Source of the DNA: Phycisphaerales bacterium | Lineage (GTDB): Bacteria; Planctomycetota; Phycisphaerae; UBA1845; Fen-1342 | Assembly (NCBI GenBank): GCA_003162245.1 | Contig: PMMM01000040.1 | Span: forward strand, 1-48,715 | Reading direction: 5' to 3' | DNA: 48,715 bases | Shown here: piece after piece, positions 1 to 48,715 of the stretch | Position numbering within the stretch: position 1 is the stretch's first letter | Layout of the letters: the number at the start of each line of letters is the position of its first letter | Translations under genes and position numbers: made by a program | Notes under the pieces: model-generated | The model's database searches: none | Told to the model about the DNA's origin: nothing | The model's input: only the letters and a program-made list of their open reading frames with translations

Positions 1-1003
1 CTCGCCGCGCCGGTCGAGGGTCAACACGCGGCCCGGAGGCAACAGCCGCGGCGCGCGGGCCAGACGCGCTTCGGTCCCCTCCGAATCGCGCAGGTAGTCC
101 GCCCGCCAGTCCATGCTCGTGCTGTCGAGGATCTTCCCCCAAGCGCAGGCCGCGCTCGACGAACGCGTCCGCTTCTTCCATGCGCAGTTGCTTCCGCAGG
201 CATTCAATCTCGGCCTGCGCCGCATCCAGTTCGGCCTGGGCAACCAGCACGGACGCGATAGTCGGCTCCGGCTCAGCCGATTCCTCGTCCGGGCTCTCCG
301 ACGGCTGCCGGCTGGCCGCCAACGGCCGCACGCCGTGCATCGCCGGGTCGTTGGTCAGCGCCACCGGCCCGAGGGCGGACACGTCAGTGTGGTCCTCGTC
401 GGTCCAGAAGATGACGGGCGAGAAGTAGCGGTACTCGCCGGCGCGCAGCAGCTCCGCGGCCCGCTCGGTCCAGGTCACGTCGGTGGCCCACAGGCCATCG
501 TCGCGCACGTCCAGGCTGCCGATCCAGCCGGCGGCTGGCCGCAACCCGTCCGGCCGCGTGTTGAGCCGGTCGAAGGTCTGGTGCTCGTAGTCGATCGCGA
601 GCTTGCGCCCCATCTGCTGGAACCAGCGCCGCGCGGACTCCGCGTGCGTGGCCGTGAAGACGAAGCTCTCGCCGGCCACCGGCCGCTCGACCGCCACGTC
701 GCCGAACGGGATCAGCAGGAACTCGCCGACCGGCTCGCCCTGCGCGCTCGATAGTGCGGTTACCTTCAGTCGGGACGACAGCGGGCCGGGGTTTCGCCCG
801 GCGGCGACCGCGGCGGGCAAGGCCGCGCCGTCGACATGCTCCAGCACGTTCGCCAAGAGCGTGCGAAAGCGGTCGAGCTCGCCGTCCAGGTCGTCCCGGG
901 CGATCGCCAGGGCCTCCCGCAGACGCACAAGAATCTGCGCTCGCACAAACGGCCCCACCGGTACCGGCGGGGCGGCGTCAGGCTGTGTGTCCATCGAACT
1001 CAC
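1..1003 (-). CDS. Mu-like prophage I protein (gpI-type capsid protease/scaffold), frameshifted, 3' end outside window
   Basis: In phage Mu-like systems the I protein is the maturation protease whose C-terminal part is the head scaffold. The translation begins with GTG at 1003, five bases after AGGTGA; an in-frame ATG lies at 994. It contains the family-typical stretch IDYEHQTF about 150 residues in, followed by a segment (GWIGSLDVRDDGLWATDVTW, then YRYFSPVIFW) typical of this protease family. It lies downstream of a portal gene, as in Mu. Near residue 287 the frame breaks at a run of five C (136-140 on the plus strand). One base fewer gives the better continuation GLRLGKILDSTSMDW to the window edge, whereas the uncorrected frame stays open but reads as low-complexity Ala/Gly/Arg/Pro. 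The indel could be real decay or a homopolymer error. The family call is by motif recognition only. Confidence 0.75.
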   Translation of the reverse strand, partial: MSSMDTQPDAAPPVPVGPFVRAQILVRLREALAIARDDLDGELDRFRTLLANVLEHVDGAALPAAVAAGRNPGPLSSRLKVTALSSAQGEPVGEFLLIPFGDVAVERPVAGESFVFTATHAESARRWFQQMGRKLAIDYEHQTFDRLNTRPDGLRPAAGWIGSLDVRDDGLWATDVTWTERAAELLRAGEYRYFSPVIFWTDEDHTDVSALGPVALTNDPAMHGVRPLAASRQPSESPDEESAEPEPTIASVLVAQAELDAAQAEIECLRKQLRMEEADAFVERGLRLGEDPRQHEHGLAGGLPARFGGDRSASGPRAAAVASGPRVDPRPARR

Positions 1004-1049
1004 GGGTCTCACCTCGCTTTCTGTTTCGCAAATCACTTCGTTGGCTCCG

Positions 1050-1568
1050 TTAACCGGCGCGGGCCACACGCTTGGCGGCCGACGCCGCGGGCTTGGCCTC
1101 CAGCCGCATGATTTCCACGTTGCCCTTGTCATTCGTCTCGCCCGTCGCGCGGAATCCGAGCGCGGCGTAGAAGGGACGCGGATCGCCCGAGCTCATGTCG
1201 AGCTTCGCGCGCACCTCGCGGGCCCCGCTGCAACGGACCAGCGCGCGGCCGATGCCCAAGCCCCGGTAGGCGGGATGCACGAGCGCGTTGACCAGCCGCG
1301 TGCCGCGCGTCGTGATGGCGACCCCCACCAGGATGCTGTCGATTTCCGCCACCCATACAGTGTGGTACGGGCTCTGCAGCATGTCCGCGAGTTGCCCCCG
1401 CCGCAGGAAGTAGTCGCGGCGCATCACCGTGTCGAAAAAGAAGCTGAGTGGCGCGCCGTCGCTGGCGAGCGCCGGCCGGACCGTCAGCGCCACCGGCCGC
1501 CCGGCGGCGCCCCCGACGCACGTTGCGCTGCGCCCGTTGTGTCTGCGTGGTAAGGGTGCGTGACTCAT
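1050..1568 (-). CDS. GNAT family N-acetyltransferase inside the phage-like module
   Basis: Predicted 172-aa acetyl-CoA-dependent N-acetyltransferase; the substrate is unknown. The acetyl-CoA-binding motif A is visible as HPAYRGLGIGRALV, and the C-terminal FYAALGFRATGE is the usual GNAT beta-strand 6/7 region. The start is the ATG at 1568, which overlaps the stop of the upstream portal gene by four bases (ATGA), indicating translational coupling. A longer reading to 1640 would run into the portal gene and is rejected. A GNAT enzyme is not part of the canonical Mu head operon (portal, F, G, I), so here it is a cargo gene between portal and protease. It might modify a host or phage protein, but nothing in the sequence says which. 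Confidence 0.8.
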   Translation of the reverse strand: MSHAPLPRRHNGRSATCVGGAAGRPVALTVRPALASDGAPLSFFFDTVMRRDYFLRRGQLADMLQSPYHTVWVAEIDSILVGVAITTRGTRLVNALVHPAYRGLGIGRALVRCSGAREVRAKLDMSSGDPRPFYAALGFRATGETNDKGNVEIMRLEAKPAASAAKRVARAG

Positions 1569-2866
1569 GCCTTGCCCCCCGCCGAGAGAACCGCCTCGTC
1601 CGACTGCGGCTGCGGAATGCCCAGCGCCTGGTGCGCCCACGGCTGCGGGACTGCGAGACCGAGCTGGTTGACCGCGACCGCCAGCGTGTCGGCCAGCGTC
1701 TTGGTGTCCACTGTCTGAATCAGCGAACGCCGGAAGTGCGGTACAGCCACGCCGTCGCCGAAGCGCGCCAGGACCAGCGGCGTGAGCACGTCCCGTCGCA
1801 GGCTGTGCCCCTCGTCGGCGATGTCATCTGAGAGCAGGTCTTCGCGGACGCGATCGTGGATTTCCGCCGCCGCGCGCGAACCGGAGCTGCGCACGTCGGT
1901 CGTGAGGTGCTGCCCGAGCCAGAGAATGGTGACCTCGGTATTGCAGTACTCCTGCAGCGGCTGGTACGGCCGCGCGCCGGTCTTGGCGGCGTCGATGAAC
2001 TGGAGGTCCACGTTCTTGCCGAAGACGGCGACGGCGTCGGTCCCCAACGACTCGAGCATCCGCAGGAGGGCCTGCTTGTCCGAGTCCGGCGTGCCCGGCT
2101 CAAACTGGGCCACACGGATCGGCATGCCGGCGATCTGCGAGTAGATCAGCCAGTCCTTGAAGCTGAGGTTCTGGGCCAGGTACAACCCGGCGGAGGCCCG
2201 CAGCACCCCGCCCTCGAAGGGCCGGCCGGGCACGCGGCGCGGCTGGTGCAAGAGCCACTTCCAGGGCTGTTCGTCGAGCGCGAGGCCCAGGCTCGGCTCG
2301 TCCTCCGTGAGCACGCGCAGCCGCCACGGCTCCTGCGGATCGGCGATCAGCCGCGAGTAGGGGACGGGCACCAGATCGACCAGCCGGCTGTCCTCCCAGA
2401 CGAGTTCGGCCACCGCCAGCCCGTGTCCGATGGCGTTGGCGAGGTGGTCGAGCACGTCGCGAAAGCGGTCCAGCCGGGCAAGGGTCTCGCGGCAGAAGTC
2501 GGCCGCGCTCGCCGCCGCGGAGCGCTCGAGTGCGCCCGCCGGGCCATCGACGGCCGGGACGATCTCCCATTCCAACCCGGTGAGAGCGAGGCGGCGGGTG
2601 TTCTCGACCGCGGCCAGCCGCGGCCACTTCTGGAGCATCTCTGCGAACAGCTCGAACTGCATCTGTGGCCAGCCGGCGTCCGCGGCCTGGAGGATGGCCA
2701 GCAGGCGGGACGGCGTCAGGCCGATGCTGGGGTAGCCGTGGGCGCTATCTTCGCGCCAGGGCCGGATGTAAGTCGACGCGGCACGCCGCCGGTCCGGGCC
2801 GAGGGAGAGGAGGGACCCGAGGGCCCGGAGGACGGCGGCGGCACGTGAGCGAGTGGGCTGGGGCAC
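1565..2866 (-). CDS. Mu gp29-like portal protein (DUF935 family)
   Basis: Predicted portal protein of a Mu-like phage head: a dodecameric ring at the capsid vertex through which DNA is packaged. The 433-aa product has the DUF935 signature: an N-terminal region with PSIGLTPSRLLAIL, a middle VAELVWED and PVPYSRL, then LIYSQIAGMPIRVAQFEPGT, and a C-terminal TILWLGQHLTT. It is somewhat shorter than Mu gp29 (about 510 aa). The start is GTG at 2866, preceded by GGGAGA at good spacing. It is the first gene of the module here; the terminase large subunit that normally precedes it is absent, since recG comes next. Downstream are the overlapping GNAT and the gpI protease. It is intact as read, so it may still be expressed. 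Confidence 0.85.
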   Translation of the reverse strand: MPQPTRSRAAAVLRALGSLLSLGPDRRRAASTYIRPWREDSAHGYPSIGLTPSRLLAILQAADAGWPQMQFELFAEMLQKWPRLAAVENTRRLALTGLEWEIVPAVDGPAGALERSAAASAADFCRETLARLDRFRDVLDHLANAIGHGLAVAELVWEDSRLVDLVPVPYSRLIADPQEPWRLRVLTEDEPSLGLALDEQPWKWLLHQPRRVPGRPFEGGVLRASAGLYLAQNLSFKDWLIYSQIAGMPIRVAQFEPGTPDSDKQALLRMLESLGTDAVAVFGKNVDLQFIDAAKTGARPYQPLQEYCNTEVTILWLGQHLTTDVRSSGSRAAAEIHDRVREDLLSDDIADEGHSLRRDVLTPLVLARFGDGVAVPHFRRSLIQTVDTKTLADTLAVAVNQLGLAVPQPWAHQALGIPQPQSDEAVLSAGGKA

Positions 2867-2926
2867 GTTGGTTCTCCCGGCGGCCGGCGGGGCCGCCCGA
2901 GTGCGTGCAGAAAGGATAGCACAGGA

Positions 2927-2961
2927 ATGATAGGATGTCTAGAAATTCTTGTACAGAATTT
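2927..2961 (-). promoter_or_regulatory. Candidate promoter with operator-like palindrome before the phage portal gene
   Basis: On the minus strand a -10-like TATCAT (2927-2932) and a -35-like TGTACA (2950-2955) are separated by 17 bp. The -35 hexamer sits in the centre of a 19-bp inverted repeat (2943-2961: arms AAATTCT/AGAATTT around TGTAC). Start of transcription would be near 2920, leaving about 54 nt before the GTG at 2866. The patch is strikingly AT-rich for this window. A repressor bound to the palindrome would cover the -35. The regulator is not identified. Confidence 0.4.
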
Positions 2962-3151
2962 TCCCCCTGGCGGCGGCTGGCGTCCACAGGTGGCGTTTGC
3001 GGCCGGAAGGCGCGCGATTCCCGGGGGCTGGACGGGCGAGTCGGCTTTCGAGGCGCGGCGTACGAGCCCGGCCCCCGCCTCCGCAACGGCTCAGCAGGAG
3101 CTTCGCCCTCTCCGGCGGCAACGCCCGCCCCCGCAGGTGCGTCCTCGACCT

Positions 3152-5296
3152 TTACGCCGCGTCGATCAACGCCAGTTTCTCCCCGAACATCCGCTTGAGG
3201 GCCGGCAGCAGCGGCTCGTGCTCCGGCCGGGCCAGCGTCGGATCGGCCGCCGCCAGCGCGAACGCATCCTGCCGGGCCTGCTCCAGCAGCCCGAAGTCGT
3301 CAAGGATGCTCGCGACGCGCAATTCCGGCAGGCCGTGCTGCTTCGTGCCGAAAAGCTGCCCCGGGCCGCGCTGCCGCAGATCCGCCTCCGCAATCTTGAA
3401 GCCGTCGGTCGTCTCCGTCATGACGGCGAGCCGCTCGGCGGCTTTCCCGTCGCGATCGTGTGCGATCAGCACGCACAAGCTGTCCAGGCTGCCCCGCCCG
3501 ACCCGACCGCGTAACTGGTGCAACTGCGACAGCCCGTAGCGGTCGGCGTGCTCGACGATCATGATCGTCGCGTTCGGTACGTCGATGCCGACCTCAACGA
3601 CGGTCGTCGCGACCACGGCGTGCAACTTGCCGGCCGCGAACGCCGTGACGACCGCCTGTTTCTGGGTCGTCGGCAGGGCCCCGTGCAGCAGGCCGACGTT
3701 CAGGCCCTGCCACGGGCCCGTCACCAGCCGCTCGTGCGCGTGAATCACGGAGGTCAACGACTTGGTCTGGTCTGGAAGCTCGTCGGCCTCGGCGTCCGGC
3801 GGCGCCTCCGGGGTGTCCGTGCTTCGCCGGGACCGCCGCCCTTCCTCCCCGATCAACGGGCAGACCACGTAGGCCTGCTCGCCCGCCTCCAGCCGCCGCC
3901 GCACGTACGTCATCACCGTTTCCCACTGCTGGCCGACAACGATTTTGGTGGTGATGCGCCCGCGGCCGGGCGGCGACTGCTTGATGATCGACACGTCCAG
4001 GTCGCCGAACACCGTCATCGCCAGCGTGCGCGGGATGGGCGTGGCGGTCATGACTAGGTAATGCGGCATCGGCCCTTTTGTGCGGAACTGGTGGCGCTGC
4101 AGGACGCCGAACTTGTGTTGCTCGTCGACGATCACGAGGGCGAGTTGGTTGAAGGCGACGTCCTGCTGGATCAGGGCTTGCGTGCCGACCACGAGGTCGA
4201 TCTCGCCGCGCTCGATGGCCGCCAAGGCGTCCGCCCGCTGGCTCTTGCCGAGCTTGCCGCGCAGCAGGACGTAGCGGACGCGGCTGTCGGCGAGGTAGCG
4301 GTGGATATTCGTGTAGTGTTGCTGCGCGAGGATCTCGGTCGGAGCCATGATCGCCGCCTGTTTGCCGCCGGCGATCGCGACCAGGCACGCGTACAGAGCG
4401 ACGACGGTCTTGCCGCTGCCGACGTCGCCCTGGAGCAGGCGCGTCATCGGCCGGCCGCTTTGCAGGTCGGCGACGATCTCGCGCACGACTTGCTCCTGTG
4501 ATCCCGTCAGCGCGAACGGGAAACGGGCGCGAATCCGCTGGTCGATCTCCGGCGTGCCGTACAGCTTCTGCCCGGTTTGCAGCGCGAGGCGCTTCCGTCG
4601 CCGCAGCGCCAGCGCCAGCTCCATCAGCAGCAGTTCTTCATACGCCAGCCGGCGCCGCGCCCGTTCGAGCTCCGCGTCGGTCGTCGGGGAGTGCATCTGG
4701 CGTACCGCCTGCTCGCGGGTCGGAAAGCTGTGCTTGCGCAGCAACGCCGCCGGCAGCGTTTCGTCCACCGGCAGATGCGCCTGCGTCAGCACGCTCTGCA
4801 CGATCCGGCGAATGAGCGGGGACTTGGCCTGCGCGTTGCCGCGATAAACCCCGACCCGTCGCGGCCCACGCGGTTGGGTCATCAGGACGGCGTCGCGGTC
4901 GAAGACCTGGAGGCGCGGTTGGACCAACTCGGCCAGGTCGCCGTACACCTCGACGCGGCCGCTCGCGACGACCGTGGCGCCGCGGAAGAGGTGCAGGCCG
5001 CCGAACGGCACATGGAACCAGCGCAGCACACAGGTTCCGGTGCCATCGTCGATCTCGCAGCGTACCGTGGGCCGGCGTCCCCCGACGGAGACGACCTCAC
5101 CGCGCACAGTGACATTAGTGCCGGGCACGAGGTCGGCGATATCCACTTCGCCGCTCTCGCATTCGTGGCGGAAGGGGAAGTACTCGAGCAGATCGCCGAC
5201 GGTTTGGATGCCGAGCGAGGCCAGCCACTCCGCCCGTTGGGGCCCGACGCCTTTAACGTACTGAATCGGGCTGTCGCTGCGCAGCGTGGTCATCAC
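3152..5296 (-). CDS. recG: ATP-dependent DNA helicase RecG
   Basis: RecG remodels stalled replication forks and branch-migrates Holliday junctions. The 714-aa protein has the expected order: an N-terminal helix-hairpin-like segment (IQYVKGVGPQRAEWLASLGI), an OB-fold wedge domain (about residues 50-150), then the superfamily 2 helicase core. Visible motifs are Walker A GDVGSGKT (about residue 288), the Walker B-like DEQHKFG (about 389), MTATPIPRTLAM, and near the C-terminus VGRGSLDSLCVLI and QRGPGQLFGTKQHG. Length is normal. Between the two helicase lobes is a charged insert (around SRRSTDTPEAPPDAEADELP) that looks lineage-specific. The GTG at 5296 is directly followed by ATG, so either could be used. 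The phage fragment begins 285 bp downstream of its stop. Confidence 0.97.
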   Translation of the reverse strand: MMTTLRSDSPIQYVKGVGPQRAEWLASLGIQTVGDLLEYFPFRHECESGEVDIADLVPGTNVTVRGEVVSVGGRRPTVRCEIDDGTGTCVLRWFHVPFGGLHLFRGATVVASGRVEVYGDLAELVQPRLQVFDRDAVLMTQPRGPRRVGVYRGNAQAKSPLIRRIVQSVLTQAHLPVDETLPAALLRKHSFPTREQAVRQMHSPTTDAELERARRRLAYEELLLMELALALRRRKRLALQTGQKLYGTPEIDQRIRARFPFALTGSQEQVVREIVADLQSGRPMTRLLQGDVGSGKTVVALYACLVAIAGGKQAAIMAPTEILAQQHYTNIHRYLADSRVRYVLLRGKLGKSQRADALAAIERGEIDLVVGTQALIQQDVAFNQLALVIVDEQHKFGVLQRHQFRTKGPMPHYLVMTATPIPRTLAMTVFGDLDVSIIKQSPPGRGRITTKIVVGQQWETVMTYVRRRLEAGEQAYVVCPLIGEEGRRSRRSTDTPEAPPDAEADELPDQTKSLTSVIHAHERLVTGPWQGLNVGLLHGALPTTQKQAVVTAFAAGKLHAVVATTVVEVGIDVPNATIMIVEHADRYGLSQLHQLRGRVGRGSLDSLCVLIAHDRDGKAAERLAVMTETTDGFKIAEADLRQRGPGQLFGTKQHGLPELRVASILDDFGLLEQARQDAFALAAADPTLARPEHEPLLPALKRMFGEKLALIDAA

Positions 5297-5350
5297 GATG
5301 CCGGACGGGGGCGGCGGGGGCTGGGGCTGGGCCGCTGCTCAGGTCGGCGG

Positions 5351-5773
5351 CTATGGGATCGTGAGCTTCGTGCCGACCTTCAGCTTCTTCGGATCGGGCA
5401 CAACGCTCTTGTTCGCTTCCCAGATCCGCTCCCATGACTTCTTGCTGCCGTCGCCGTAGTACATCTTCGCGATCGAGCTGAGCGTCTCGCCCTTGGCGAC
5501 CACGTGCGTGCGTCCGCCGGTCGCCGCCTTGGAGCTCTTGGCGGCGGAGTGCTTCGGCTCAGGGGACGCCGTCTTCGGCGCCGGCGTATAGGCCGGCGAC
5601 TTGGGCTGCGTCAGCATGGGATCGGTCGCGTAGGGATCGGCGTCAACCTGGGGTTCCTTCGCGACGGACGTGGGCTTCAAGTCGGGCTGCATCTCGGTCT
5701 GTGGCTTCTTCTGCTCGCACCCGGCGATGAAGAGGACCGCTACTCCGACCAACAACAGGGGCCAGCGTTTCAT
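5351..5773 (-). CDS. LysM-domain lipoprotein
   Basis: Predicted 140-aa lipoprotein. It starts at ATG 5773, preceded by a strong AAAGGAG site. The first residues (MKRWPLLLVGVAVLFIAGC) are a signal peptide with a lipobox ending in Cys. A Pro/Thr/Lys-rich linker follows, then one LysM module (THVVAKGETLSSIAKMYY ... KLKVGTKLTIP), a fold that binds peptidoglycan GlcNAc. It therefore probably sits in the envelope with the LysM module on the cell wall. It precedes recG on the same strand with a gap of about 55 bp, but the functional link is likely accidental. A longer reading to 5803 is rejected because it places residues before the signal peptide and lacks a better ribosome site. Confidence 0.9.
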   Translation of the reverse strand: MKRWPLLLVGVAVLFIAGCEQKKPQTEMQPDLKPTSVAKEPQVDADPYATDPMLTQPKSPAYTPAPKTASPEPKHSAAKSSKAATGGRTHVVAKGETLSSIAKMYYGDGSKKSWERIWEANKSVVPDPKKLKVGTKLTIP

Positions 5774-5817
5774 GGCATATCTCCTTTCATTGTCTGGCGA
5801 CATTCGTAATTATGCGC

Positions 5818-5846
5818 ATCAAACCCGAACGGCGCCGGCTTGTAAA
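5818..5846 (-). promoter_or_regulatory. Candidate sigma70-type promoter for the LysM lipoprotein gene
   Basis: Minus-strand TTTACA (5841-5846) and TTTGAT (5818-5823) are spaced by 17 bp, within the 194-bp divergent region between the LysM gene and the DUF1844 gene. The -10 match is only four of six, so this is a weak call. Confidence 0.3.
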
Positions 5847-5967
5847 GCGTTTTGCCGCTACTCGTGCAAAGCCGTCCGTGCCAGCCAGCGGCGCATCCGG
5901 GCCCGGGATTGTCCGTGGTCCCGGCCGGGGGTAACATCCGCTGATTGACCCCAACACAAGGTGCCAC

Positions 5968-6366
5968 ATGGCGGAAGAGCCAAAGAAGATCATCGTCGAC
6001 GACGACTGGAAGGCGGAAGCGAAGCGGGAAAAGGAGCGGCTGGCGACCCAGGAGCCGAAGCTGACGGCCTTGCCCGCGCCCAGCTTCGCCGAGCTGCTTA
6101 ACATCATTGCCATGCAGGCGATGGCGGGACTGGGGCTGCTGGGCGGCCCGCGCGGCGAGCGCGTGCCGCCGGACCCCGAGGTCGCGAAGCACTTCATCGA
6201 CATGCTGCAAATGCTGGAAGACAAGACCAAGAACAACCTGACCACGGAGGAGAAGGGCCTGCTGGATCAGGTGCTGTACGAGACGCGCGTGGCGTTCGTG
6301 CAATTGGCGTCCGGCGGCGGCGGCGCGCCGTCGCGGATGCCGCCGGCGGGGTCGCCCGGCGCATAG
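5968..6366 (+). CDS. DUF1844 family protein
   Basis: A 132-aa cytoplasmic protein of the DUF1844 family, whose biochemical role is unknown. Family features are a charged N-terminus (DDDWKAEAKREKERL), a central hydrophobic helix with IIAMQAMAGLGLLGG, and the conserved DPEVAKHFIDMLQMLEDKTKNNLT block followed by LLDQVLYETRVAFV. The start ATG has AAGGTG upstream. It heads a plus-strand run of six genes (VWA, ExbB, ExbD, ExbD, TPR) and ends 48 bp before the VWA gene, so it is probably co-transcribed with them. DUF1844 genes also occur in other contexts, so its part in this machine is uncertain. Confidence 0.85.
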   Translation: MAEEPKKIIVDDDWKAEAKREKERLATQEPKLTALPAPSFAELLNIIAMQAMAGLGLLGGPRGERVPPDPEVAKHFIDMLQMLEDKTKNNLTTEEKGLLDQVLYETRVAFVQLASGGGGAPSRMPPAGSPGA

Positions 6367-6414
6367 AATTGACGAGGGCGAGGTTCACCGAGCAGACGTG
6401 CAAGGGTTCCGTGC

Positions 6415-7515
6415 ATGAGTAGCGAGCCCGAGGCCAGCCGGCCAGCGCCGGGCGCGGTTCCGCCCGCCCCGGTCGACACGCTGGTGGACCGGGCGGCCCG
6501 CAACCCCTTCTACCGCTACCTGATGTACTTCGGGCTGCCACTGTCCGTCAGCCTGTTGGTGCATGTCGGCCTGCTCGCTTTTCTGGCGCTGAAAACCTTC
6601 ACGGTCCTGTCGCGCCCGATGATCGAAGTCGGCGAGTACAACGCCGGCCTGACCGAGAGCCTGGCAGACCGGATGAAAGACGCGTTCCAGTGGAGCGACG
6701 CGGCGGCGCCTGACACGCCGGAGGAAAGCCAGCCCGACCAGTCCTTCGATAGTCTGACCAATTTGCCAGACGTGCCCGATACCAACTTGCGCGAGCTGCG
6801 ACCGCCCGACGCGGGCAGCGGGCTGGGCACCGGCGACGGGCTCGGCATCGGCGATGGGGCGTTGACGTTGCTCGGCACGGGTGGCGGCGCCGGCGAGCCG
6901 GGGACCGGCGGCTTCGGCTCGGGGCTCGGCAGCGGCGCCGGGCTCGGCCAGGCAGGGCTCTGGGGCCTCAAGATCCGCGCCAACAAGATCGTCTACGTCG
7001 TGGATTTCTCCGGCTCCATCATGGTTGCCGCTGACGCCCTCAAACGCGAGCTGCGCCGTTCCGTCGGCGAGCTCCAACCCACGCAGTCCTTCGACGTCAT
7101 CATTTTCTACACTACTGGCGGCGGAGTTGACGAACACAACCGCACCGAGAGCTTCAAGCCGCAACTCGAGCCGGCCATCGAGCCGACCCGCCGCGAGTTC
7201 TTCGACTGGATCAAGAAGAAGGCGCCGCGCGGGGAGACGCAGCCGCTGGAGGCGATCCAACGGGCGCTGGCGCTGCATCCGGACGCGATCTTCTTCCACT
7301 CGGACGGCTACTTTGACGACGCGATTGTCGGCGAGATCGAGCGGGCCAATCGCAAGCAGCGGGCCAAGATCCACTGCATTGTCTTCGATGACATTCTGCT
7401 GCAAGACACCAGTGGGCTGCCGCGCGACACCGAAGGCAGCCGCCGACTCCAGAAGATCGCGGACGCCAACGGCGGGAAGCTGCAGATCGTCACAGGAAAG
7501 GACCTGAAGCGCTAG
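6415..7515 (+). CDS. Single-span membrane protein with TonB-like helix and VWA domain
   Basis: A 366-aa protein: a short cytoplasmic N-terminus, one transmembrane helix (about residues 40-60), an acidic/Pro-rich stretch, a Gly-rich flexible linker (about 133-181) and a C-terminal von Willebrand factor A domain (about 190-360). The VWA MIDAS motif DFSGS is at 197-201, so metal binding is plausible. The helix contains Ser46-x3-His50, the same spacing as the Ser/His pair in TonB and TolA that couples them to ExbB/ExbD or TolQ/TolR. With ExbB and two ExbD genes immediately downstream, the protein occupies the position of the force transducer but carries VWA where TonB/TolA carry their outer-membrane-contacting domain. 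A ribosome site (AAGGG) precedes ATG 6415. The partner bound by the VWA domain is unknown. Confidence 0.85.
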   Translation: MSSEPEASRPAPGAVPPAPVDTLVDRAARNPFYRYLMYFGLPLSVSLLVHVGLLAFLALKTFTVLSRPMIEVGEYNAGLTESLADRMKDAFQWSDAAAPDTPEESQPDQSFDSLTNLPDVPDTNLRELRPPDAGSGLGTGDGLGIGDGALTLLGTGGGAGEPGTGGFGSGLGSGAGLGQAGLWGLKIRANKIVYVVDFSGSIMVAADALKRELRRSVGELQPTQSFDVIIFYTTGGGVDEHNRTESFKPQLEPAIEPTRREFFDWIKKKAPRGETQPLEAIQRALALHPDAIFFHSDGYFDDAIVGEIERANRKQRAKIHCIVFDDILLQDTSGLPRDTEGSRRLQKIADANGGKLQIVTGKDLKR

Positions 7516-7550
7516 CGCGTCGCCGAACGGTAAGGACGACGGGAGAGCCC

Positions 7551-8333
7551 ATGCAGAGCGAGAGCTTGAAACGGACGGCGTTGGCGGGAACGTGGCTGTT
7601 GCTCGGGGCCGTGCCGGCCCTGGCCCAGGTGCCGGGCGGCGAGCGGCAGCCACTGCTGAAGATCATCCGCGAGGGGATCGAGGTGCCCTCGTACTTCATC
7701 TTCGCGGGCTCGATCGTCGTGATCGCCCTGATCGTCGAGCACTTTTTGCGCGTACGCCGGGCCGGTATCGCCCCGCCGGAACAGGTTCGCCGCGCCAAAG
7801 AGCACATCGAGAATCGCAGCTTTCGCGAGTGCATGGACGGGCTGCGGCAAAGCCGGACGTTCTTTGCTCAGACGATGACGGCGGCCCTGTCGCACGCGCG
7901 GCACGGGTTCGACGCGATGCACGAGGCCGCCATGGAGAAATCCGGCGAGCTCAGCGGACGGATGTTCCGCCGGGCGGAGTTTCTGAACATCATCGGCAAC
8001 CTCGGTCCGCTGCTTGGCCTGCTGGGCACGGTGTGGGGCATGATCCGAGCGTTTGGGGCCCTCGGGGCCGGCGGAGGACAGGCGGGTGCCGGCGACCTGG
8101 CGGGCGGCATCAGCCAAGCCCTCGTGAACACGCTGCTCGGGTTGTCGCTGGCGATCGTCGGCATCGGGTTTTTCGGCCTCTGCCGCAACCGCATCGACTC
8201 GCTCACGGTCGCGGCGACGGTCGATGTGCTCGATTTGCTGGAGTATTTCCGCCCGGCGCCGACGGCGACCCGGCCACCGGCCGCCGCGGCGCCAGTGCCG
8301 CCGGCGCGTGTCGCGCCCAGCGAGGGTCGGTGA
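7551..8333 (+). CDS. ExbB/TolQ/MotA-family proton channel protein
   Basis: Inner-membrane stator protein of proton-motive-force motors, 260 aa. Residues 1-26 look like a cleavable signal sequence (ending ALAQ). Three membrane helices follow: about 47-66, 144-165 (NLGPLLGLLGTVWGMIRAF) and 189-210 (ISQALVNTLLGLSLAIVGIG), with a cytoplasmic loop between the first two as in ExbB. The motifs in helices 2 and 3 are the most conserved part of the family. The start ATG is preceded by GGGAGA. It is four bases upstream of the first ExbD gene and 35 bp downstream of the VWA gene, so the three are surely one operon. An assignment as TolQ rather than ExbB cannot be made from sequence alone. Confidence 0.93.
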   Translation: MQSESLKRTALAGTWLLLGAVPALAQVPGGERQPLLKIIREGIEVPSYFIFAGSIVVIALIVEHFLRVRRAGIAPPEQVRRAKEHIENRSFRECMDGLRQSRTFFAQTMTAALSHARHGFDAMHEAAMEKSGELSGRMFRRAEFLNIIGNLGPLLGLLGTVWGMIRAFGALGAGGGQAGAGDLAGGISQALVNTLLGLSLAIVGIGFFGLCRNRIDSLTVAATVDVLDLLEYFRPAPTATRPPAAAAPVPPARVAPSEGR

Positions 8334-8337
8334 CGCG

Positions 8338-8823
8338 ATGCTGAAGCGTCCGCCCAAACCGGCGAGCATGACACTCAATCTCGCGCCCATGGTGGACGTG
8401 ATGATGTGCCTGATCGTCTTCTTCCTGCTCGCCAGCAAGATGGTTGCCGCCGAGCGTTACCCGGTCGATCTGCCGTGGGCGGTGGCGGGCAAGCAGGTCG
8501 AGCAGAGCGATCTCGGCCAGCGGGTCACCATCACCGTTCGCAAAGCGAAGGACAGCGACGAGTCGGCGGAGTACGTGGTGGCCGACTGGGACGGCCGGCA
8601 GATCGTCGAGCGCGTGCTGTTGCCCAGCGAGGTTGAGTCACTGCTTCAGAACCGGGCCGCGCGGGCCGTCCGCGAGAACCAGAAGCTGCGCTGCGTGATC
8701 CGCGCCGACCGGATGGTCATGTACAAGCACGTCGAGTACGTGCTGCGGGGCTGCGGCCTGGCCCAGATCCGCGACATCGTCTTCAGCGTCAACGAGGGCA
8801 CCGAGGCGGAGGGACGGGGATGA
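8338..8823 (+). CDS. ExbD/TolR-family protein (first copy)
   Basis: A 161-aa ExbD/TolR-type protein: a short cytoplasmic tail, one membrane helix (about 19-37) and a periplasmic domain. The helix carries the conserved motif NLAPMVDVMM with the proton-carrying Asp at residue 20. The start chosen is ATG 8338, four bases after the ExbB stop; longer readings would overlap ExbB and lack the family N-terminus. The periplasmic part is longer than in the typical ExbD and includes an acidic segment (AKDSDESAEYVV). It overlaps the second ExbD gene by four bases (ATGA), pointing to equal translation of the two copies and perhaps a heterodimer in the motor. Confidence 0.92.
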   Translation: MLKRPPKPASMTLNLAPMVDVMMCLIVFFLLASKMVAAERYPVDLPWAVAGKQVEQSDLGQRVTITVRKAKDSDESAEYVVADWDGRQIVERVLLPSEVESLLQNRAARAVRENQKLRCVIRADRMVMYKHVEYVLRGCGLAQIRDIVFSVNEGTEAEGRG

Positions 8824-9284
8824 AGCGGCCGCTGGAGCCCGCCGCCGAGACGGTTCCCAACCTGGCACCGATGGTCGACGTGATCATGGTGCTGCTGGTC
8901 TTCTTCCTGCTCGGTACCTCGCTGGACCTCGTCAAGCAGGGCATCCTCCAGACCGAGCTGGACCCGCGCAGCGGCCCGGGCGGCGGACAGGCCGTCCAGA
9001 TCAACCCGCTCATCCGTATCGCGCTGGGCGACGTGAACCACGGTGCGTCGGCGTCGATCCGCGTGCTCGACACGGCGCTGCCGGAAGGCGATTTTCAGCG
9101 CCTGTACGCGTACCTGCGCGAGCGCCGCCAGGCCGGGGCCGACCCGGACAACCCGGTCATCATCGGCGCCGAAACCGACGTGCGCTGGAAATTCGTGGTC
9201 AGCGCGATGGACGCGGCGGTGCGGGCCGGCTTCAAGAACGTGCAGTTTGCGGTCAGTTTTCGCGCCGGCAGCGTGGGAAGCTGA
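8820..9284 (+). CDS. ExbD/TolR-family protein (second copy)
   Basis: A second ExbD/TolR-like protein, 154 aa, translated from an ATG overlapping the stop of the first. The helix motif NLAPMVDVIM again has Asp at residue 20. The periplasmic parts of the two copies differ clearly, so this is an old duplication rather than a recent one. ExbB5-ExbD2-type motors normally use two ExbD chains inside the ExbB pentamer; two different genes suggest an asymmetric ExbD dimer. The stop is 42 bp before the TPR gene. Confidence 0.92.
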   Translation: MKRPLEPAAETVPNLAPMVDVIMVLLVFFLLGTSLDLVKQGILQTELDPRSGPGGGQAVQINPLIRIALGDVNHGASASIRVLDTALPEGDFQRLYAYLRERRQAGADPDNPVIIGAETDVRWKFVVSAMDAAVRAGFKNVQFAVSFRAGSVGS

Positions 9285-9326
9285 TCGCAGAGCCGCGGAG
9301 AGCGCTGAGGCCGCTGAGAGAAAACC

Positions 9327-12002
9327 ATGAGGTCAATGTCCCTGGCCTGGCTGCTGGTTCTATGCACATCCGCCGCTCGCACGGCGGCTCAAGAGGAGTC
9401 CAAGCCGGTCTCCGACGACATCCAGCGCATGGTCCGCGAGGGGATGGTTGAAGCGCTGGAGACGAAGCTGCGCGGCGTGACGATCGAGGACCAGGGCCTC
9501 CTGGCGCAGGCGTACGCCAACAAAGCCCGCCGCGTTCAGGCCAATGACGAGCGCAAGCGGGCCTTCGAAAAAGCCGACGAGAAATACCGCCGGTGGATTG
9601 AGGCACTCCAAGAGGCAGCCAAGCGCGGCGGGGCCAAGGGCGCGGTGCGACTGGCGGCCGGCCGGGTCAGCTACGCCGACATGCTCCTCTCCGGGCCGAT
9701 CGCCTCGGACCTGGACAACTTCGAGCTCAGCCTGGGGCAGCGCGGCGATCGCGCCCTGCTGGTCAAGTTGTTCGAGACGGCCCGCACACAGTACGAGAAA
9801 GCTGGGAAGGAGCTTGCACCGCTGATGGAGGACCTGACCGCGCAAGAGGAAGACCTGCTGGCGGCCGGCCTCTACGACGTTCTCCAAAACGCGAACCTCA
9901 ATCAGAAGCTCAACCTCGGCTGGACGGACTATTACCTCGGCGTGCTCGAGGACAAGGACGAGCAGAAGAAGCGTGAGTTCTTTGTTGCCGCCGAGCGCCG
10001 GCTCCAGGAGTTGGTCAACCTGAACCCGGCGGGGGCGCTCCGTTATACGTGCTATCTGGCCCTGGCGATGGCGCAGCGCGAGCAGGAGAAGTTCAAGGAC
10101 GCCAGCGGGAGCTTCAAGTACGCGCTGGCCGATGACGCCGAGCCCGCCACCGCGGCCCGCGTGCGGTACGAGCTGGCCCGCTGCCAGCTCAAAATGGGGA
10201 AGTTCGACGATGCCCGCGCTACGCTCCGGCCCCTGGTTGAGAAGGACGCTCAGAATCTGGGCGCCGCCGATCGTCCGGCGCGGTTCTACATCAACCTGGC
10301 ACACGTCTGGGACGCTTACAGCTATTTGTTAGAGGCCGATGCGATCCGGCGGGAGGCAAAGGACAGTGCGTCGCGCGCGGCGACACTGAAGCAGGCCCAG
10401 CGGACGCGCGAAACGGGGCTGGGCAAGCTCAAGCATCTCGCCGACCAGGGCGGATCCTGGCCGGCCCTCGTGCAGATTTACGTGTCGGCGAGCATCAACC
10501 TCAAGGCCCCGCTCGACAAGCTCGAGCCTATCGAGCTGCTGTTCTCCGCCGGCGCATTGATGGAGCAAAAGCGTTACGCCGACGCACTGGAGCGCCTGCG
10601 TGAGGCCGCCAAGCGTGAAGGCGTCGCGCCTGAGCTGCTGGGCGACGTGCTTTACGACCTGGGCTGCTGCCAGGTCCAACTCAAGCAGCAGCGCGACGCC
10701 GCCGAGACGTTCGCCCGGCTGGCGGCGGAGCAGCGCGGCCACCCGAAGGCGCCCGAGGCTGCAACGCTGGCGTATCAGCTTTGGGGCAAGATCGCCGAAA
10801 GCAGCAAGAAGCCCGAGGATTACTTGCGGCTGGCCGACACGTTGCGCAACCTGGTCGAGAGCTTCGCGGACCATCCGGAACGCGAACGGGCCCTGTGGCT
10901 GCTGCCGGTGGCGCTGCAGCTCGCCGGCCGATACGGCGAAGCCGCCGAGCGGTTCGGCAAGGTCCCGCCCAACTCGAAGAACTGGGAAGAGGCACAGTAC
11001 CGGCGGGCATTCTGTGCGTGGAAAGCAGTCGAGATCGCGCGGGCCGGACTTGACCCGGAGGAGTATCGGAAAAGGGTGGAGAAGGCGGCTGCGAACCTCG
11101 TGCAGTATGCCGACGAGGCGCGCCAACGGGCACCGACGGCGCCCAAGCCCGAAACCGTGCTGAAGTGGTCTGCGGAGGCGCGTGTCGCGGCCGGCGAGCT
11201 GCTGCTTTCGCCTGGACTGGAGGCGTACGCCGACGCATTGAAGGCAATCGCGGAGTTCGAGGCGCAGTATCCGGAGAGCGAGTTACTCGGCCGCGTGTTG
11301 GCGCTGCGCATCCGCGCCTACCGCGGGCTGCGCGAGTTCGAGCAGGCCTCGCAAATGTTGCAGCGCTTCCTCCAAACGGCGTCGGCGGCGCAGATCGGCG
11401 GCACGCTCGCGGCGCTGGCGAAGGGGATGCAGGATGAGGTCGAGCGGCTCGACGCCGACAACCAGACCGACGCCGCCCGCAAGCTGGCCGCCGACTCGGT
11501 CGCGACGTTTGAGGAGTTGGAGAAATGGGTGCGGGCCGACCCGGTCCGGGCCGCCAATCTGGAGTTCGTGCAGTCCGGCCGTGCGAAAATGCACTACTTA
11601 GCAGGCCAATACGACGAGGCGCAGCGCATCGCCGCCGCTTTGCTTGAAAAAAACCCAAAGAACGGGAATTACCAGTACCTGCACGCGCTGATCCTGACGG
11701 CCCGGCTGAGGGACAACGCGCCGGCGGCCGAGGTGAAGCCCGTACAGGACGCCTGGGCCGCGCTGCTGACCGACCCGGGGATTCGCCAACGTGCCCCGGA
11801 GCGCTTCTGGGAAGCTCGTTATCACTGGCTGATGATGTCGCTGCGCCTCGGCAGCGCCGCCGACGTCGAGAAGGCGATCACGCAGGAGCGCGTCTGGTCG
11901 CCGGACCTCGGCGGCCCGCCGTGGAAAGAGAAGCTGGAGGACCTGTGGCACCGGGCGCGCGTCGCGCAGGGTCTGCCGCCGGAGACACAGCCCGGCACGT
12001 AG
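9327..12002 (+). CDS. Large exported tetratricopeptide-repeat protein
   Basis: An 891-aa protein with an N-terminal signal peptide (MRSMSLAWLLVLCTSAARTAAQ) and no later membrane segment, so it is probably periplasmic. The rest is almost entirely alpha-helical with TPR-like units, for example ALRYTCYLALAMAQREQEKF, ARVRYELARCQLKMGKFDDA and LLGDVLYDLGCCQVQLKQQ. TPR arrays act as protein-interaction scaffolds. It is the last gene of the DUF1844-VWA-ExbB-ExbD-ExbD series, 42 bp after the second ExbD, with GAGAGA before its ATG. By position it is a candidate periplasmic partner of the VWA/ExbBD motor, comparable to YbgF/CpoB beside TolQRA, though CpoB is far smaller. No enzymatic motif was seen. 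Confidence 0.85.
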   Translation: MRSMSLAWLLVLCTSAARTAAQEESKPVSDDIQRMVREGMVEALETKLRGVTIEDQGLLAQAYANKARRVQANDERKRAFEKADEKYRRWIEALQEAAKRGGAKGAVRLAAGRVSYADMLLSGPIASDLDNFELSLGQRGDRALLVKLFETARTQYEKAGKELAPLMEDLTAQEEDLLAAGLYDVLQNANLNQKLNLGWTDYYLGVLEDKDEQKKREFFVAAERRLQELVNLNPAGALRYTCYLALAMAQREQEKFKDASGSFKYALADDAEPATAARVRYELARCQLKMGKFDDARATLRPLVEKDAQNLGAADRPARFYINLAHVWDAYSYLLEADAIRREAKDSASRAATLKQAQRTRETGLGKLKHLADQGGSWPALVQIYVSASINLKAPLDKLEPIELLFSAGALMEQKRYADALERLREAAKREGVAPELLGDVLYDLGCCQVQLKQQRDAAETFARLAAEQRGHPKAPEAATLAYQLWGKIAESSKKPEDYLRLADTLRNLVESFADHPERERALWLLPVALQLAGRYGEAAERFGKVPPNSKNWEEAQYRRAFCAWKAVEIARAGLDPEEYRKRVEKAAANLVQYADEARQRAPTAPKPETVLKWSAEARVAAGELLLSPGLEAYADALKAIAEFEAQYPESELLGRVLALRIRAYRGLREFEQASQMLQRFLQTASAAQIGGTLAALAKGMQDEVERLDADNQTDAARKLAADSVATFEELEKWVRADPVRAANLEFVQSGRAKMHYLAGQYDEAQRIAAALLEKNPKNGNYQYLHALILTARLRDNAPAAEVKPVQDAWAALLTDPGIRQRAPERFWEARYHWLMMSLRLGSAADVEKAITQERVWSPDLGGPPWKEKLEDLWHRARVAQGLPPETQPGT

Positions 12003-12020
12003 CGCCAGCCCCCTGTGGCT

Positions 12021-12051
12021 GACCTGGAAGAGACAGCGCCAGGTCGCTGTC
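12021..12051 (+). terminator. Pair of mutually exclusive hairpins after the TPR gene
   Basis: Perfect 7-bp stems GACCTGG (12021-12027)/CCAGGTC (12039-12045) and GACAGCG (12032-12038)/CGCTGTC (12045-12051) overlap, so only one can form at a time. They lie 18 nt after the TPR stop. There is no U-run, so a Rho-independent terminator is not certain; mRNA 3'-end protection or attenuation are alternatives. Confidence 0.3.
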
Positions 12052-12162
12052 GTGGGTGCGATCGCTGGTGCGGGAAGCCTCTCGCGCACTCAGACCCGCG
12101 GGAATCCCCTCCCGCAACCCACGCATTCAAGCGACCCGCCGGCACGCCCGATACTTTCTCGT

Positions 12163-13146
12163 ATGGCAGGGCAGCTTTCCAGCGGCATGGCCACGCCCGC
12201 GTCGGCGTGCACGGGCCAATTCGCGCCCCACCGGCGCGGTGCCCACACCGCGCATCTGGTCGTCACCTACCACTACGTCCGTGAGCACAACTCCGACGGC
12301 GTCACCGGCGTCACGCCGCAGGAGTTCGCCGGGCAGATCCGGTCCATCCAGGCCCAGTACCGCGTCGTCACCGTCGAGGAATTCGCGGTCCAGCACGTTC
12401 ACGAGGGCGGACTGGCCGTCATCACCTTTGACGATGCGCTGCGTGACCAGGCCGTGGCGGCGTCGATCCTCGACGACCACGGCCTGCCGGGCGTCTTCTT
12501 TGCTCCGATGCGGCCGTACTCCGACGAGCCAGACCACTGGTGCCCGCAGCACCTCCTGCACGCGCTGGCCGACGAGCTGGGGTGGGCCGAGCTGGAGCGG
12601 CGGGTCGGTCCGCACCTGGCGGGGGTTGAGATCGACGCGGACGAGGCCGACCGGCTGTATCACTACGAGGTCCCGCACAAGCGCCGGCTTAAGTACGCCC
12701 TCGCGTTCGCGCTGCCCGCCGCCGAGGCGGCCGCGGTGCTGCGCGAGGTTAACGCCGGCATCGGTCTGCGTGCGGACGATTGGTACCTGACGGCGGCGCA
12801 GCTCCGGGCGCTGGAGGACGCGGGCCACGCCCTCGGCGGTCACGGCTTCGACCACCTCCCGTACAACACGCTGTCCCCGAAGGCGCAGGCAGCCGACATG
12901 CACCGCGCCGTCCGCCTGATGAACCAGCTATTCGGCACGCTGCCGCGCGCCCTGGCGTACCCGTTCGGGCGGTTCACGTCCGTCACCGCGGCGCTGGCCC
13001 GGGCGTGCGGCTACATCCACACGTTTACTACGGAAGACCGCGTCGATGCGAAGTTCGTCCGCGACGAAATCACCCGCCGCGCGAACGCAACGGCTGACCC
13101 GCGTGTCGACCGCGCGTGTAGCGGCCGCCCCCCGTGTCGGCCGTAG
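12163..13146 (+). CDS. NodB-type polysaccharide deacetylase
   Basis: Predicted metal-dependent carbohydrate esterase (CE4/NodB fold) that removes N-acetyl groups from a polysaccharide; 327 aa from ATG 12163. The catalytic Asp pair is in TFDDALRD (where many family members read TFDDG), the metal-binding histidines are in GGHGFDHLPYN (H-x3-H), and the YPFGRF strand matches the usual YPxG motif. An early LVVTYHYV is also typical. No signal peptide is evident from this start, and no good ribosome site supports any single start, so the N-terminus is uncertain (12052, 12163 or 12187). It is followed 21 bp later by a GNAT gene; this pairing is common in exopolysaccharide or lipo-oligosaccharide modification loci. 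Confidence 0.82.
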   Translation: MAGQLSSGMATPASACTGQFAPHRRGAHTAHLVVTYHYVREHNSDGVTGVTPQEFAGQIRSIQAQYRVVTVEEFAVQHVHEGGLAVITFDDALRDQAVAASILDDHGLPGVFFAPMRPYSDEPDHWCPQHLLHALADELGWAELERRVGPHLAGVEIDADEADRLYHYEVPHKRRLKYALAFALPAAEAAAVLREVNAGIGLRADDWYLTAAQLRALEDAGHALGGHGFDHLPYNTLSPKAQAADMHRAVRLMNQLFGTLPRALAYPFGRFTSVTAALARACGYIHTFTTEDRVDAKFVRDEITRRANATADPRVDRACSGRPPCRP

Positions 13147-13167
13147 GCGAGCACAGGAGAGCTAGAG

Positions 13168-14085
13168 ATGACACCGCAAGTGCGGCCGTGCGACGACGCT
13201 GCCCAGCTTCAGGAGTACATCGACACGTATTGGCGGCACGGGCACGTCCTGGCCCGCGACGCCGCGCTGCTCAAGTTCACGTACGGCACGCCGTGGGTCG
13301 ACCGCGACCGGTTCCCGGCGGGCCTCAGCGTGCTGGGCCTTTACGACCGTGCGCGGCTGGTCGGCTTCCTCGGGGCGATCGTCGCGCCTTATCCGCGGCC
13401 GCAGTCGTACTGGCTGGCGTTGTGGCACGTGCTGCCGGAGTTGAAGGGTGGCGGGCTGGGCGGCAAGCTGCTGCAGCGGATGCAAGAGATCGCGGAGGAG
13501 CGCGACGGCTGGATCGGCACGTTCGGGGCCGGTCCCGAGGCCTTGCCCGTGTACCTGAAGCGCGGCTACTGCGTCCGTGCCGCTCGCCGGTGGATATATG
13601 GCCCGGAGGCCTCCACGCCGGTAAGTCTCGCGCCCGTGTTGCATAGCGCAGAGTGCGAGCCGAGCCCGCAGTGGTTCGACTACCGCTACCATCGGCACCC
13701 GGTCTACACGTATGACGTGCGTCCGCGGGCGATCTTCCGCACAGAGGACAACCCGTGGGGGCGCGTAACGCATGCGTGCTGGCTGGCGGTCGAGGCCCGG
13801 ACCGAGGTCGAGTCGGTCTATCGGGCCGAGTCCGCCCGGGCGACCCAGAACGGCCGGCGGTACCTGATGGACGCCTGGGCGTTTGACCGTCCCGGCTCGG
13901 GCTGGATGCTGGCGCCGGGGGACCTGCCGAGCGTGTTCCACCCGGTCGAAGCCCGCGGCAACATCATCTACGCCGTCGGTCGGCCGTTCGTGGTCGCGCG
14001 CGTGCACAAAGGCGACTGCGACCAGGATCGGCCGAATGCCGCGTCCACCACGGAAGCACACGCGACCGCCACAGGCCACGACTGA
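13168..14085 (+). CDS. GNAT-fold acetyltransferase-like protein
   Basis: A 305-aa cytoplasmic protein with a GNAT domain in its first half: LVGFLGAIVAPYP is the central strand and WHVLPELKGGGLGGKLL corresponds to acetyl-CoA-binding motif A (Q/RxxGxG/A-like). The second half (from about residue 150) has no motif I recognise; it may be a second GNAT-like lobe. The start ATG follows AGGAGAGC. It lies immediately after the polysaccharide deacetylase, so acylation of a sugar precursor or of a polysaccharide-synthesis protein is plausible but not shown. A perfect hairpin terminator lies 57 bp after the stop. Confidence 0.7.
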   Translation: MTPQVRPCDDAAQLQEYIDTYWRHGHVLARDAALLKFTYGTPWVDRDRFPAGLSVLGLYDRARLVGFLGAIVAPYPRPQSYWLALWHVLPELKGGGLGGKLLQRMQEIAEERDGWIGTFGAGPEALPVYLKRGYCVRAARRWIYGPEASTPVSLAPVLHSAECEPSPQWFDYRYHRHPVYTYDVRPRAIFRTEDNPWGRVTHACWLAVEARTEVESVYRAESARATQNGRRYLMDAWAFDRPGSGWMLAPGDLPSVFHPVEARGNIIYAVGRPFVVARVHKGDCDQDRPNAASTTEAHATATGHD

Positions 14086-14141
14086 CGGCCGAGCGCAGGG
14101 ATCCAGAGCGGGGTGGCCGAGTGCCCGCGCGTGGGCAAGAA

Positions 14142-14167
14142 AAGCGGGCGCCGCAGGGCGCCCGCTT
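14142..14167 (+). terminator. Bidirectional Rho-independent terminator between convergent genes
   Basis: A perfect 11-bp stem (AAGCGGGCGCC/GGCGCCCGCTT) with a GCAG loop is followed by GTTT on the plus strand. On the minus strand it is followed by TTTTCTTG. It separates the GNAT gene (plus, ends 14085) from the FG-GAP gene (minus, ends 14217) and can serve both. Confidence 0.8.
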
Positions 14168-14216
14168 GTTTCTGCCGTGCTGAGTTCTTCGCGTCTTTGC
14201 GCCTTGGCGTGAAACG

Positions 14217-17200
14217 TCAGTGTGGGTCGCCGCGGCCGTAGATGATGTACACCTCGCCCGAATGATAGCGGCCGAGTGCGTTGGCCAGCATGGCGCTGAG
14301 GGCGATGTCGCCGCGGCCGTCGCCGTCGAGGTCGCCGATGGCGGTCACGCCCCTGGAGTACACCGTCACGGGGGTGTGGTCGGGGTTGAGATACACAGCG
14401 CCGTTCGGGTTGCCCCCGACGCCATCGCCGTAGGTCAGCGAGCCGCCGCCCAGCGCATCGCCGGTCGCACGGCCGGTGAACTTCACCCCCGGCACGTCAA
14501 AGGTGCCAACCTTGGAGAGTGAGATTGTCCTGGGGGAATTCGGATCGGTGTAGCGCGCCGATCCGTAAATCAAGTACACAATGCCCTTGCCCGTGGCGGC
14601 GCCTGGGGCGGCGATGAGGATGTCGCCGAAACCGTCCCCATCGACGTCACCCGCGCGGCTGACGTTGGCACCGGCTCGGTCGTTCGCATTCTCACCCGTG
14701 AAACGGATCGCCACGTTCGCGTTCACCGCCGCCTGGATCGTCCAGCCGCCGGCCGGACTCTGCAGCGTTGGCGAGCCCAGCAGGACGATCGCCTCGCCGG
14801 CATTACTCGACGCAATCTCGTTCCCCACGATCACATCATCGAAGCCGTCGCCGTTGAAGTCCCCGGCGGCGTCGAACACGCGGGCGAGTTGGGAGTTGGG
14901 GGGGTCACCCTGCAGAAACACGCCGGCCAGGCGATTGGGGTGGAACAAATCGTAAGCCAGTTCCTCGAGCAGGTAGTCGCCTTCGAGACCGGTCGGGCGA
15001 CCGTATACGATGAAGATGCCGCCCAGAACTGGGCCATTGGGATCAAAGTTTTGGCGGACGTCCGGCGAGCCGACCGCGAAGTCCGTGATGCCGTCGCCGT
15101 CGATGTCGCCGACTGTTCGCGCGGACGAGATACGCGCGCCCGCATGGGGCCCGACAATCTGGCGCGTGCGGGACACCAGGTCACTGTAGACCAGCGTAGG
15201 CACCGTCCAGATCGGTGAGTCGCATCGTGCGCTGGATGGCAGGCCGGCCGTGACCGCCGTCGTAACCTGCAGCGCTTGGGCACATCCGGTCGTCGCTAGC
15301 GTGTAGTCGAGCTGGCGGACCGGCCCGGGGAACGACTCCGGCGTGTTTCCCAGGTCTACCCACTCCTGCAGCCACAGCACGTCGTTGGCACGCCCGTAAT
15401 CCATGTCTTTGATGACATAGGTATGCGGCACCGGCATCCCGACGTCCGTGGCATCGCTAATCTGTGCGTCAACGTACGGGAACCTGATCGGGACCGAGAT
15501 GAAGGTGTTCGGGTCGTTGGGGTCAGCGGCCAGGTTGTTGGGGTCGGGGGCCCGGCGGTTGCCCGGTTCAATCCAAAGCTGGGAACGCGTCGGACCGCCG
15601 ACGTAGCCGGGCGTCGCGATGCGATACTGGTAGACAGTGCCCGACAGTGTGCGCTTGCCATCCGGCGGGAGCCCGAGGCGCGGCACGTCCACTTGGCTCG
15701 CCGAATGTCCGGGTGCGATGATGTACAGCCAGGTTCCGTCGGACGTCACGGCGGTACCGAACTTATCGTCCACCGCCTGTCCGAGGACACGCGCTCCCAC
15801 CGTTGTATCCCACGTGCTGACGTTCACGGAACCCTTGCCGTAAAAGCCCGTATACGCGTAGAAACCGGGCAGGATGTCCTGCGACATGCCGGGCTCCCAG
15901 TACATTGCACCCCGCAAGGCGCCCAGTGAGCTGGGCCCCAAAAACAGGCAGGGGCTTGCCGCGTCCCAGAGGTTCTGCACGAAGCAGTGGGTGTCGCCAC
16001 ACGGGGAGTTCGCATCTTTGAGGTAGCTCGTGAGTATCGTCGGAAGCGAGACGCTCGATAGCGTCATGTTTGCCGCGGGTGGATTCCGCGGATCGCGGAG
16101 ATTCCAGTTGGTGATCCAGTTATCGAACCCGACCGGGCCCTGATCGTTCAGCATCGTCTCCCACGTGACGGTGAGGTTCTCGTACGCCGTCTCTTTGCCG
16201 TCGTTGGGATCGCCGCACGTGTCTGTCTCGGCCACGTTGGGGTCGTGAATGCAATCGAAGCAGGTATCTGTCGACGCCGTGGTGTCGACAATCCGGGGGA
16301 ATTGCTCAGCGCGCAGCATGTCGCTGAACATCTGGCCGACTTCGTGCAGGTCGATGATCCGGTCGCCACGCGTTCCGAGGCGCGTCGGACTTTTGAACAT
16401 GGCGTTGCTGCTCGAGCAGATGACGATACCGCCGCGCGTAAACTGCGTGCGGTTCTTTAACCACGTCTGTCCGTCGACGGTGACCTCGAAATCGGAGCGC
16501 TGCTGCAGAAAGCTGCCGGGGTTGTTGGGGTCGGGCAAATCAACCGTGTCCGCAAGATCCCGGGCCGGATCGTACTCGAGCGAACCCATCCCCGAGGAGT
16601 AGGGCGCAGACGACGATGGCTGCCACGGGTTGCCGGCGAGCGTGATGGACTCGGTGCGCGGGAAGCTGAAGACCAAGTCGGGCAGGCCGTCGCCATCCAT
16701 ATCCGGCACATACGTGACGTCGGAGATGCCCTCCGTCCATGTGGTCGTGCGGGGGCAACGAATTCCGGTGAAAACCAAGCCTTGGATGCCGGAAGGCGTC
16801 AGACTCCCGACGGCATTCAGGCGCTTGGGCGCGCGCAGGCGACCCGCCTGCCCGAGAATGAGGTATGCCTCGCCATAGCCGATGCCCTGGACTGATTCGA
16901 GTCGTGGCTTGCCGAACCGCGACACGATCACGAAATCGTCAAACCCATCGCCGTTGATGTCGGGAACGCCGGTCATCGCGCTGCCGGCCAGGTCGTTGAA
17001 GTTGAAGCCTTGCAGGATGGCGCCTTTGCTGAGGACGCCGGTGTTGCCGTTCGGGTTGCTCAGCGGATCGAGCTGGTTCAGATCGAACGTTCCGATCAGG
17101 CGATCCGTCAGCTCCAGCCGCGCCCGCTGGCCGTTCGGTTTCAGGGCGTACCCGGATGCGATCGGGTCGATGCCGTCCGTCACGCTGTAGTAGTAATAAT

Positions 17201-18083
17201 ACGTCCCGACCGGGAACGTGCTCAGCGGCAGGTCAACCGTCTTCGTGACGGTGTCCGAGTTCGGATCGGGATGCACGACCATCTGCGCAAACTGGACCTC
17301 GTCCCCGCTCTTGTTCGGGTCCGGATCGAGCAGAATGGTCAGCGTGACCGGCGAGTTGTCATGGATCGTGATCGTCACCGCCCAGTTCTGGTCGCGGTTG
17401 AGCAGGTCGTCCGTGGTCGGGATGTCCCAGGTCGCCGTGGGCGATACCGAGTCCACCGAGATCGTGCCGGGCGCGTAGCGCAGAACCTGCGTACCGTCTC
17501 CGGCGGTCACACGCACGCCGAGCACGAAGCGTCCCAGCCCGTGCGTCAGGAGCCCCCGATCGACCGTCTCCTGGGCGTCGAACGTGACGCTGTTGTTGCC
17601 CGCCGCCGCGGTGATGGACCGCGACAGCACCGGGTTTCCGTCGGCGACGCCGTCTTGGTTGTCGTCCCGCGCGACCACCAGATCGGTCTCGCCCAGCGTG
17701 GTTCCAGGACCGAGGCTGATGAGAAACTGGACCGTGACCGAGGCTGTGGGCCGCAACACCTGGGAGGCGAACGGTTCGCTCACGCGCAGAAACACCGAGT
17801 TCACGGACGACGCCGGCGTCGTGTTGCCTGTCGCTCCCGTCGCTCCCGTGGGTCCGGTCGTGCCGCCCGTCTGCTGCTGGTCGGGGACCGGCAGGGTCAC
17901 CGGCCGGTCACCGCCGGGGAGTGACGGTCCGGTCGGACCCGACACGGTCGTTGTTTGGTTCGGTTCGGTGCTTGCCTGCCCGGGCGTCTGGGCGACTGGA
18001 CAGCCTCCCAGAATCGTGATACAGACAAGTGCCGCCGTCAGGAATGTAGCGAGAAGTGGGCCACCGAAGGATTTCGGACTCAT
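14217..18083 (-). CDS. FG-GAP repeat (integrin-alpha-like) lipoprotein
   Basis: A very large exported lipoprotein, 1288 aa. ATG 18083 has GGAGG nine bases upstream. The signal peptide ends in the lipobox ILGGC, and a short collagen-like stretch follows (GPTGATGATG near residues 65-75). Six calcium-binding FG-GAP-type motifs are seen: PDINGDGFDDF (about residue 372), PDMDGDGLPDL (461), GDIDGDGITDF (992), GDFNGDGFDDV (1072), GDVDGDGFGDI (1143) and GDLDGDGRGDI (1248). This suggests a beta-propeller split by a long middle insertion (about 500-950) rich in DPN/DPNDPN sequences. Such proteins are surface-exposed and may bind polymers or other cells. A longer start at 18251 is rejected because it precedes the signal peptide. 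Its promoter candidate is at 18169-18197. Confidence 0.88.
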   Translation of the reverse strand: MSPKSFGGPLLATFLTAALVCITILGGCPVAQTPGQASTEPNQTTTVSGPTGPSLPGGDRPVTLPVPDQQQTGGTTGPTGATGATGNTTPASSVNSVFLRVSEPFASQVLRPTASVTVQFLISLGPGTTLGETDLVVARDDNQDGVADGNPVLSRSITAAAGNNSVTFDAQETVDRGLLTHGLGRFVLGVRVTAGDGTQVLRYAPGTISVDSVSPTATWDIPTTDDLLNRDQNWAVTITIHDNSPVTLTILLDPDPNKSGDEVQFAQMVVHPDPNSDTVTKTVDLPLSTFPVGTYYYYYSVTDGIDPIASGYALKPNGQRARLELTDRLIGTFDLNQLDPLSNPNGNTGVLSKGAILQGFNFNDLAGSAMTGVPDINGDGFDDFVIVSRFGKPRLESVQGIGYGEAYLILGQAGRLRAPKRLNAVGSLTPSGIQGLVFTGIRCPRTTTWTEGISDVTYVPDMDGDGLPDLVFSFPRTESITLAGNPWQPSSSAPYSSGMGSLEYDPARDLADTVDLPDPNNPGSFLQQRSDFEVTVDGQTWLKNRTQFTRGGIVICSSSNAMFKSPTRLGTRGDRIIDLHEVGQMFSDMLRAEQFPRIVDTTASTDTCFDCIHDPNVAETDTCGDPNDGKETAYENLTVTWETMLNDQGPVGFDNWITNWNLRDPRNPPAANMTLSSVSLPTILTSYLKDANSPCGDTHCFVQNLWDAASPCLFLGPSSLGALRGAMYWEPGMSQDILPGFYAYTGFYGKGSVNVSTWDTTVGARVLGQAVDDKFGTAVTSDGTWLYIIAPGHSASQVDVPRLGLPPDGKRTLSGTVYQYRIATPGYVGGPTRSQLWIEPGNRRAPDPNNLAADPNDPNTFISVPIRFPYVDAQISDATDVGMPVPHTYVIKDMDYGRANDVLWLQEWVDLGNTPESFPGPVRQLDYTLATTGCAQALQVTTAVTAGLPSSARCDSPIWTVPTLVYSDLVSRTRQIVGPHAGARISSARTVGDIDGDGITDFAVGSPDVRQNFDPNGPVLGGIFIVYGRPTGLEGDYLLEELAYDLFHPNRLAGVFLQGDPPNSQLARVFDAAGDFNGDGFDDVIVGNEIASSNAGEAIVLLGSPTLQSPAGGWTIQAAVNANVAIRFTGENANDRAGANVSRAGDVDGDGFGDILIAAPGAATGKGIVYLIYGSARYTDPNSPRTISLSKVGTFDVPGVKFTGRATGDALGGGSLTYGDGVGGNPNGAVYLNPDHTPVTVYSRGVTAIGDLDGDGRGDIALSAMLANALGRYHSGEVYIIYGRGDPH

Positions 18084-18168
18084 GAACGGAAACCTCCGTT
18101 TCGGCACGCCATTCACCAACGATGGACCGACAGCGCCGACCGCGCGCCGGCCCACTTTGCCCCGGCTA

Positions 18169-18197
18169 ATACTAGATGGAAACAGGTGTCGCGTCAA
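18169..18197 (-). promoter_or_regulatory. Candidate sigma70-type promoter for the FG-GAP lipoprotein
   Basis: Minus-strand TTGACG (18192-18197) and TAGTAT (18169-18174) with a 17-bp spacer. Transcription would start near 18162, giving a leader of about 80 nt before ATG 18083. It lies in the 294-bp region between this gene and the divergent DUF1015 gene. Confidence 0.5.
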
Positions 18198-18377
18198 TTT
18201 CGCCATCCGTGGTTCGGGAGCGGTACTGGGCCGACGGTCGCGGGATCGCATATCGGCCCGAATTTAACCCATTTTGAACTGCCGCTGCGCAGCGCCGATT
18301 CCGGTCCTTCCTGCCGGCAACAGGCCCGGCGCCGTGCTGCCCGTCCGAGGAGTTCGACGCCGGCAAGTAGGATCAGT

Positions 18378-19670
18378 ATGAGCATCATCCAGCCGTTCCC
18401 TGCCATCCGTTATGCCCCCCCGGAGCGTAACTGCGACATCTCCGCCCGGCTCGCCCCGCCTTACGACGTCCTCGATCAGACCGGGAAAGACACCCTGCTC
18501 GCCCGCGATCCGAAGAACTTCGTCAAGATCGACCTCCCGCACATGCCGCCCAAATCGGCCGGCCCGCCGACCGCCTACGCCGCGGCCCATAGCACGCTGC
18601 GCCAGTGGCTCGAGGACGGAACGATGGTCCGCGACCACCGGCCGCAGATCTACGTCTACCACCAGAAGTACCGCCATGCGGGCACCGAGTACGTCCGCAA
18701 GATGTTTTTCGCGCGGCTGCGGCTCGAACCGTTCGGGACCGGCGGCGTTTTCCCGCACGAGCGGACGTTCGGCGGACCCAAGGAGGACCGTCTCGCGCTC
18801 ACTCAGGCCACCCAGGCGAATCTGAGTCCGATCTTCGGGCTGTACGAGGACGCGGCGAACGCGGTCAGCCGGCGGCTTGAGGAGGGCCTGCCCACTCGCC
18901 CGCTTGCCAAGGGGACGCTCGACGGCGTGGAGAACTACTTGTGGGGCGTTGACGATCCCGGCCGAATCGCCGCGGTCGCCGAGTTGATGAAACCCAAGGC
19001 GATCTACATCGCCGATGGGCACCATCGCTACGGCACCGGCTTGCTGTACCGCGATTGGCTGGTTCGGCAGCAGGGCCAACTGCCCGATAATAACCCTGTC
19101 AATTACGTTCTGTGCGTGTTCTGTGCGATGGAGGACCCGGGGCTGCTGATCCTCCCGACGCACCGCGTGCTGGCCGGCGTGAAGGTCGGTGCCGACCTGC
19201 TGGCCGGCGATGCGAATCTGGACGTGCAGCCGCTGGCCGCGAAGGGGCCCGACGAGGTCTTGAAGAGCTTGGTCAAGCTCGGCCCGCAGGCGATCGGCTG
19301 CTTTGACGCGGCCAGCGGACGGTACGTGGCCGTCCGCCCGCGTTCCCCGGACATCCTCGATAGCCTGGAGCCCGACCGCAGCCCGGCCTGGCGCCGCCTC
19401 GGCCTTGCCTTTCTCCATGCCTACCTGCTGGACCGCGTCGTGTCGCCCAAGCTTTGCGGCGGGAAGGAGCCGGCGATCCAATACATCAAGACGGCCGCCG
19501 ACGCCGTCCGCGCTGCCAGCGACGGCCAGGGCACGGTGTTCCTGCTCCAGCCCACGACGATGGAGGAGCTGCGCGGCGTGTGCGGGGCGGGCGACCTGAT
19601 GCCGCAAAAGAGTACCTACTTCTTCCCGAAACTGGCCAGCGGGCTGGTGATCAACCCGCTGTCGGAGTAG
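18378..19670 (+). CDS. DUF1015 family protein
   Basis: A 430-aa cytoplasmic protein of the DUF1015 family, widespread in bacteria and archaea, with no established biochemical activity known to me. Family hallmarks are the N-terminal PPYDVLD, NFVKIDLP, VYHQKYRHAG, the central FPHERTFGGPKEDRL, and IYIADGHHRYGTGLLYRDW, which is the most conserved block. Length is normal for the family. The start chosen is ATG 18378 (MSIIQPFPAIRY), since DUF1015 proteins begin just before this segment; the frame is open far upstream but reads as non-protein. The cobalamin adenosyltransferase gene follows after 82 bp on the same strand. Confidence 0.92.
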   Translation: MSIIQPFPAIRYAPPERNCDISARLAPPYDVLDQTGKDTLLARDPKNFVKIDLPHMPPKSAGPPTAYAAAHSTLRQWLEDGTMVRDHRPQIYVYHQKYRHAGTEYVRKMFFARLRLEPFGTGGVFPHERTFGGPKEDRLALTQATQANLSPIFGLYEDAANAVSRRLEEGLPTRPLAKGTLDGVENYLWGVDDPGRIAAVAELMKPKAIYIADGHHRYGTGLLYRDWLVRQQGQLPDNNPVNYVLCVFCAMEDPGLLILPTHRVLAGVKVGADLLAGDANLDVQPLAAKGPDEVLKSLVKLGPQAIGCFDAASGRYVAVRPRSPDILDSLEPDRSPAWRRLGLAFLHAYLLDRVVSPKLCGGKEPAIQYIKTAADAVRAASDGQGTVFLLQPTTMEELRGVCGAGDLMPQKSTYFFPKLASGLVINPLSE

Positions 19671-19752
19671 CGTCGCCTATCGCGGTAGCGTCGCCCCCCG
19701 TGGGCGACGTAGGAATCGACGGGCTCGACGTGCGCCGCCACGGAGACCGCGT

Positions 19753-20316
19753 ATGCCACGCATCACCAAGGTCTACACGCGTTCCGGCGATGACGGCACG
19801 ACCGCGCTCGGCGACGGCCAGCGCGTCCCGAAAAGCGCGCCGCGCATCCGCGCCTACGGTACCGTCGACGAGCTCAACGCGCAGCTCGGCGTCGTGCTCG
19901 CAGCCGGTATCGCCAGCGAGTTCGCCACGCCGCTGCGCCGAATCCAGAATGAGCTGTTCCACCTCGGGGCCGAGCTCTGCATTCCAGAGGCGAGCCAGCA
20001 GAAGCACCCTGGCCCGCGGATCGAGGCCCGACACGTCGAGGCGCTGGAGCGGCTGATGGATCAGTTGAGCGCACAACTGGAGCCACTCAAGAACTTCGTC
20101 CTCCCGGGCGGCACGCCGGTCGCCGCCCAATTGCACGTGGCCCGCACCGTCTGCCGCCGCGCGGAGCGCGAGGTCGCGGCGCTGTCGCAGGCGGAACCCG
20201 TGGACCCCGAGGCAATCAAGTACCTGAACCGGCTTTCGGATGCACTGTTCGTGATGGCCCGGTGCGACAACCGGCACGCCGGCCGCGACGAACCGCTGTG
20301 GGACAGCCGGGCCTAG
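19753..20316 (+). CDS. PduO-type cob(I)alamin adenosyltransferase
   Basis: Transfers the 5'-deoxyadenosyl group of ATP to cob(I)alamin, making coenzyme B12. The 187-aa protein shows the PduO ATP-binding N-terminus TRSGDDGTTALGDGQRVPK, then YGTVDELNAQLG, the helix LPGGTPVAAQLHVARTVCRRAER, and YLNRLSDALFVMAR, all in the usual order and spacing. Length matches the single-domain family. There is no obvious ribosome site directly before ATG 19753, but the family N-terminus supports it. It converges with the broken gene at 20337, 20 bp away. No other cobalamin gene is in the window, so it probably serves salvage or a distant B12-dependent enzyme. Confidence 0.95.
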   Translation: MPRITKVYTRSGDDGTTALGDGQRVPKSAPRIRAYGTVDELNAQLGVVLAAGIASEFATPLRRIQNELFHLGAELCIPEASQQKHPGPRIEARHVEALERLMDQLSAQLEPLKNFVLPGGTPVAAQLHVARTVCRRAEREVAALSQAEPVDPEAIKYLNRLSDALFVMARCDNRHAGRDEPLWDSRA

Positions 20317-20336
20317 GAGCACGCCGCGACCGGCGG

Positions 20337-20945
20337 TTACTCGTGGGCGTCGCGCGGTTTTTCCGCCGCGTCTCTGGGGGGCGCCGTCCGCTGCGGTTTT
20401 TCGAGGAACCGCGCGAGGGCGTCGAGCGACGCCTGGGCCAAGTCCCCCTCGCCGCCTGCCCGAAACGAGTTGCTTTCGGTCTTGACCAGTGCATCCCCCA
20501 CGAGCTCGTCCCCGGCGTGCATCTGCACGCGCGCCAGCAGCAAGGCCCCGCTCAACAGGCCCTTCCCCTGGAAATAGAGTACCTCACTGTCGATCTTCAG
20601 GCTCGGCTCGCCGCCGGCGTACGACCGCTTCAGCCGGAATGCGACCTGATTTGCGGACCGATCATAGGCCCGCAGCACCTCCGGCGGGCAGATCCGCGAA
20701 CCGACCGTCGTAGTGGCCGGCGTGAACTCCACGCTCTGATCGAGAATCTGCCGGATTGCTGTGGCGACGATCCCGCCGGGCAGGTTGGCGCATTCGTGCT
20801 CGATGCGGCTAAAGGTCGTCGCCCCGGCGCGCGCCGCCACGCTTAGCGAATCCCGGCCAGGTTCCGCTACTATTCCAGCGCGTTGCGAAGTTCGGCATGA
20901 TCGGGCCGGTGATCTCTTCGACGACGATCTCGGATATGATCAGGC
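20337..20945 (-). pseudogene. Broken gene, 5'-truncated by an IS21 remnant and frameshifted
   Basis: Not recognised. From about 20840 to the stop at 20337 a clean 167-codon frame reads as a normal globular protein: VLRAYDRSANQVAFRLKRSY, then YFQGKGLLSGALLLARVQMH, then KTESNSFRAGGEGDLAQASL. It has no signal peptide, although all nearby minus-strand genes encode lipoproteins. Upstream, a second frame (about 20945-20865) has a plausible stretch RLIISEIVVEEITGPIMPNF before it degenerates, as if one gene had shifted frame near 20850. Beyond 20945 the sequence is IS21-like. The simplest reading is a gene that lost its 5' end to the insertion and then gained an indel; a short expressed product from GTG 20840 cannot be excluded. 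Confidence 0.5.
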
Positions 20946-21192
20946 GCCCCGACCCGGCGTGTCGTTTGACCGTGGCGCGTTTGAGCTGGCCGTTCACCCC
21001 ACCCCAGCCCGTTGCATTCAACGGGCTTCTGACGCAGGTGGTAGCTGCGGCCGGCGATCGTTAGCACGTCCGCATGGTGCGGGAAGCGATCCAGGATCGC
21101 AGTGGCCATGGGCACATGGCCGAGCAGCTTACCCCAGTCCTCCAGCGGCCGATTGCTGGTCACGATCGTCGCGCGGAACCGGACGACTCGGG
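20946..21192 (-). mobile_element. istB: IS21-family remnant: C-terminal end of IstB transposition helper
   Basis: The frame beginning at about 21190 reads RFRATIVTSNRPLEDWGKLL and continues ATAILDRFPHHADV and IAGRSYHLR. This is the C-terminal sensor part of IstB, the AAA+ ATPase helper of IS21 elements. Walker A and B motifs, istA and the left end are all missing, so the element is dead. It directly abuts the stop codon of the CsgG-like gene (21193). After the coding remnant, about 21000-20946 looks like terminal IS sequence, but the exact right end and any target duplication were not determined. Confidence 0.8.
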
Positions 21193-22305
21193 CTACTCCC
21201 GCTCCACGCGGTCGCCGCGGCTCGGCTCCGCCGTTCGTGTGACCACCTTGGCCACGGACATGAGCGGTTCGACGCGGGTGATCTCCACGACGCCCGCTTC
21301 CTGCTCGTCGCGACCGATTACCTGGCCGGCGGCGTTGCGGACGACCTTGCCCTGCGACAGATAGCGGAAGCGCTGCCCGATCTCGACGCCGTCATTAGAA
21401 CCGAGGTCGAGGAACACGCGGTCATGCTCCACGTAGGCAATGCGCGGCGGTTCGGCGAGGTCGATGCACTGGTCCGCCAAGTCTTCGACGGCGTCCCGCA
21501 GCGCATCCAGCCGGGTGGCGCCGATGCCGAACGCGTCGGCGGCAATCTCGCTGGTGCGCACGTTGTACAGGCTCAGATACGCCCCGTACGGGTACTCGGC
21601 CCGCATTTCACGGACGCGGGCCTTCTGCAGACGCATCCACCACAAATCGTCCAGACGCCCGCGCGCTTGCCCAGCGTCCGGGGCAAAGATGCGCTCCGAA
21701 AGCGCGGGGCCGTATTCGTCGTACTCCGGCGGCGGGGTGATCGAGTCCTTAAAAGAACGGTCCTCGTTGCGGCCCAGGGAGCCCTCCAGCAGATACTGGA
21801 CGGACATGATCTCGCCGACTTCCGGGCTCGTGTCCCGATTCACGTAATCGGACTGACCAAACTGGATTTCCCGCAGAATGTCCAGGATGCGGTCGCGCTC
21901 GACCACGACGAAAGCGCCGGTCTCCAGCAACTCGCGCTTCAGCATCGCGCGGGAGCGGATATCCAGCCCAAACGGCTTTTCCTCGCGCGGCGAGCGCGCA
22001 TTGATCGTCTGAACATTGATCTCCACGTGCGGCGCGCTCTCGGGCGAGCGTTCCGCACCGAACGGCACGTCGTCGAGGGCTTTGTCAGAGGCAAAGCGCG
22101 CCAGCGCGACCACCGGCTTACGCCGCAGCTTCCGCTCGGACCTCTGTACCGCCCGCGGCGAATCAAGCGCGCGCTGCGGGCGGGAGCTCGGCGGCGGCGG
22201 AGCTGGCGCGCTGGCCACCTCCTGCCGTGGCTCGCTGCACGCGCCGAGGATAGCCAGGAGCCCGAGCGCGAGTAGCACTCGCCAACCGGATCGTGTGTTG
22301 TTCAT
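21193..22305 (-). CDS. CsgG-like curli/secretin-type lipoprotein
   Basis: A 370-aa lipoprotein (signal peptide with lipobox LLAILGAC; GGAGGAG before ATG 22305). After a Pro/Ala-rich linker the region from about residue 60 to 240 resembles CsgG/HfaB: KPVVALARFASD, then LKRELLETGAFVVVERDRILDIL, then VQYLLEGSLGRN. The C-terminal third (ADQCIDL ... VFLDLGSNDGVEIGQRF ... VVEITRVEPLMSVAKVV) resembles the FlgT-type C-terminal domain often fused to these proteins. CsgG itself forms an outer-membrane pore; whether this member does is unknown, since many planctomycete CsgG-like proteins are not linked to curli and no csgA/csgB is present here. It is the last gene of the five-lipoprotein operon and its stop touches the IS21 remnant. 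Confidence 0.75.
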   Translation of the reverse strand: MNNTRSGWRVLLALGLLAILGACSEPRQEVASAPAPPPPSSRPQRALDSPRAVQRSERKLRRKPVVALARFASDKALDDVPFGAERSPESAPHVEINVQTINARSPREEKPFGLDIRSRAMLKRELLETGAFVVVERDRILDILREIQFGQSDYVNRDTSPEVGEIMSVQYLLEGSLGRNEDRSFKDSITPPPEYDEYGPALSERIFAPDAGQARGRLDDLWWMRLQKARVREMRAEYPYGAYLSLYNVRTSEIAADAFGIGATRLDALRDAVEDLADQCIDLAEPPRIAYVEHDRVFLDLGSNDGVEIGQRFRYLSQGKVVRNAAGQVIGRDEQEAGVVEITRVEPLMSVAKVVTRTAEPSRGDRVERE

Positions 22306-22320
22306 GATTGCTCCTCCGCC

Positions 22321-22740
22321 TTATGGCTTGGGTTCGGATTCCTTGGGGTCACGGATCAAGACCATGTAGTCGCGCACCTGCGATCCGAGGCTGCGGACTT
22401 CGAACGTCTCGACCGTGCGGGCGGTGCACAGGAACGGCTCCCAGTTCGTCTTCTCGACTTCGAGACCCTGTTCGTCGGTGAAGACCGTGCGGATGTCCAC
22501 CCAGATGTCGTCGTGGGTTTTGTTGTGCAGCGCAAGCCGGACGCGCAGCAGCCCCGAAGGCTCACGATCGACGACGGCCTTGTCCACCGCGATGAGCGGG
22601 CGAATCTTGCGGCTCTCCACCTGGACGCGGGTACGTTCCTGGTATGGCTGGTCCTTGTCGTCGACGGGCATGCGATGCGTGTGGGCACACCCGAGCAGTC
22701 CGCCGACCAACAGCATGAATGAAAACAGCATCGTGCGCAT
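22321..22740 (-). CDS. YcfL-like lipoprotein (DUF1425)
   Basis: A 139-aa lipoprotein with signal peptide and lipobox LLGC, and AGGAGA before ATG 22740. The mature part has the DUF1425 pattern: LRVRLALHNKTHDDIWVDIRTVFTDEQGLEVEKTNWEPF, a two-sheet beta domain. In Enterobacteria ycfL is adjacent to lpoB (ycfM), and the same neighbourhood occurs here with lpoB two genes upstream, which supports the call. Its role is not established; it may assist cell-wall synthesis regulation with LpoB. It is 15 bp upstream of the CsgG-like gene. Confidence 0.78.
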   Translation of the reverse strand: MRTMLFSFMLLVGGLLGCAHTHRMPVDDKDQPYQERTRVQVESRKIRPLIAVDKAVVDREPSGLLRVRLALHNKTHDDIWVDIRTVFTDEQGLEVEKTNWEPFLCTARTVETFEVRSLGSQVRDYMVLIRDPKESEPKP

Positions 22741-22749
22741 AGTCTTCTC

Positions 22750-23229
22750 CTAGCCGCCGGTGCCCGGCGTGGCAGGGGCGGTGGCAGTTGGTTGTCCGGC
22801 GACGCGGCCGGTGACGATTTCTTCGTAATTGCGGGTGCCCGGCGTGGGCGGCGCCATGCAATGCCCGCCCCGGGTGACGTGGGGGCCGAACTCGCACTGG
22901 TTATTGCAGTGTCGGTGGTCCAGCGCGGTCTTGATGCCCCTCTCGTCATACTGCGCGAGCACTTCGTCCATGCCCATCCCGGTGAAGAACCCATCGCGCT
23001 GCCACAGTTTCAGCGTCTCTTCCGTCGGCGTACAACAGCACGTGCCGCCCAGCACCCAGGGCTTGGCCCCGGGTTGGTGCGGCACGCCATCAAAGCAGTG
23101 GGCGATCCGCACACCGTCGTGACGGATCGGCACGAACGGCGGTGGTGGTGCGGCACAGCCGACCAGCGCGCCGAGGATAAGGCCTGCGACGAGCGAGTGC
23201 CGCGCGACGGACTTACTTCTGGGCGGCAT
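22750..23229 (-). CDS. Cys-rich lipoprotein of unknown function
   Basis: A 159-aa lipoprotein with no family I recognise. It begins at ATG 23229, inside the end of the upstream TPR gene (17-bp overlap), with signal peptide and lipobox GALVGC. The mature part carries several Cys (GGTCCCT, HCNNQCEFG, GGHCM) and a His/Cys-rich stretch DHRHCNNQC, suggestive of disulfides or metal binding in the periplasm. The C-terminus is Thr/Pro/Ala-rich. It is located inside the LpoB-YcfL operon, so it probably acts with those lipoproteins. A longer start at 23262 is possible but precedes the signal peptide. Confidence 0.65.
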   Translation of the reverse strand: MPPRSKSVARHSLVAGLILGALVGCAAPPPPFVPIRHDGVRIAHCFDGVPHQPGAKPWVLGGTCCCTPTEETLKLWQRDGFFTGMGMDEVLAQYDERGIKTALDHRHCNNQCEFGPHVTRGGHCMAPPTPGTRNYEEIVTGRVAGQPTATAPATPGTGG

Positions 23230-24640
23230 CGGCCAGAGCGGCCTGGGCAAGCAGGTACGCATTACTTTCGTTCTCCTTCGTGCTCACGAGCACCACGGCC
23301 TCGTTCTCCGGCGGAACGGCGATGAAGTTGCGGTCCACGTCGAAGCGCGGCAGGTAGCTGCTATTGATGTCCGAACAACGCAGCGAAACCCGATGGAGAC
23401 CAGGCGTTACGCGGGCGGCAAAGACATGCACCTGCCCGGGCAGCACTGATACGTGGCGCGGATCAGCCGAGATATCCCACGCGCCCGCAACTAGGCCCAC
23501 GAACGGCATTCTCTTCGCCACCTGCTTCGCCAGCCACTTGGAGGCTTGTCGCTCGCGGCGAGTTTTCACGCCACGCGTCATGGCCTCGTTGTAGACGTTG
23601 CTGAGGCAGAATGCCGGGCCGGCCTTATGTCCGTCGATGTAAACGTCTACGAACTGCTCTTTGAACAGCGCTGGGGCGATCTCATCGCGATCGTGCTCGC
23701 CCCCCGCAAGGTATTTGATCGGGCCGGTTCCGAGTTCCACAACGACCACCAGGTTGGCCTGCTGCTGGAAATCCGGTTTCAGGAAGGCCTCGGGATCTTC
23801 GGCTTGCTGCTGCACGGGGTTGACCGGGGCGGCGTCCGCGAGCTGGGCGGGCAGGTCAGCCCGGGTAAGCAGCTGGGAGAGGTCCACCACGCCCTCAACC
23901 GGCTCCTTGCCCGTCGTTGCGTTCTTGTAGCAGATCGCTTCCAGCTTGATTTCTTCCTGTCGGGCGCGCTGGCGTTCCCTGCGCCACGTCTCGACTTCCT
24001 TCAGCTCTCGCGGCCGGGTGCGGATCACGCCGGCTTTTTCAAAGCAGACCCGCGCGTTGTCCGGCTCGCCGAGCTTTAGATACGTCCGGCCCAGCCAGTA
24101 ATGGCCGAGTCGGAAGTCCTCCCGGAATTCCGCGGCGTCGTCGTCGCGCGTCGCGGCAGCCAGCAGGCTCTGAAGGAAAAACACACGCGCATCCTCGTAG
24201 TTGCCTTGCTGGTAGGCGGACAGCCCGAGCTGGAAATCGAGCATGCTGCGTTCGTGCGGCTCGCCCTTAAAGAACTTGACGGCCTCGTTGCCAAGGGCCG
24301 CCATGGTCTCGCTGTCCTTATCCTCGTACTTCTGCACGGTCAGGAACGTCTCGCGCCCGATTCGGTTCGCATCGTGCACATCTCCGGCGTAGACAGCCAC
24401 GGTCGTGCCGCACATGCCCCAGAGGGCGTAATCTTTTAGATTCTTCGGGTTCTGACGGCACTCGTCCATCGCGAGCACCGCGTCGCGATAATCTGGCGAC
24501 AGGGTGTGCCGGACGCTGAGCGCCGCCGCAACGCGGTCCTTACCGGCCGGGGCACACCCGATCACGCCGCCCACAAGCAGCACGACATACCCGGCCAGGC
24601 AGACACTGGGCAGGCGCGCCTTGAACATGTAATACAACAT
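23213..24640 (-). CDS. COG3014-like TPR lipoprotein
   Basis: A 475-aa lipoprotein with lipobox VGGVIGC; start ATG 24640 with GGAGGAG six bases upstream, although an internal ATG at 24628 is equally near the signal peptide. The first 220 residues hold TPR-like helices (LDFQLGLSAYQQGNYEDARVFF, GHYWLGRTYLKLGEPDNARVCF). The second half is beta-rich (VYIDGHKAGPAFCLSNVYNEAMTRGVKTRRERQASKWLAKQV). This two-part architecture and its position beside lpoB and ycfL match the uncharacterised COG3014 family. It is 17 bp downstream of lpoB. Its function is unknown; by context it is a partner of LpoB in the outer envelope. Confidence 0.75.
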   Translation of the reverse strand: MLYYMFKARLPSVCLAGYVVLLVGGVIGCAPAGKDRVAAALSVRHTLSPDYRDAVLAMDECRQNPKNLKDYALWGMCGTTVAVYAGDVHDANRIGRETFLTVQKYEDKDSETMAALGNEAVKFFKGEPHERSMLDFQLGLSAYQQGNYEDARVFFLQSLLAAATRDDDAAEFREDFRLGHYWLGRTYLKLGEPDNARVCFEKAGVIRTRPRELKEVETWRRERQRARQEEIKLEAICYKNATTGKEPVEGVVDLSQLLTRADLPAQLADAAPVNPVQQQAEDPEAFLKPDFQQQANLVVVVELGTGPIKYLAGGEHDRDEIAPALFKEQFVDVYIDGHKAGPAFCLSNVYNEAMTRGVKTRRERQASKWLAKQVAKRMPFVGLVAGAWDISADPRHVSVLPGQVHVFAARVTPGLHRVSLRCSDINSSYLPRFDVDRNFIAVPPENEAVVLVSTKENESNAYLLAQAALADAAQK

Positions 24641-24657
24641 TGAACTCCTCCCCGCAT

Positions 24658-25266
24658 TCAGCGGTACATGTGACCGGTGGTGGATTCTTTCTTCAACTCG
24701 TAATCGTCCTCCCAGACGATTACCGACGAGTTGGCCTTCGTGAGTCGGAAGCTGAGGCGGAAGTACCCGGTAGCAGTCTTACCGGTCGTGTTGTCGATGG
24801 AGAAAATGCGCCCGGTCAGGAAGTAGTCGGCCCCTTCCCGCACCGCGTCGTCGCCTGTCACCTTGCCGCGCCGTTTGGCACGGTTCTCCTCTTCGACAGC
24901 CTTGGTCAGCTCCCGATCCACGAACTGCACGCGGCCCTCAGCGTGCTTGATCATCTCGGTGCGAATCTTGCGCGCGAACTCAGTTCCGTCGATCAGCTCG
25001 CTGCTGCGATTGACGACGGGCTCGATCGCGACGGTGGGCGGCGAGTTGGCGTTCTGGATTTCCTGGATGGCAGTCAGCGAACGTGCCATGCGCTGGCACA
25101 CCGACCGGAAGTCCTGGCTGGTCAGACCGGTGCCGACCTCCTTGTCGCTCAGGCGATCCGGATCGATGCGTTTGGTACTGCCGGTACAACCTGTTGCGAC
25201 AAGTGCCGCTCCCAGCAGCACAGCGAGACAGGGCCGACCACGACGGTTCAAGCCCAACACCAACAT
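24658..25266 (-). CDS. lpoB: LpoB-like penicillin-binding protein activator lipoprotein
   Basis: A 202-aa lipoprotein (lipobox ALVATGC; GGGAGGTG before ATG 25266). In E. coli LpoB is an outer-membrane lipoprotein that reaches through the peptidoglycan to activate PBP1B. The family pattern is visible: PTVAIEPVVNRSSELIDGTEFARKIRTEMIKHAEGRVQFV, then GADYFLTGRIFSID, then YFRLSFRLTKANSSVIVWEDDYE. It is the first gene of the five-lipoprotein operon. No PBP gene is in the window, so the target enzyme would be elsewhere; planctomycetes have reduced or divergent peptidoglycan machinery, so the partner may differ. An IS1380 remnant begins just upstream and may now supply or disrupt the promoter. Confidence 0.82.
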   Translation of the reverse strand: MLVLGLNRRGRPCLAVLLGAALVATGCTGSTKRIDPDRLSDKEVGTGLTSQDFRSVCQRMARSLTAIQEIQNANSPPTVAIEPVVNRSSELIDGTEFARKIRTEMIKHAEGRVQFVDRELTKAVEEENRAKRRGKVTGDDAVREGADYFLTGRIFSIDNTTGKTATGYFRLSFRLTKANSSVIVWEDDYELKKESTTGHMYR

Positions 25267-25279
25267 GAAACACCTCCCT

Positions 25280-25932
25280 CACTCGACGTTTCCCAGATGA
25301 CCTCGCCCGACTCCGCTGCCGGGCGGTGCAGAGCCATTGTACAGCGCCAAGCCCCTTTCGCGCCTGACGTTTTCACGCTTTTCCCGGGCGTCGGGGGCGG
25401 AACGAGGCCGGCGAGACCCTGGTTGCAGGGGCAGGAAGCTCCCGACTGCTCCAGGAACGGCCCGCTTCCCCCGCCGGGTGCATATGGAATCCACCCGGCT
25501 TGTCCGAACAGGAGCGGCTTTGAGCGGTCTGCTGGCTCATCCGGAAGTCACCACGCCGACTTCGGGCCGTCGCAGTCGCTGGATACGTTCCAGAATGGCG
25601 GTGAACAGCTTTCGCGGGACGGCTACCTCGGCCATCTGGAAGATCACGTAGCGGGCGTGCGTGACGACCTTGGCACCGATCTTGACCAACTTCTCCCGCA
25701 GCGTCGTCATCGTCCAGTGCTTCACCGCCTTGGGCAGCGCCAGCCGCCGCAGGAAGTTGCCAAGGTTGTACGGCAGGGCAAAAAGCTGGAGCCGGACCTG
25801 GTTGTCCACGAAGTCGTGGCAGCTCAGCCGCGTCCACTTCACCGCATTCTTGCCCTCCTTGATCCATTGCTCCGCCGTGCCCCGGCCGTTGTAGAATTTC
25901 ACCACCCGCCGCCCCCACGCGTTCACGACCCG
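25280..25932 (-). mobile_element. IS1380-family remnant: C-terminal part of the transposase and 3' end
   Basis: A 131-codon frame (25932-25537) reads FYNGRGTAEQWIKEGKNAVK, then SCHDFVDNQVRLQLFALPYN, then LREKLVKIGAKVVTHARYVI. These are the C-terminal hallmarks of IS1380-type DDE transposases; the Glu in the RGTAEQ/IKEGKN region is the last catalytic-region residue. The N-terminal two thirds and the left end are missing. The segment between the stop (25537) and about 25280 looks like the non-coding 3' end of the element. It lies between yebC (ends 25953) and lpoB (starts 25266), both intact. The boundaries are estimates. Confidence 0.75.
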
Positions 25933-25952
25933 TCCTCCTGGGAAGCAGCGGC

Positions 25953-26705
25953 TCATCCGCCCGCGAGGCGGGCCGCGTCCTCGCCCGAAATCTCGAAGTT
26001 GCTGTACACGTTCTGCGTGTCTTCGTCGTCCTCGAGTGCGTCGATCAGCTTCATCATGCGCTCGGCTTCGCGGCCCTGCAGTGGCACCGAGGTCGCCCCG
26101 ACCATCGTTACCTCGGCGCTCTCCGGCTGGATCTTCGCCGCCTCGAGGGCCGCGCGGACCTTGTCGAACACGCCGGGATCGCAGGACATCTCGAACACCT
26201 CGCCCAGCGACTGCACGTCGTCCGCCCCGGTGTCCAGCGCGATCGTCGTCAGTGTGTCCTCGTTCGCCTTCTCGGCCGAAATCATGAACACGCCGCGCTT
26301 GCTGAACATCCGCGCCACGGCCCCGGGCGTGGCGAGCTTGCCGCCGTGCATCTCGAAGGCCTTCCGGATCACCGGTGCGGTGCGGTTGCGGTTGTCGGTC
26401 AGCGCGACGCAGATGATCGCGGCGCCGCCCGGGCCGTAGCCTTCGAAAACCAGCTCTTCCAGGTTGCCCCCCGCGAGCTCGCCCGTGCCCTTCTTGATGG
26501 CGCGCTCGATCGTGTCCTTCGGCATGTTGGCGTCGCGGGCCGCATCGATGGCGTACCGCAGGTTGAGGTTCATGTTGGGGTCGCCGCCGCCGCTGCGCGC
26601 CGCCACGATCACTGCTCGAGACAGCTTGCTCCATGCCCGGCCGCGGCGGGCGTCGGTGACGCCTTTGGCCCGCTTGATCCGTGCCCAATGTGAATGCCCT
26701 GACAT
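25953..26705 (-). CDS. YebC/PmpR-family protein (translation or transcription factor)
   Basis: A 250-aa member of the YebC family, variously described as a transcriptional regulator and, for some members, a ribosome-associated factor for difficult peptide bonds. The N-terminus MSGHSHWARIKRAKGVTDARRGRAWSKL is diagnostic and fixes the start at ATG 26705 (not 26744). Other conserved blocks are NLRYAIDAARDANMPKDTI, EGYGPGGAAIICVALTDNRNRT, GAVARMFSKRG and the C-terminal LEDDEDTQNVYSNFEI. The length is normal. In many bacteria yebC is near ruvC; no ruv genes are present here. The IS1380 remnant begins 20 bp downstream of the stop without damaging the gene. Confidence 0.95.
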   Translation of the reverse strand: MSGHSHWARIKRAKGVTDARRGRAWSKLSRAVIVAARSGGGDPNMNLNLRYAIDAARDANMPKDTIERAIKKGTGELAGGNLEELVFEGYGPGGAAIICVALTDNRNRTAPVIRKAFEMHGGKLATPGAVARMFSKRGVFMISAEKANEDTLTTIALDTGADDVQSLGEVFEMSCDPGVFDKVRAALEAAKIQPESAEVTMVGATSVPLQGREAERMMKLIDALEDDEDTQNVYSNFEISGEDAARLAGG

Positions 26706-26847
26706 AGTCGGCTTCCCTTTCCGCGCGTCGTGCGCCGTACCCATATTCTACGGAACCCGCCCGCGGGCGCGAAGCCGTCCGCCGCGCTTGTCCGTCCCGC
26801 GCCGTCGGCCGTAGACTGTGCTGATCGGAGGAAAGCCCCCGCCCCTC

Positions 26848-27495
26848 ATGTTGGCGCGGGTTGGCGCCAGCATGGAGACGGCACTCAGCGAACTTGTCGT
26901 GCGCGCGACCCAGGGCGACCGCCTGGCCCTGGGCCGGCTACTCCTCTTCTATGACTTGCGGCTGCGCCGGCGGATCGAGCGGCGAATCTCGGCCGATCTC
27001 CGTCCGGCGCTGGCGGTTGAGGACGTGCTCCAGGAGACGTACGCCGCGGCCCACCGGCACGTTTCGGAGCTTGAGCCGCGGGGCGAGGGAGCGTTTTACG
27101 CTTGGCTGGCGATGATCGCGGACCGGAAGCTGCTCGATGCAGGGAAGGCCCGGCGCGCGGCCAAGCGCACGCCGCCGGCCGGGCGCCGTGTGGAGCATGA
27201 CCGCACGACGTCGTTTCTCGGGTTGGCTCGGCTGGTGGACGAGCGCGGCCACTCTCCCAGCGGGCAGGTCGCGCGCCGGGAGGCGGTCCAAGCGTTGCAA
27301 GTGGCGGTGGCGACTCTGCCGGAGGCCCTGCGGCAGGTCGTCTGGATGTGCCACATCGAGGGCCAGTCCGTCCGCGAGATCGCGGCGGCCCTCGGCCGCA
27401 CAGAGCGGGCCGTGAACCAGCTTTGTTATCGAGGGCTATTGAAATTGCGGGAGCAGATGGGCCACCGGTCGCGGTTTTTGAGCGACTCGCGCTGA
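26848..27495 (+). CDS. ECF-type RNA polymerase sigma factor
   Basis: A 215-aa ECF sigma factor from ATG 26848 (26818 or 26872 are also possible starts; none has a well-spaced ribosome site, although GGAGG lies 16 bases before 26848). Region 2 is visible as VEDVLQETYAAAHRHVSELEPRGEGAFYAWLAMIADRKLLD. Region 4 with its DNA-binding helix is LPEALRQVVWMCHIEGQSVREIAAALGRTERAVNQLCYRGLLKLRE. No anti-sigma gene follows; instead two kinase-related membrane proteins follow, an arrangement typical of planctomycete ECF groups that are thought to be controlled by Ser/Thr kinases. It is divergent from yebC across about 140 bp. Confidence 0.9.
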   Translation: MLARVGASMETALSELVVRATQGDRLALGRLLLFYDLRLRRRIERRISADLRPALAVEDVLQETYAAAHRHVSELEPRGEGAFYAWLAMIADRKLLDAGKARRAAKRTPPAGRRVEHDRTTSFLGLARLVDERGHSPSGQVARREAVQALQVAVATLPEALRQVVWMCHIEGQSVREIAAALGRTERAVNQLCYRGLLKLREQMGHRSRFLSDSR

Positions 27496-27627
27496 AGGCC
27501 GCCGGGCCGCGCGAGAATGCGACTGCCAACTGGTGTGAAGTACGTGCCCGGCCGTCGTTTCTGGGATTGGGCCACACGGTCGGACGGCATGAGGCCGCAC
27601 CCGGCGGGTGGCCGACGGAGGTAGGTC

Positions 27628-29412
27628 GTGGTCAGACAAGGCCCCGGGGCGCAGGTTTCACAAACGCAACGCACGCAACGAATCCAGAGCATCCTAGACG
27701 AACGCCTGCGGCGGCGAGCCGCGGGGGAGCTGGGGCGAGACATCGCGGCGTTCCTGGCGGGCGATCCGGTGGCGGCCAAGCAAGGCAGCGGCTTGTACGT
27801 GCTGCGGAAGACCGCGGCGCGGCACAGGAGCCTCGCGGCGGCAGTCGCGGCCGTGGTGGCGGTGCTCTCAACCGGATCAGCGGTCAAAGGTAAGCCCGCG
27901 CTGCTCGACACGTATCAGAAGAACGTCAACGAGGTCCGGGAGAAATTCGAGACCTGCCAACCCACGTATGCAGTCGAATCCGTTCAACCCCTCGGCGACG
28001 GCGACCGCTGGCGGATCGTGCGCGAGCTCTCGACTGAAGCCCGCACGGACGGCGACGTGGCCGCGGCGCAGCCCGGCGAGCCGGCGAGCAAGTCGAAGAA
28101 CGACAAACCGGCCGCCGGCGGCGACAAGCCGTTTGCGTTGACCTTCCGCACAGTGGAGCCGGCCCCGGAGGACTTCGACGCGTTTGAGTTCTTCTGGGCG
28201 CCCCCGTACGTTGACAAGGACGCGCAGGTCACGCTCCGTGTCTTGGACGCCGCTGGCAGAGAACAACAGCGTTGGGACGGGGTGTCCGGTGCGCACGGGC
28301 GGTCGCGTCATTCTGTCTGGGCGGACGCACCGGAGCAGCCTGTCGATCTAAAGACATTTCGCGGGGGGAAGATCTCGGTGGTCCTCGAAGTCTCCAAGGG
28401 CACCATGAAGTTCCCGCCCGGCACAGAGTTCGCCTTCGCTTTCTACCGCAAGGACGCGAACGGCGAGATTGCCTGGCAGAAGCCGTACAAGACGATCGCC
28501 GCCGTCACGGAGCCCAAGGAAAGCCTGGAGTTCGCCAAGGAGCTGACGCCGGCCGATCTCGCCCATCCGGTGACCTTCCGTACGCGGGAGCACGCGCCGG
28601 CGCAGTTCGACGCGTGGCAGTTCTTCTGGAGCACGCCGCTCCGGGACGCCGAGGCGCGCATGGGTTTCTTCGTGCTCGATCCCAACGGCAGCGTGCACTT
28701 TACGTCGGAGATTCCGTTCGTCGAAGCCGGAGAACAAGAACGCAGCAGTTTTGCTCCCGACTCCGGCGGCGGCGACCCGGCCGTCTTCTTTGGCAAGGAC
28801 ATCCGATTCGTGCTCGGAGTCACCAACGGCCCGATGAAGTTTGCACCCGACACCAAGTTCCACTTCGCATTCTACAAGAAGGGCCCCGACGGCAAGATTG
28901 ACTGGCGCGGCCCCGGCTTTGCGCAAATCGACGCCGTGGCCGACCCCGCAGGCACGCTGGAACTACTGCCGGCCGGCCATCCGCTGGCGATTCTGCCGTC
29001 CAGCGACTGGGACCGGCGCTCCAGCAAGCGGATTGCCAGGCTGTACCGCAAGGAGTGGCTGGTACAACTGGCCGACGCGCGCGCCTGGAAGGCCTTTCTG
29101 CGCGCCGGCTTTGCCCTCTATGACGTACGGCGCTACGACGACGCCCTGGAAGTCTTCAAGGCCACGGCGAGCAGCGCCCAGGGACATGCGGCGCGGAAAG
29201 CCACTGCCCTCATCTGGCAGGGCCACATGCTCGACCTGCTCGGACGGCGGCAGGAGGCCATCGCGGTGTACCAGAAGGTGGCGGACATGCATGTAGGCCG
29301 CACCATGGAGCACAGCCAGTACGGTTTGCGTTATTCGCCGAGCGAGTACGCCGCCGAGCGGATCAAGACACCCTTCGAGCGGATCGAGAACAAGCAGAAA
29401 GGCTCGCCGTAG
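27628..29412 (+). CDS. Kinase-domain-less relative of a membrane Ser/Thr kinase, with duplicated beta domain and TPR
   Basis: A 594-aa membrane protein; GTG 27628 has GGAGGTAGG upstream. Residues 15-31 (RIQSILDERLRRRAAGE) match the N-terminus of the kinase encoded next (RIQRVLDECLRRRAAGE). The following LGRDIAAFLAGDPVAAKQGSGLYVLRKTAARHR is the juxtamembrane segment that normally follows a planctomycete kinase domain. So the roughly 270-residue kinase core between them is missing, as by in-frame deletion. One membrane helix (about 68-88) follows. The exported part has two tandem copies of an approximately 135-residue domain (about 168-305 and 313-446; compare FDAFEFFWAPP with FDAWQFFWSTP, and GTMKFPPGTEFAFAFY with GPMKFAPDTKFHFAFY). 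The C-terminus is TPR-like (RYDDALEVFKATASSAQ). It cannot phosphorylate by itself and is probably a sensor or adaptor. Confidence 0.75.
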   Translation: MVRQGPGAQVSQTQRTQRIQSILDERLRRRAAGELGRDIAAFLAGDPVAAKQGSGLYVLRKTAARHRSLAAAVAAVVAVLSTGSAVKGKPALLDTYQKNVNEVREKFETCQPTYAVESVQPLGDGDRWRIVRELSTEARTDGDVAAAQPGEPASKSKNDKPAAGGDKPFALTFRTVEPAPEDFDAFEFFWAPPYVDKDAQVTLRVLDAAGREQQRWDGVSGAHGRSRHSVWADAPEQPVDLKTFRGGKISVVLEVSKGTMKFPPGTEFAFAFYRKDANGEIAWQKPYKTIAAVTEPKESLEFAKELTPADLAHPVTFRTREHAPAQFDAWQFFWSTPLRDAEARMGFFVLDPNGSVHFTSEIPFVEAGEQERSSFAPDSGGGDPAVFFGKDIRFVLGVTNGPMKFAPDTKFHFAFYKKGPDGKIDWRGPGFAQIDAVADPAGTLELLPAGHPLAILPSSDWDRRSSKRIARLYRKEWLVQLADARAWKAFLRAGFALYDVRRYDDALEVFKATASSAQGHAARKATALIWQGHMLDLLGRRQEAIAVYQKVADMHVGRTMEHSQYGLRYSPSEYAAERIKTPFERIENKQKGSP

Positions 29413-29536
29413 GCGCCAGGTTGGAGCAAGCACGCATGCACTGCGCAAACGCGCCAGAAGTCCGTTGTTTGCGTGTCTCAATTCAGCAACGCCCTGTCCT
29501 GGGAAGTGACCGGCGGGCAATCAGGGGAGAAGACTC

Positions 29537-32500
29537 GTGACCGAATCGGAGCGTGCGGAACGGTTAAAGCGAATCCAGCGCGTCCTGGACGAATGTCTGC
29601 GGCGGCGCGCCGCCGGCGAGGCGTTGCCGGACGAGACGGTCATCCATGCGCATCGGGATCTATTGCCCGAGCTGCGCGAGCGGCTGACGTCGCTGCGCCT
29701 GATCGAGCAGGCCGGACGGCGGGCGGACGACTCCGCGACGGAGTTGTCGCCGACGGCCACGCTGGAACCCGAGACCGCCGACCTGTCGGACCTCACCGAG
29801 GACGCGACGATCGCGCATGTCGGGGCCTCGCTGTTGGACGCACTCGGGCGGCGAATGGTCGCCGAGCCCGGCGAGGAGCTAACGGACCTCGCGCGCTATG
29901 AGATCCTGGAGCCGCTGGGCAAGGGCGGCATGGGCATCGTCGTCAAGGCGCGCGACCGGCGCCTGGGCCGGATCGTCGCGCTGAAACGCATCGGCCGGCA
30001 CCTGTCCGGGTCGGGCCGCGAGCTGGAGCGTTTTCTGGCGGAAGCCCGCGCGGTCGCGGCCCTGAACCACTACAACATCGTGCAGATTTACGACGTGGAC
30101 CAGGACGCCGACGGCTACTTCATCTCGATGGAGTACGTCGAGGGCGAGGACCTGCGGACGAAGATCGCCCGCGACGGCAAGCTCGACCCCGAGCGCGCCG
30201 TCGAGCTCGCGCGGCAGGTCTGCAACGCCCTGAGCTACGCCCACGAGCGGGGCATCATCCACCGCGACATCAAGCCGGGGAACATCCTCATCAGTGCGCG
30301 CGGCACGCCCAAGCTCGTGGACTTCGGCCTAGCTCGCATCGCCGAGGGTCAGGACCTCACCCAGACCGGGGCGATCATGGGGACGACCAGCTACGCCAGC
30401 CCCGAGCAACTCCGCGATTCGAAGAACGTCGACCACCGCACCGACATTTACTCGCTCGGCGCCACGCTGTACGAGATGCTCACCGGCCTCAGCCCGCGCG
30501 TCATCCAGGACAGCAAACTTCCCGAAGCGCTGCGCGCCTACGTCCTCAAGGCGGTCGAGCACGACCGTGAGCAGCGTTTTTCAACCGCCGACGCGCTGGC
30601 CGAAGCCCTCGCGGAAGCCAAGGTCGGCGACGCGGACCACCTCGTCCGCCGGGCGGACCACTGCTACCGCGACGGCGACCTGGAAGGGGCGTTGGAGCGG
30701 TATGAGCGCGTGATTCGCCTCGATCCGGACCACATCCACGCCCGCGAGCGTATCGGCGCGATCCAGTCGAAGATCGCGGGTATCCGCCGCGACCGCCGGC
30801 AGGCGAACGACGCCGCCGGCCAGAGTCAGTGGGAGACTGCGGTCGCGGCGTGGCAGCGCGTGCTCCAATCGGCGCCGGGCGACACCGAAGCCCGGCAACA
30901 GCTTGCCAAGGCCGAAGCCGAGATCCGCAACGCGAAGTTGGCCGCGGCGCTGGATCAGGCGCGGCGGGGTTTGAACGGGGGCGCCTGGCTGGCGGCCGAC
31001 GAGCAGTGTCGCGCGGCTCTGGAACTGGACCCGAGCAACCCGGAGGCGGCGGGGATTCGCCGGGCGGTGCGCGTGGCCCGTGTGCACGCGGCGCGCGACC
31101 GGCTGCGGACCGGGCTACGAGCGTTCCAGGACAAGGACTACGCCGGCGCCATCGACCTGTTGCGCGAGGCGCTCGAGTTGGTGCCCGAAGATCACGCCGA
31201 GCGGGCGAAGGTCGTGCAGTCGCTCGACCTAGCCGAAGCGCTGGCCGCCATTGCTGAGGCCGACCGCGCAATCGCCCAGGGCGAGATGCCGGCGGCGGCG
31301 CAACTGCTCGACGAAGTGCAAGCAAAGGCGGGCAAGTACGAGAATCTGCTCGACCGCATCCAGAAACGGCGGGCGAAGATCGCCCAGAAGCAGTTGGCAG
31401 CCCAAACCCTGGCGCGCCGGCGGCGGCTGTATCGCACGGCCGGGATCGTGGGCGGTGCCGTCTGTGTGATCGCGATGGTCGCTGTCGCGGCCGTTTGGCT
31501 GCGCCCGGTGAAGCCGGCCGCGGTTCCGGCCGTGCCTGTGCCGCAGACGCAGCCGGCGTCCGTTGGCACGCCGCCGGCTCCGACCGCCGGAGCGGCGCCT
31601 GGCGCGGGAGCCCCAGTGGCGCGGCCCACAAAGACGACGGGACCGACGAAGTTGGCGACGCTGCCCGCAGGGCTCGCGGGTTCACCGTGCCGCTGGCTCG
31701 GTTACGCGGTGCGCCAGGACGACCCCTCCTTGGTGCCGGCCATCGCCGCCTACACGAACTTCATGTTCGTGTGGGGTTTCCCGGACACCGGTCCGCAGCT
31801 CGTCGAGGCGGCTCGCGCCGCGGGCCTGCCGGTCGTCCTCGGGTTTAGCAGCTCACAGCGCGATGGGATCGAAAAACGGCTGACGCCCCTCCTTCAGCAG
31901 TACCGCGATGTGATCGCGGCCGTGTGCTGGTCCCACGCCTACATCGACGGCTATCCGCCGCAAGCCGTGGCCGAGTTTGGCGACTGGCTCAAGGGCGCAT
32001 TCCCCGGCGTGCAGTATTGGTGCGCGTTCGTGGAAAGGCCGCGCGGGCAGCCCGAGACGCAACCGGTGCCCGCGGTGGTAGACGTGCTCGTCGTCACCGT
32101 GTGGTCCGACCACACGCCGAAAATGGTGCGTGCCAAATGCGATAAGAACCTCCCCGACTGGCTCGCCAAGGCCAGCGGGCGGCCGGTGTTGCTCAGTTGG
32201 ATGTCCTGGACGGATACGCCGCCCGGCCTCGTGCCGGGTTGCACGCCGGGAACCCTGCGGACGTGCGCTGAGATGGCTCAGCAATACGGTCTTGCGGGCC
32301 TGATGTTCTACGCCTATGGCGACCGCACGGGCCTGCGCGGCATCGAGACGAACCCCGCGTTGGTTGCGGAGGTACAGGACATCGCCCGGCAGTGGGGGTT
32401 CGCGCGACAGGAATTGCAAGAGAAGACCACCGTCACCCGCGGCGAAGAGCCCGCCGGTCAGCGCGGGACGCTGCAGCGCGCCGCGCCGCCGCCGACCGTT

Positions 32501-35500
32501 AAGGTCGATGGGCAACCGTTCTTTGTCATCGGCGCGCGGCAGGCTGAGCCGGCAGACTTCGCGGAACTCGCCGCGGCGGGCTTCAACACGGTTTCGTACG
32601 CGTACCGTGAAGCGGCCCGACAGTATCTCGATGCTGCGCAGCATGAAGGCCTGCACGCCGTCGTGTATGCAGGCCGGCCGCTTGGGCAATCCTGCGATTG
32701 GCAAGCCTGTGAGCGAGACGTACGTGACCTTCGCGACCATCCCGCCCTGCTGGCGTGGGGCCTGCCGGTCTGTCCCGTATGGACCAAGCGCGATCTAGGT
32801 GAAATGCAGGTTGCCGCGGCGACCCTCCGCCGTGCGGATGACGTTCACCCGCGGTGGTTGCTCGAGACGCCGGTGCTGGAGAATTGGCAGCGTTTTGTGC
32901 CGTTTGCTGGGCTGGGCGACATTATCGCCATTGAGCCCCATCCCTATTGGTCGGATGGTTTCTGCGCGAAGGGTCTGAACCTCCGCGATCCGATCCTGGC
33001 CGTGCCGCACTGGACGGAAGAAGCGCGTGCCCTGGGGGCGGGCAAGCCGACCTGGGTTCTGCTGCAGGGACACATTGGCAATGGGATGCGCCCGACGCGG
33101 GCGCAATTCAGGGCGACGGCCTACCTGGCGGTGAATCACGGGGCTGGCGCGGTCGAGGTCGACGGCTACAAGCGGCGTCTGTGGGAAGAGGACGGAATGC
33201 CGAACACCCCAGGCTTGGGTGATCCGCTGTTAATCGACCTGCGCCAGGAAGCGGCCCGCGTCGCCGGCGAGCTGAAGCAGCTCGCGCCGGCCATCCTCGC
33301 CGGGCCGGTGCTCGACGCCGTGACGATTGAAGGCGAGGGCGGAAACGTCGATCTGCGCTGCTTCGCGCAAGGCGACCGCCTCTACGCCATCGCCGTCAAT
33401 GCCTCCGGCCAGAACCTGTCGCCGACGCTCGTCGTTCGCCCGACGCTCAAGCCGGCGGTCCAGTTGCTCGGCGAGTCGCGGACCCTGTCGTGCGCGGGCG
33501 GCCGCTTGGGCGACTCGTTCGCGCCGTACGACACGCACGTCTATATCATGGATCTTGCGGGCGACGGCCCCACGCGCGCCGAGCCTCCGCCGCCGGTGCC
33601 GCCCACCGACGTGGTCCGGAAGGAACCGCCTCGTCCCCCCGCAACGCCGCGCGAGCCGGCCGCAAGCAACGTGCGCTACGTGAATCCGCGTGCCAAGGGC
33701 CAGGGCAGCGGTGCGAGCTGGGCGAATGCGTACACGAAGCTGCAAGACGCGCTGGCCGCAGCGAACGCCGGCGACGAGATCTGGGTGGTCGCCGGCACGT
33801 ACAAGCCCGCCGGCCCCGGCGGCGATCGCTCGGCCACCTTCCAGCTGAAGAGCGGCGTGGGCGTTTACGGCGGCTTTGCCGGACGTGAGAAGCAGCGCGA
33901 CGAGCGCGACCCGAACAAGAACGTGACGATCCTCAGCGGCGACCTGAACGGCGACGACGGGCCGGACTTCGCGAAGAACGCCGAGAACAGCTTCCACGTC
34001 GTGACCGGCAGCAATGTCGACCAGACCGCCATCCTCGACGGCTTCACGGTCACCGCCGGCAACGCCGACGGACCGGCCCCGAAGGACAGCGCTGGCGACG
34101 ATGACGGCGGCGCCCTTTTCTGTCTGGCCGGGAACCCCACGCTGGCCAATTGCACCTTTCGCGCCAACTCCGCGGCCGATAGCGGCGCCGGCCTCTACAC
34201 CCGCCGCGCCGGTGGGCTCACGCTCACCAAGTGCACGTTCATCGGCAATCGCGCCAAGTGGGGCGGCGGATTCCTCACGGCGCAGGGCACCCTCACGACG
34301 TTGGTCTCCTGCACCTTCGCGGGAAACGTCTCCACGTTCGTCGGCGGCGGCGGCCTGCGCTCGGTCGGCGGTGACCTGTCGCTGGTGAATTGCACATTCA
34401 GCGGAAACTCGGCCGCGCAGGAGGGCGGCGGCCTGTGCAACCCCTACGCCGGCCGCGCCATGCTGGTCAATTGCACGTTCGTCGGGAACTCCGCACCGGA
34501 AGGACGCGCGCTGGTTTGTGGCGCCGGCCGCAACCCGGGGCAAGCCCAGCCGAACAGGCGGGGTCTGCTGGTCCTGACCAACTGTATCCTCTGGGACGGC
34601 GGGGAGGAGATTGCGAACCAGGGCGGTGTCGTCAAGGCCACCTTCAGCGACATCCAGGGCGGCTGGGAGGGCAAGGGCAACCTCTCGGTCGATCCGCTCT
34701 TCGTCGACCCGGACGGTCCCGACAAAAAGCCCGGCACCGCCGATGATAACCTGCGACTGCGCGCCGGCTCGCCGTGCATCGACAAAGGGAACAGCGGCGC
34801 CGTGCCGCCCGACAGCGCCGCCCTGGACTTGGACGGAAAGCTCCGCGTCAGCGGCAACGCCGTGGACATGGGGGCGTACGAGTTCCAGGCGGGCGCCGCC
34901 GATTCCAACCGCGCGGCTCCGGACGTTGCACAGAAAGGGGCTGCGGGCGCCCCGTCCAGGCGTGCGACAAACGACTTCCAGGCGCTCTTCAACGGCAAGG
35001 ACCTGACCGGCTGGACCTGCTCGGAGGGGAGCTGGGCCGTCGAGGCTGGAGCTCTCCGCTGCAAGGGCGGCGGCTACCTGTGGACGGAGCAAGCCTACGG
35101 CGACTTCATCCTCGAGTTCGAATGCAGGTTCGGCCCAGGCGGCAACAGCGGAGTCTTTCTCCGTACCGCCGACATTGCGGACCCCGTGCAGACCGGGATG
35201 GAACTCCAGCTTCTCGACGACTTCGGCAAGCCCGCCGACAAACGCGGCAGCGGCGCCATCTACGACTGCATCACGCCGCACAAGAACGCGATCAAGGAGG
35301 CCGGCGAGTGGAACCGCGTCCGCGTCACCTGCCGGGGCAGGAAGCTCGAGATCGTCCTGAACGGCGAGCCCGTCGTCGACATGAACCTGGACCAGTGGAC
35401 CGTGGCCGGCAAGAACCCCGACGGCTCGCCGAACAGATTCAAAACCGCCTACAAGAACATGCCGCGGACGGGGTACATCGGTTTGCAGGAAGGGGGCACG

Positions 35501-35608
35501 CCCGTCTGGTTCCGCAACATCCGGCTGAAGTCGCTCGACGCGGCCGGCACGCCGGGTGGGACCGCACCGCCTGGAGATTCGCGTGCGGCGGTTGAAAGCC
35601 CGAACTAG
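29537..35608 (+). CDS. Giant membrane Ser/Thr kinase fused to TPR, barrel-like, beta-helix and DUF1080 domains
   Basis: A 2023-aa protein; GTG 29537 with GGGGAGAAG upstream. Cytoplasmic part: a Hanks-type kinase (about 121-375) with GKGGMG glycine loop, invariant Lys in VALKRI, HRDIKPGN (242-249) and DFG (262-264), hence catalytically complete; then TPR-like helices (about 380-620). A membrane helix is at about 634-657. The exported part holds, in order, a TIM-barrel-like segment (about 710-960), a second segment resembling glycoside-hydrolase barrels (about 985-1340), a right-handed beta-helix with repeated NCTF...GNSA and GGGL motifs (about 1376-1790), and a C-terminal DUF1080/3-keto-disaccharide-hydrolase-like domain (about 1812-2000, ALFNGKDLTGW ... 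GNSGVFLR). A likely sensor kinase that reads a polysaccharide or cell-surface ligand; partner of the ECF sigma factor two genes upstream. No frameshift was seen. Confidence 0.85.
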   Translation: MTESERAERLKRIQRVLDECLRRRAAGEALPDETVIHAHRDLLPELRERLTSLRLIEQAGRRADDSATELSPTATLEPETADLSDLTEDATIAHVGASLLDALGRRMVAEPGEELTDLARYEILEPLGKGGMGIVVKARDRRLGRIVALKRIGRHLSGSGRELERFLAEARAVAALNHYNIVQIYDVDQDADGYFISMEYVEGEDLRTKIARDGKLDPERAVELARQVCNALSYAHERGIIHRDIKPGNILISARGTPKLVDFGLARIAEGQDLTQTGAIMGTTSYASPEQLRDSKNVDHRTDIYSLGATLYEMLTGLSPRVIQDSKLPEALRAYVLKAVEHDREQRFSTADALAEALAEAKVGDADHLVRRADHCYRDGDLEGALERYERVIRLDPDHIHARERIGAIQSKIAGIRRDRRQANDAAGQSQWETAVAAWQRVLQSAPGDTEARQQLAKAEAEIRNAKLAAALDQARRGLNGGAWLAADEQCRAALELDPSNPEAAGIRRAVRVARVHAARDRLRTGLRAFQDKDYAGAIDLLREALELVPEDHAERAKVVQSLDLAEALAAIAEADRAIAQGEMPAAAQLLDEVQAKAGKYENLLDRIQKRRAKIAQKQLAAQTLARRRRLYRTAGIVGGAVCVIAMVAVAAVWLRPVKPAAVPAVPVPQTQPASVGTPPAPTAGAAPGAGAPVARPTKTTGPTKLATLPAGLAGSPCRWLGYAVRQDDPSLVPAIAAYTNFMFVWGFPDTGPQLVEAARAAGLPVVLGFSSSQRDGIEKRLTPLLQQYRDVIAAVCWSHAYIDGYPPQAVAEFGDWLKGAFPGVQYWCAFVERPRGQPETQPVPAVVDVLVVTVWSDHTPKMVRAKCDKNLPDWLAKASGRPVLLSWMSWTDTPPGLVPGCTPGTLRTCAEMAQQYGLAGLMFYAYGDRTGLRGIETNPALVAEVQDIARQWGFARQELQEKTTVTRGEEPAGQRGTLQRAAPPPTVKVDGQPFFVIGARQAEPADFAELAAAGFNTVSYAYREAARQYLDAAQHEGLHAVVYAGRPLGQSCDWQACERDVRDLRDHPALLAWGLPVCPVWTKRDLGEMQVAAATLRRADDVHPRWLLETPVLENWQRFVPFAGLGDIIAIEPHPYWSDGFCAKGLNLRDPILAVPHWTEEARALGAGKPTWVLLQGHIGNGMRPTRAQFRATAYLAVNHGAGAVEVDGYKRRLWEEDGMPNTPGLGDPLLIDLRQEAARVAGELKQLAPAILAGPVLDAVTIEGEGGNVDLRCFAQGDRLYAIAVNASGQNLSPTLVVRPTLKPAVQLLGESRTLSCAGGRLGDSFAPYDTHVYIMDLAGDGPTRAEPPPPVPPTDVVRKEPPRPPATPREPAASNVRYVNPRAKGQGSGASWANAYTKLQDALAAANAGDEIWVVAGTYKPAGPGGDRSATFQLKSGVGVYGGFAGREKQRDERDPNKNVTILSGDLNGDDGPDFAKNAENSFHVVTGSNVDQTAILDGFTVTAGNADGPAPKDSAGDDDGGALFCLAGNPTLANCTFRANSAADSGAGLYTRRAGGLTLTKCTFIGNRAKWGGGFLTAQGTLTTLVSCTFAGNVSTFVGGGGLRSVGGDLSLVNCTFSGNSAAQEGGGLCNPYAGRAMLVNCTFVGNSAPEGRALVCGAGRNPGQAQPNRRGLLVLTNCILWDGGEEIANQGGVVKATFSDIQGGWEGKGNLSVDPLFVDPDGPDKKPGTADDNLRLRAGSPCIDKGNSGAVPPDSAALDLDGKLRVSGNAVDMGAYEFQAGAADSNRAAPDVAQKGAAGAPSRRATNDFQALFNGKDLTGWTCSEGSWAVEAGALRCKGGGYLWTEQAYGDFILEFECRFGPGGNSGVFLRTADIADPVQTGMELQLLDDFGKPADKRGSGAIYDCITPHKNAIKEAGEWNRVRVTCRGRKLEIVLNGEPVVDMNLDQWTVAGKNPDGSPNRFKTAYKNMPRTGYIGLQEGGTPVWFRNIRLKSLDAAGTPGGTAPPGDSRAAVESPN

Positions 35609-35648
35609 ACCTGTCGCCGATAACGAACGCCGCCACCCGGGAGTTACT

Positions 35649-35657
35649 TGGTATAGT
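35649..35657 (+). promoter_or_regulatory. Extended -10 promoter candidate before the dockerin-like gene
   Basis: TGGTATAGT matches the extended -10 pattern TGnTATAAT with one mismatch, and starts about 70 bp before ATG 35729. No convincing -35 was found, which extended -10 promoters do not need. Confidence 0.4.
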
Positions 35658-35728
35658 GTAGGAGAGGATCATCGCGGGCGCGTACGCCCCGCGGTGGCCC
35701 TCGCCCGGTGGCTCGAGGAGGAGATGTC

Positions 35729-37618
35729 ATGTCAGTCCGGCCCCAGATTTCGCTCGTCGCGGCGCTCACGCTACTTGTCGCCGCACAGGCTGCGGCCCAA
35801 TCGGAAGCCGTGCTGTTCGCCGACGACTTCGACGGCGGCAACTCGGGCCAGAACTGGACCGTGCGGAGCTACGGCACGGACTACGTGGCGGACTTTGCGT
35901 TCGACTACAGCACGCGCGGCATTCCGTCGGCGCCGCACAGCATCGGCGGCTCCACCATCGGTCTGCGGATGTTGGCCAATGCGAATGACTCCACCGCCGC
36001 CACCGACGCCGTCAGCGCCTACCCGCTGGCGACCAACTTCACCGGCGACTACTCGCTCAAGTTCGACATGTGGATCAACTACAGCGGCGGCGCCGGCGGC
36101 GGCACCGGCTCGACCCAATTCTCGACCGCCGGCGTCAATCACAGTGGGACGCGCGTCGTCTGGCCCCTCAATGCCGCCAGCGACGGCCTGTGGAACGCCG
36201 TCACCGGCGAAGGCGGCGCCGCGGACGACTACTGCGCCTACAGCGGCCCCACCCTCCTCTCCGTCACCGCCGGCGGCTATGCCGGCTCCAGCCGCAACCA
36301 CACCGGCGGCTACAATTTCTATCAGAACTTATTCCCCGCGCCGCCCTTCGAGACCGTTGGCGCACCCGGCAAGCAGTGGGTCCAGGTCGAAATCCGCGTT
36401 CGCGGCGGCTCGACCGAATGGCGTCTCAATGACCGCTTGATCACGATCCGCGTCGACACGTCGGCCACCTTCGGGAACATCATGCTCGGCCAGGCGGACA
36501 CGTATTCCTCGATCGCCGTTCCGTCCCAGGACACGTTCGTCATCTACGACAACGTCCGCGTCGTTACCCACGACTGCAACGGCAACGACGTGTCCGACGC
36601 CCAGGACATCGCCGCCGGCACGAGCCTCGACTGCAACGCGACCGGCGTGCCCGACGAGTGCGAGACGATCGCGGCCGGCGACTTTGACGGCGATGGCGAC
36701 GTGGACGGTGCCGATCTCCTGTCTTTCAACGTCTGTATGGACGGCCCGGGCCTGACCCCCACGCTTCCCAACCCGAGCTGCGCCGGGGCCTACCTGGCCG
36801 CGCACGATTTCACCTGCGACGGCTTCGTGGACCTCGCCGACGTCGCCTGCCTGCAGTTGCACAGCACGCCCGGGCCGTTCGCCGCCCGCTCCGCATCGGC
36901 CCCGCGCGCCGCCCGCTTCATGGCGGAAGTCGCCAGCCTGACCCTCACCAATCGCGAGACGCGCATCACGCAGGAGGTCCTCGGCGGCAACGTGCCCGGC
37001 TTCCTGCGCACGTTCGTCCCGATCACCGTCACCGCGACGATCGGCGGCACGCCGACCACGGCGACGTACTACGTCGCGCCCGACTACGTCTGCATCGGCC
37101 ACAACGACGACTTCGTCCGCGTCCCGATGACCCCGCTCATTGCCCAGCCAATCGCCGATGCCCTCGGCTGCCTGCTGCCGACGCGGAAGATGGTGAACGA
37201 CATCTGGGTGGCGGCGACGGTCAAGCTGGCCCCCGCCCCGATCAGCCCGACCTACGTCGACATCATGCTCGCCACCACGCACTACCGGCACAACGACATG
37301 GTCGAAGCCCAGCGCCAGGGCTACGCGCTCGGCCCGCTCATCGCCGGCATCAAGAAGGACGTGGTCATCACCCCGCAGCTCTTGACCCACACGAACAGCG
37401 TGGCCATCTATGGCTGGCACTACCAGAACGGCACGCCGATCCAGCCGCTGTACCTGGGGCACGAAAAGTCGTACGTGGACTACAGCCACGGGATTCGACT
37501 GGTTCGGAACCAGATGCTGGTCAACGGGCAGGTGATGTCGGTGGCGGCGGTGCTGGCCGACCCCAGTCTGTGCGTCCTGCTCAGCGACGAAGGCGTCGTG
37601 ACGCAGCCGCACTATTGA
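35729..37618 (+). CDS. Secreted protein with dockerin-like EF-hand pair
   Basis: A 629-aa exported protein. Start ATG 35729 is preceded by GAGGAGGAG and followed by a signal peptide (SLVAALTLLVAAQAAAQ). The first part (about 25-290) is beta-rich with FADDFDGGNSGQNW at its start, a jelly-roll/laminin-G-like appearance seen in many planctomycete secreted proteins. Around residue 290 a TypeI-dockerin-like Cys/Asp region follows: DCNGNDVSDAQDIAAGTS, then DFDGDGDVDGADLLSFNVCM and DFTCDGFVDLADVACLQ, i.e. calcium-binding EF-hand-type loops of a GEP/dockerin kind. The remaining 220 residues are of unknown fold. Function unknown; the calcium loops suggest a surface or extracellular scaffold. It may be transcribed on its own from the promoter at 35649. 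Confidence 0.7.
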   Translation: MSVRPQISLVAALTLLVAAQAAAQSEAVLFADDFDGGNSGQNWTVRSYGTDYVADFAFDYSTRGIPSAPHSIGGSTIGLRMLANANDSTAATDAVSAYPLATNFTGDYSLKFDMWINYSGGAGGGTGSTQFSTAGVNHSGTRVVWPLNAASDGLWNAVTGEGGAADDYCAYSGPTLLSVTAGGYAGSSRNHTGGYNFYQNLFPAPPFETVGAPGKQWVQVEIRVRGGSTEWRLNDRLITIRVDTSATFGNIMLGQADTYSSIAVPSQDTFVIYDNVRVVTHDCNGNDVSDAQDIAAGTSLDCNATGVPDECETIAAGDFDGDGDVDGADLLSFNVCMDGPGLTPTLPNPSCAGAYLAAHDFTCDGFVDLADVACLQLHSTPGPFAARSASAPRAARFMAEVASLTLTNRETRITQEVLGGNVPGFLRTFVPITVTATIGGTPTTATYYVAPDYVCIGHNDDFVRVPMTPLIAQPIADALGCLLPTRKMVNDIWVAATVKLAPAPISPTYVDIMLATTHYRHNDMVEAQRQGYALGPLIAGIKKDVVITPQLLTHTNSVAIYGWHYQNGTPIQPLYLGHEKSYVDYSHGIRLVRNQMLVNGQVMSVAAVLADPSLCVLLSDEGVVTQPHY

Positions 37619-37630
37619 CCGCCGGTCGCC

Positions 37631-38656
37631 TTATAGCGCGGCAGGCTCCGGCTGAATCCACTGCTCGTACGCCGGCGGCCCGAAAAGCTCACCAGCGTGG
37701 CCCTCGTGCGGCGTGCCGAAGGTCAGCGCGTGGATGAACCCATTCTTCTCCACCAGCACCGTGTGCAGAATCTTGTTCTCGGGATTCTCGAACAACTCGA
37801 TATCCAGCCGGCCATTGCACCCCCGCCAGCTCCCGTGCGCCCCCGACGTCTTCTCTTCCAGCGGCAGGTCGCGCCCAAACCGCGCGATCATCTCCTGCGT
37901 CCGGCGATACGTCCCGCCATTCGGCCCGACGACCTTCTTCCCGTCCACCTCGATCTCGCGGTCGTCATACGCAACCACGCCGAAGTAATGCCGCGGCGAG
38001 CGTTGCAGCCAGGCTTCGAGCTTCTCGGCGTGGCGGTCCTTCTCGCTGTAGCTGTAGTTCGCGTCGAGGAAGACGATGCGCTCGATCCAGTCGGGAATTT
38101 GCTCGACCTGGTTGATGAACCCGAAGAGCATGCCGCCGCCGCCGCTGTGCGCGGTCAGCGCCACCGTCGTCGTGTCGGCCGGGAAGTGCTCGCGGATCGA
38201 ATCGACGAGCGCGGCGATGCGCGGGCTGCTGTCTTCGTGCTTACCGCGCCACGCAGGCCAGCTCTTGCCGCCGGCCTCGACGTAGGCGACAACAAGATTC
38301 CGGTCGGTGAGCACTTCGCGTAGCCGCCGCGTCTGTGCCCCGATGTGCTGAATATAGAAGTGCCAATCGCGGTCCGCCGCCTTCTGGCAGCCGATGGTCT
38401 GGGCGATGGTGTTCCCGTTGGGCAGCGCAAAGATCACGAGTTGGACGGGCTTGCTCGAATCGAACGCGCTCGCGGCGGGCGCGTTGATATGCACCGTGAC
38501 CTCCGGCTCGAACGTGTACGTCTTGACCTGCTCCTCGAAGTACGGACTTCGCGTAAAGCCGGCCAACTCCGTCGGGCGCAGCGTCGCGCACCCGCCAGCC
38601 AGCACCACGAGCACCATCACCGTCATTTCGACGTACGCACGTTGCCGCACCAGCAT
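37631..38656 (-). CDS. Alpha/beta-hydrolase-like lipoprotein
   Basis: A 341-aa lipoprotein: GGAGAAAGG precedes ATG 38656, and the signal peptide ends in lipobox LAGGC (Cys23). The mature part resembles alpha/beta hydrolases: a beta strand with VQLVIFALPNGNTIAQTIG, a nucleophile-elbow-like TAHSGGGGML (Ser171; the motif is AHSGG instead of the common GxSxG), and a late FIHALTFGTPHEGH that may hold the catalytic His. LDANYS after strand 6 could offer the acid. The substrate is unknown; an esterase or peptidase acting in the periplasm is plausible. It converges with the dockerin-like gene at only 12 bp, so little room exists for a terminator between them. Confidence 0.65.
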   Translation of the reverse strand: MLVRQRAYVEMTVMVLVVLAGGCATLRPTELAGFTRSPYFEEQVKTYTFEPEVTVHINAPAASAFDSSKPVQLVIFALPNGNTIAQTIGCQKAADRDWHFYIQHIGAQTRRLREVLTDRNLVVAYVEAGGKSWPAWRGKHEDSSPRIAALVDSIREHFPADTTTVALTAHSGGGGMLFGFINQVEQIPDWIERIVFLDANYSYSEKDRHAEKLEAWLQRSPRHYFGVVAYDDREIEVDGKKVVGPNGGTYRRTQEMIARFGRDLPLEEKTSGAHGSWRGCNGRLDIELFENPENKILHTVLVEKNGFIHALTFGTPHEGHAGELFGPPAYEQWIQPEPAAL

Positions 38657-38742
38657 ACCTTTCTCCGTTCGCCTCGTGTTACACCGTGATTCGGCCGTTG
38701 ATCGGGACCACGCCCGCGCGGGCCGCCTCCCGCGTACTCAAT

Positions 38743-39670
38743 CTACTCTTCGATCTGTCGCCCACAATGCGGACAGACTTTGCCCTTCGCCTTCCGCCGC
38801 TGCAGCTCCTCGATGAACCCCGCCCCCAGGATCGCCGTCGGCAGGGCGAACACCCCAATCCCCAGAATCGCGATGATCGCGCCGAGCACCTTGCCGGCCG
38901 GCGTAACCGGGTAGACGTCGCCGTAGCCTACCGTCGTCAGCGTCGTCACACCCCACCACATCGCCGCCGGGATGCTCCCGAACTTGTCTCCCTGCGCGTC
39001 GCGCTCGACCTCGTAGACGAGCGACGCCGCGACCACCAGCAGCACGATCACGGAGAACGCCGTCATCGCCAACTCATGCCGCTTGCGATACAAAACCGCG
39101 CCGATCAATTGCAGCGATTCCGAATAGCGCGCGACCTTGAACAACCGCATCAGCCGCATTAGCCGGATCGCACGCAGCACGCGCAGGTCGAGCCCCGGCA
39201 GCAGCGGCACGTAGAACGGCAGAATCGCCAGCAGGTCGACCACCGGCAGCGGCCGGCCCGCGAACCGTAGCCGCCCGCGCACCGCGCCCCGGTACTCCTC
39301 GCTCGCCGTGCAGGACCATACCCCGCAGCACGTACTCGACCGTAAACACCGCCACGGAGAAGACCTCGAACCAGTAAAACACGTGCCGGGCCGCGGCGTG
39401 GATCTCCCCCACGCTCTCCAGCACCACGGCCGCCACGTTCAAGCCGATGAGCGCGACGAGAAAGATGCTGCAACAGCGCGCCGCCCTGTCGCCTGGGGGC
39501 ATCTCTTCCAGCAGTGTCCTGACGCGCCGGCGAACTGCCAGGTAGCGCCTCCCGGTTGCGCCGGCTTGCGTGGCGGCCCCGCGGACTTCCGCCGGCTCCG
39601 TTGGATACGTCGCCGCGCTGCGGCCCGAGGCGGGCGATCCGTTCATGCGCACGTCGGTCATTTCGCTCAT
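38743..39670 (-). CDS. Voltage-gated K+ channel-like protein, frameshifted
   Basis: Six-helix cation channel of the Kv/KvAP type, reconstructed from two frames. The N-terminal frame (from ATG 39670) gives S1 (FLVALIGLNVAAVVLES) and S2 (EVFSVAVFTVEYVLR). It then runs out of register at a four-C run (39321-39324 on the plus strand). Removing one base gives R-V-W-S-C-T-A-S-E-E-Y and joins the second frame: S3 (VVDLLAILPFYVPLL), the Arg-rich S4 sensor (RVLRAIRLMRLMRLFKVAR), S5, the filter TTVGYGD and S6. A short C-terminal tail ends with CPHCGRQ, a half zinc-ribbon-like motif. As written, the channel would not be made; the break is either a pseudogene mutation or a homopolymer error. The alternative start ATG 39700 is possible. 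Confidence 0.82.
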
Positions 39671-39903
39671 GCTCCCGGGCTTTCGCGGACCTGTCTGCAT
39701 GCTCGCCAGTATACCGCGGTGCGCCGGCACTCCGGCGGGCAACGGGACCTTCAAAACGGACGCGCCGCGATATGGGGGCGTCCCCGCGGCTACGCCTGTG
39801 GTCCAGACGCGCTCAACGTGGAGCGTGCCATACGCTCTGGCGGCCCCGCACCGGTCCGCGTACACTGACCGCACTGAGGGCGGCAGATCGGAAGGGACGA
39901 CCC

Positions 39904-41214
39904 ATGAAACGGAATACGTTGACGGCGGCGTACGTTTCTCTGCTTTGTCTGGTACCCGGCTGCCGCAAGCCGACGCCGGAGTCCGCCGCCAGCCAGCCAG
40001 CACAAGCTGAGACGCGGCCGGCCGTCGCGCCCATCGAGGGGACCGCCTTCTATGACCTGAGCTTCGCGGACGCCTGCACAAAGGCGAAGCACGACGGAAA
40101 GGCCATCATGGTGGACTTCTACACCACCTGGTGCATCCCCTGCAAGAAGCTCGACAAGGAGACCTGGACCGACGCGGCCGTACGCCGCTGGCTGCTCGAG
40201 AAGACGGTCGCGTTGCGCGTCGACGCCGAGAAGCTGAAGGAGCTCGCGCAGCGCTATCGGATTGACGGCTATCCGACGATGGTCTTCATCAAGCCCGAGG
40301 GCACCGAGCTCGGACGCGTCGTCGGCTTCCGCGAGCCGAAGCCGTTCCTGGCCCAGGCCGCCGACGCGCTTGCCGGCCGCAACCCGGCGGATCGACTACA
40401 AGAGGAACTTAAGGAGTCCGGCGAAAACGACCCGATGAAACGCCAGCAGTTGGGCGACGAGCTCGCCCGCCAAGGCAAGCACGCCGAAGCCCTGGAACAG
40501 TATCTTTGGTGCTTCGACCACGGCAACGAACACGGCATGGGCTATTTCGGCGTGCGCCTTTCCTTCCTGCTGAGCTCGATCGCGCAGCTCGGGCAGAAGT
40601 ATCCTCCTGCGCTGACCGCGCTCCGCGAGCGGCGAGACCGTACGGTCGCCGCCGTGCTCGAAGGCAAGGCCGACACTCTGACCGCGCTGGATATCAGCGC
40701 CCTGAACCGCGAGTTGCACGAACCCGAACGCACGCTCGAACTCTATGACCAGCTCGGCCGCGACAAGACCAAGGGCAACGCGCCCCTGCGCACCATGTTG
40801 TTCAATCAGGTCCTCGACGCGCTCATCGCGGCCCAGCGCTATCAGGATGTCGTCGATGGTGCCGGCGACATCACGGCCACCCTGCAGCAGAACATCGCCG
40901 AGCACCGGCTAACAGCCGCCCGGTTCAAAGACCAGACCGACTCGCCGGTGGATTACATGCGCGGCAAGTTGGTGGAAAAGGGCGCGCAGTACTACGAGGC
41001 TCTGCTCGTCGTCAAGCAGGCGAAGTCGGCCGACGAGGTCCGCGATCTCCTCGTGTCCTTCGATGGCAACAGCCACACCTACGTGACCTTGATTCGGCAC
41101 GCAATCCGAGCCGGCGACGCGGCCGCCGCGCGCGACCTGCTCAAGCTCGGGCGCGAGGCTGTCCCCGAGGAGCAGCGCGCGGACATCGAGCAGGCAGCGC
41201 AGCAAATCCCGTAG
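39904..41214 (+). CDS. Thioredoxin-fold lipoprotein
   Basis: A 436-aa envelope protein: AAGGGA before ATG 39904, signal peptide with lipobox LVPGC (Cys20). A thioredoxin-like domain follows (about 50-165): MVDFYTTWCIPCKKLDKETW has the active-site CIPC (Cys77-Cys80), and IDGYPTMVFIKPEG includes the cis-Pro loop. The CxxC with WC before it and KK after it resembles the DsbD C-terminal/thiol-disulfide interchange type. The last 260 residues are helical and TPR-like (LGDELARQGKHAEALEQYLW). Likely a periplasmic thiol reductase or oxidase with a helical interaction tail; the redox partner is not in the window. Longer readings to 39556 pass through the channel gene's opposite strand and are rejected. 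Confidence 0.85.
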   Translation: MKRNTLTAAYVSLLCLVPGCRKPTPESAASQPAQAETRPAVAPIEGTAFYDLSFADACTKAKHDGKAIMVDFYTTWCIPCKKLDKETWTDAAVRRWLLEKTVALRVDAEKLKELAQRYRIDGYPTMVFIKPEGTELGRVVGFREPKPFLAQAADALAGRNPADRLQEELKESGENDPMKRQQLGDELARQGKHAEALEQYLWCFDHGNEHGMGYFGVRLSFLLSSIAQLGQKYPPALTALRERRDRTVAAVLEGKADTLTALDISALNRELHEPERTLELYDQLGRDKTKGNAPLRTMLFNQVLDALIAAQRYQDVVDGAGDITATLQQNIAEHRLTAARFKDQTDSPVDYMRGKLVEKGAQYYEALLVVKQAKSADEVRDLLVSFDGNSHTYVTLIRHAIRAGDAAAARDLLKLGREAVPEEQRADIEQAAQQIP

Positions 41215-41305
41215 ACCGACCGTACGCGCTCCAAACCGGCAGCGCAAGGGCGTCGCAAAGAGGATCGCGCTTGGAGTAGGGCGTGCGTGGTCTTTATGCT
41301 GGTTT

Positions 41306-42445
41306 CTAGATAGCCAAGGTCCGGTCGGAGGCCGCCGCGGACCCGGCGTCCGGTCCAGGGTCGCCCGTCTCCCATGTTGCCGGTCGTGCCGCCCGGCAGA
41401 GGTGGATCAACTCGTAGACCGCGCCGCGCAGTTGAGCCGGCGGAGCGTCGAGCTCGAGCAAAACCTGGAGATGTTCCGCCTCCTCGCTGATTGGGTCGAA
41501 GCCGTAGGAGCCCGCGTCGCCCTGCAGTGTGCGGACGATGCGTTTCACCGCCTCGCTCTCGCCGCGCTCGAAGGCCGCGGAGAGTTGCCGGGCCTGTTGG
41601 CGCAGCCGGCCCACGAACTGGTCGATCAGCGGCGTCAGGGCCACATCGTGGGCGAGCGCGCTGACCACCGGCTCGCTGACGATCGACGCGACGAGGCCGC
41701 GCAGCGTCTCGCGCGTCATGGGCTTCCGCAGATACCCGGTGCAGCCGGCCGCCTCACAACGCGCCCGCAGAGTGGGCCCGGTGTGGACCGCAAGCCCCAC
41801 GATGGGACCGAGGTAGCCGGCACCGCGCAGCTCCTTGGTGACCAGGAACGCATCGAAGTTTGGGCTCTCCAGGTCGAGCAGAATCACGTCGAACTCGTGT
41901 TTCAACGCCTCCGCGGCCGCGTCCAGCGCCGTGGTCACGCCGAGCAGGTCCACGTCGAGCCCCTCGAGGAACCCTGCGACCAACTCATGCCGCCCGGGCG
42001 ACTCGTCCACGAGGAGAATGCGAACGGATTCGGGGCGCGGCACGAACAACGCCACGTTGATCGGCCGGTCGAACCGCACGCCCACCTCGTGCACGGAGCT
42101 GGAGCCCACCAGGTAACGGCAGCGCACGATCCGCCCGGTCACCGTCTCCTCATGCCCGTATGGGCTGGGCAGCGTCAGGCGACACGCCGTCCCCGGCCAC
42201 AGGAATTGCCCCACCAACAGCGCGATCCCCGTCCCGCTCAGGTTGCGGGACACGGCGGCATACGGCACGACGGCGTCGTCGTCCGCAGTCAGGTCGACCG
42301 TCATGCGGCCAACGCGGTACGGCAAGCGCTCCGCTGCCCGGAGGTCGAGGCCGGCCGGATCGCGGATCTGGCGGTCCAGGCGGTCCAGGCAGCGGCTCAC
42401 CGTCAGGTCGTCAACACGCATTCGTCGGGGCGCAGGTTGTTCCAC
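41306..42445 (-). CDS. PilZ - receiver - HPt-like signalling protein
   Basis: A 379-aa cytoplasmic regulator. GTG 42445 has AGGA upstream; an ATG at 42421 is also possible. A PilZ domain (about 38-135) has the c-di-GMP contacts RLPYR (Arg40, Arg44) and NLSGTG (68-73), so binding is plausible. A receiver domain follows (about 142-255: ILLVDES, phosphoacceptor Asp in VILLDLES, and the Lys in RKP), although the usual Thr/Ser after strand 4 seems to be Ala (IVGLAV). The C-terminal part (about 275-365) resembles an HPt helical bundle: KRIVRTLQGDAGSYGF aligns with the HTLKGxAxxxG motif but has Arg305 in place of the phosphorylated His. So it probably senses c-di-GMP and phosphorylation but cannot relay phosphate through this HPt. 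Confidence 0.75.
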   Translation of the reverse strand: MEQPAPRRMRVDDLTVSRCLDRLDRQIRDPAGLDLRAAERLPYRVGRMTVDLTADDDAVVPYAAVSRNLSGTGIALLVGQFLWPGTACRLTLPSPYGHEETVTGRIVRCRYLVGSSSVHEVGVRFDRPINVALFVPRPESVRILLVDESPGRHELVAGFLEGLDVDLLGVTTALDAAAEALKHEFDVILLDLESPNFDAFLVTKELRGAGYLGPIVGLAVHTGPTLRARCEAAGCTGYLRKPMTRETLRGLVASIVSEPVVSALAHDVALTPLIDQFVGRLRQQARQLSAAFERGESEAVKRIVRTLQGDAGSYGFDPISEEAEHLQVLLELDAPPAQLRGAVYELIHLCRAARPATWETGDPGPDAGSAAASDRTLAI

Positions 42446-42608
42446 GTTCGGTTCCTGGCGACGCCGGAGGCGGCGATCGGTACGCCGCGGCGCACCATCC
42501 TCGGCGGCTGGAGTGAATATCGGCCGAACGCGGCGGCGCGTTCGCGAAGCCGGCGTGAAACGCGCGTGCGAACGGACACGTCTGATAAACGCTGACCACG
42601 CCGAGCGA

Positions 42609-43622
42609 CTAGACGCCGCCGGGCTCCAGCAACTCCGCGATCTGGATCGCGTTCAGGGCGGCGCCCTTGCGGAGTTGGTCGCCGCTGATGAACAGGTCGA
42701 TCCCGCGACCGTCGGGCTGGGAGATGTCCTGGCGAATCCGGCCTACCAGCACCTCGTCGATGCCGGTGGCTTCGATCGGCATCGGAAAGTGGGGCGGGTC
42801 GAGCTGATCGACGACCCGCACGCCGGGGGCGGCGGAGAGAATCCCGCGCGCCTGGCCTGCAGTCATCGGCTTCTCGAACGTGAGGTTCACCGCTTCACTG
42901 TGGGCGCGTAGCACCGGCACACGCACGCAGGTGGCCGTCACCGCGATCGCCTGGTCGTGCAGGATCTTGTGCGTCTCGTGCACCATCTTGCGTTCTTCGG
43001 CGTTGTAGCCGGTCGCATCGATCGGGGAGTTGTGCGAAAACACGTTGAAGGCGCAGGGATGCGGGAAAACCTCCGGCCGGGGTGGTCTGCCGGCCAGCAC
43101 GTCGCGCGTCTGCCGCTGCAACTCCTCCATGGCCCGCAGGCCGGCCCCGCTGACCGCCTGGTACGTGCTGACCACGATCCGCCGCACGCGACTGACGTGG
43201 TGCAGTGGCCAGACCGCCATCAGCAGGACGATGGTCGAGCAGTTCGGATTCGCGATGATGCCGCGATGGTTCTGTATGTCTTGGGGGTTGATCTCGGGTA
43301 TGACCAGCGGCACCTCGGGATCCATGCGGAACGCTGAGGAGTTATCAACGACGACGGCCCCGGCTCGGGCGGCGATGGGTGCAAAGCGCTGGCTCGTGCT
43401 GCCCCCGGCCGAAAAGAGGGCCAGATCAACTCCCTCGAACGAGCTGTCGGTCAGCTCCTGCACGACGTAGCCGCGGCCGCCCAGACGCACCTCGCGCCCC
43501 GCGCTGCGGGCGGAGGCCAGCATCACGTAGCGCTCGGCGTCCCAACCGCGCTGCTCGATGAGCGTGCGGAACTCGTTCCCCACGGCGCCCGTAGCCCCTA
43601 CGATCGCGACGGTCTTGAACAC
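42609..43622 (-). CDS. asd: Aspartate-semialdehyde dehydrogenase
   Basis: Reduces 4-aspartyl phosphate to aspartate semialdehyde with NADPH, the branch point to lysine/diaminopimelate and homoserine. The 337-aa product starts at GTG 43622, with GGAG five bases upstream. The Rossmann motif VAIVGATGAVGNE is at residues 5-17, and the catalytic Cys is in NPNCST (Cys128). Other conserved parts are VSTYQAVSGAG, NVFSHNSPIDATGYNAEERKM and VRVPVLRAHSEAVNL. Length is typical. It lies 41 bp downstream of lysC on the same strand, forming hom-lysC-asd. A longer frame in the same register reaching 45083 is a GC-rich artefact overlapping lysC. Confidence 0.96.
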   Translation of the reverse strand: MFKTVAIVGATGAVGNEFRTLIEQRGWDAERYVMLASARSAGREVRLGGRGYVVQELTDSSFEGVDLALFSAGGSTSQRFAPIAARAGAVVVDNSSAFRMDPEVPLVIPEINPQDIQNHRGIIANPNCSTIVLLMAVWPLHHVSRVRRIVVSTYQAVSGAGLRAMEELQRQTRDVLAGRPPRPEVFPHPCAFNVFSHNSPIDATGYNAEERKMVHETHKILHDQAIAVTATCVRVPVLRAHSEAVNLTFEKPMTAGQARGILSAAPGVRVVDQLDPPHFPMPIEATGIDEVLVGRIRQDISQPDGRGIDLFISGDQLRKGAALNAIQIAELLEPGGV

Positions 43623-43663
43623 GTTCGCTCCGCGATTCTCCCTGTCCGCGTCGGATAATCGCC

Positions 43664-45016
43664 TCAACCGGCCAGGCCGAACTCGGCGTGCAGAGCCTGA
43701 ACCGCGGTCGCCGAGGCGTCCGCCTTGACCACGAAACAGATGGTGAGTTCCGATGAGCCCTGCGCAATCGCCATTACGTTGATGTTGCGACGGGCCACCG
43801 CGCCGAACACCCGCGCCGCGATCCCCGGAACGCCGGCCATGCCCGCCCCGACGACGGCCACAACATCGATGTCGCTCTCGATTTCGACCTTCCGGGCCAC
43901 GCCGGTGCGAACCAACCGGTTTTCGAGCGCGACGCGGGCGGGGTCCAGTTGGGACGCGGGGATGACGACCGAAATCCCCGCTTCGGAGACGGTCTGCGAG
44001 ATGACCTGCACGTTCACGCCCACGTCGGCCAGGGCCTGGAAGACGCGGGCCGCCGTCCCCGGCTGTCCGACCATCGCGGCGCCCGCGATCGTCACCAGCA
44101 CCGACCCGCGCAGCCGCAGGACGGAGCGCACCGTCTCGCCGTTGGGCTGCCCGTCGGTGATCAAGGTGCCGGCACAATCGGGATGAAAGGTGTTCCTCAT
44201 CCGGACCGGGACCCGATACTCCGCAGCCGGCTCCAGCGCACGCGGATGCATCGATTTCGCGCCGAACTGCCCCATCTCGATCGCCTCGGCAAACGTGACG
44301 TGGCCGAGCAGGCGCGCCTCCGGCACGATGCGCGGATCGGCACTCATCAGTCCGTCCACGTCGCTCCAGATCCACACTTCGTCGGCTGGGAGGCCCGCTC
44401 CGACCAGCGTCGCCGTCAGGTCCGATCCGCCGCGCCCGAACGTGGTGATCGCGCCGTGTTGTGTGCCGGCAATGAAGCCCGTGACGACGATCGGCTCGCC
44501 GTGCTCCAGCCGCGGTTGCAGCGTCTCTCGAATCTGGTGCAGCGAGAGCTTCATGAGCGGAATGGCCTGGGTGTGGCGGTCGTCGGTCACGATTCCGGCC
44601 TCGTGGCCGGTCATAGCGTGGCCCTCGAGCGCGGCCGCCACGATCACCGCCGACAGCCGCTCCCCGAATGAGACGACCGCATCGTGCGAGCGGGGCGTGA
44701 GCTCGCTGACCGCCCCGATGCCGGCCACGAGCGTGTCGAGCTGGCTGAGCAGGGGGGCCACGGCTTCGTTGGCCCCGAACGCCCGCGCCGCCAGCTCGTG
44801 CCGCTCGTGCAGCTTGCCCAACAGAGTATGCACGCGCATCCGGGTGCCGTCCGCGGCGGCCTGCGCCAGCTCGATCAACATGTCCGTCACGCCGGCCATG
44901 GCCGACACGACCGTGATGACGCGATCCGAGCTTTGGCCGCGCACGAGCGCGGCGCAGCGCCGAATTGTGTCCGCATCGGCCAGCGATGATCCGCCGAATT
45001 TCATCACGATCGTCAT
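43664..45016 (-). CDS. lysC: Aspartate kinase
   Basis: Phosphorylates L-aspartate with ATP, the committed step to lysine, threonine and methionine. The 450-aa product begins MTIVMKFGGSSLADAD, the kinase nucleotide-binding signature. The conserved TFGRGGSDLTATLVGAGL and WSDVDGLMSADPRIVPEAR follow. The two C-terminal ACT repeats (about 300-370, VLVTIAGAAMVGQPGTAARVF, and 380-450, VVAVVGAGMAGVPGIAARVF) are allosteric sites for lysine or threonine. ATG 45016 overlaps the stop of hom by four bases, so the two are translationally coupled, and asd follows. This is the only regulatory ACT protein of the operon. Confidence 0.97.
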   Translation of the reverse strand: MTIVMKFGGSSLADADTIRRCAALVRGQSSDRVITVVSAMAGVTDMLIELAQAAADGTRMRVHTLLGKLHERHELAARAFGANEAVAPLLSQLDTLVAGIGAVSELTPRSHDAVVSFGERLSAVIVAAALEGHAMTGHEAGIVTDDRHTQAIPLMKLSLHQIRETLQPRLEHGEPIVVTGFIAGTQHGAITTFGRGGSDLTATLVGAGLPADEVWIWSDVDGLMSADPRIVPEARLLGHVTFAEAIEMGQFGAKSMHPRALEPAAEYRVPVRMRNTFHPDCAGTLITDGQPNGETVRSVLRLRGSVLVTIAGAAMVGQPGTAARVFQALADVGVNVQVISQTVSEAGISVVIPASQLDPARVALENRLVRTGVARKVEIESDIDVVAVVGAGMAGVPGIAARVFGAVARRNINVMAIAQGSSELTICFVVKADASATAVQALHAEFGLAG

Positions 45017-46029
45017 GGGGCACTCCCCAAGGCGTGCCAGATGTCGAGCAGATCGCGAAGCACGCCCGTGGCCGTCTCCACACCGCCCGCTCCCGGCCCG
45101 CGCAGCGTCACTTCGCCACCATGACGGAGAGACAGGCTCACGGCGTTGATGTTCGCGGGCACGTCCAACGGCCCGTGCGCCTCGACTTCCTCCGGGCCGA
45201 CGCGCAATGCCTCGCCGAACTCGGCCAGCAGCTTGACGCGCTGGCCGGCCGCCGCCGCCGCGATGCGTTCGCGGGGCAGGTCGCGAATGCCGGCGACCTG
45301 TACATCGGCGAGAGTGGCCGCGCGGTCGAGCACCACGTTCGCGAATATCACCGTCTTCATCGCCGTATCCACGCCGTCGATGTCCGCACTCGGATCGGTC
45401 TCGGCGTAGCCCAGCCGGACCGCCTCGGCGAGCGCCGCGGCGAAGTCCAGCCCGGCTTCGTGCATGCGCCAGAGGATGTAATTCGTCGTTCCGTTCAGCA
45501 CGGCGCGCACGCTGAGAATTTCGTCCCCGAGCGCACATTGCTGCGCCAGCGCGAGCACCGGCAGCCCGGCGCCGACGGTCCCGCTGAACCGGAACATGAC
45601 CCGATTGTAGTTGGCCAGCTCGCGCAGGCCCGGCAGGGCCACGGCCAACGGCACCTTGTTGACGCTCACGACGTGCAGCCCGGCGCGAAAAGCCGCCTTG
45701 AGATGCCGAATCGCGGGCTGTGGATCGCGGAGCGAGCTGGGCGTTGCCTCAATCAACACGCGCGCTCCGCACTCCGCGATCACTTGCTCGCTGTCCACGC
45801 CGGCTACGCCGCAGTCCGCGAGCGCCGCCACCGTTCCGTCGGACGCTTTGGCGTGGAGCAGCGCGGCGATCTCCAAGCCCTGCGCGGACAAGGCCGCCCC
45901 CCGCGTGTCCATGACCGCGACGATGCGCGGCGCGAAGCCGTGCTGACGGTACAGCTCGCCGCTCCGCTCGTTCAGCAGTCGCACGAGCGCCTGGCCGACC
46001 ACGCCGAAACCCACGATTGCGATTTTCAT
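45013..46029 (-). CDS. hom: Homoserine dehydrogenase, short form without ACT domain
   Basis: Reduces aspartate semialdehyde to homoserine with NAD(P)H. The 338-aa protein starts at ATG 46029 and shows GFGVVGQ at 7-13, SVNKVPLA, SGTVGAGLPV, VRAVLNGTTNYILWRM and the family signature GYAETDPSADIDGVDTAMK. It ends soon after the catalytic domain, so the C-terminal ACT domain of the usual 430-aa enzymes is missing; short HSDs are known in other organisms. Feedback control of the pathway would then rest on the ACT repeats of LysC, encoded next with a four-base overlap. The longer start at 46086 lies before any recognisable sequence and would abut the tRNA. Confidence 0.95.
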   Translation of the reverse strand: MKIAIVGFGVVGQALVRLLNERSGELYRQHGFAPRIVAVMDTRGAALSAQGLEIAALLHAKASDGTVAALADCGVAGVDSEQVIAECGARVLIEATPSSLRDPQPAIRHLKAAFRAGLHVVSVNKVPLAVALPGLRELANYNRVMFRFSGTVGAGLPVLALAQQCALGDEILSVRAVLNGTTNYILWRMHEAGLDFAAALAEAVRLGYAETDPSADIDGVDTAMKTVIFANVVLDRAATLADVQVAGIRDLPRERIAAAAAGQRVKLLAEFGEALRVGPEEVEAHGPLDVPANINAVSLSLRHGGEVTLRGPGAGGVETATGVLRDLLDIWHALGSAP

Positions 46030-46086
46030 CCAAGGACCAGTGTGCCGCGACGGCGGCCGCGCGCCGGATCGTGCTGCCCGTGACAC

Positions 46087-46160
46087 CGCGCCCGGCGTGA
46101 TTCGAACACGCGACCTGCGGTTTAGGAAACCGCTGCTCTATCCTGCTGAGCTACGGGCGC
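46087..46160 (-). tRNA. tRNA-Arg (anticodon CCU)
   Basis: A 74-nt cloverleaf on the minus strand: acceptor GCGCCCG/CGGGCGC with discriminator G, D-arm GCTC...GAGC, anticodon stem GCGGT/ACCGC with loop TTCCTAA (anticodon CCU, reads AGG), and T-arm GCGTG TTCGAAT CACGC. No CCA is encoded. It is 57 bp upstream of hom on the same strand. Confidence 0.97.
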
Positions 46161-46264
46161 ACGAGTTCAATTGTACCCCGCGTGCGGTCGGCCGAGTAGA
46201 CAGCACCGCGACAGGCGGCCACGTGCGTCGGAGCTCCCTGCGTCGCCGTGCAAGGGCGTCACGC

Positions 46265-48295
46265 CTACGGGAGCGGCTCCAGGCGGATGTAATCCAATCC
46301 CAGCATGTAGCGCTGTTTCACCGACTTCTCGTTCGTGCCCACGACCTCTGCGGTCAAGCGGTTCTCGCCCGCGGTGACGGTGACAGGGCCGAGGTCAATC
46401 TCATCCGTCAGCACGGGCGTCGGGTTGTACAGATCGACTGGATCACCTGCCTTCTCGGTGTTGACAGACCACTGCACAATGCCGAAATCGCTCGATTTCA
46501 GGAAGCGCGCGAGCAGCCGGTAGCGACCGGCTTTGTCCACATCGAAGCCCAGCACGAGCTTGTCGCCAATCTTCGTGTCGTGATGGTAGAGGAGCGTCTG
46601 ATCGCCGCTCGCGCCATCCTGGAGGTGCGGATCGACGCGCGCCGCTTCGCGCTTCTCGATGACCCGCATCTTCTCGCCTTCGATCGCGCCCGGCACGGTG
46701 AACGCGACGTACCTCGGCAAGAGCCGGAGCCGCAAGTCAGCGGCCTCCAGCGGTTTGAAAGCGTCGGTGGCACCCGGACGCGCGTACCAGTACGCCGCGA
46801 CCGCGGACGTGACGCGCACATCGGGACGCCAATGCCACAGCTCCATGTCGAACCGGAAGTCCTTCTCAAACGGAATCCGGTCGAGGATGTGCCAGCGATT
46901 GACCGCGGTGTGGCCGTAGTTGTCCGGGCCGTCGCAGCGCGGTTGACTGTGATAGGCGTGCGTGAAAGGCCGGTTGCAGCACCACGCATAGCCGTAGTAG
47001 TCTTCGGTGCCCGTGCCGAAGTGGCTCGGGAAGGTCTCGCCGTCCACGTAGATCTTCTCGTCCCCCTCGCCCCACCATTGCCGCACCGGGTTCGCGATCG
47101 TGAAGGCCACGCCGGCGAACACGCCCTGTCCCTGCGCGATCAGGTAGCTCCAGTCGCGCATCGGCCGGGTCGGCAGGTCAAACTCCGTCCGCCACCTGGC
47201 GTGAAAGTACATCGAGCGATCGGTCCATTGATAGCGGGTGGCGTCCACGTCGAGCGTCAGCACGACCTCCTGGTCGCCCAGGTTGCGGAAGCCCAGCCGG
47301 GCGGACCGCTGGAAGGGCATCCACCAGTGGCACCACATCAGCCCGTCCTCGCACACACCGGCCGGCAGCGACTCGTACGCGTTGATCCCGGGGGCCGCCC
47401 CGAAGAAATCGCCGACCGGGCACTCCACCGTCTGCTCGCCGTCAAAGTCGATCATCAATACGACGTGCCGCAGCGCCTGCACCGGATCAGCCGCTTGCAG
47501 CCGCAGCGCCAGGCCGGTGATCGCGCCCGGAGTACGGATGCGCACCGGGCGCACCGACTGCCCCGCGCCGATCTTCAATTCGCGCACGGCCGGCACCGGT
47601 AAAGCGTCCGCGGCACGCGTCGTCTGCGCACCTTGACGCGGCGCTGCCAGGCGGCCCGCTATGGCCCACGTCACGTCCGACAAGCTGTCCAGCTCGCGCC
47701 GGTCGAAGCTGACCACCCGCGTCCCCGCCCGGTACGTGCGGTAATTCACGTGGTAGTAGAACTCGTTCGCATCGCTGGTGACCTTGCAGTGCCGGGCGTA
47801 CGGAATCGGAAAGTAGCTGTTCCAGCCCATGCTGCGCTCGCAGGCGATCGGCACCGGGATGCCAGGCACCTTGCCGCCCAGCACGTCCTGCATCGGCGCC
47901 TCGAGCGCCGGCTGGTCGGAACCGTCCAGATAGATGCGCAGCGTGCCCTTCGGATTGGCGGACCAGATGCGGACAATCGCCCCGGGCCCGTCCGCGTCCA
48001 TCATCACGTACTCTTTCCGCCCGGCGCGCTCCTCGACCCGCAGGTATTGATCGAAGTCGGCGTTGGCGAACCAACCCTCCTCCGGCGGCTCCGGCTGCGA
48101 CGGTGACTTTGACCGCCGGTCATAGCTGGAGAACTGCGCACAGCGGAAGGGCGGATCGGGGTAGTCCGCCAGGCTGCGCAGGTCCGTCATCTCCGCCAGC
48201 AGCGTCCGCGTGGTCACGACCCGTTGGGGCCCGATGCAGCCCATCACCGCCGCGCAGACCAATCCGAGGCCGACCACCGCAAATCCCGGGCGCAT
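46265..48295 (-). CDS. DUF2961/GH172-family lipoprotein
   Basis: Predicted secreted glycoside hydrolase of the GH172 (DUF2961) type; known members cleave alpha-D-fructofuranosides or D-arabinofuranosides. The 676-aa product starts at ATG 48295 with GAGGAG upstream, and has a signal peptide with lipobox AAVMGC. Family blocks are YVMMDADGPGAIVRIWSANPKG, GWNSYFPIPYARHCKVT, YYHVNYRTY, and the GTGTEDYYGYAW of the double jelly-roll barrel, with WGEGDEKIYVDGE just before it. A C-terminal extension (about 500-676, KIGDKLVLGFDVDKAGRYRLL) resembles a carbohydrate-binding jelly roll. Together with DUF1080 in the kinase and the other polysaccharide genes, it suggests a polymer-degrading lifestyle. The frame extends to 48712, but this is not protein-like before the signal peptide. 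Confidence 0.9.
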   Translation of the reverse strand: MRPGFAVVGLGLVCAAVMGCIGPQRVVTTRTLLAEMTDLRSLADYPDPPFRCAQFSSYDRRSKSPSQPEPPEEGWFANADFDQYLRVEERAGRKEYVMMDADGPGAIVRIWSANPKGTLRIYLDGSDQPALEAPMQDVLGGKVPGIPVPIACERSMGWNSYFPIPYARHCKVTSDANEFYYHVNYRTYRAGTRVVSFDRRELDSLSDVTWAIAGRLAAPRQGAQTTRAADALPVPAVRELKIGAGQSVRPVRIRTPGAITGLALRLQAADPVQALRHVVLMIDFDGEQTVECPVGDFFGAAPGINAYESLPAGVCEDGLMWCHWWMPFQRSARLGFRNLGDQEVVLTLDVDATRYQWTDRSMYFHARWRTEFDLPTRPMRDWSYLIAQGQGVFAGVAFTIANPVRQWWGEGDEKIYVDGETFPSHFGTGTEDYYGYAWCCNRPFTHAYHSQPRCDGPDNYGHTAVNRWHILDRIPFEKDFRFDMELWHWRPDVRVTSAVAAYWYARPGATDAFKPLEAADLRLRLLPRYVAFTVPGAIEGEKMRVIEKREAARVDPHLQDGASGDQTLLYHHDTKIGDKLVLGFDVDKAGRYRLLARFLKSSDFGIVQWSVNTEKAGDPVDLYNPTPVLTDEIDLGPVTVTAGENRLTAEVVGTNEKSVKQRYMLGLDYIRLEPLP

Positions 48296-48715
48296 TGGCG
48301 TTCTCCTCAGGCATGAGTCGCGGACGACGCGCCGCTTTCTGGGACATACACCCACAGTACGGCGATTCGCCGGAGCGCCGGGAGTATACCGGTGCCGAGC
48401 GCCGCGCCGCAAACTCGCCCGAGGGGGTGTGACTACTCTTTGCGGAGGCGGCGGGTGGCCTGGTCTGGCGAAGTCCGGCGTGGCGTACGAAGCCAGGCCG
48501 TGGTGAGCCGGGAAGGGGCGCGGGCGCGCAGCGGGGGCGCGAAGGGCGGCCAGAACCGGATTTTTCGGCGACAGGCGCGCCGTGGATTGACGGTTTCCGA
48601 TGGGCGGACCGGGTAGCCGCTTCCTGACGGTTCGGATCCGGAATCGGAATGTCTTTTGGTATCCCCTGTCCTCATGGTGGGTCGCGTTGTGCAGGCGACG
48701 ACGACGTGTCACCAG
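48296..48715 (-). other. Region without gene; weak promoter candidate for the GH172 gene
   Basis: I see no protein-like reading frame in these 420 bases on either strand; the open frames are Arg/Pro/Ala-rich as expected by chance in high-GC DNA. A -10-like TATACT lies on the minus strand at 48383-48388, about 90 bp before ATG 48295, with no convincing -35. No hairpin terminator or repeat was noticed. Confidence 0.35.

Follow-up and report, generated by a model that had tools for sequence, protein, structure and literature searches.

What does an ExbB-ExbD motor drive when the protein encoded directly beside it resembles TonB and TolA in its membrane helix but ends in a vWA domain? The question is raised by a gene cluster in the window (the whole stretch of 48,715 nucleotides analysed, from a Phycisphaerales genome that is 97% complete and distributed over 264 contigs), for which an initial annotation had proposed an operon extending from 5968 to 12002. 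ORF calls place five tightly packed genes on the + strand at 6415-12002, for the vWA protein, ExbB, ExbD1, ExbD2 and a TPR protein (Table 1). The ExbB, the two different ExbDs, each with Asp20, and the 891-aa TPR gene that had been named are thus all present on this strand and supported by Pfam matches, whereas the first gene of the proposed interval, encoding a DUF1844 protein, falls outside the conserved unit and was rejected as an operon member, a search of the loci of relatives having turned up no homologue of it. ExbD1 and ExbD2 are distinct proteins whose reading frames overlap by 4 bases, and the TPR protein partially resembles the YbgF/CpoB and BamD models. Upstream of the DUF1844 gene, and divergent from it, lies a LysM-domain lipoprotein-like gene (5351-5803, - strand).

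Table 1. Genes of the locus, with window coordinates and the evidence for each assignment.
Feature	Position	Strand	Evidence
DUF1844 gene, 132 aa, neighbour	5968..6366	+	Pfam
vWA force-transducer protein, 366 aa	6415..7515	+	ORF, alignment, AF2 model, Foldseek
ExbB/TolQ-family motor subunit, 260 aa, N-terminal signal-like segment	7551..8333	+	Pfam MotA_ExbB, E 1e-23
ExbD1/TolR-family subunit, Asp20 in transmembrane helix	8338..8823	+	Pfam ExbD, E 1.5e-16
ExbD2/TolR-family subunit, Asp20	8820..9284	+	Pfam ExbD, E 2.4e-16
Exported TPR protein, 891 aa	9327..12002	+	Pfam TPR, E 2e-13

The vWA protein was modelled as a single chain with AlphaFold2 (AF2), using an alignment of 46 sequences with a median pairwise identity of about 24%. 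A short N-terminus precedes a predicted helix at residues 31-65, and it is within this helix that the Ser46-x3-His50 pair attributed earlier to a single-span protein is located (S46, 6550-6552; H50, 6562-6564). There follows a linker rich in Gly, Pro and acidic residues (~66-177), mostly disordered, with block-mean pLDDT values of 42-56 at ~71-180; a short IEVGEY-type stretch stands after the helix in the sequence, and the model has no strand at 66-179. The remainder of the protein, residues 178-366, is modelled as a vWA domain with pLDDT mostly above 90. It matches solved vWA folds, which dominate the best 50 Foldseek matches; inter-alpha-inhibitor heavy chain 1 heads the list, in which BatB and integrin I domains also appear. 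The protein itself gives no Pfam match, TonB_C included, and 37 of the 46 aligned homologues match VWA_3. All five MIDAS residues are in place, namely D197, S199 and S201 (from position 7003), T275 and D297, which, together with the confident fold, upholds the description of the exported end as a vWA domain with an intact MIDAS.

Retention of the Ser/His pair by homologues had been set beforehand as a test of the proposal, and retention is what was found: H50 is invariant in all 46 aligned sequences and position 46 is Ser in 43 (93%). At the MIDAS, D197 and S199 do not vary, S201 and D297 are retained in 44 of 46, and position 275 is Thr or Ser in 43 of 46, so that strong constraint acts on the motor-binding pair as well as on all five MIDAS residues. 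L57 and T61, by contrast, are poorly conserved; given the spacing of the Ser-His-Leu-Ser motif in TonB and TolA, they stand at its Leu and its last Ser. In 2000 within-helix shuffles, S-x3-H occurred in a mean of 5.6 and a maximum of 12 of the 46 sequences, as against the 43 observed, a comparison between related sequences that yields no strict p-value. Loci collected with ExbB alone as the query, and so independently of vWA, tell the same story: among 80 of these, 29 of the 33 vWA neighbours carry S-x3-H, and the ~47 loci without a vWA match contain a single ORF with such a helix. Judged from sequence, the S-x3-H helix is specific to the vWA transducer family, beyond chance expectation.

The motor subunits and the gene order are conserved as well. 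A pair of Thr residues in the ExbB channel helices (about T160 and T194) is invariant in 26 operon-linked sequences, and the ExbD Asp in 33. About half of 49 planctomycete regions around vWA homologues contain vWA-ExbB-ExbD, mostly with two ExbDs, often accompanied by a large TPR gene, which in about a dozen loci of the first related set follows the motor. When two independent searches are pooled, vWA, ExbB and ExbD occur together in 57 loci, the window included, so that the predicted co-occurrence with ExbB/ExbD is borne out. Clustering of neighbouring genes, amid much antisense noise, gave no other informative conserved partner beyond a small TPR gene. Outside Planctomycetota, S-x3-H vWA-like genes adjoin ExbB in loci labelled, from metagenome bins, Desulfobacteraceae (L138), Proteobacteria (L134) and Candidatus Binatota (L156), of which L138 is counted among the 57; the gene order recurs across Planctomycetota and sporadically beyond.

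This arrangement matches a recently published one. Force transducers with a vWA domain were described, starting from Tichowtungia, in PVC bacteria, with Planctomycetes among the phyla listed (Williams-Jones et al., 2025, Mol Biol Evol msaf138, PMC12204202). Their features are a helix with a Ser/His motif, a beta-strand 'motor box' following that helix, a linker of ~100 residues, a vWA domain, a TolQ-like protein, two heterologous TolR-like proteins and a TPR gene, and in AF3 models of relatives the transducer His docks on the motor (PMC12204202). With its S46-H50 helix, disordered linker, vWA fold and linked genes for ExbB, two ExbDs and a TPR protein, the operon is very probably a new member of this class, coupled to an ExbBD motor. 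The distinct class of proton-motive-force machine put forward in the initial annotation is real, but it had already been published in 2025 (PMC12204202). The window departs from most of the relatives in that the vWA gene directly abuts ExbB, the secreted TPR gene of ~380 aa that they have between the two being absent. The authors report no function for these transducers, and suggest a part in adhesion or gliding by analogy with gliding in Myxococcus (PMC12204202).

Better known systems are matched in part. ExbB-ExbD-TonB has in common with the operon its motor subunits, membrane-helix motif and three-part transducer layout, but here the tip is a vWA domain, the two ExbDs differ, and TonB_C and a TonB-dependent receptor are lacking. 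TolQ-TolR-TolA-TolB-Pal-CpoB shares the motor family, the Ser/His helix and a TPR partner resembling CpoB/YbgF models, but the operon encodes no TolA or TolB domain and no Pal. Identity with TonB or TolA can be rejected on the C-terminal domain, which has the vWA fold instead. A second family, TPH-vWA/TolQ, likewise combines a vWA domain with a TolQ-like partner, and has an Asp in the helix but neither ExbD nor the Ser/His motif (PMC12204202); the window has that motif and two ExbDs, and its vWA protein has no Asp in helix 41-60, so the two are not the same. Also rejected were a BatA/BatB aerotolerance operon, since Pfam recognises no MoxR or DUF58 genes in the operon, and Zorya anti-phage defence (ZorA/ZorB), the vWA, ExbB and ExbD proteins giving no PADLOC match.

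Does the host genome offer the motor any other partner? Its only two ExbD genes are those of the operon, and Pfam finds neither TonB_C (strongly diverged TonB domains would escape) nor the Plug of a TonB-dependent receptor. A single further MotA_ExbB match, a candidate alternative TolQ, was set aside because a MotB/OmpA-type gene comes directly after it and the two look like a MotA/MotB pair. Pal-like OmpA lipoproteins are encoded in the genome, unlinked to the operon. With no other ExbD, no TonB_C and no Plug, the vWA protein is the sole recognisable partner of ExbBD in this genome. Its placement where TonB or TolA would stand on the ExbB-ExbD motor, as first proposed, is thus well supported by the invariant motif, the conserved operon and the absence of TonB and its receptor.

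How general this situation is was surveyed in 130 genomes, with a completeness of at least 90%, of the host's taxonomic class, which the best-named ExbB matches suggest to be Phycisphaerae. A transducer model (cut-offs E<=1e-10, strong E<=1e-25) matched 127 of them, 124 strongly; ExbD was matched in 127 and TonB_C in 54, and TolB_N (PF04052) in none of the 130, by a Pfam search that a highly diverged TolB would escape. A strong transducer match never occurs without ExbD, none being found in the three ExbD-less genomes (Fisher p 6e-5, an optimistic value, because the genomes share ancestry and do not count independently). In the window's own family, all eight genomes have the transducer and none of the eight has TonB_C. 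Thirty loci fetched from among the 127 matches were checked for the motif, and 27 have S-x3-H and 26 have ExbB within the ~1.5-kb flank. No class-level survey of sole-transducer status was found in the published description (PMC12204202), nor anything further in later literature on vWA force transducers or on Ton/Tol in Phycisphaerae, and sole-transducer status in this genome, together with near-universality in the class, is what the present analysis adds. Where there is a single ExbBD motor, any envelope process fed by ExbBD must use the vWA transducer, which makes such genomes natural places to find its function.

A mechanism can be outlined for how the parts would work together. ExbB, expected to be a pentamer, and a dimer of ExbD1 and ExbD2 would make up an inner-membrane motor of the rotary type, driven by protons, and the vWA helix would dock outside ExbB through S46 and H50, as TonB and TolA do. 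Proton flow through the Asp20 residues of the ExbDs would then be transmitted as a pull or turn of the vWA protein, whose flexible linker of ~110 residues would span the periplasm and carry a tip able to grip a partner in the periplasm or outer membrane, probably by way of a metal bound at the MIDAS. The TPR protein of the operon would be the likeliest adaptor or partner of this tip. Conservation of the MIDAS makes it no more than plausible that a protein ligand is pulled or released by the tip in a metal-dependent manner.

To what end the force might be spent is a matter on which we venture a tentative answer, there being to our knowledge no deletion phenotype for any vWA force transducer. 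The distribution of the transducer suggests, as a favoured guess, a Tol-like core task in the envelope, namely maintenance of the outer membrane and peptidoglycan, rather than nutrient import. Such a role is favoured by the lack of any recognisable alternative in the genome, be it TonB, a TonB-dependent receptor or TolB, and by the near-universality of the transducer across the class, the latter being in itself the argument for a core function. More speculatively, the system may be a class-wide core, possibly essential, substitute for Tol-Pal, in which a metal-dependent vWA grip would replace the TolA-TolB-Pal contacts.

Nutrient import would instead have the vWA tip open or gate an unrecognised outer-membrane importer in the stead of TonB. 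ExbBD chemistry is common to Ton, and a majority of the class genomes are without a TonB C-terminal domain, almost all of them retaining ExbBD, which would accord with such a replacement; we nevertheless consider it unlikely, given the absence of the receptor plug from the genome and of any transporter or barrel gene recognised among the operon genes (ORFs and Pfam), and given that genomes equipped with TonB retain the transducer as well. Less probable again is surface adhesion or gliding, with the motor moving an outer-membrane adhesin bound by the vWA domain: this was proposed by the 2025 authors (PMC12204202) and vWA/MIDAS is a classic adhesion fold, yet near-universality in a class would be unusual for a trait of this sort, and the same examination of the operon recognised no adhesin gene. 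It is very improbable that the genes are coincidental neighbours, the vWA protein being an independent, membrane-anchored, BatA/BatB-like protein and the motor serving another partner, for although N-terminal membrane anchors are common among vWA proteins and 10 further vWA matches occur in this genome (three clustered on contig C132), the membrane helices of these are different or undetected and none of the 10 has S-x3-H in a detected membrane helix, that motif being specific to the transducer family, while synteny is held across classes and no alternative ExbBD partner is recognised in the genome.

Variants of the transducer were met with in several loci. Some genomes of the class encode a second, longer vWA transducer paralogue (L064, L068) that keeps the S-x3-H helix but whose MIDAS is degenerate, so that some members may do without metal binding. 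Six loci of one planctomycete family (L039, L043, L045, L053, L054 and L061) contain a further S-x3-H vWA paralogue with no ExbBD nearby, which, by analogy with multiple TonBs, may share a motor encoded elsewhere. Finally, a locus labelled Kiritimatiellae (L131) has, downstream of ExbB-ExbD-ExbD, a 501-aa ORF (3337-4842) with a SILLH helix that the vWA model does not match; it may be a transducer bearing a different tip.
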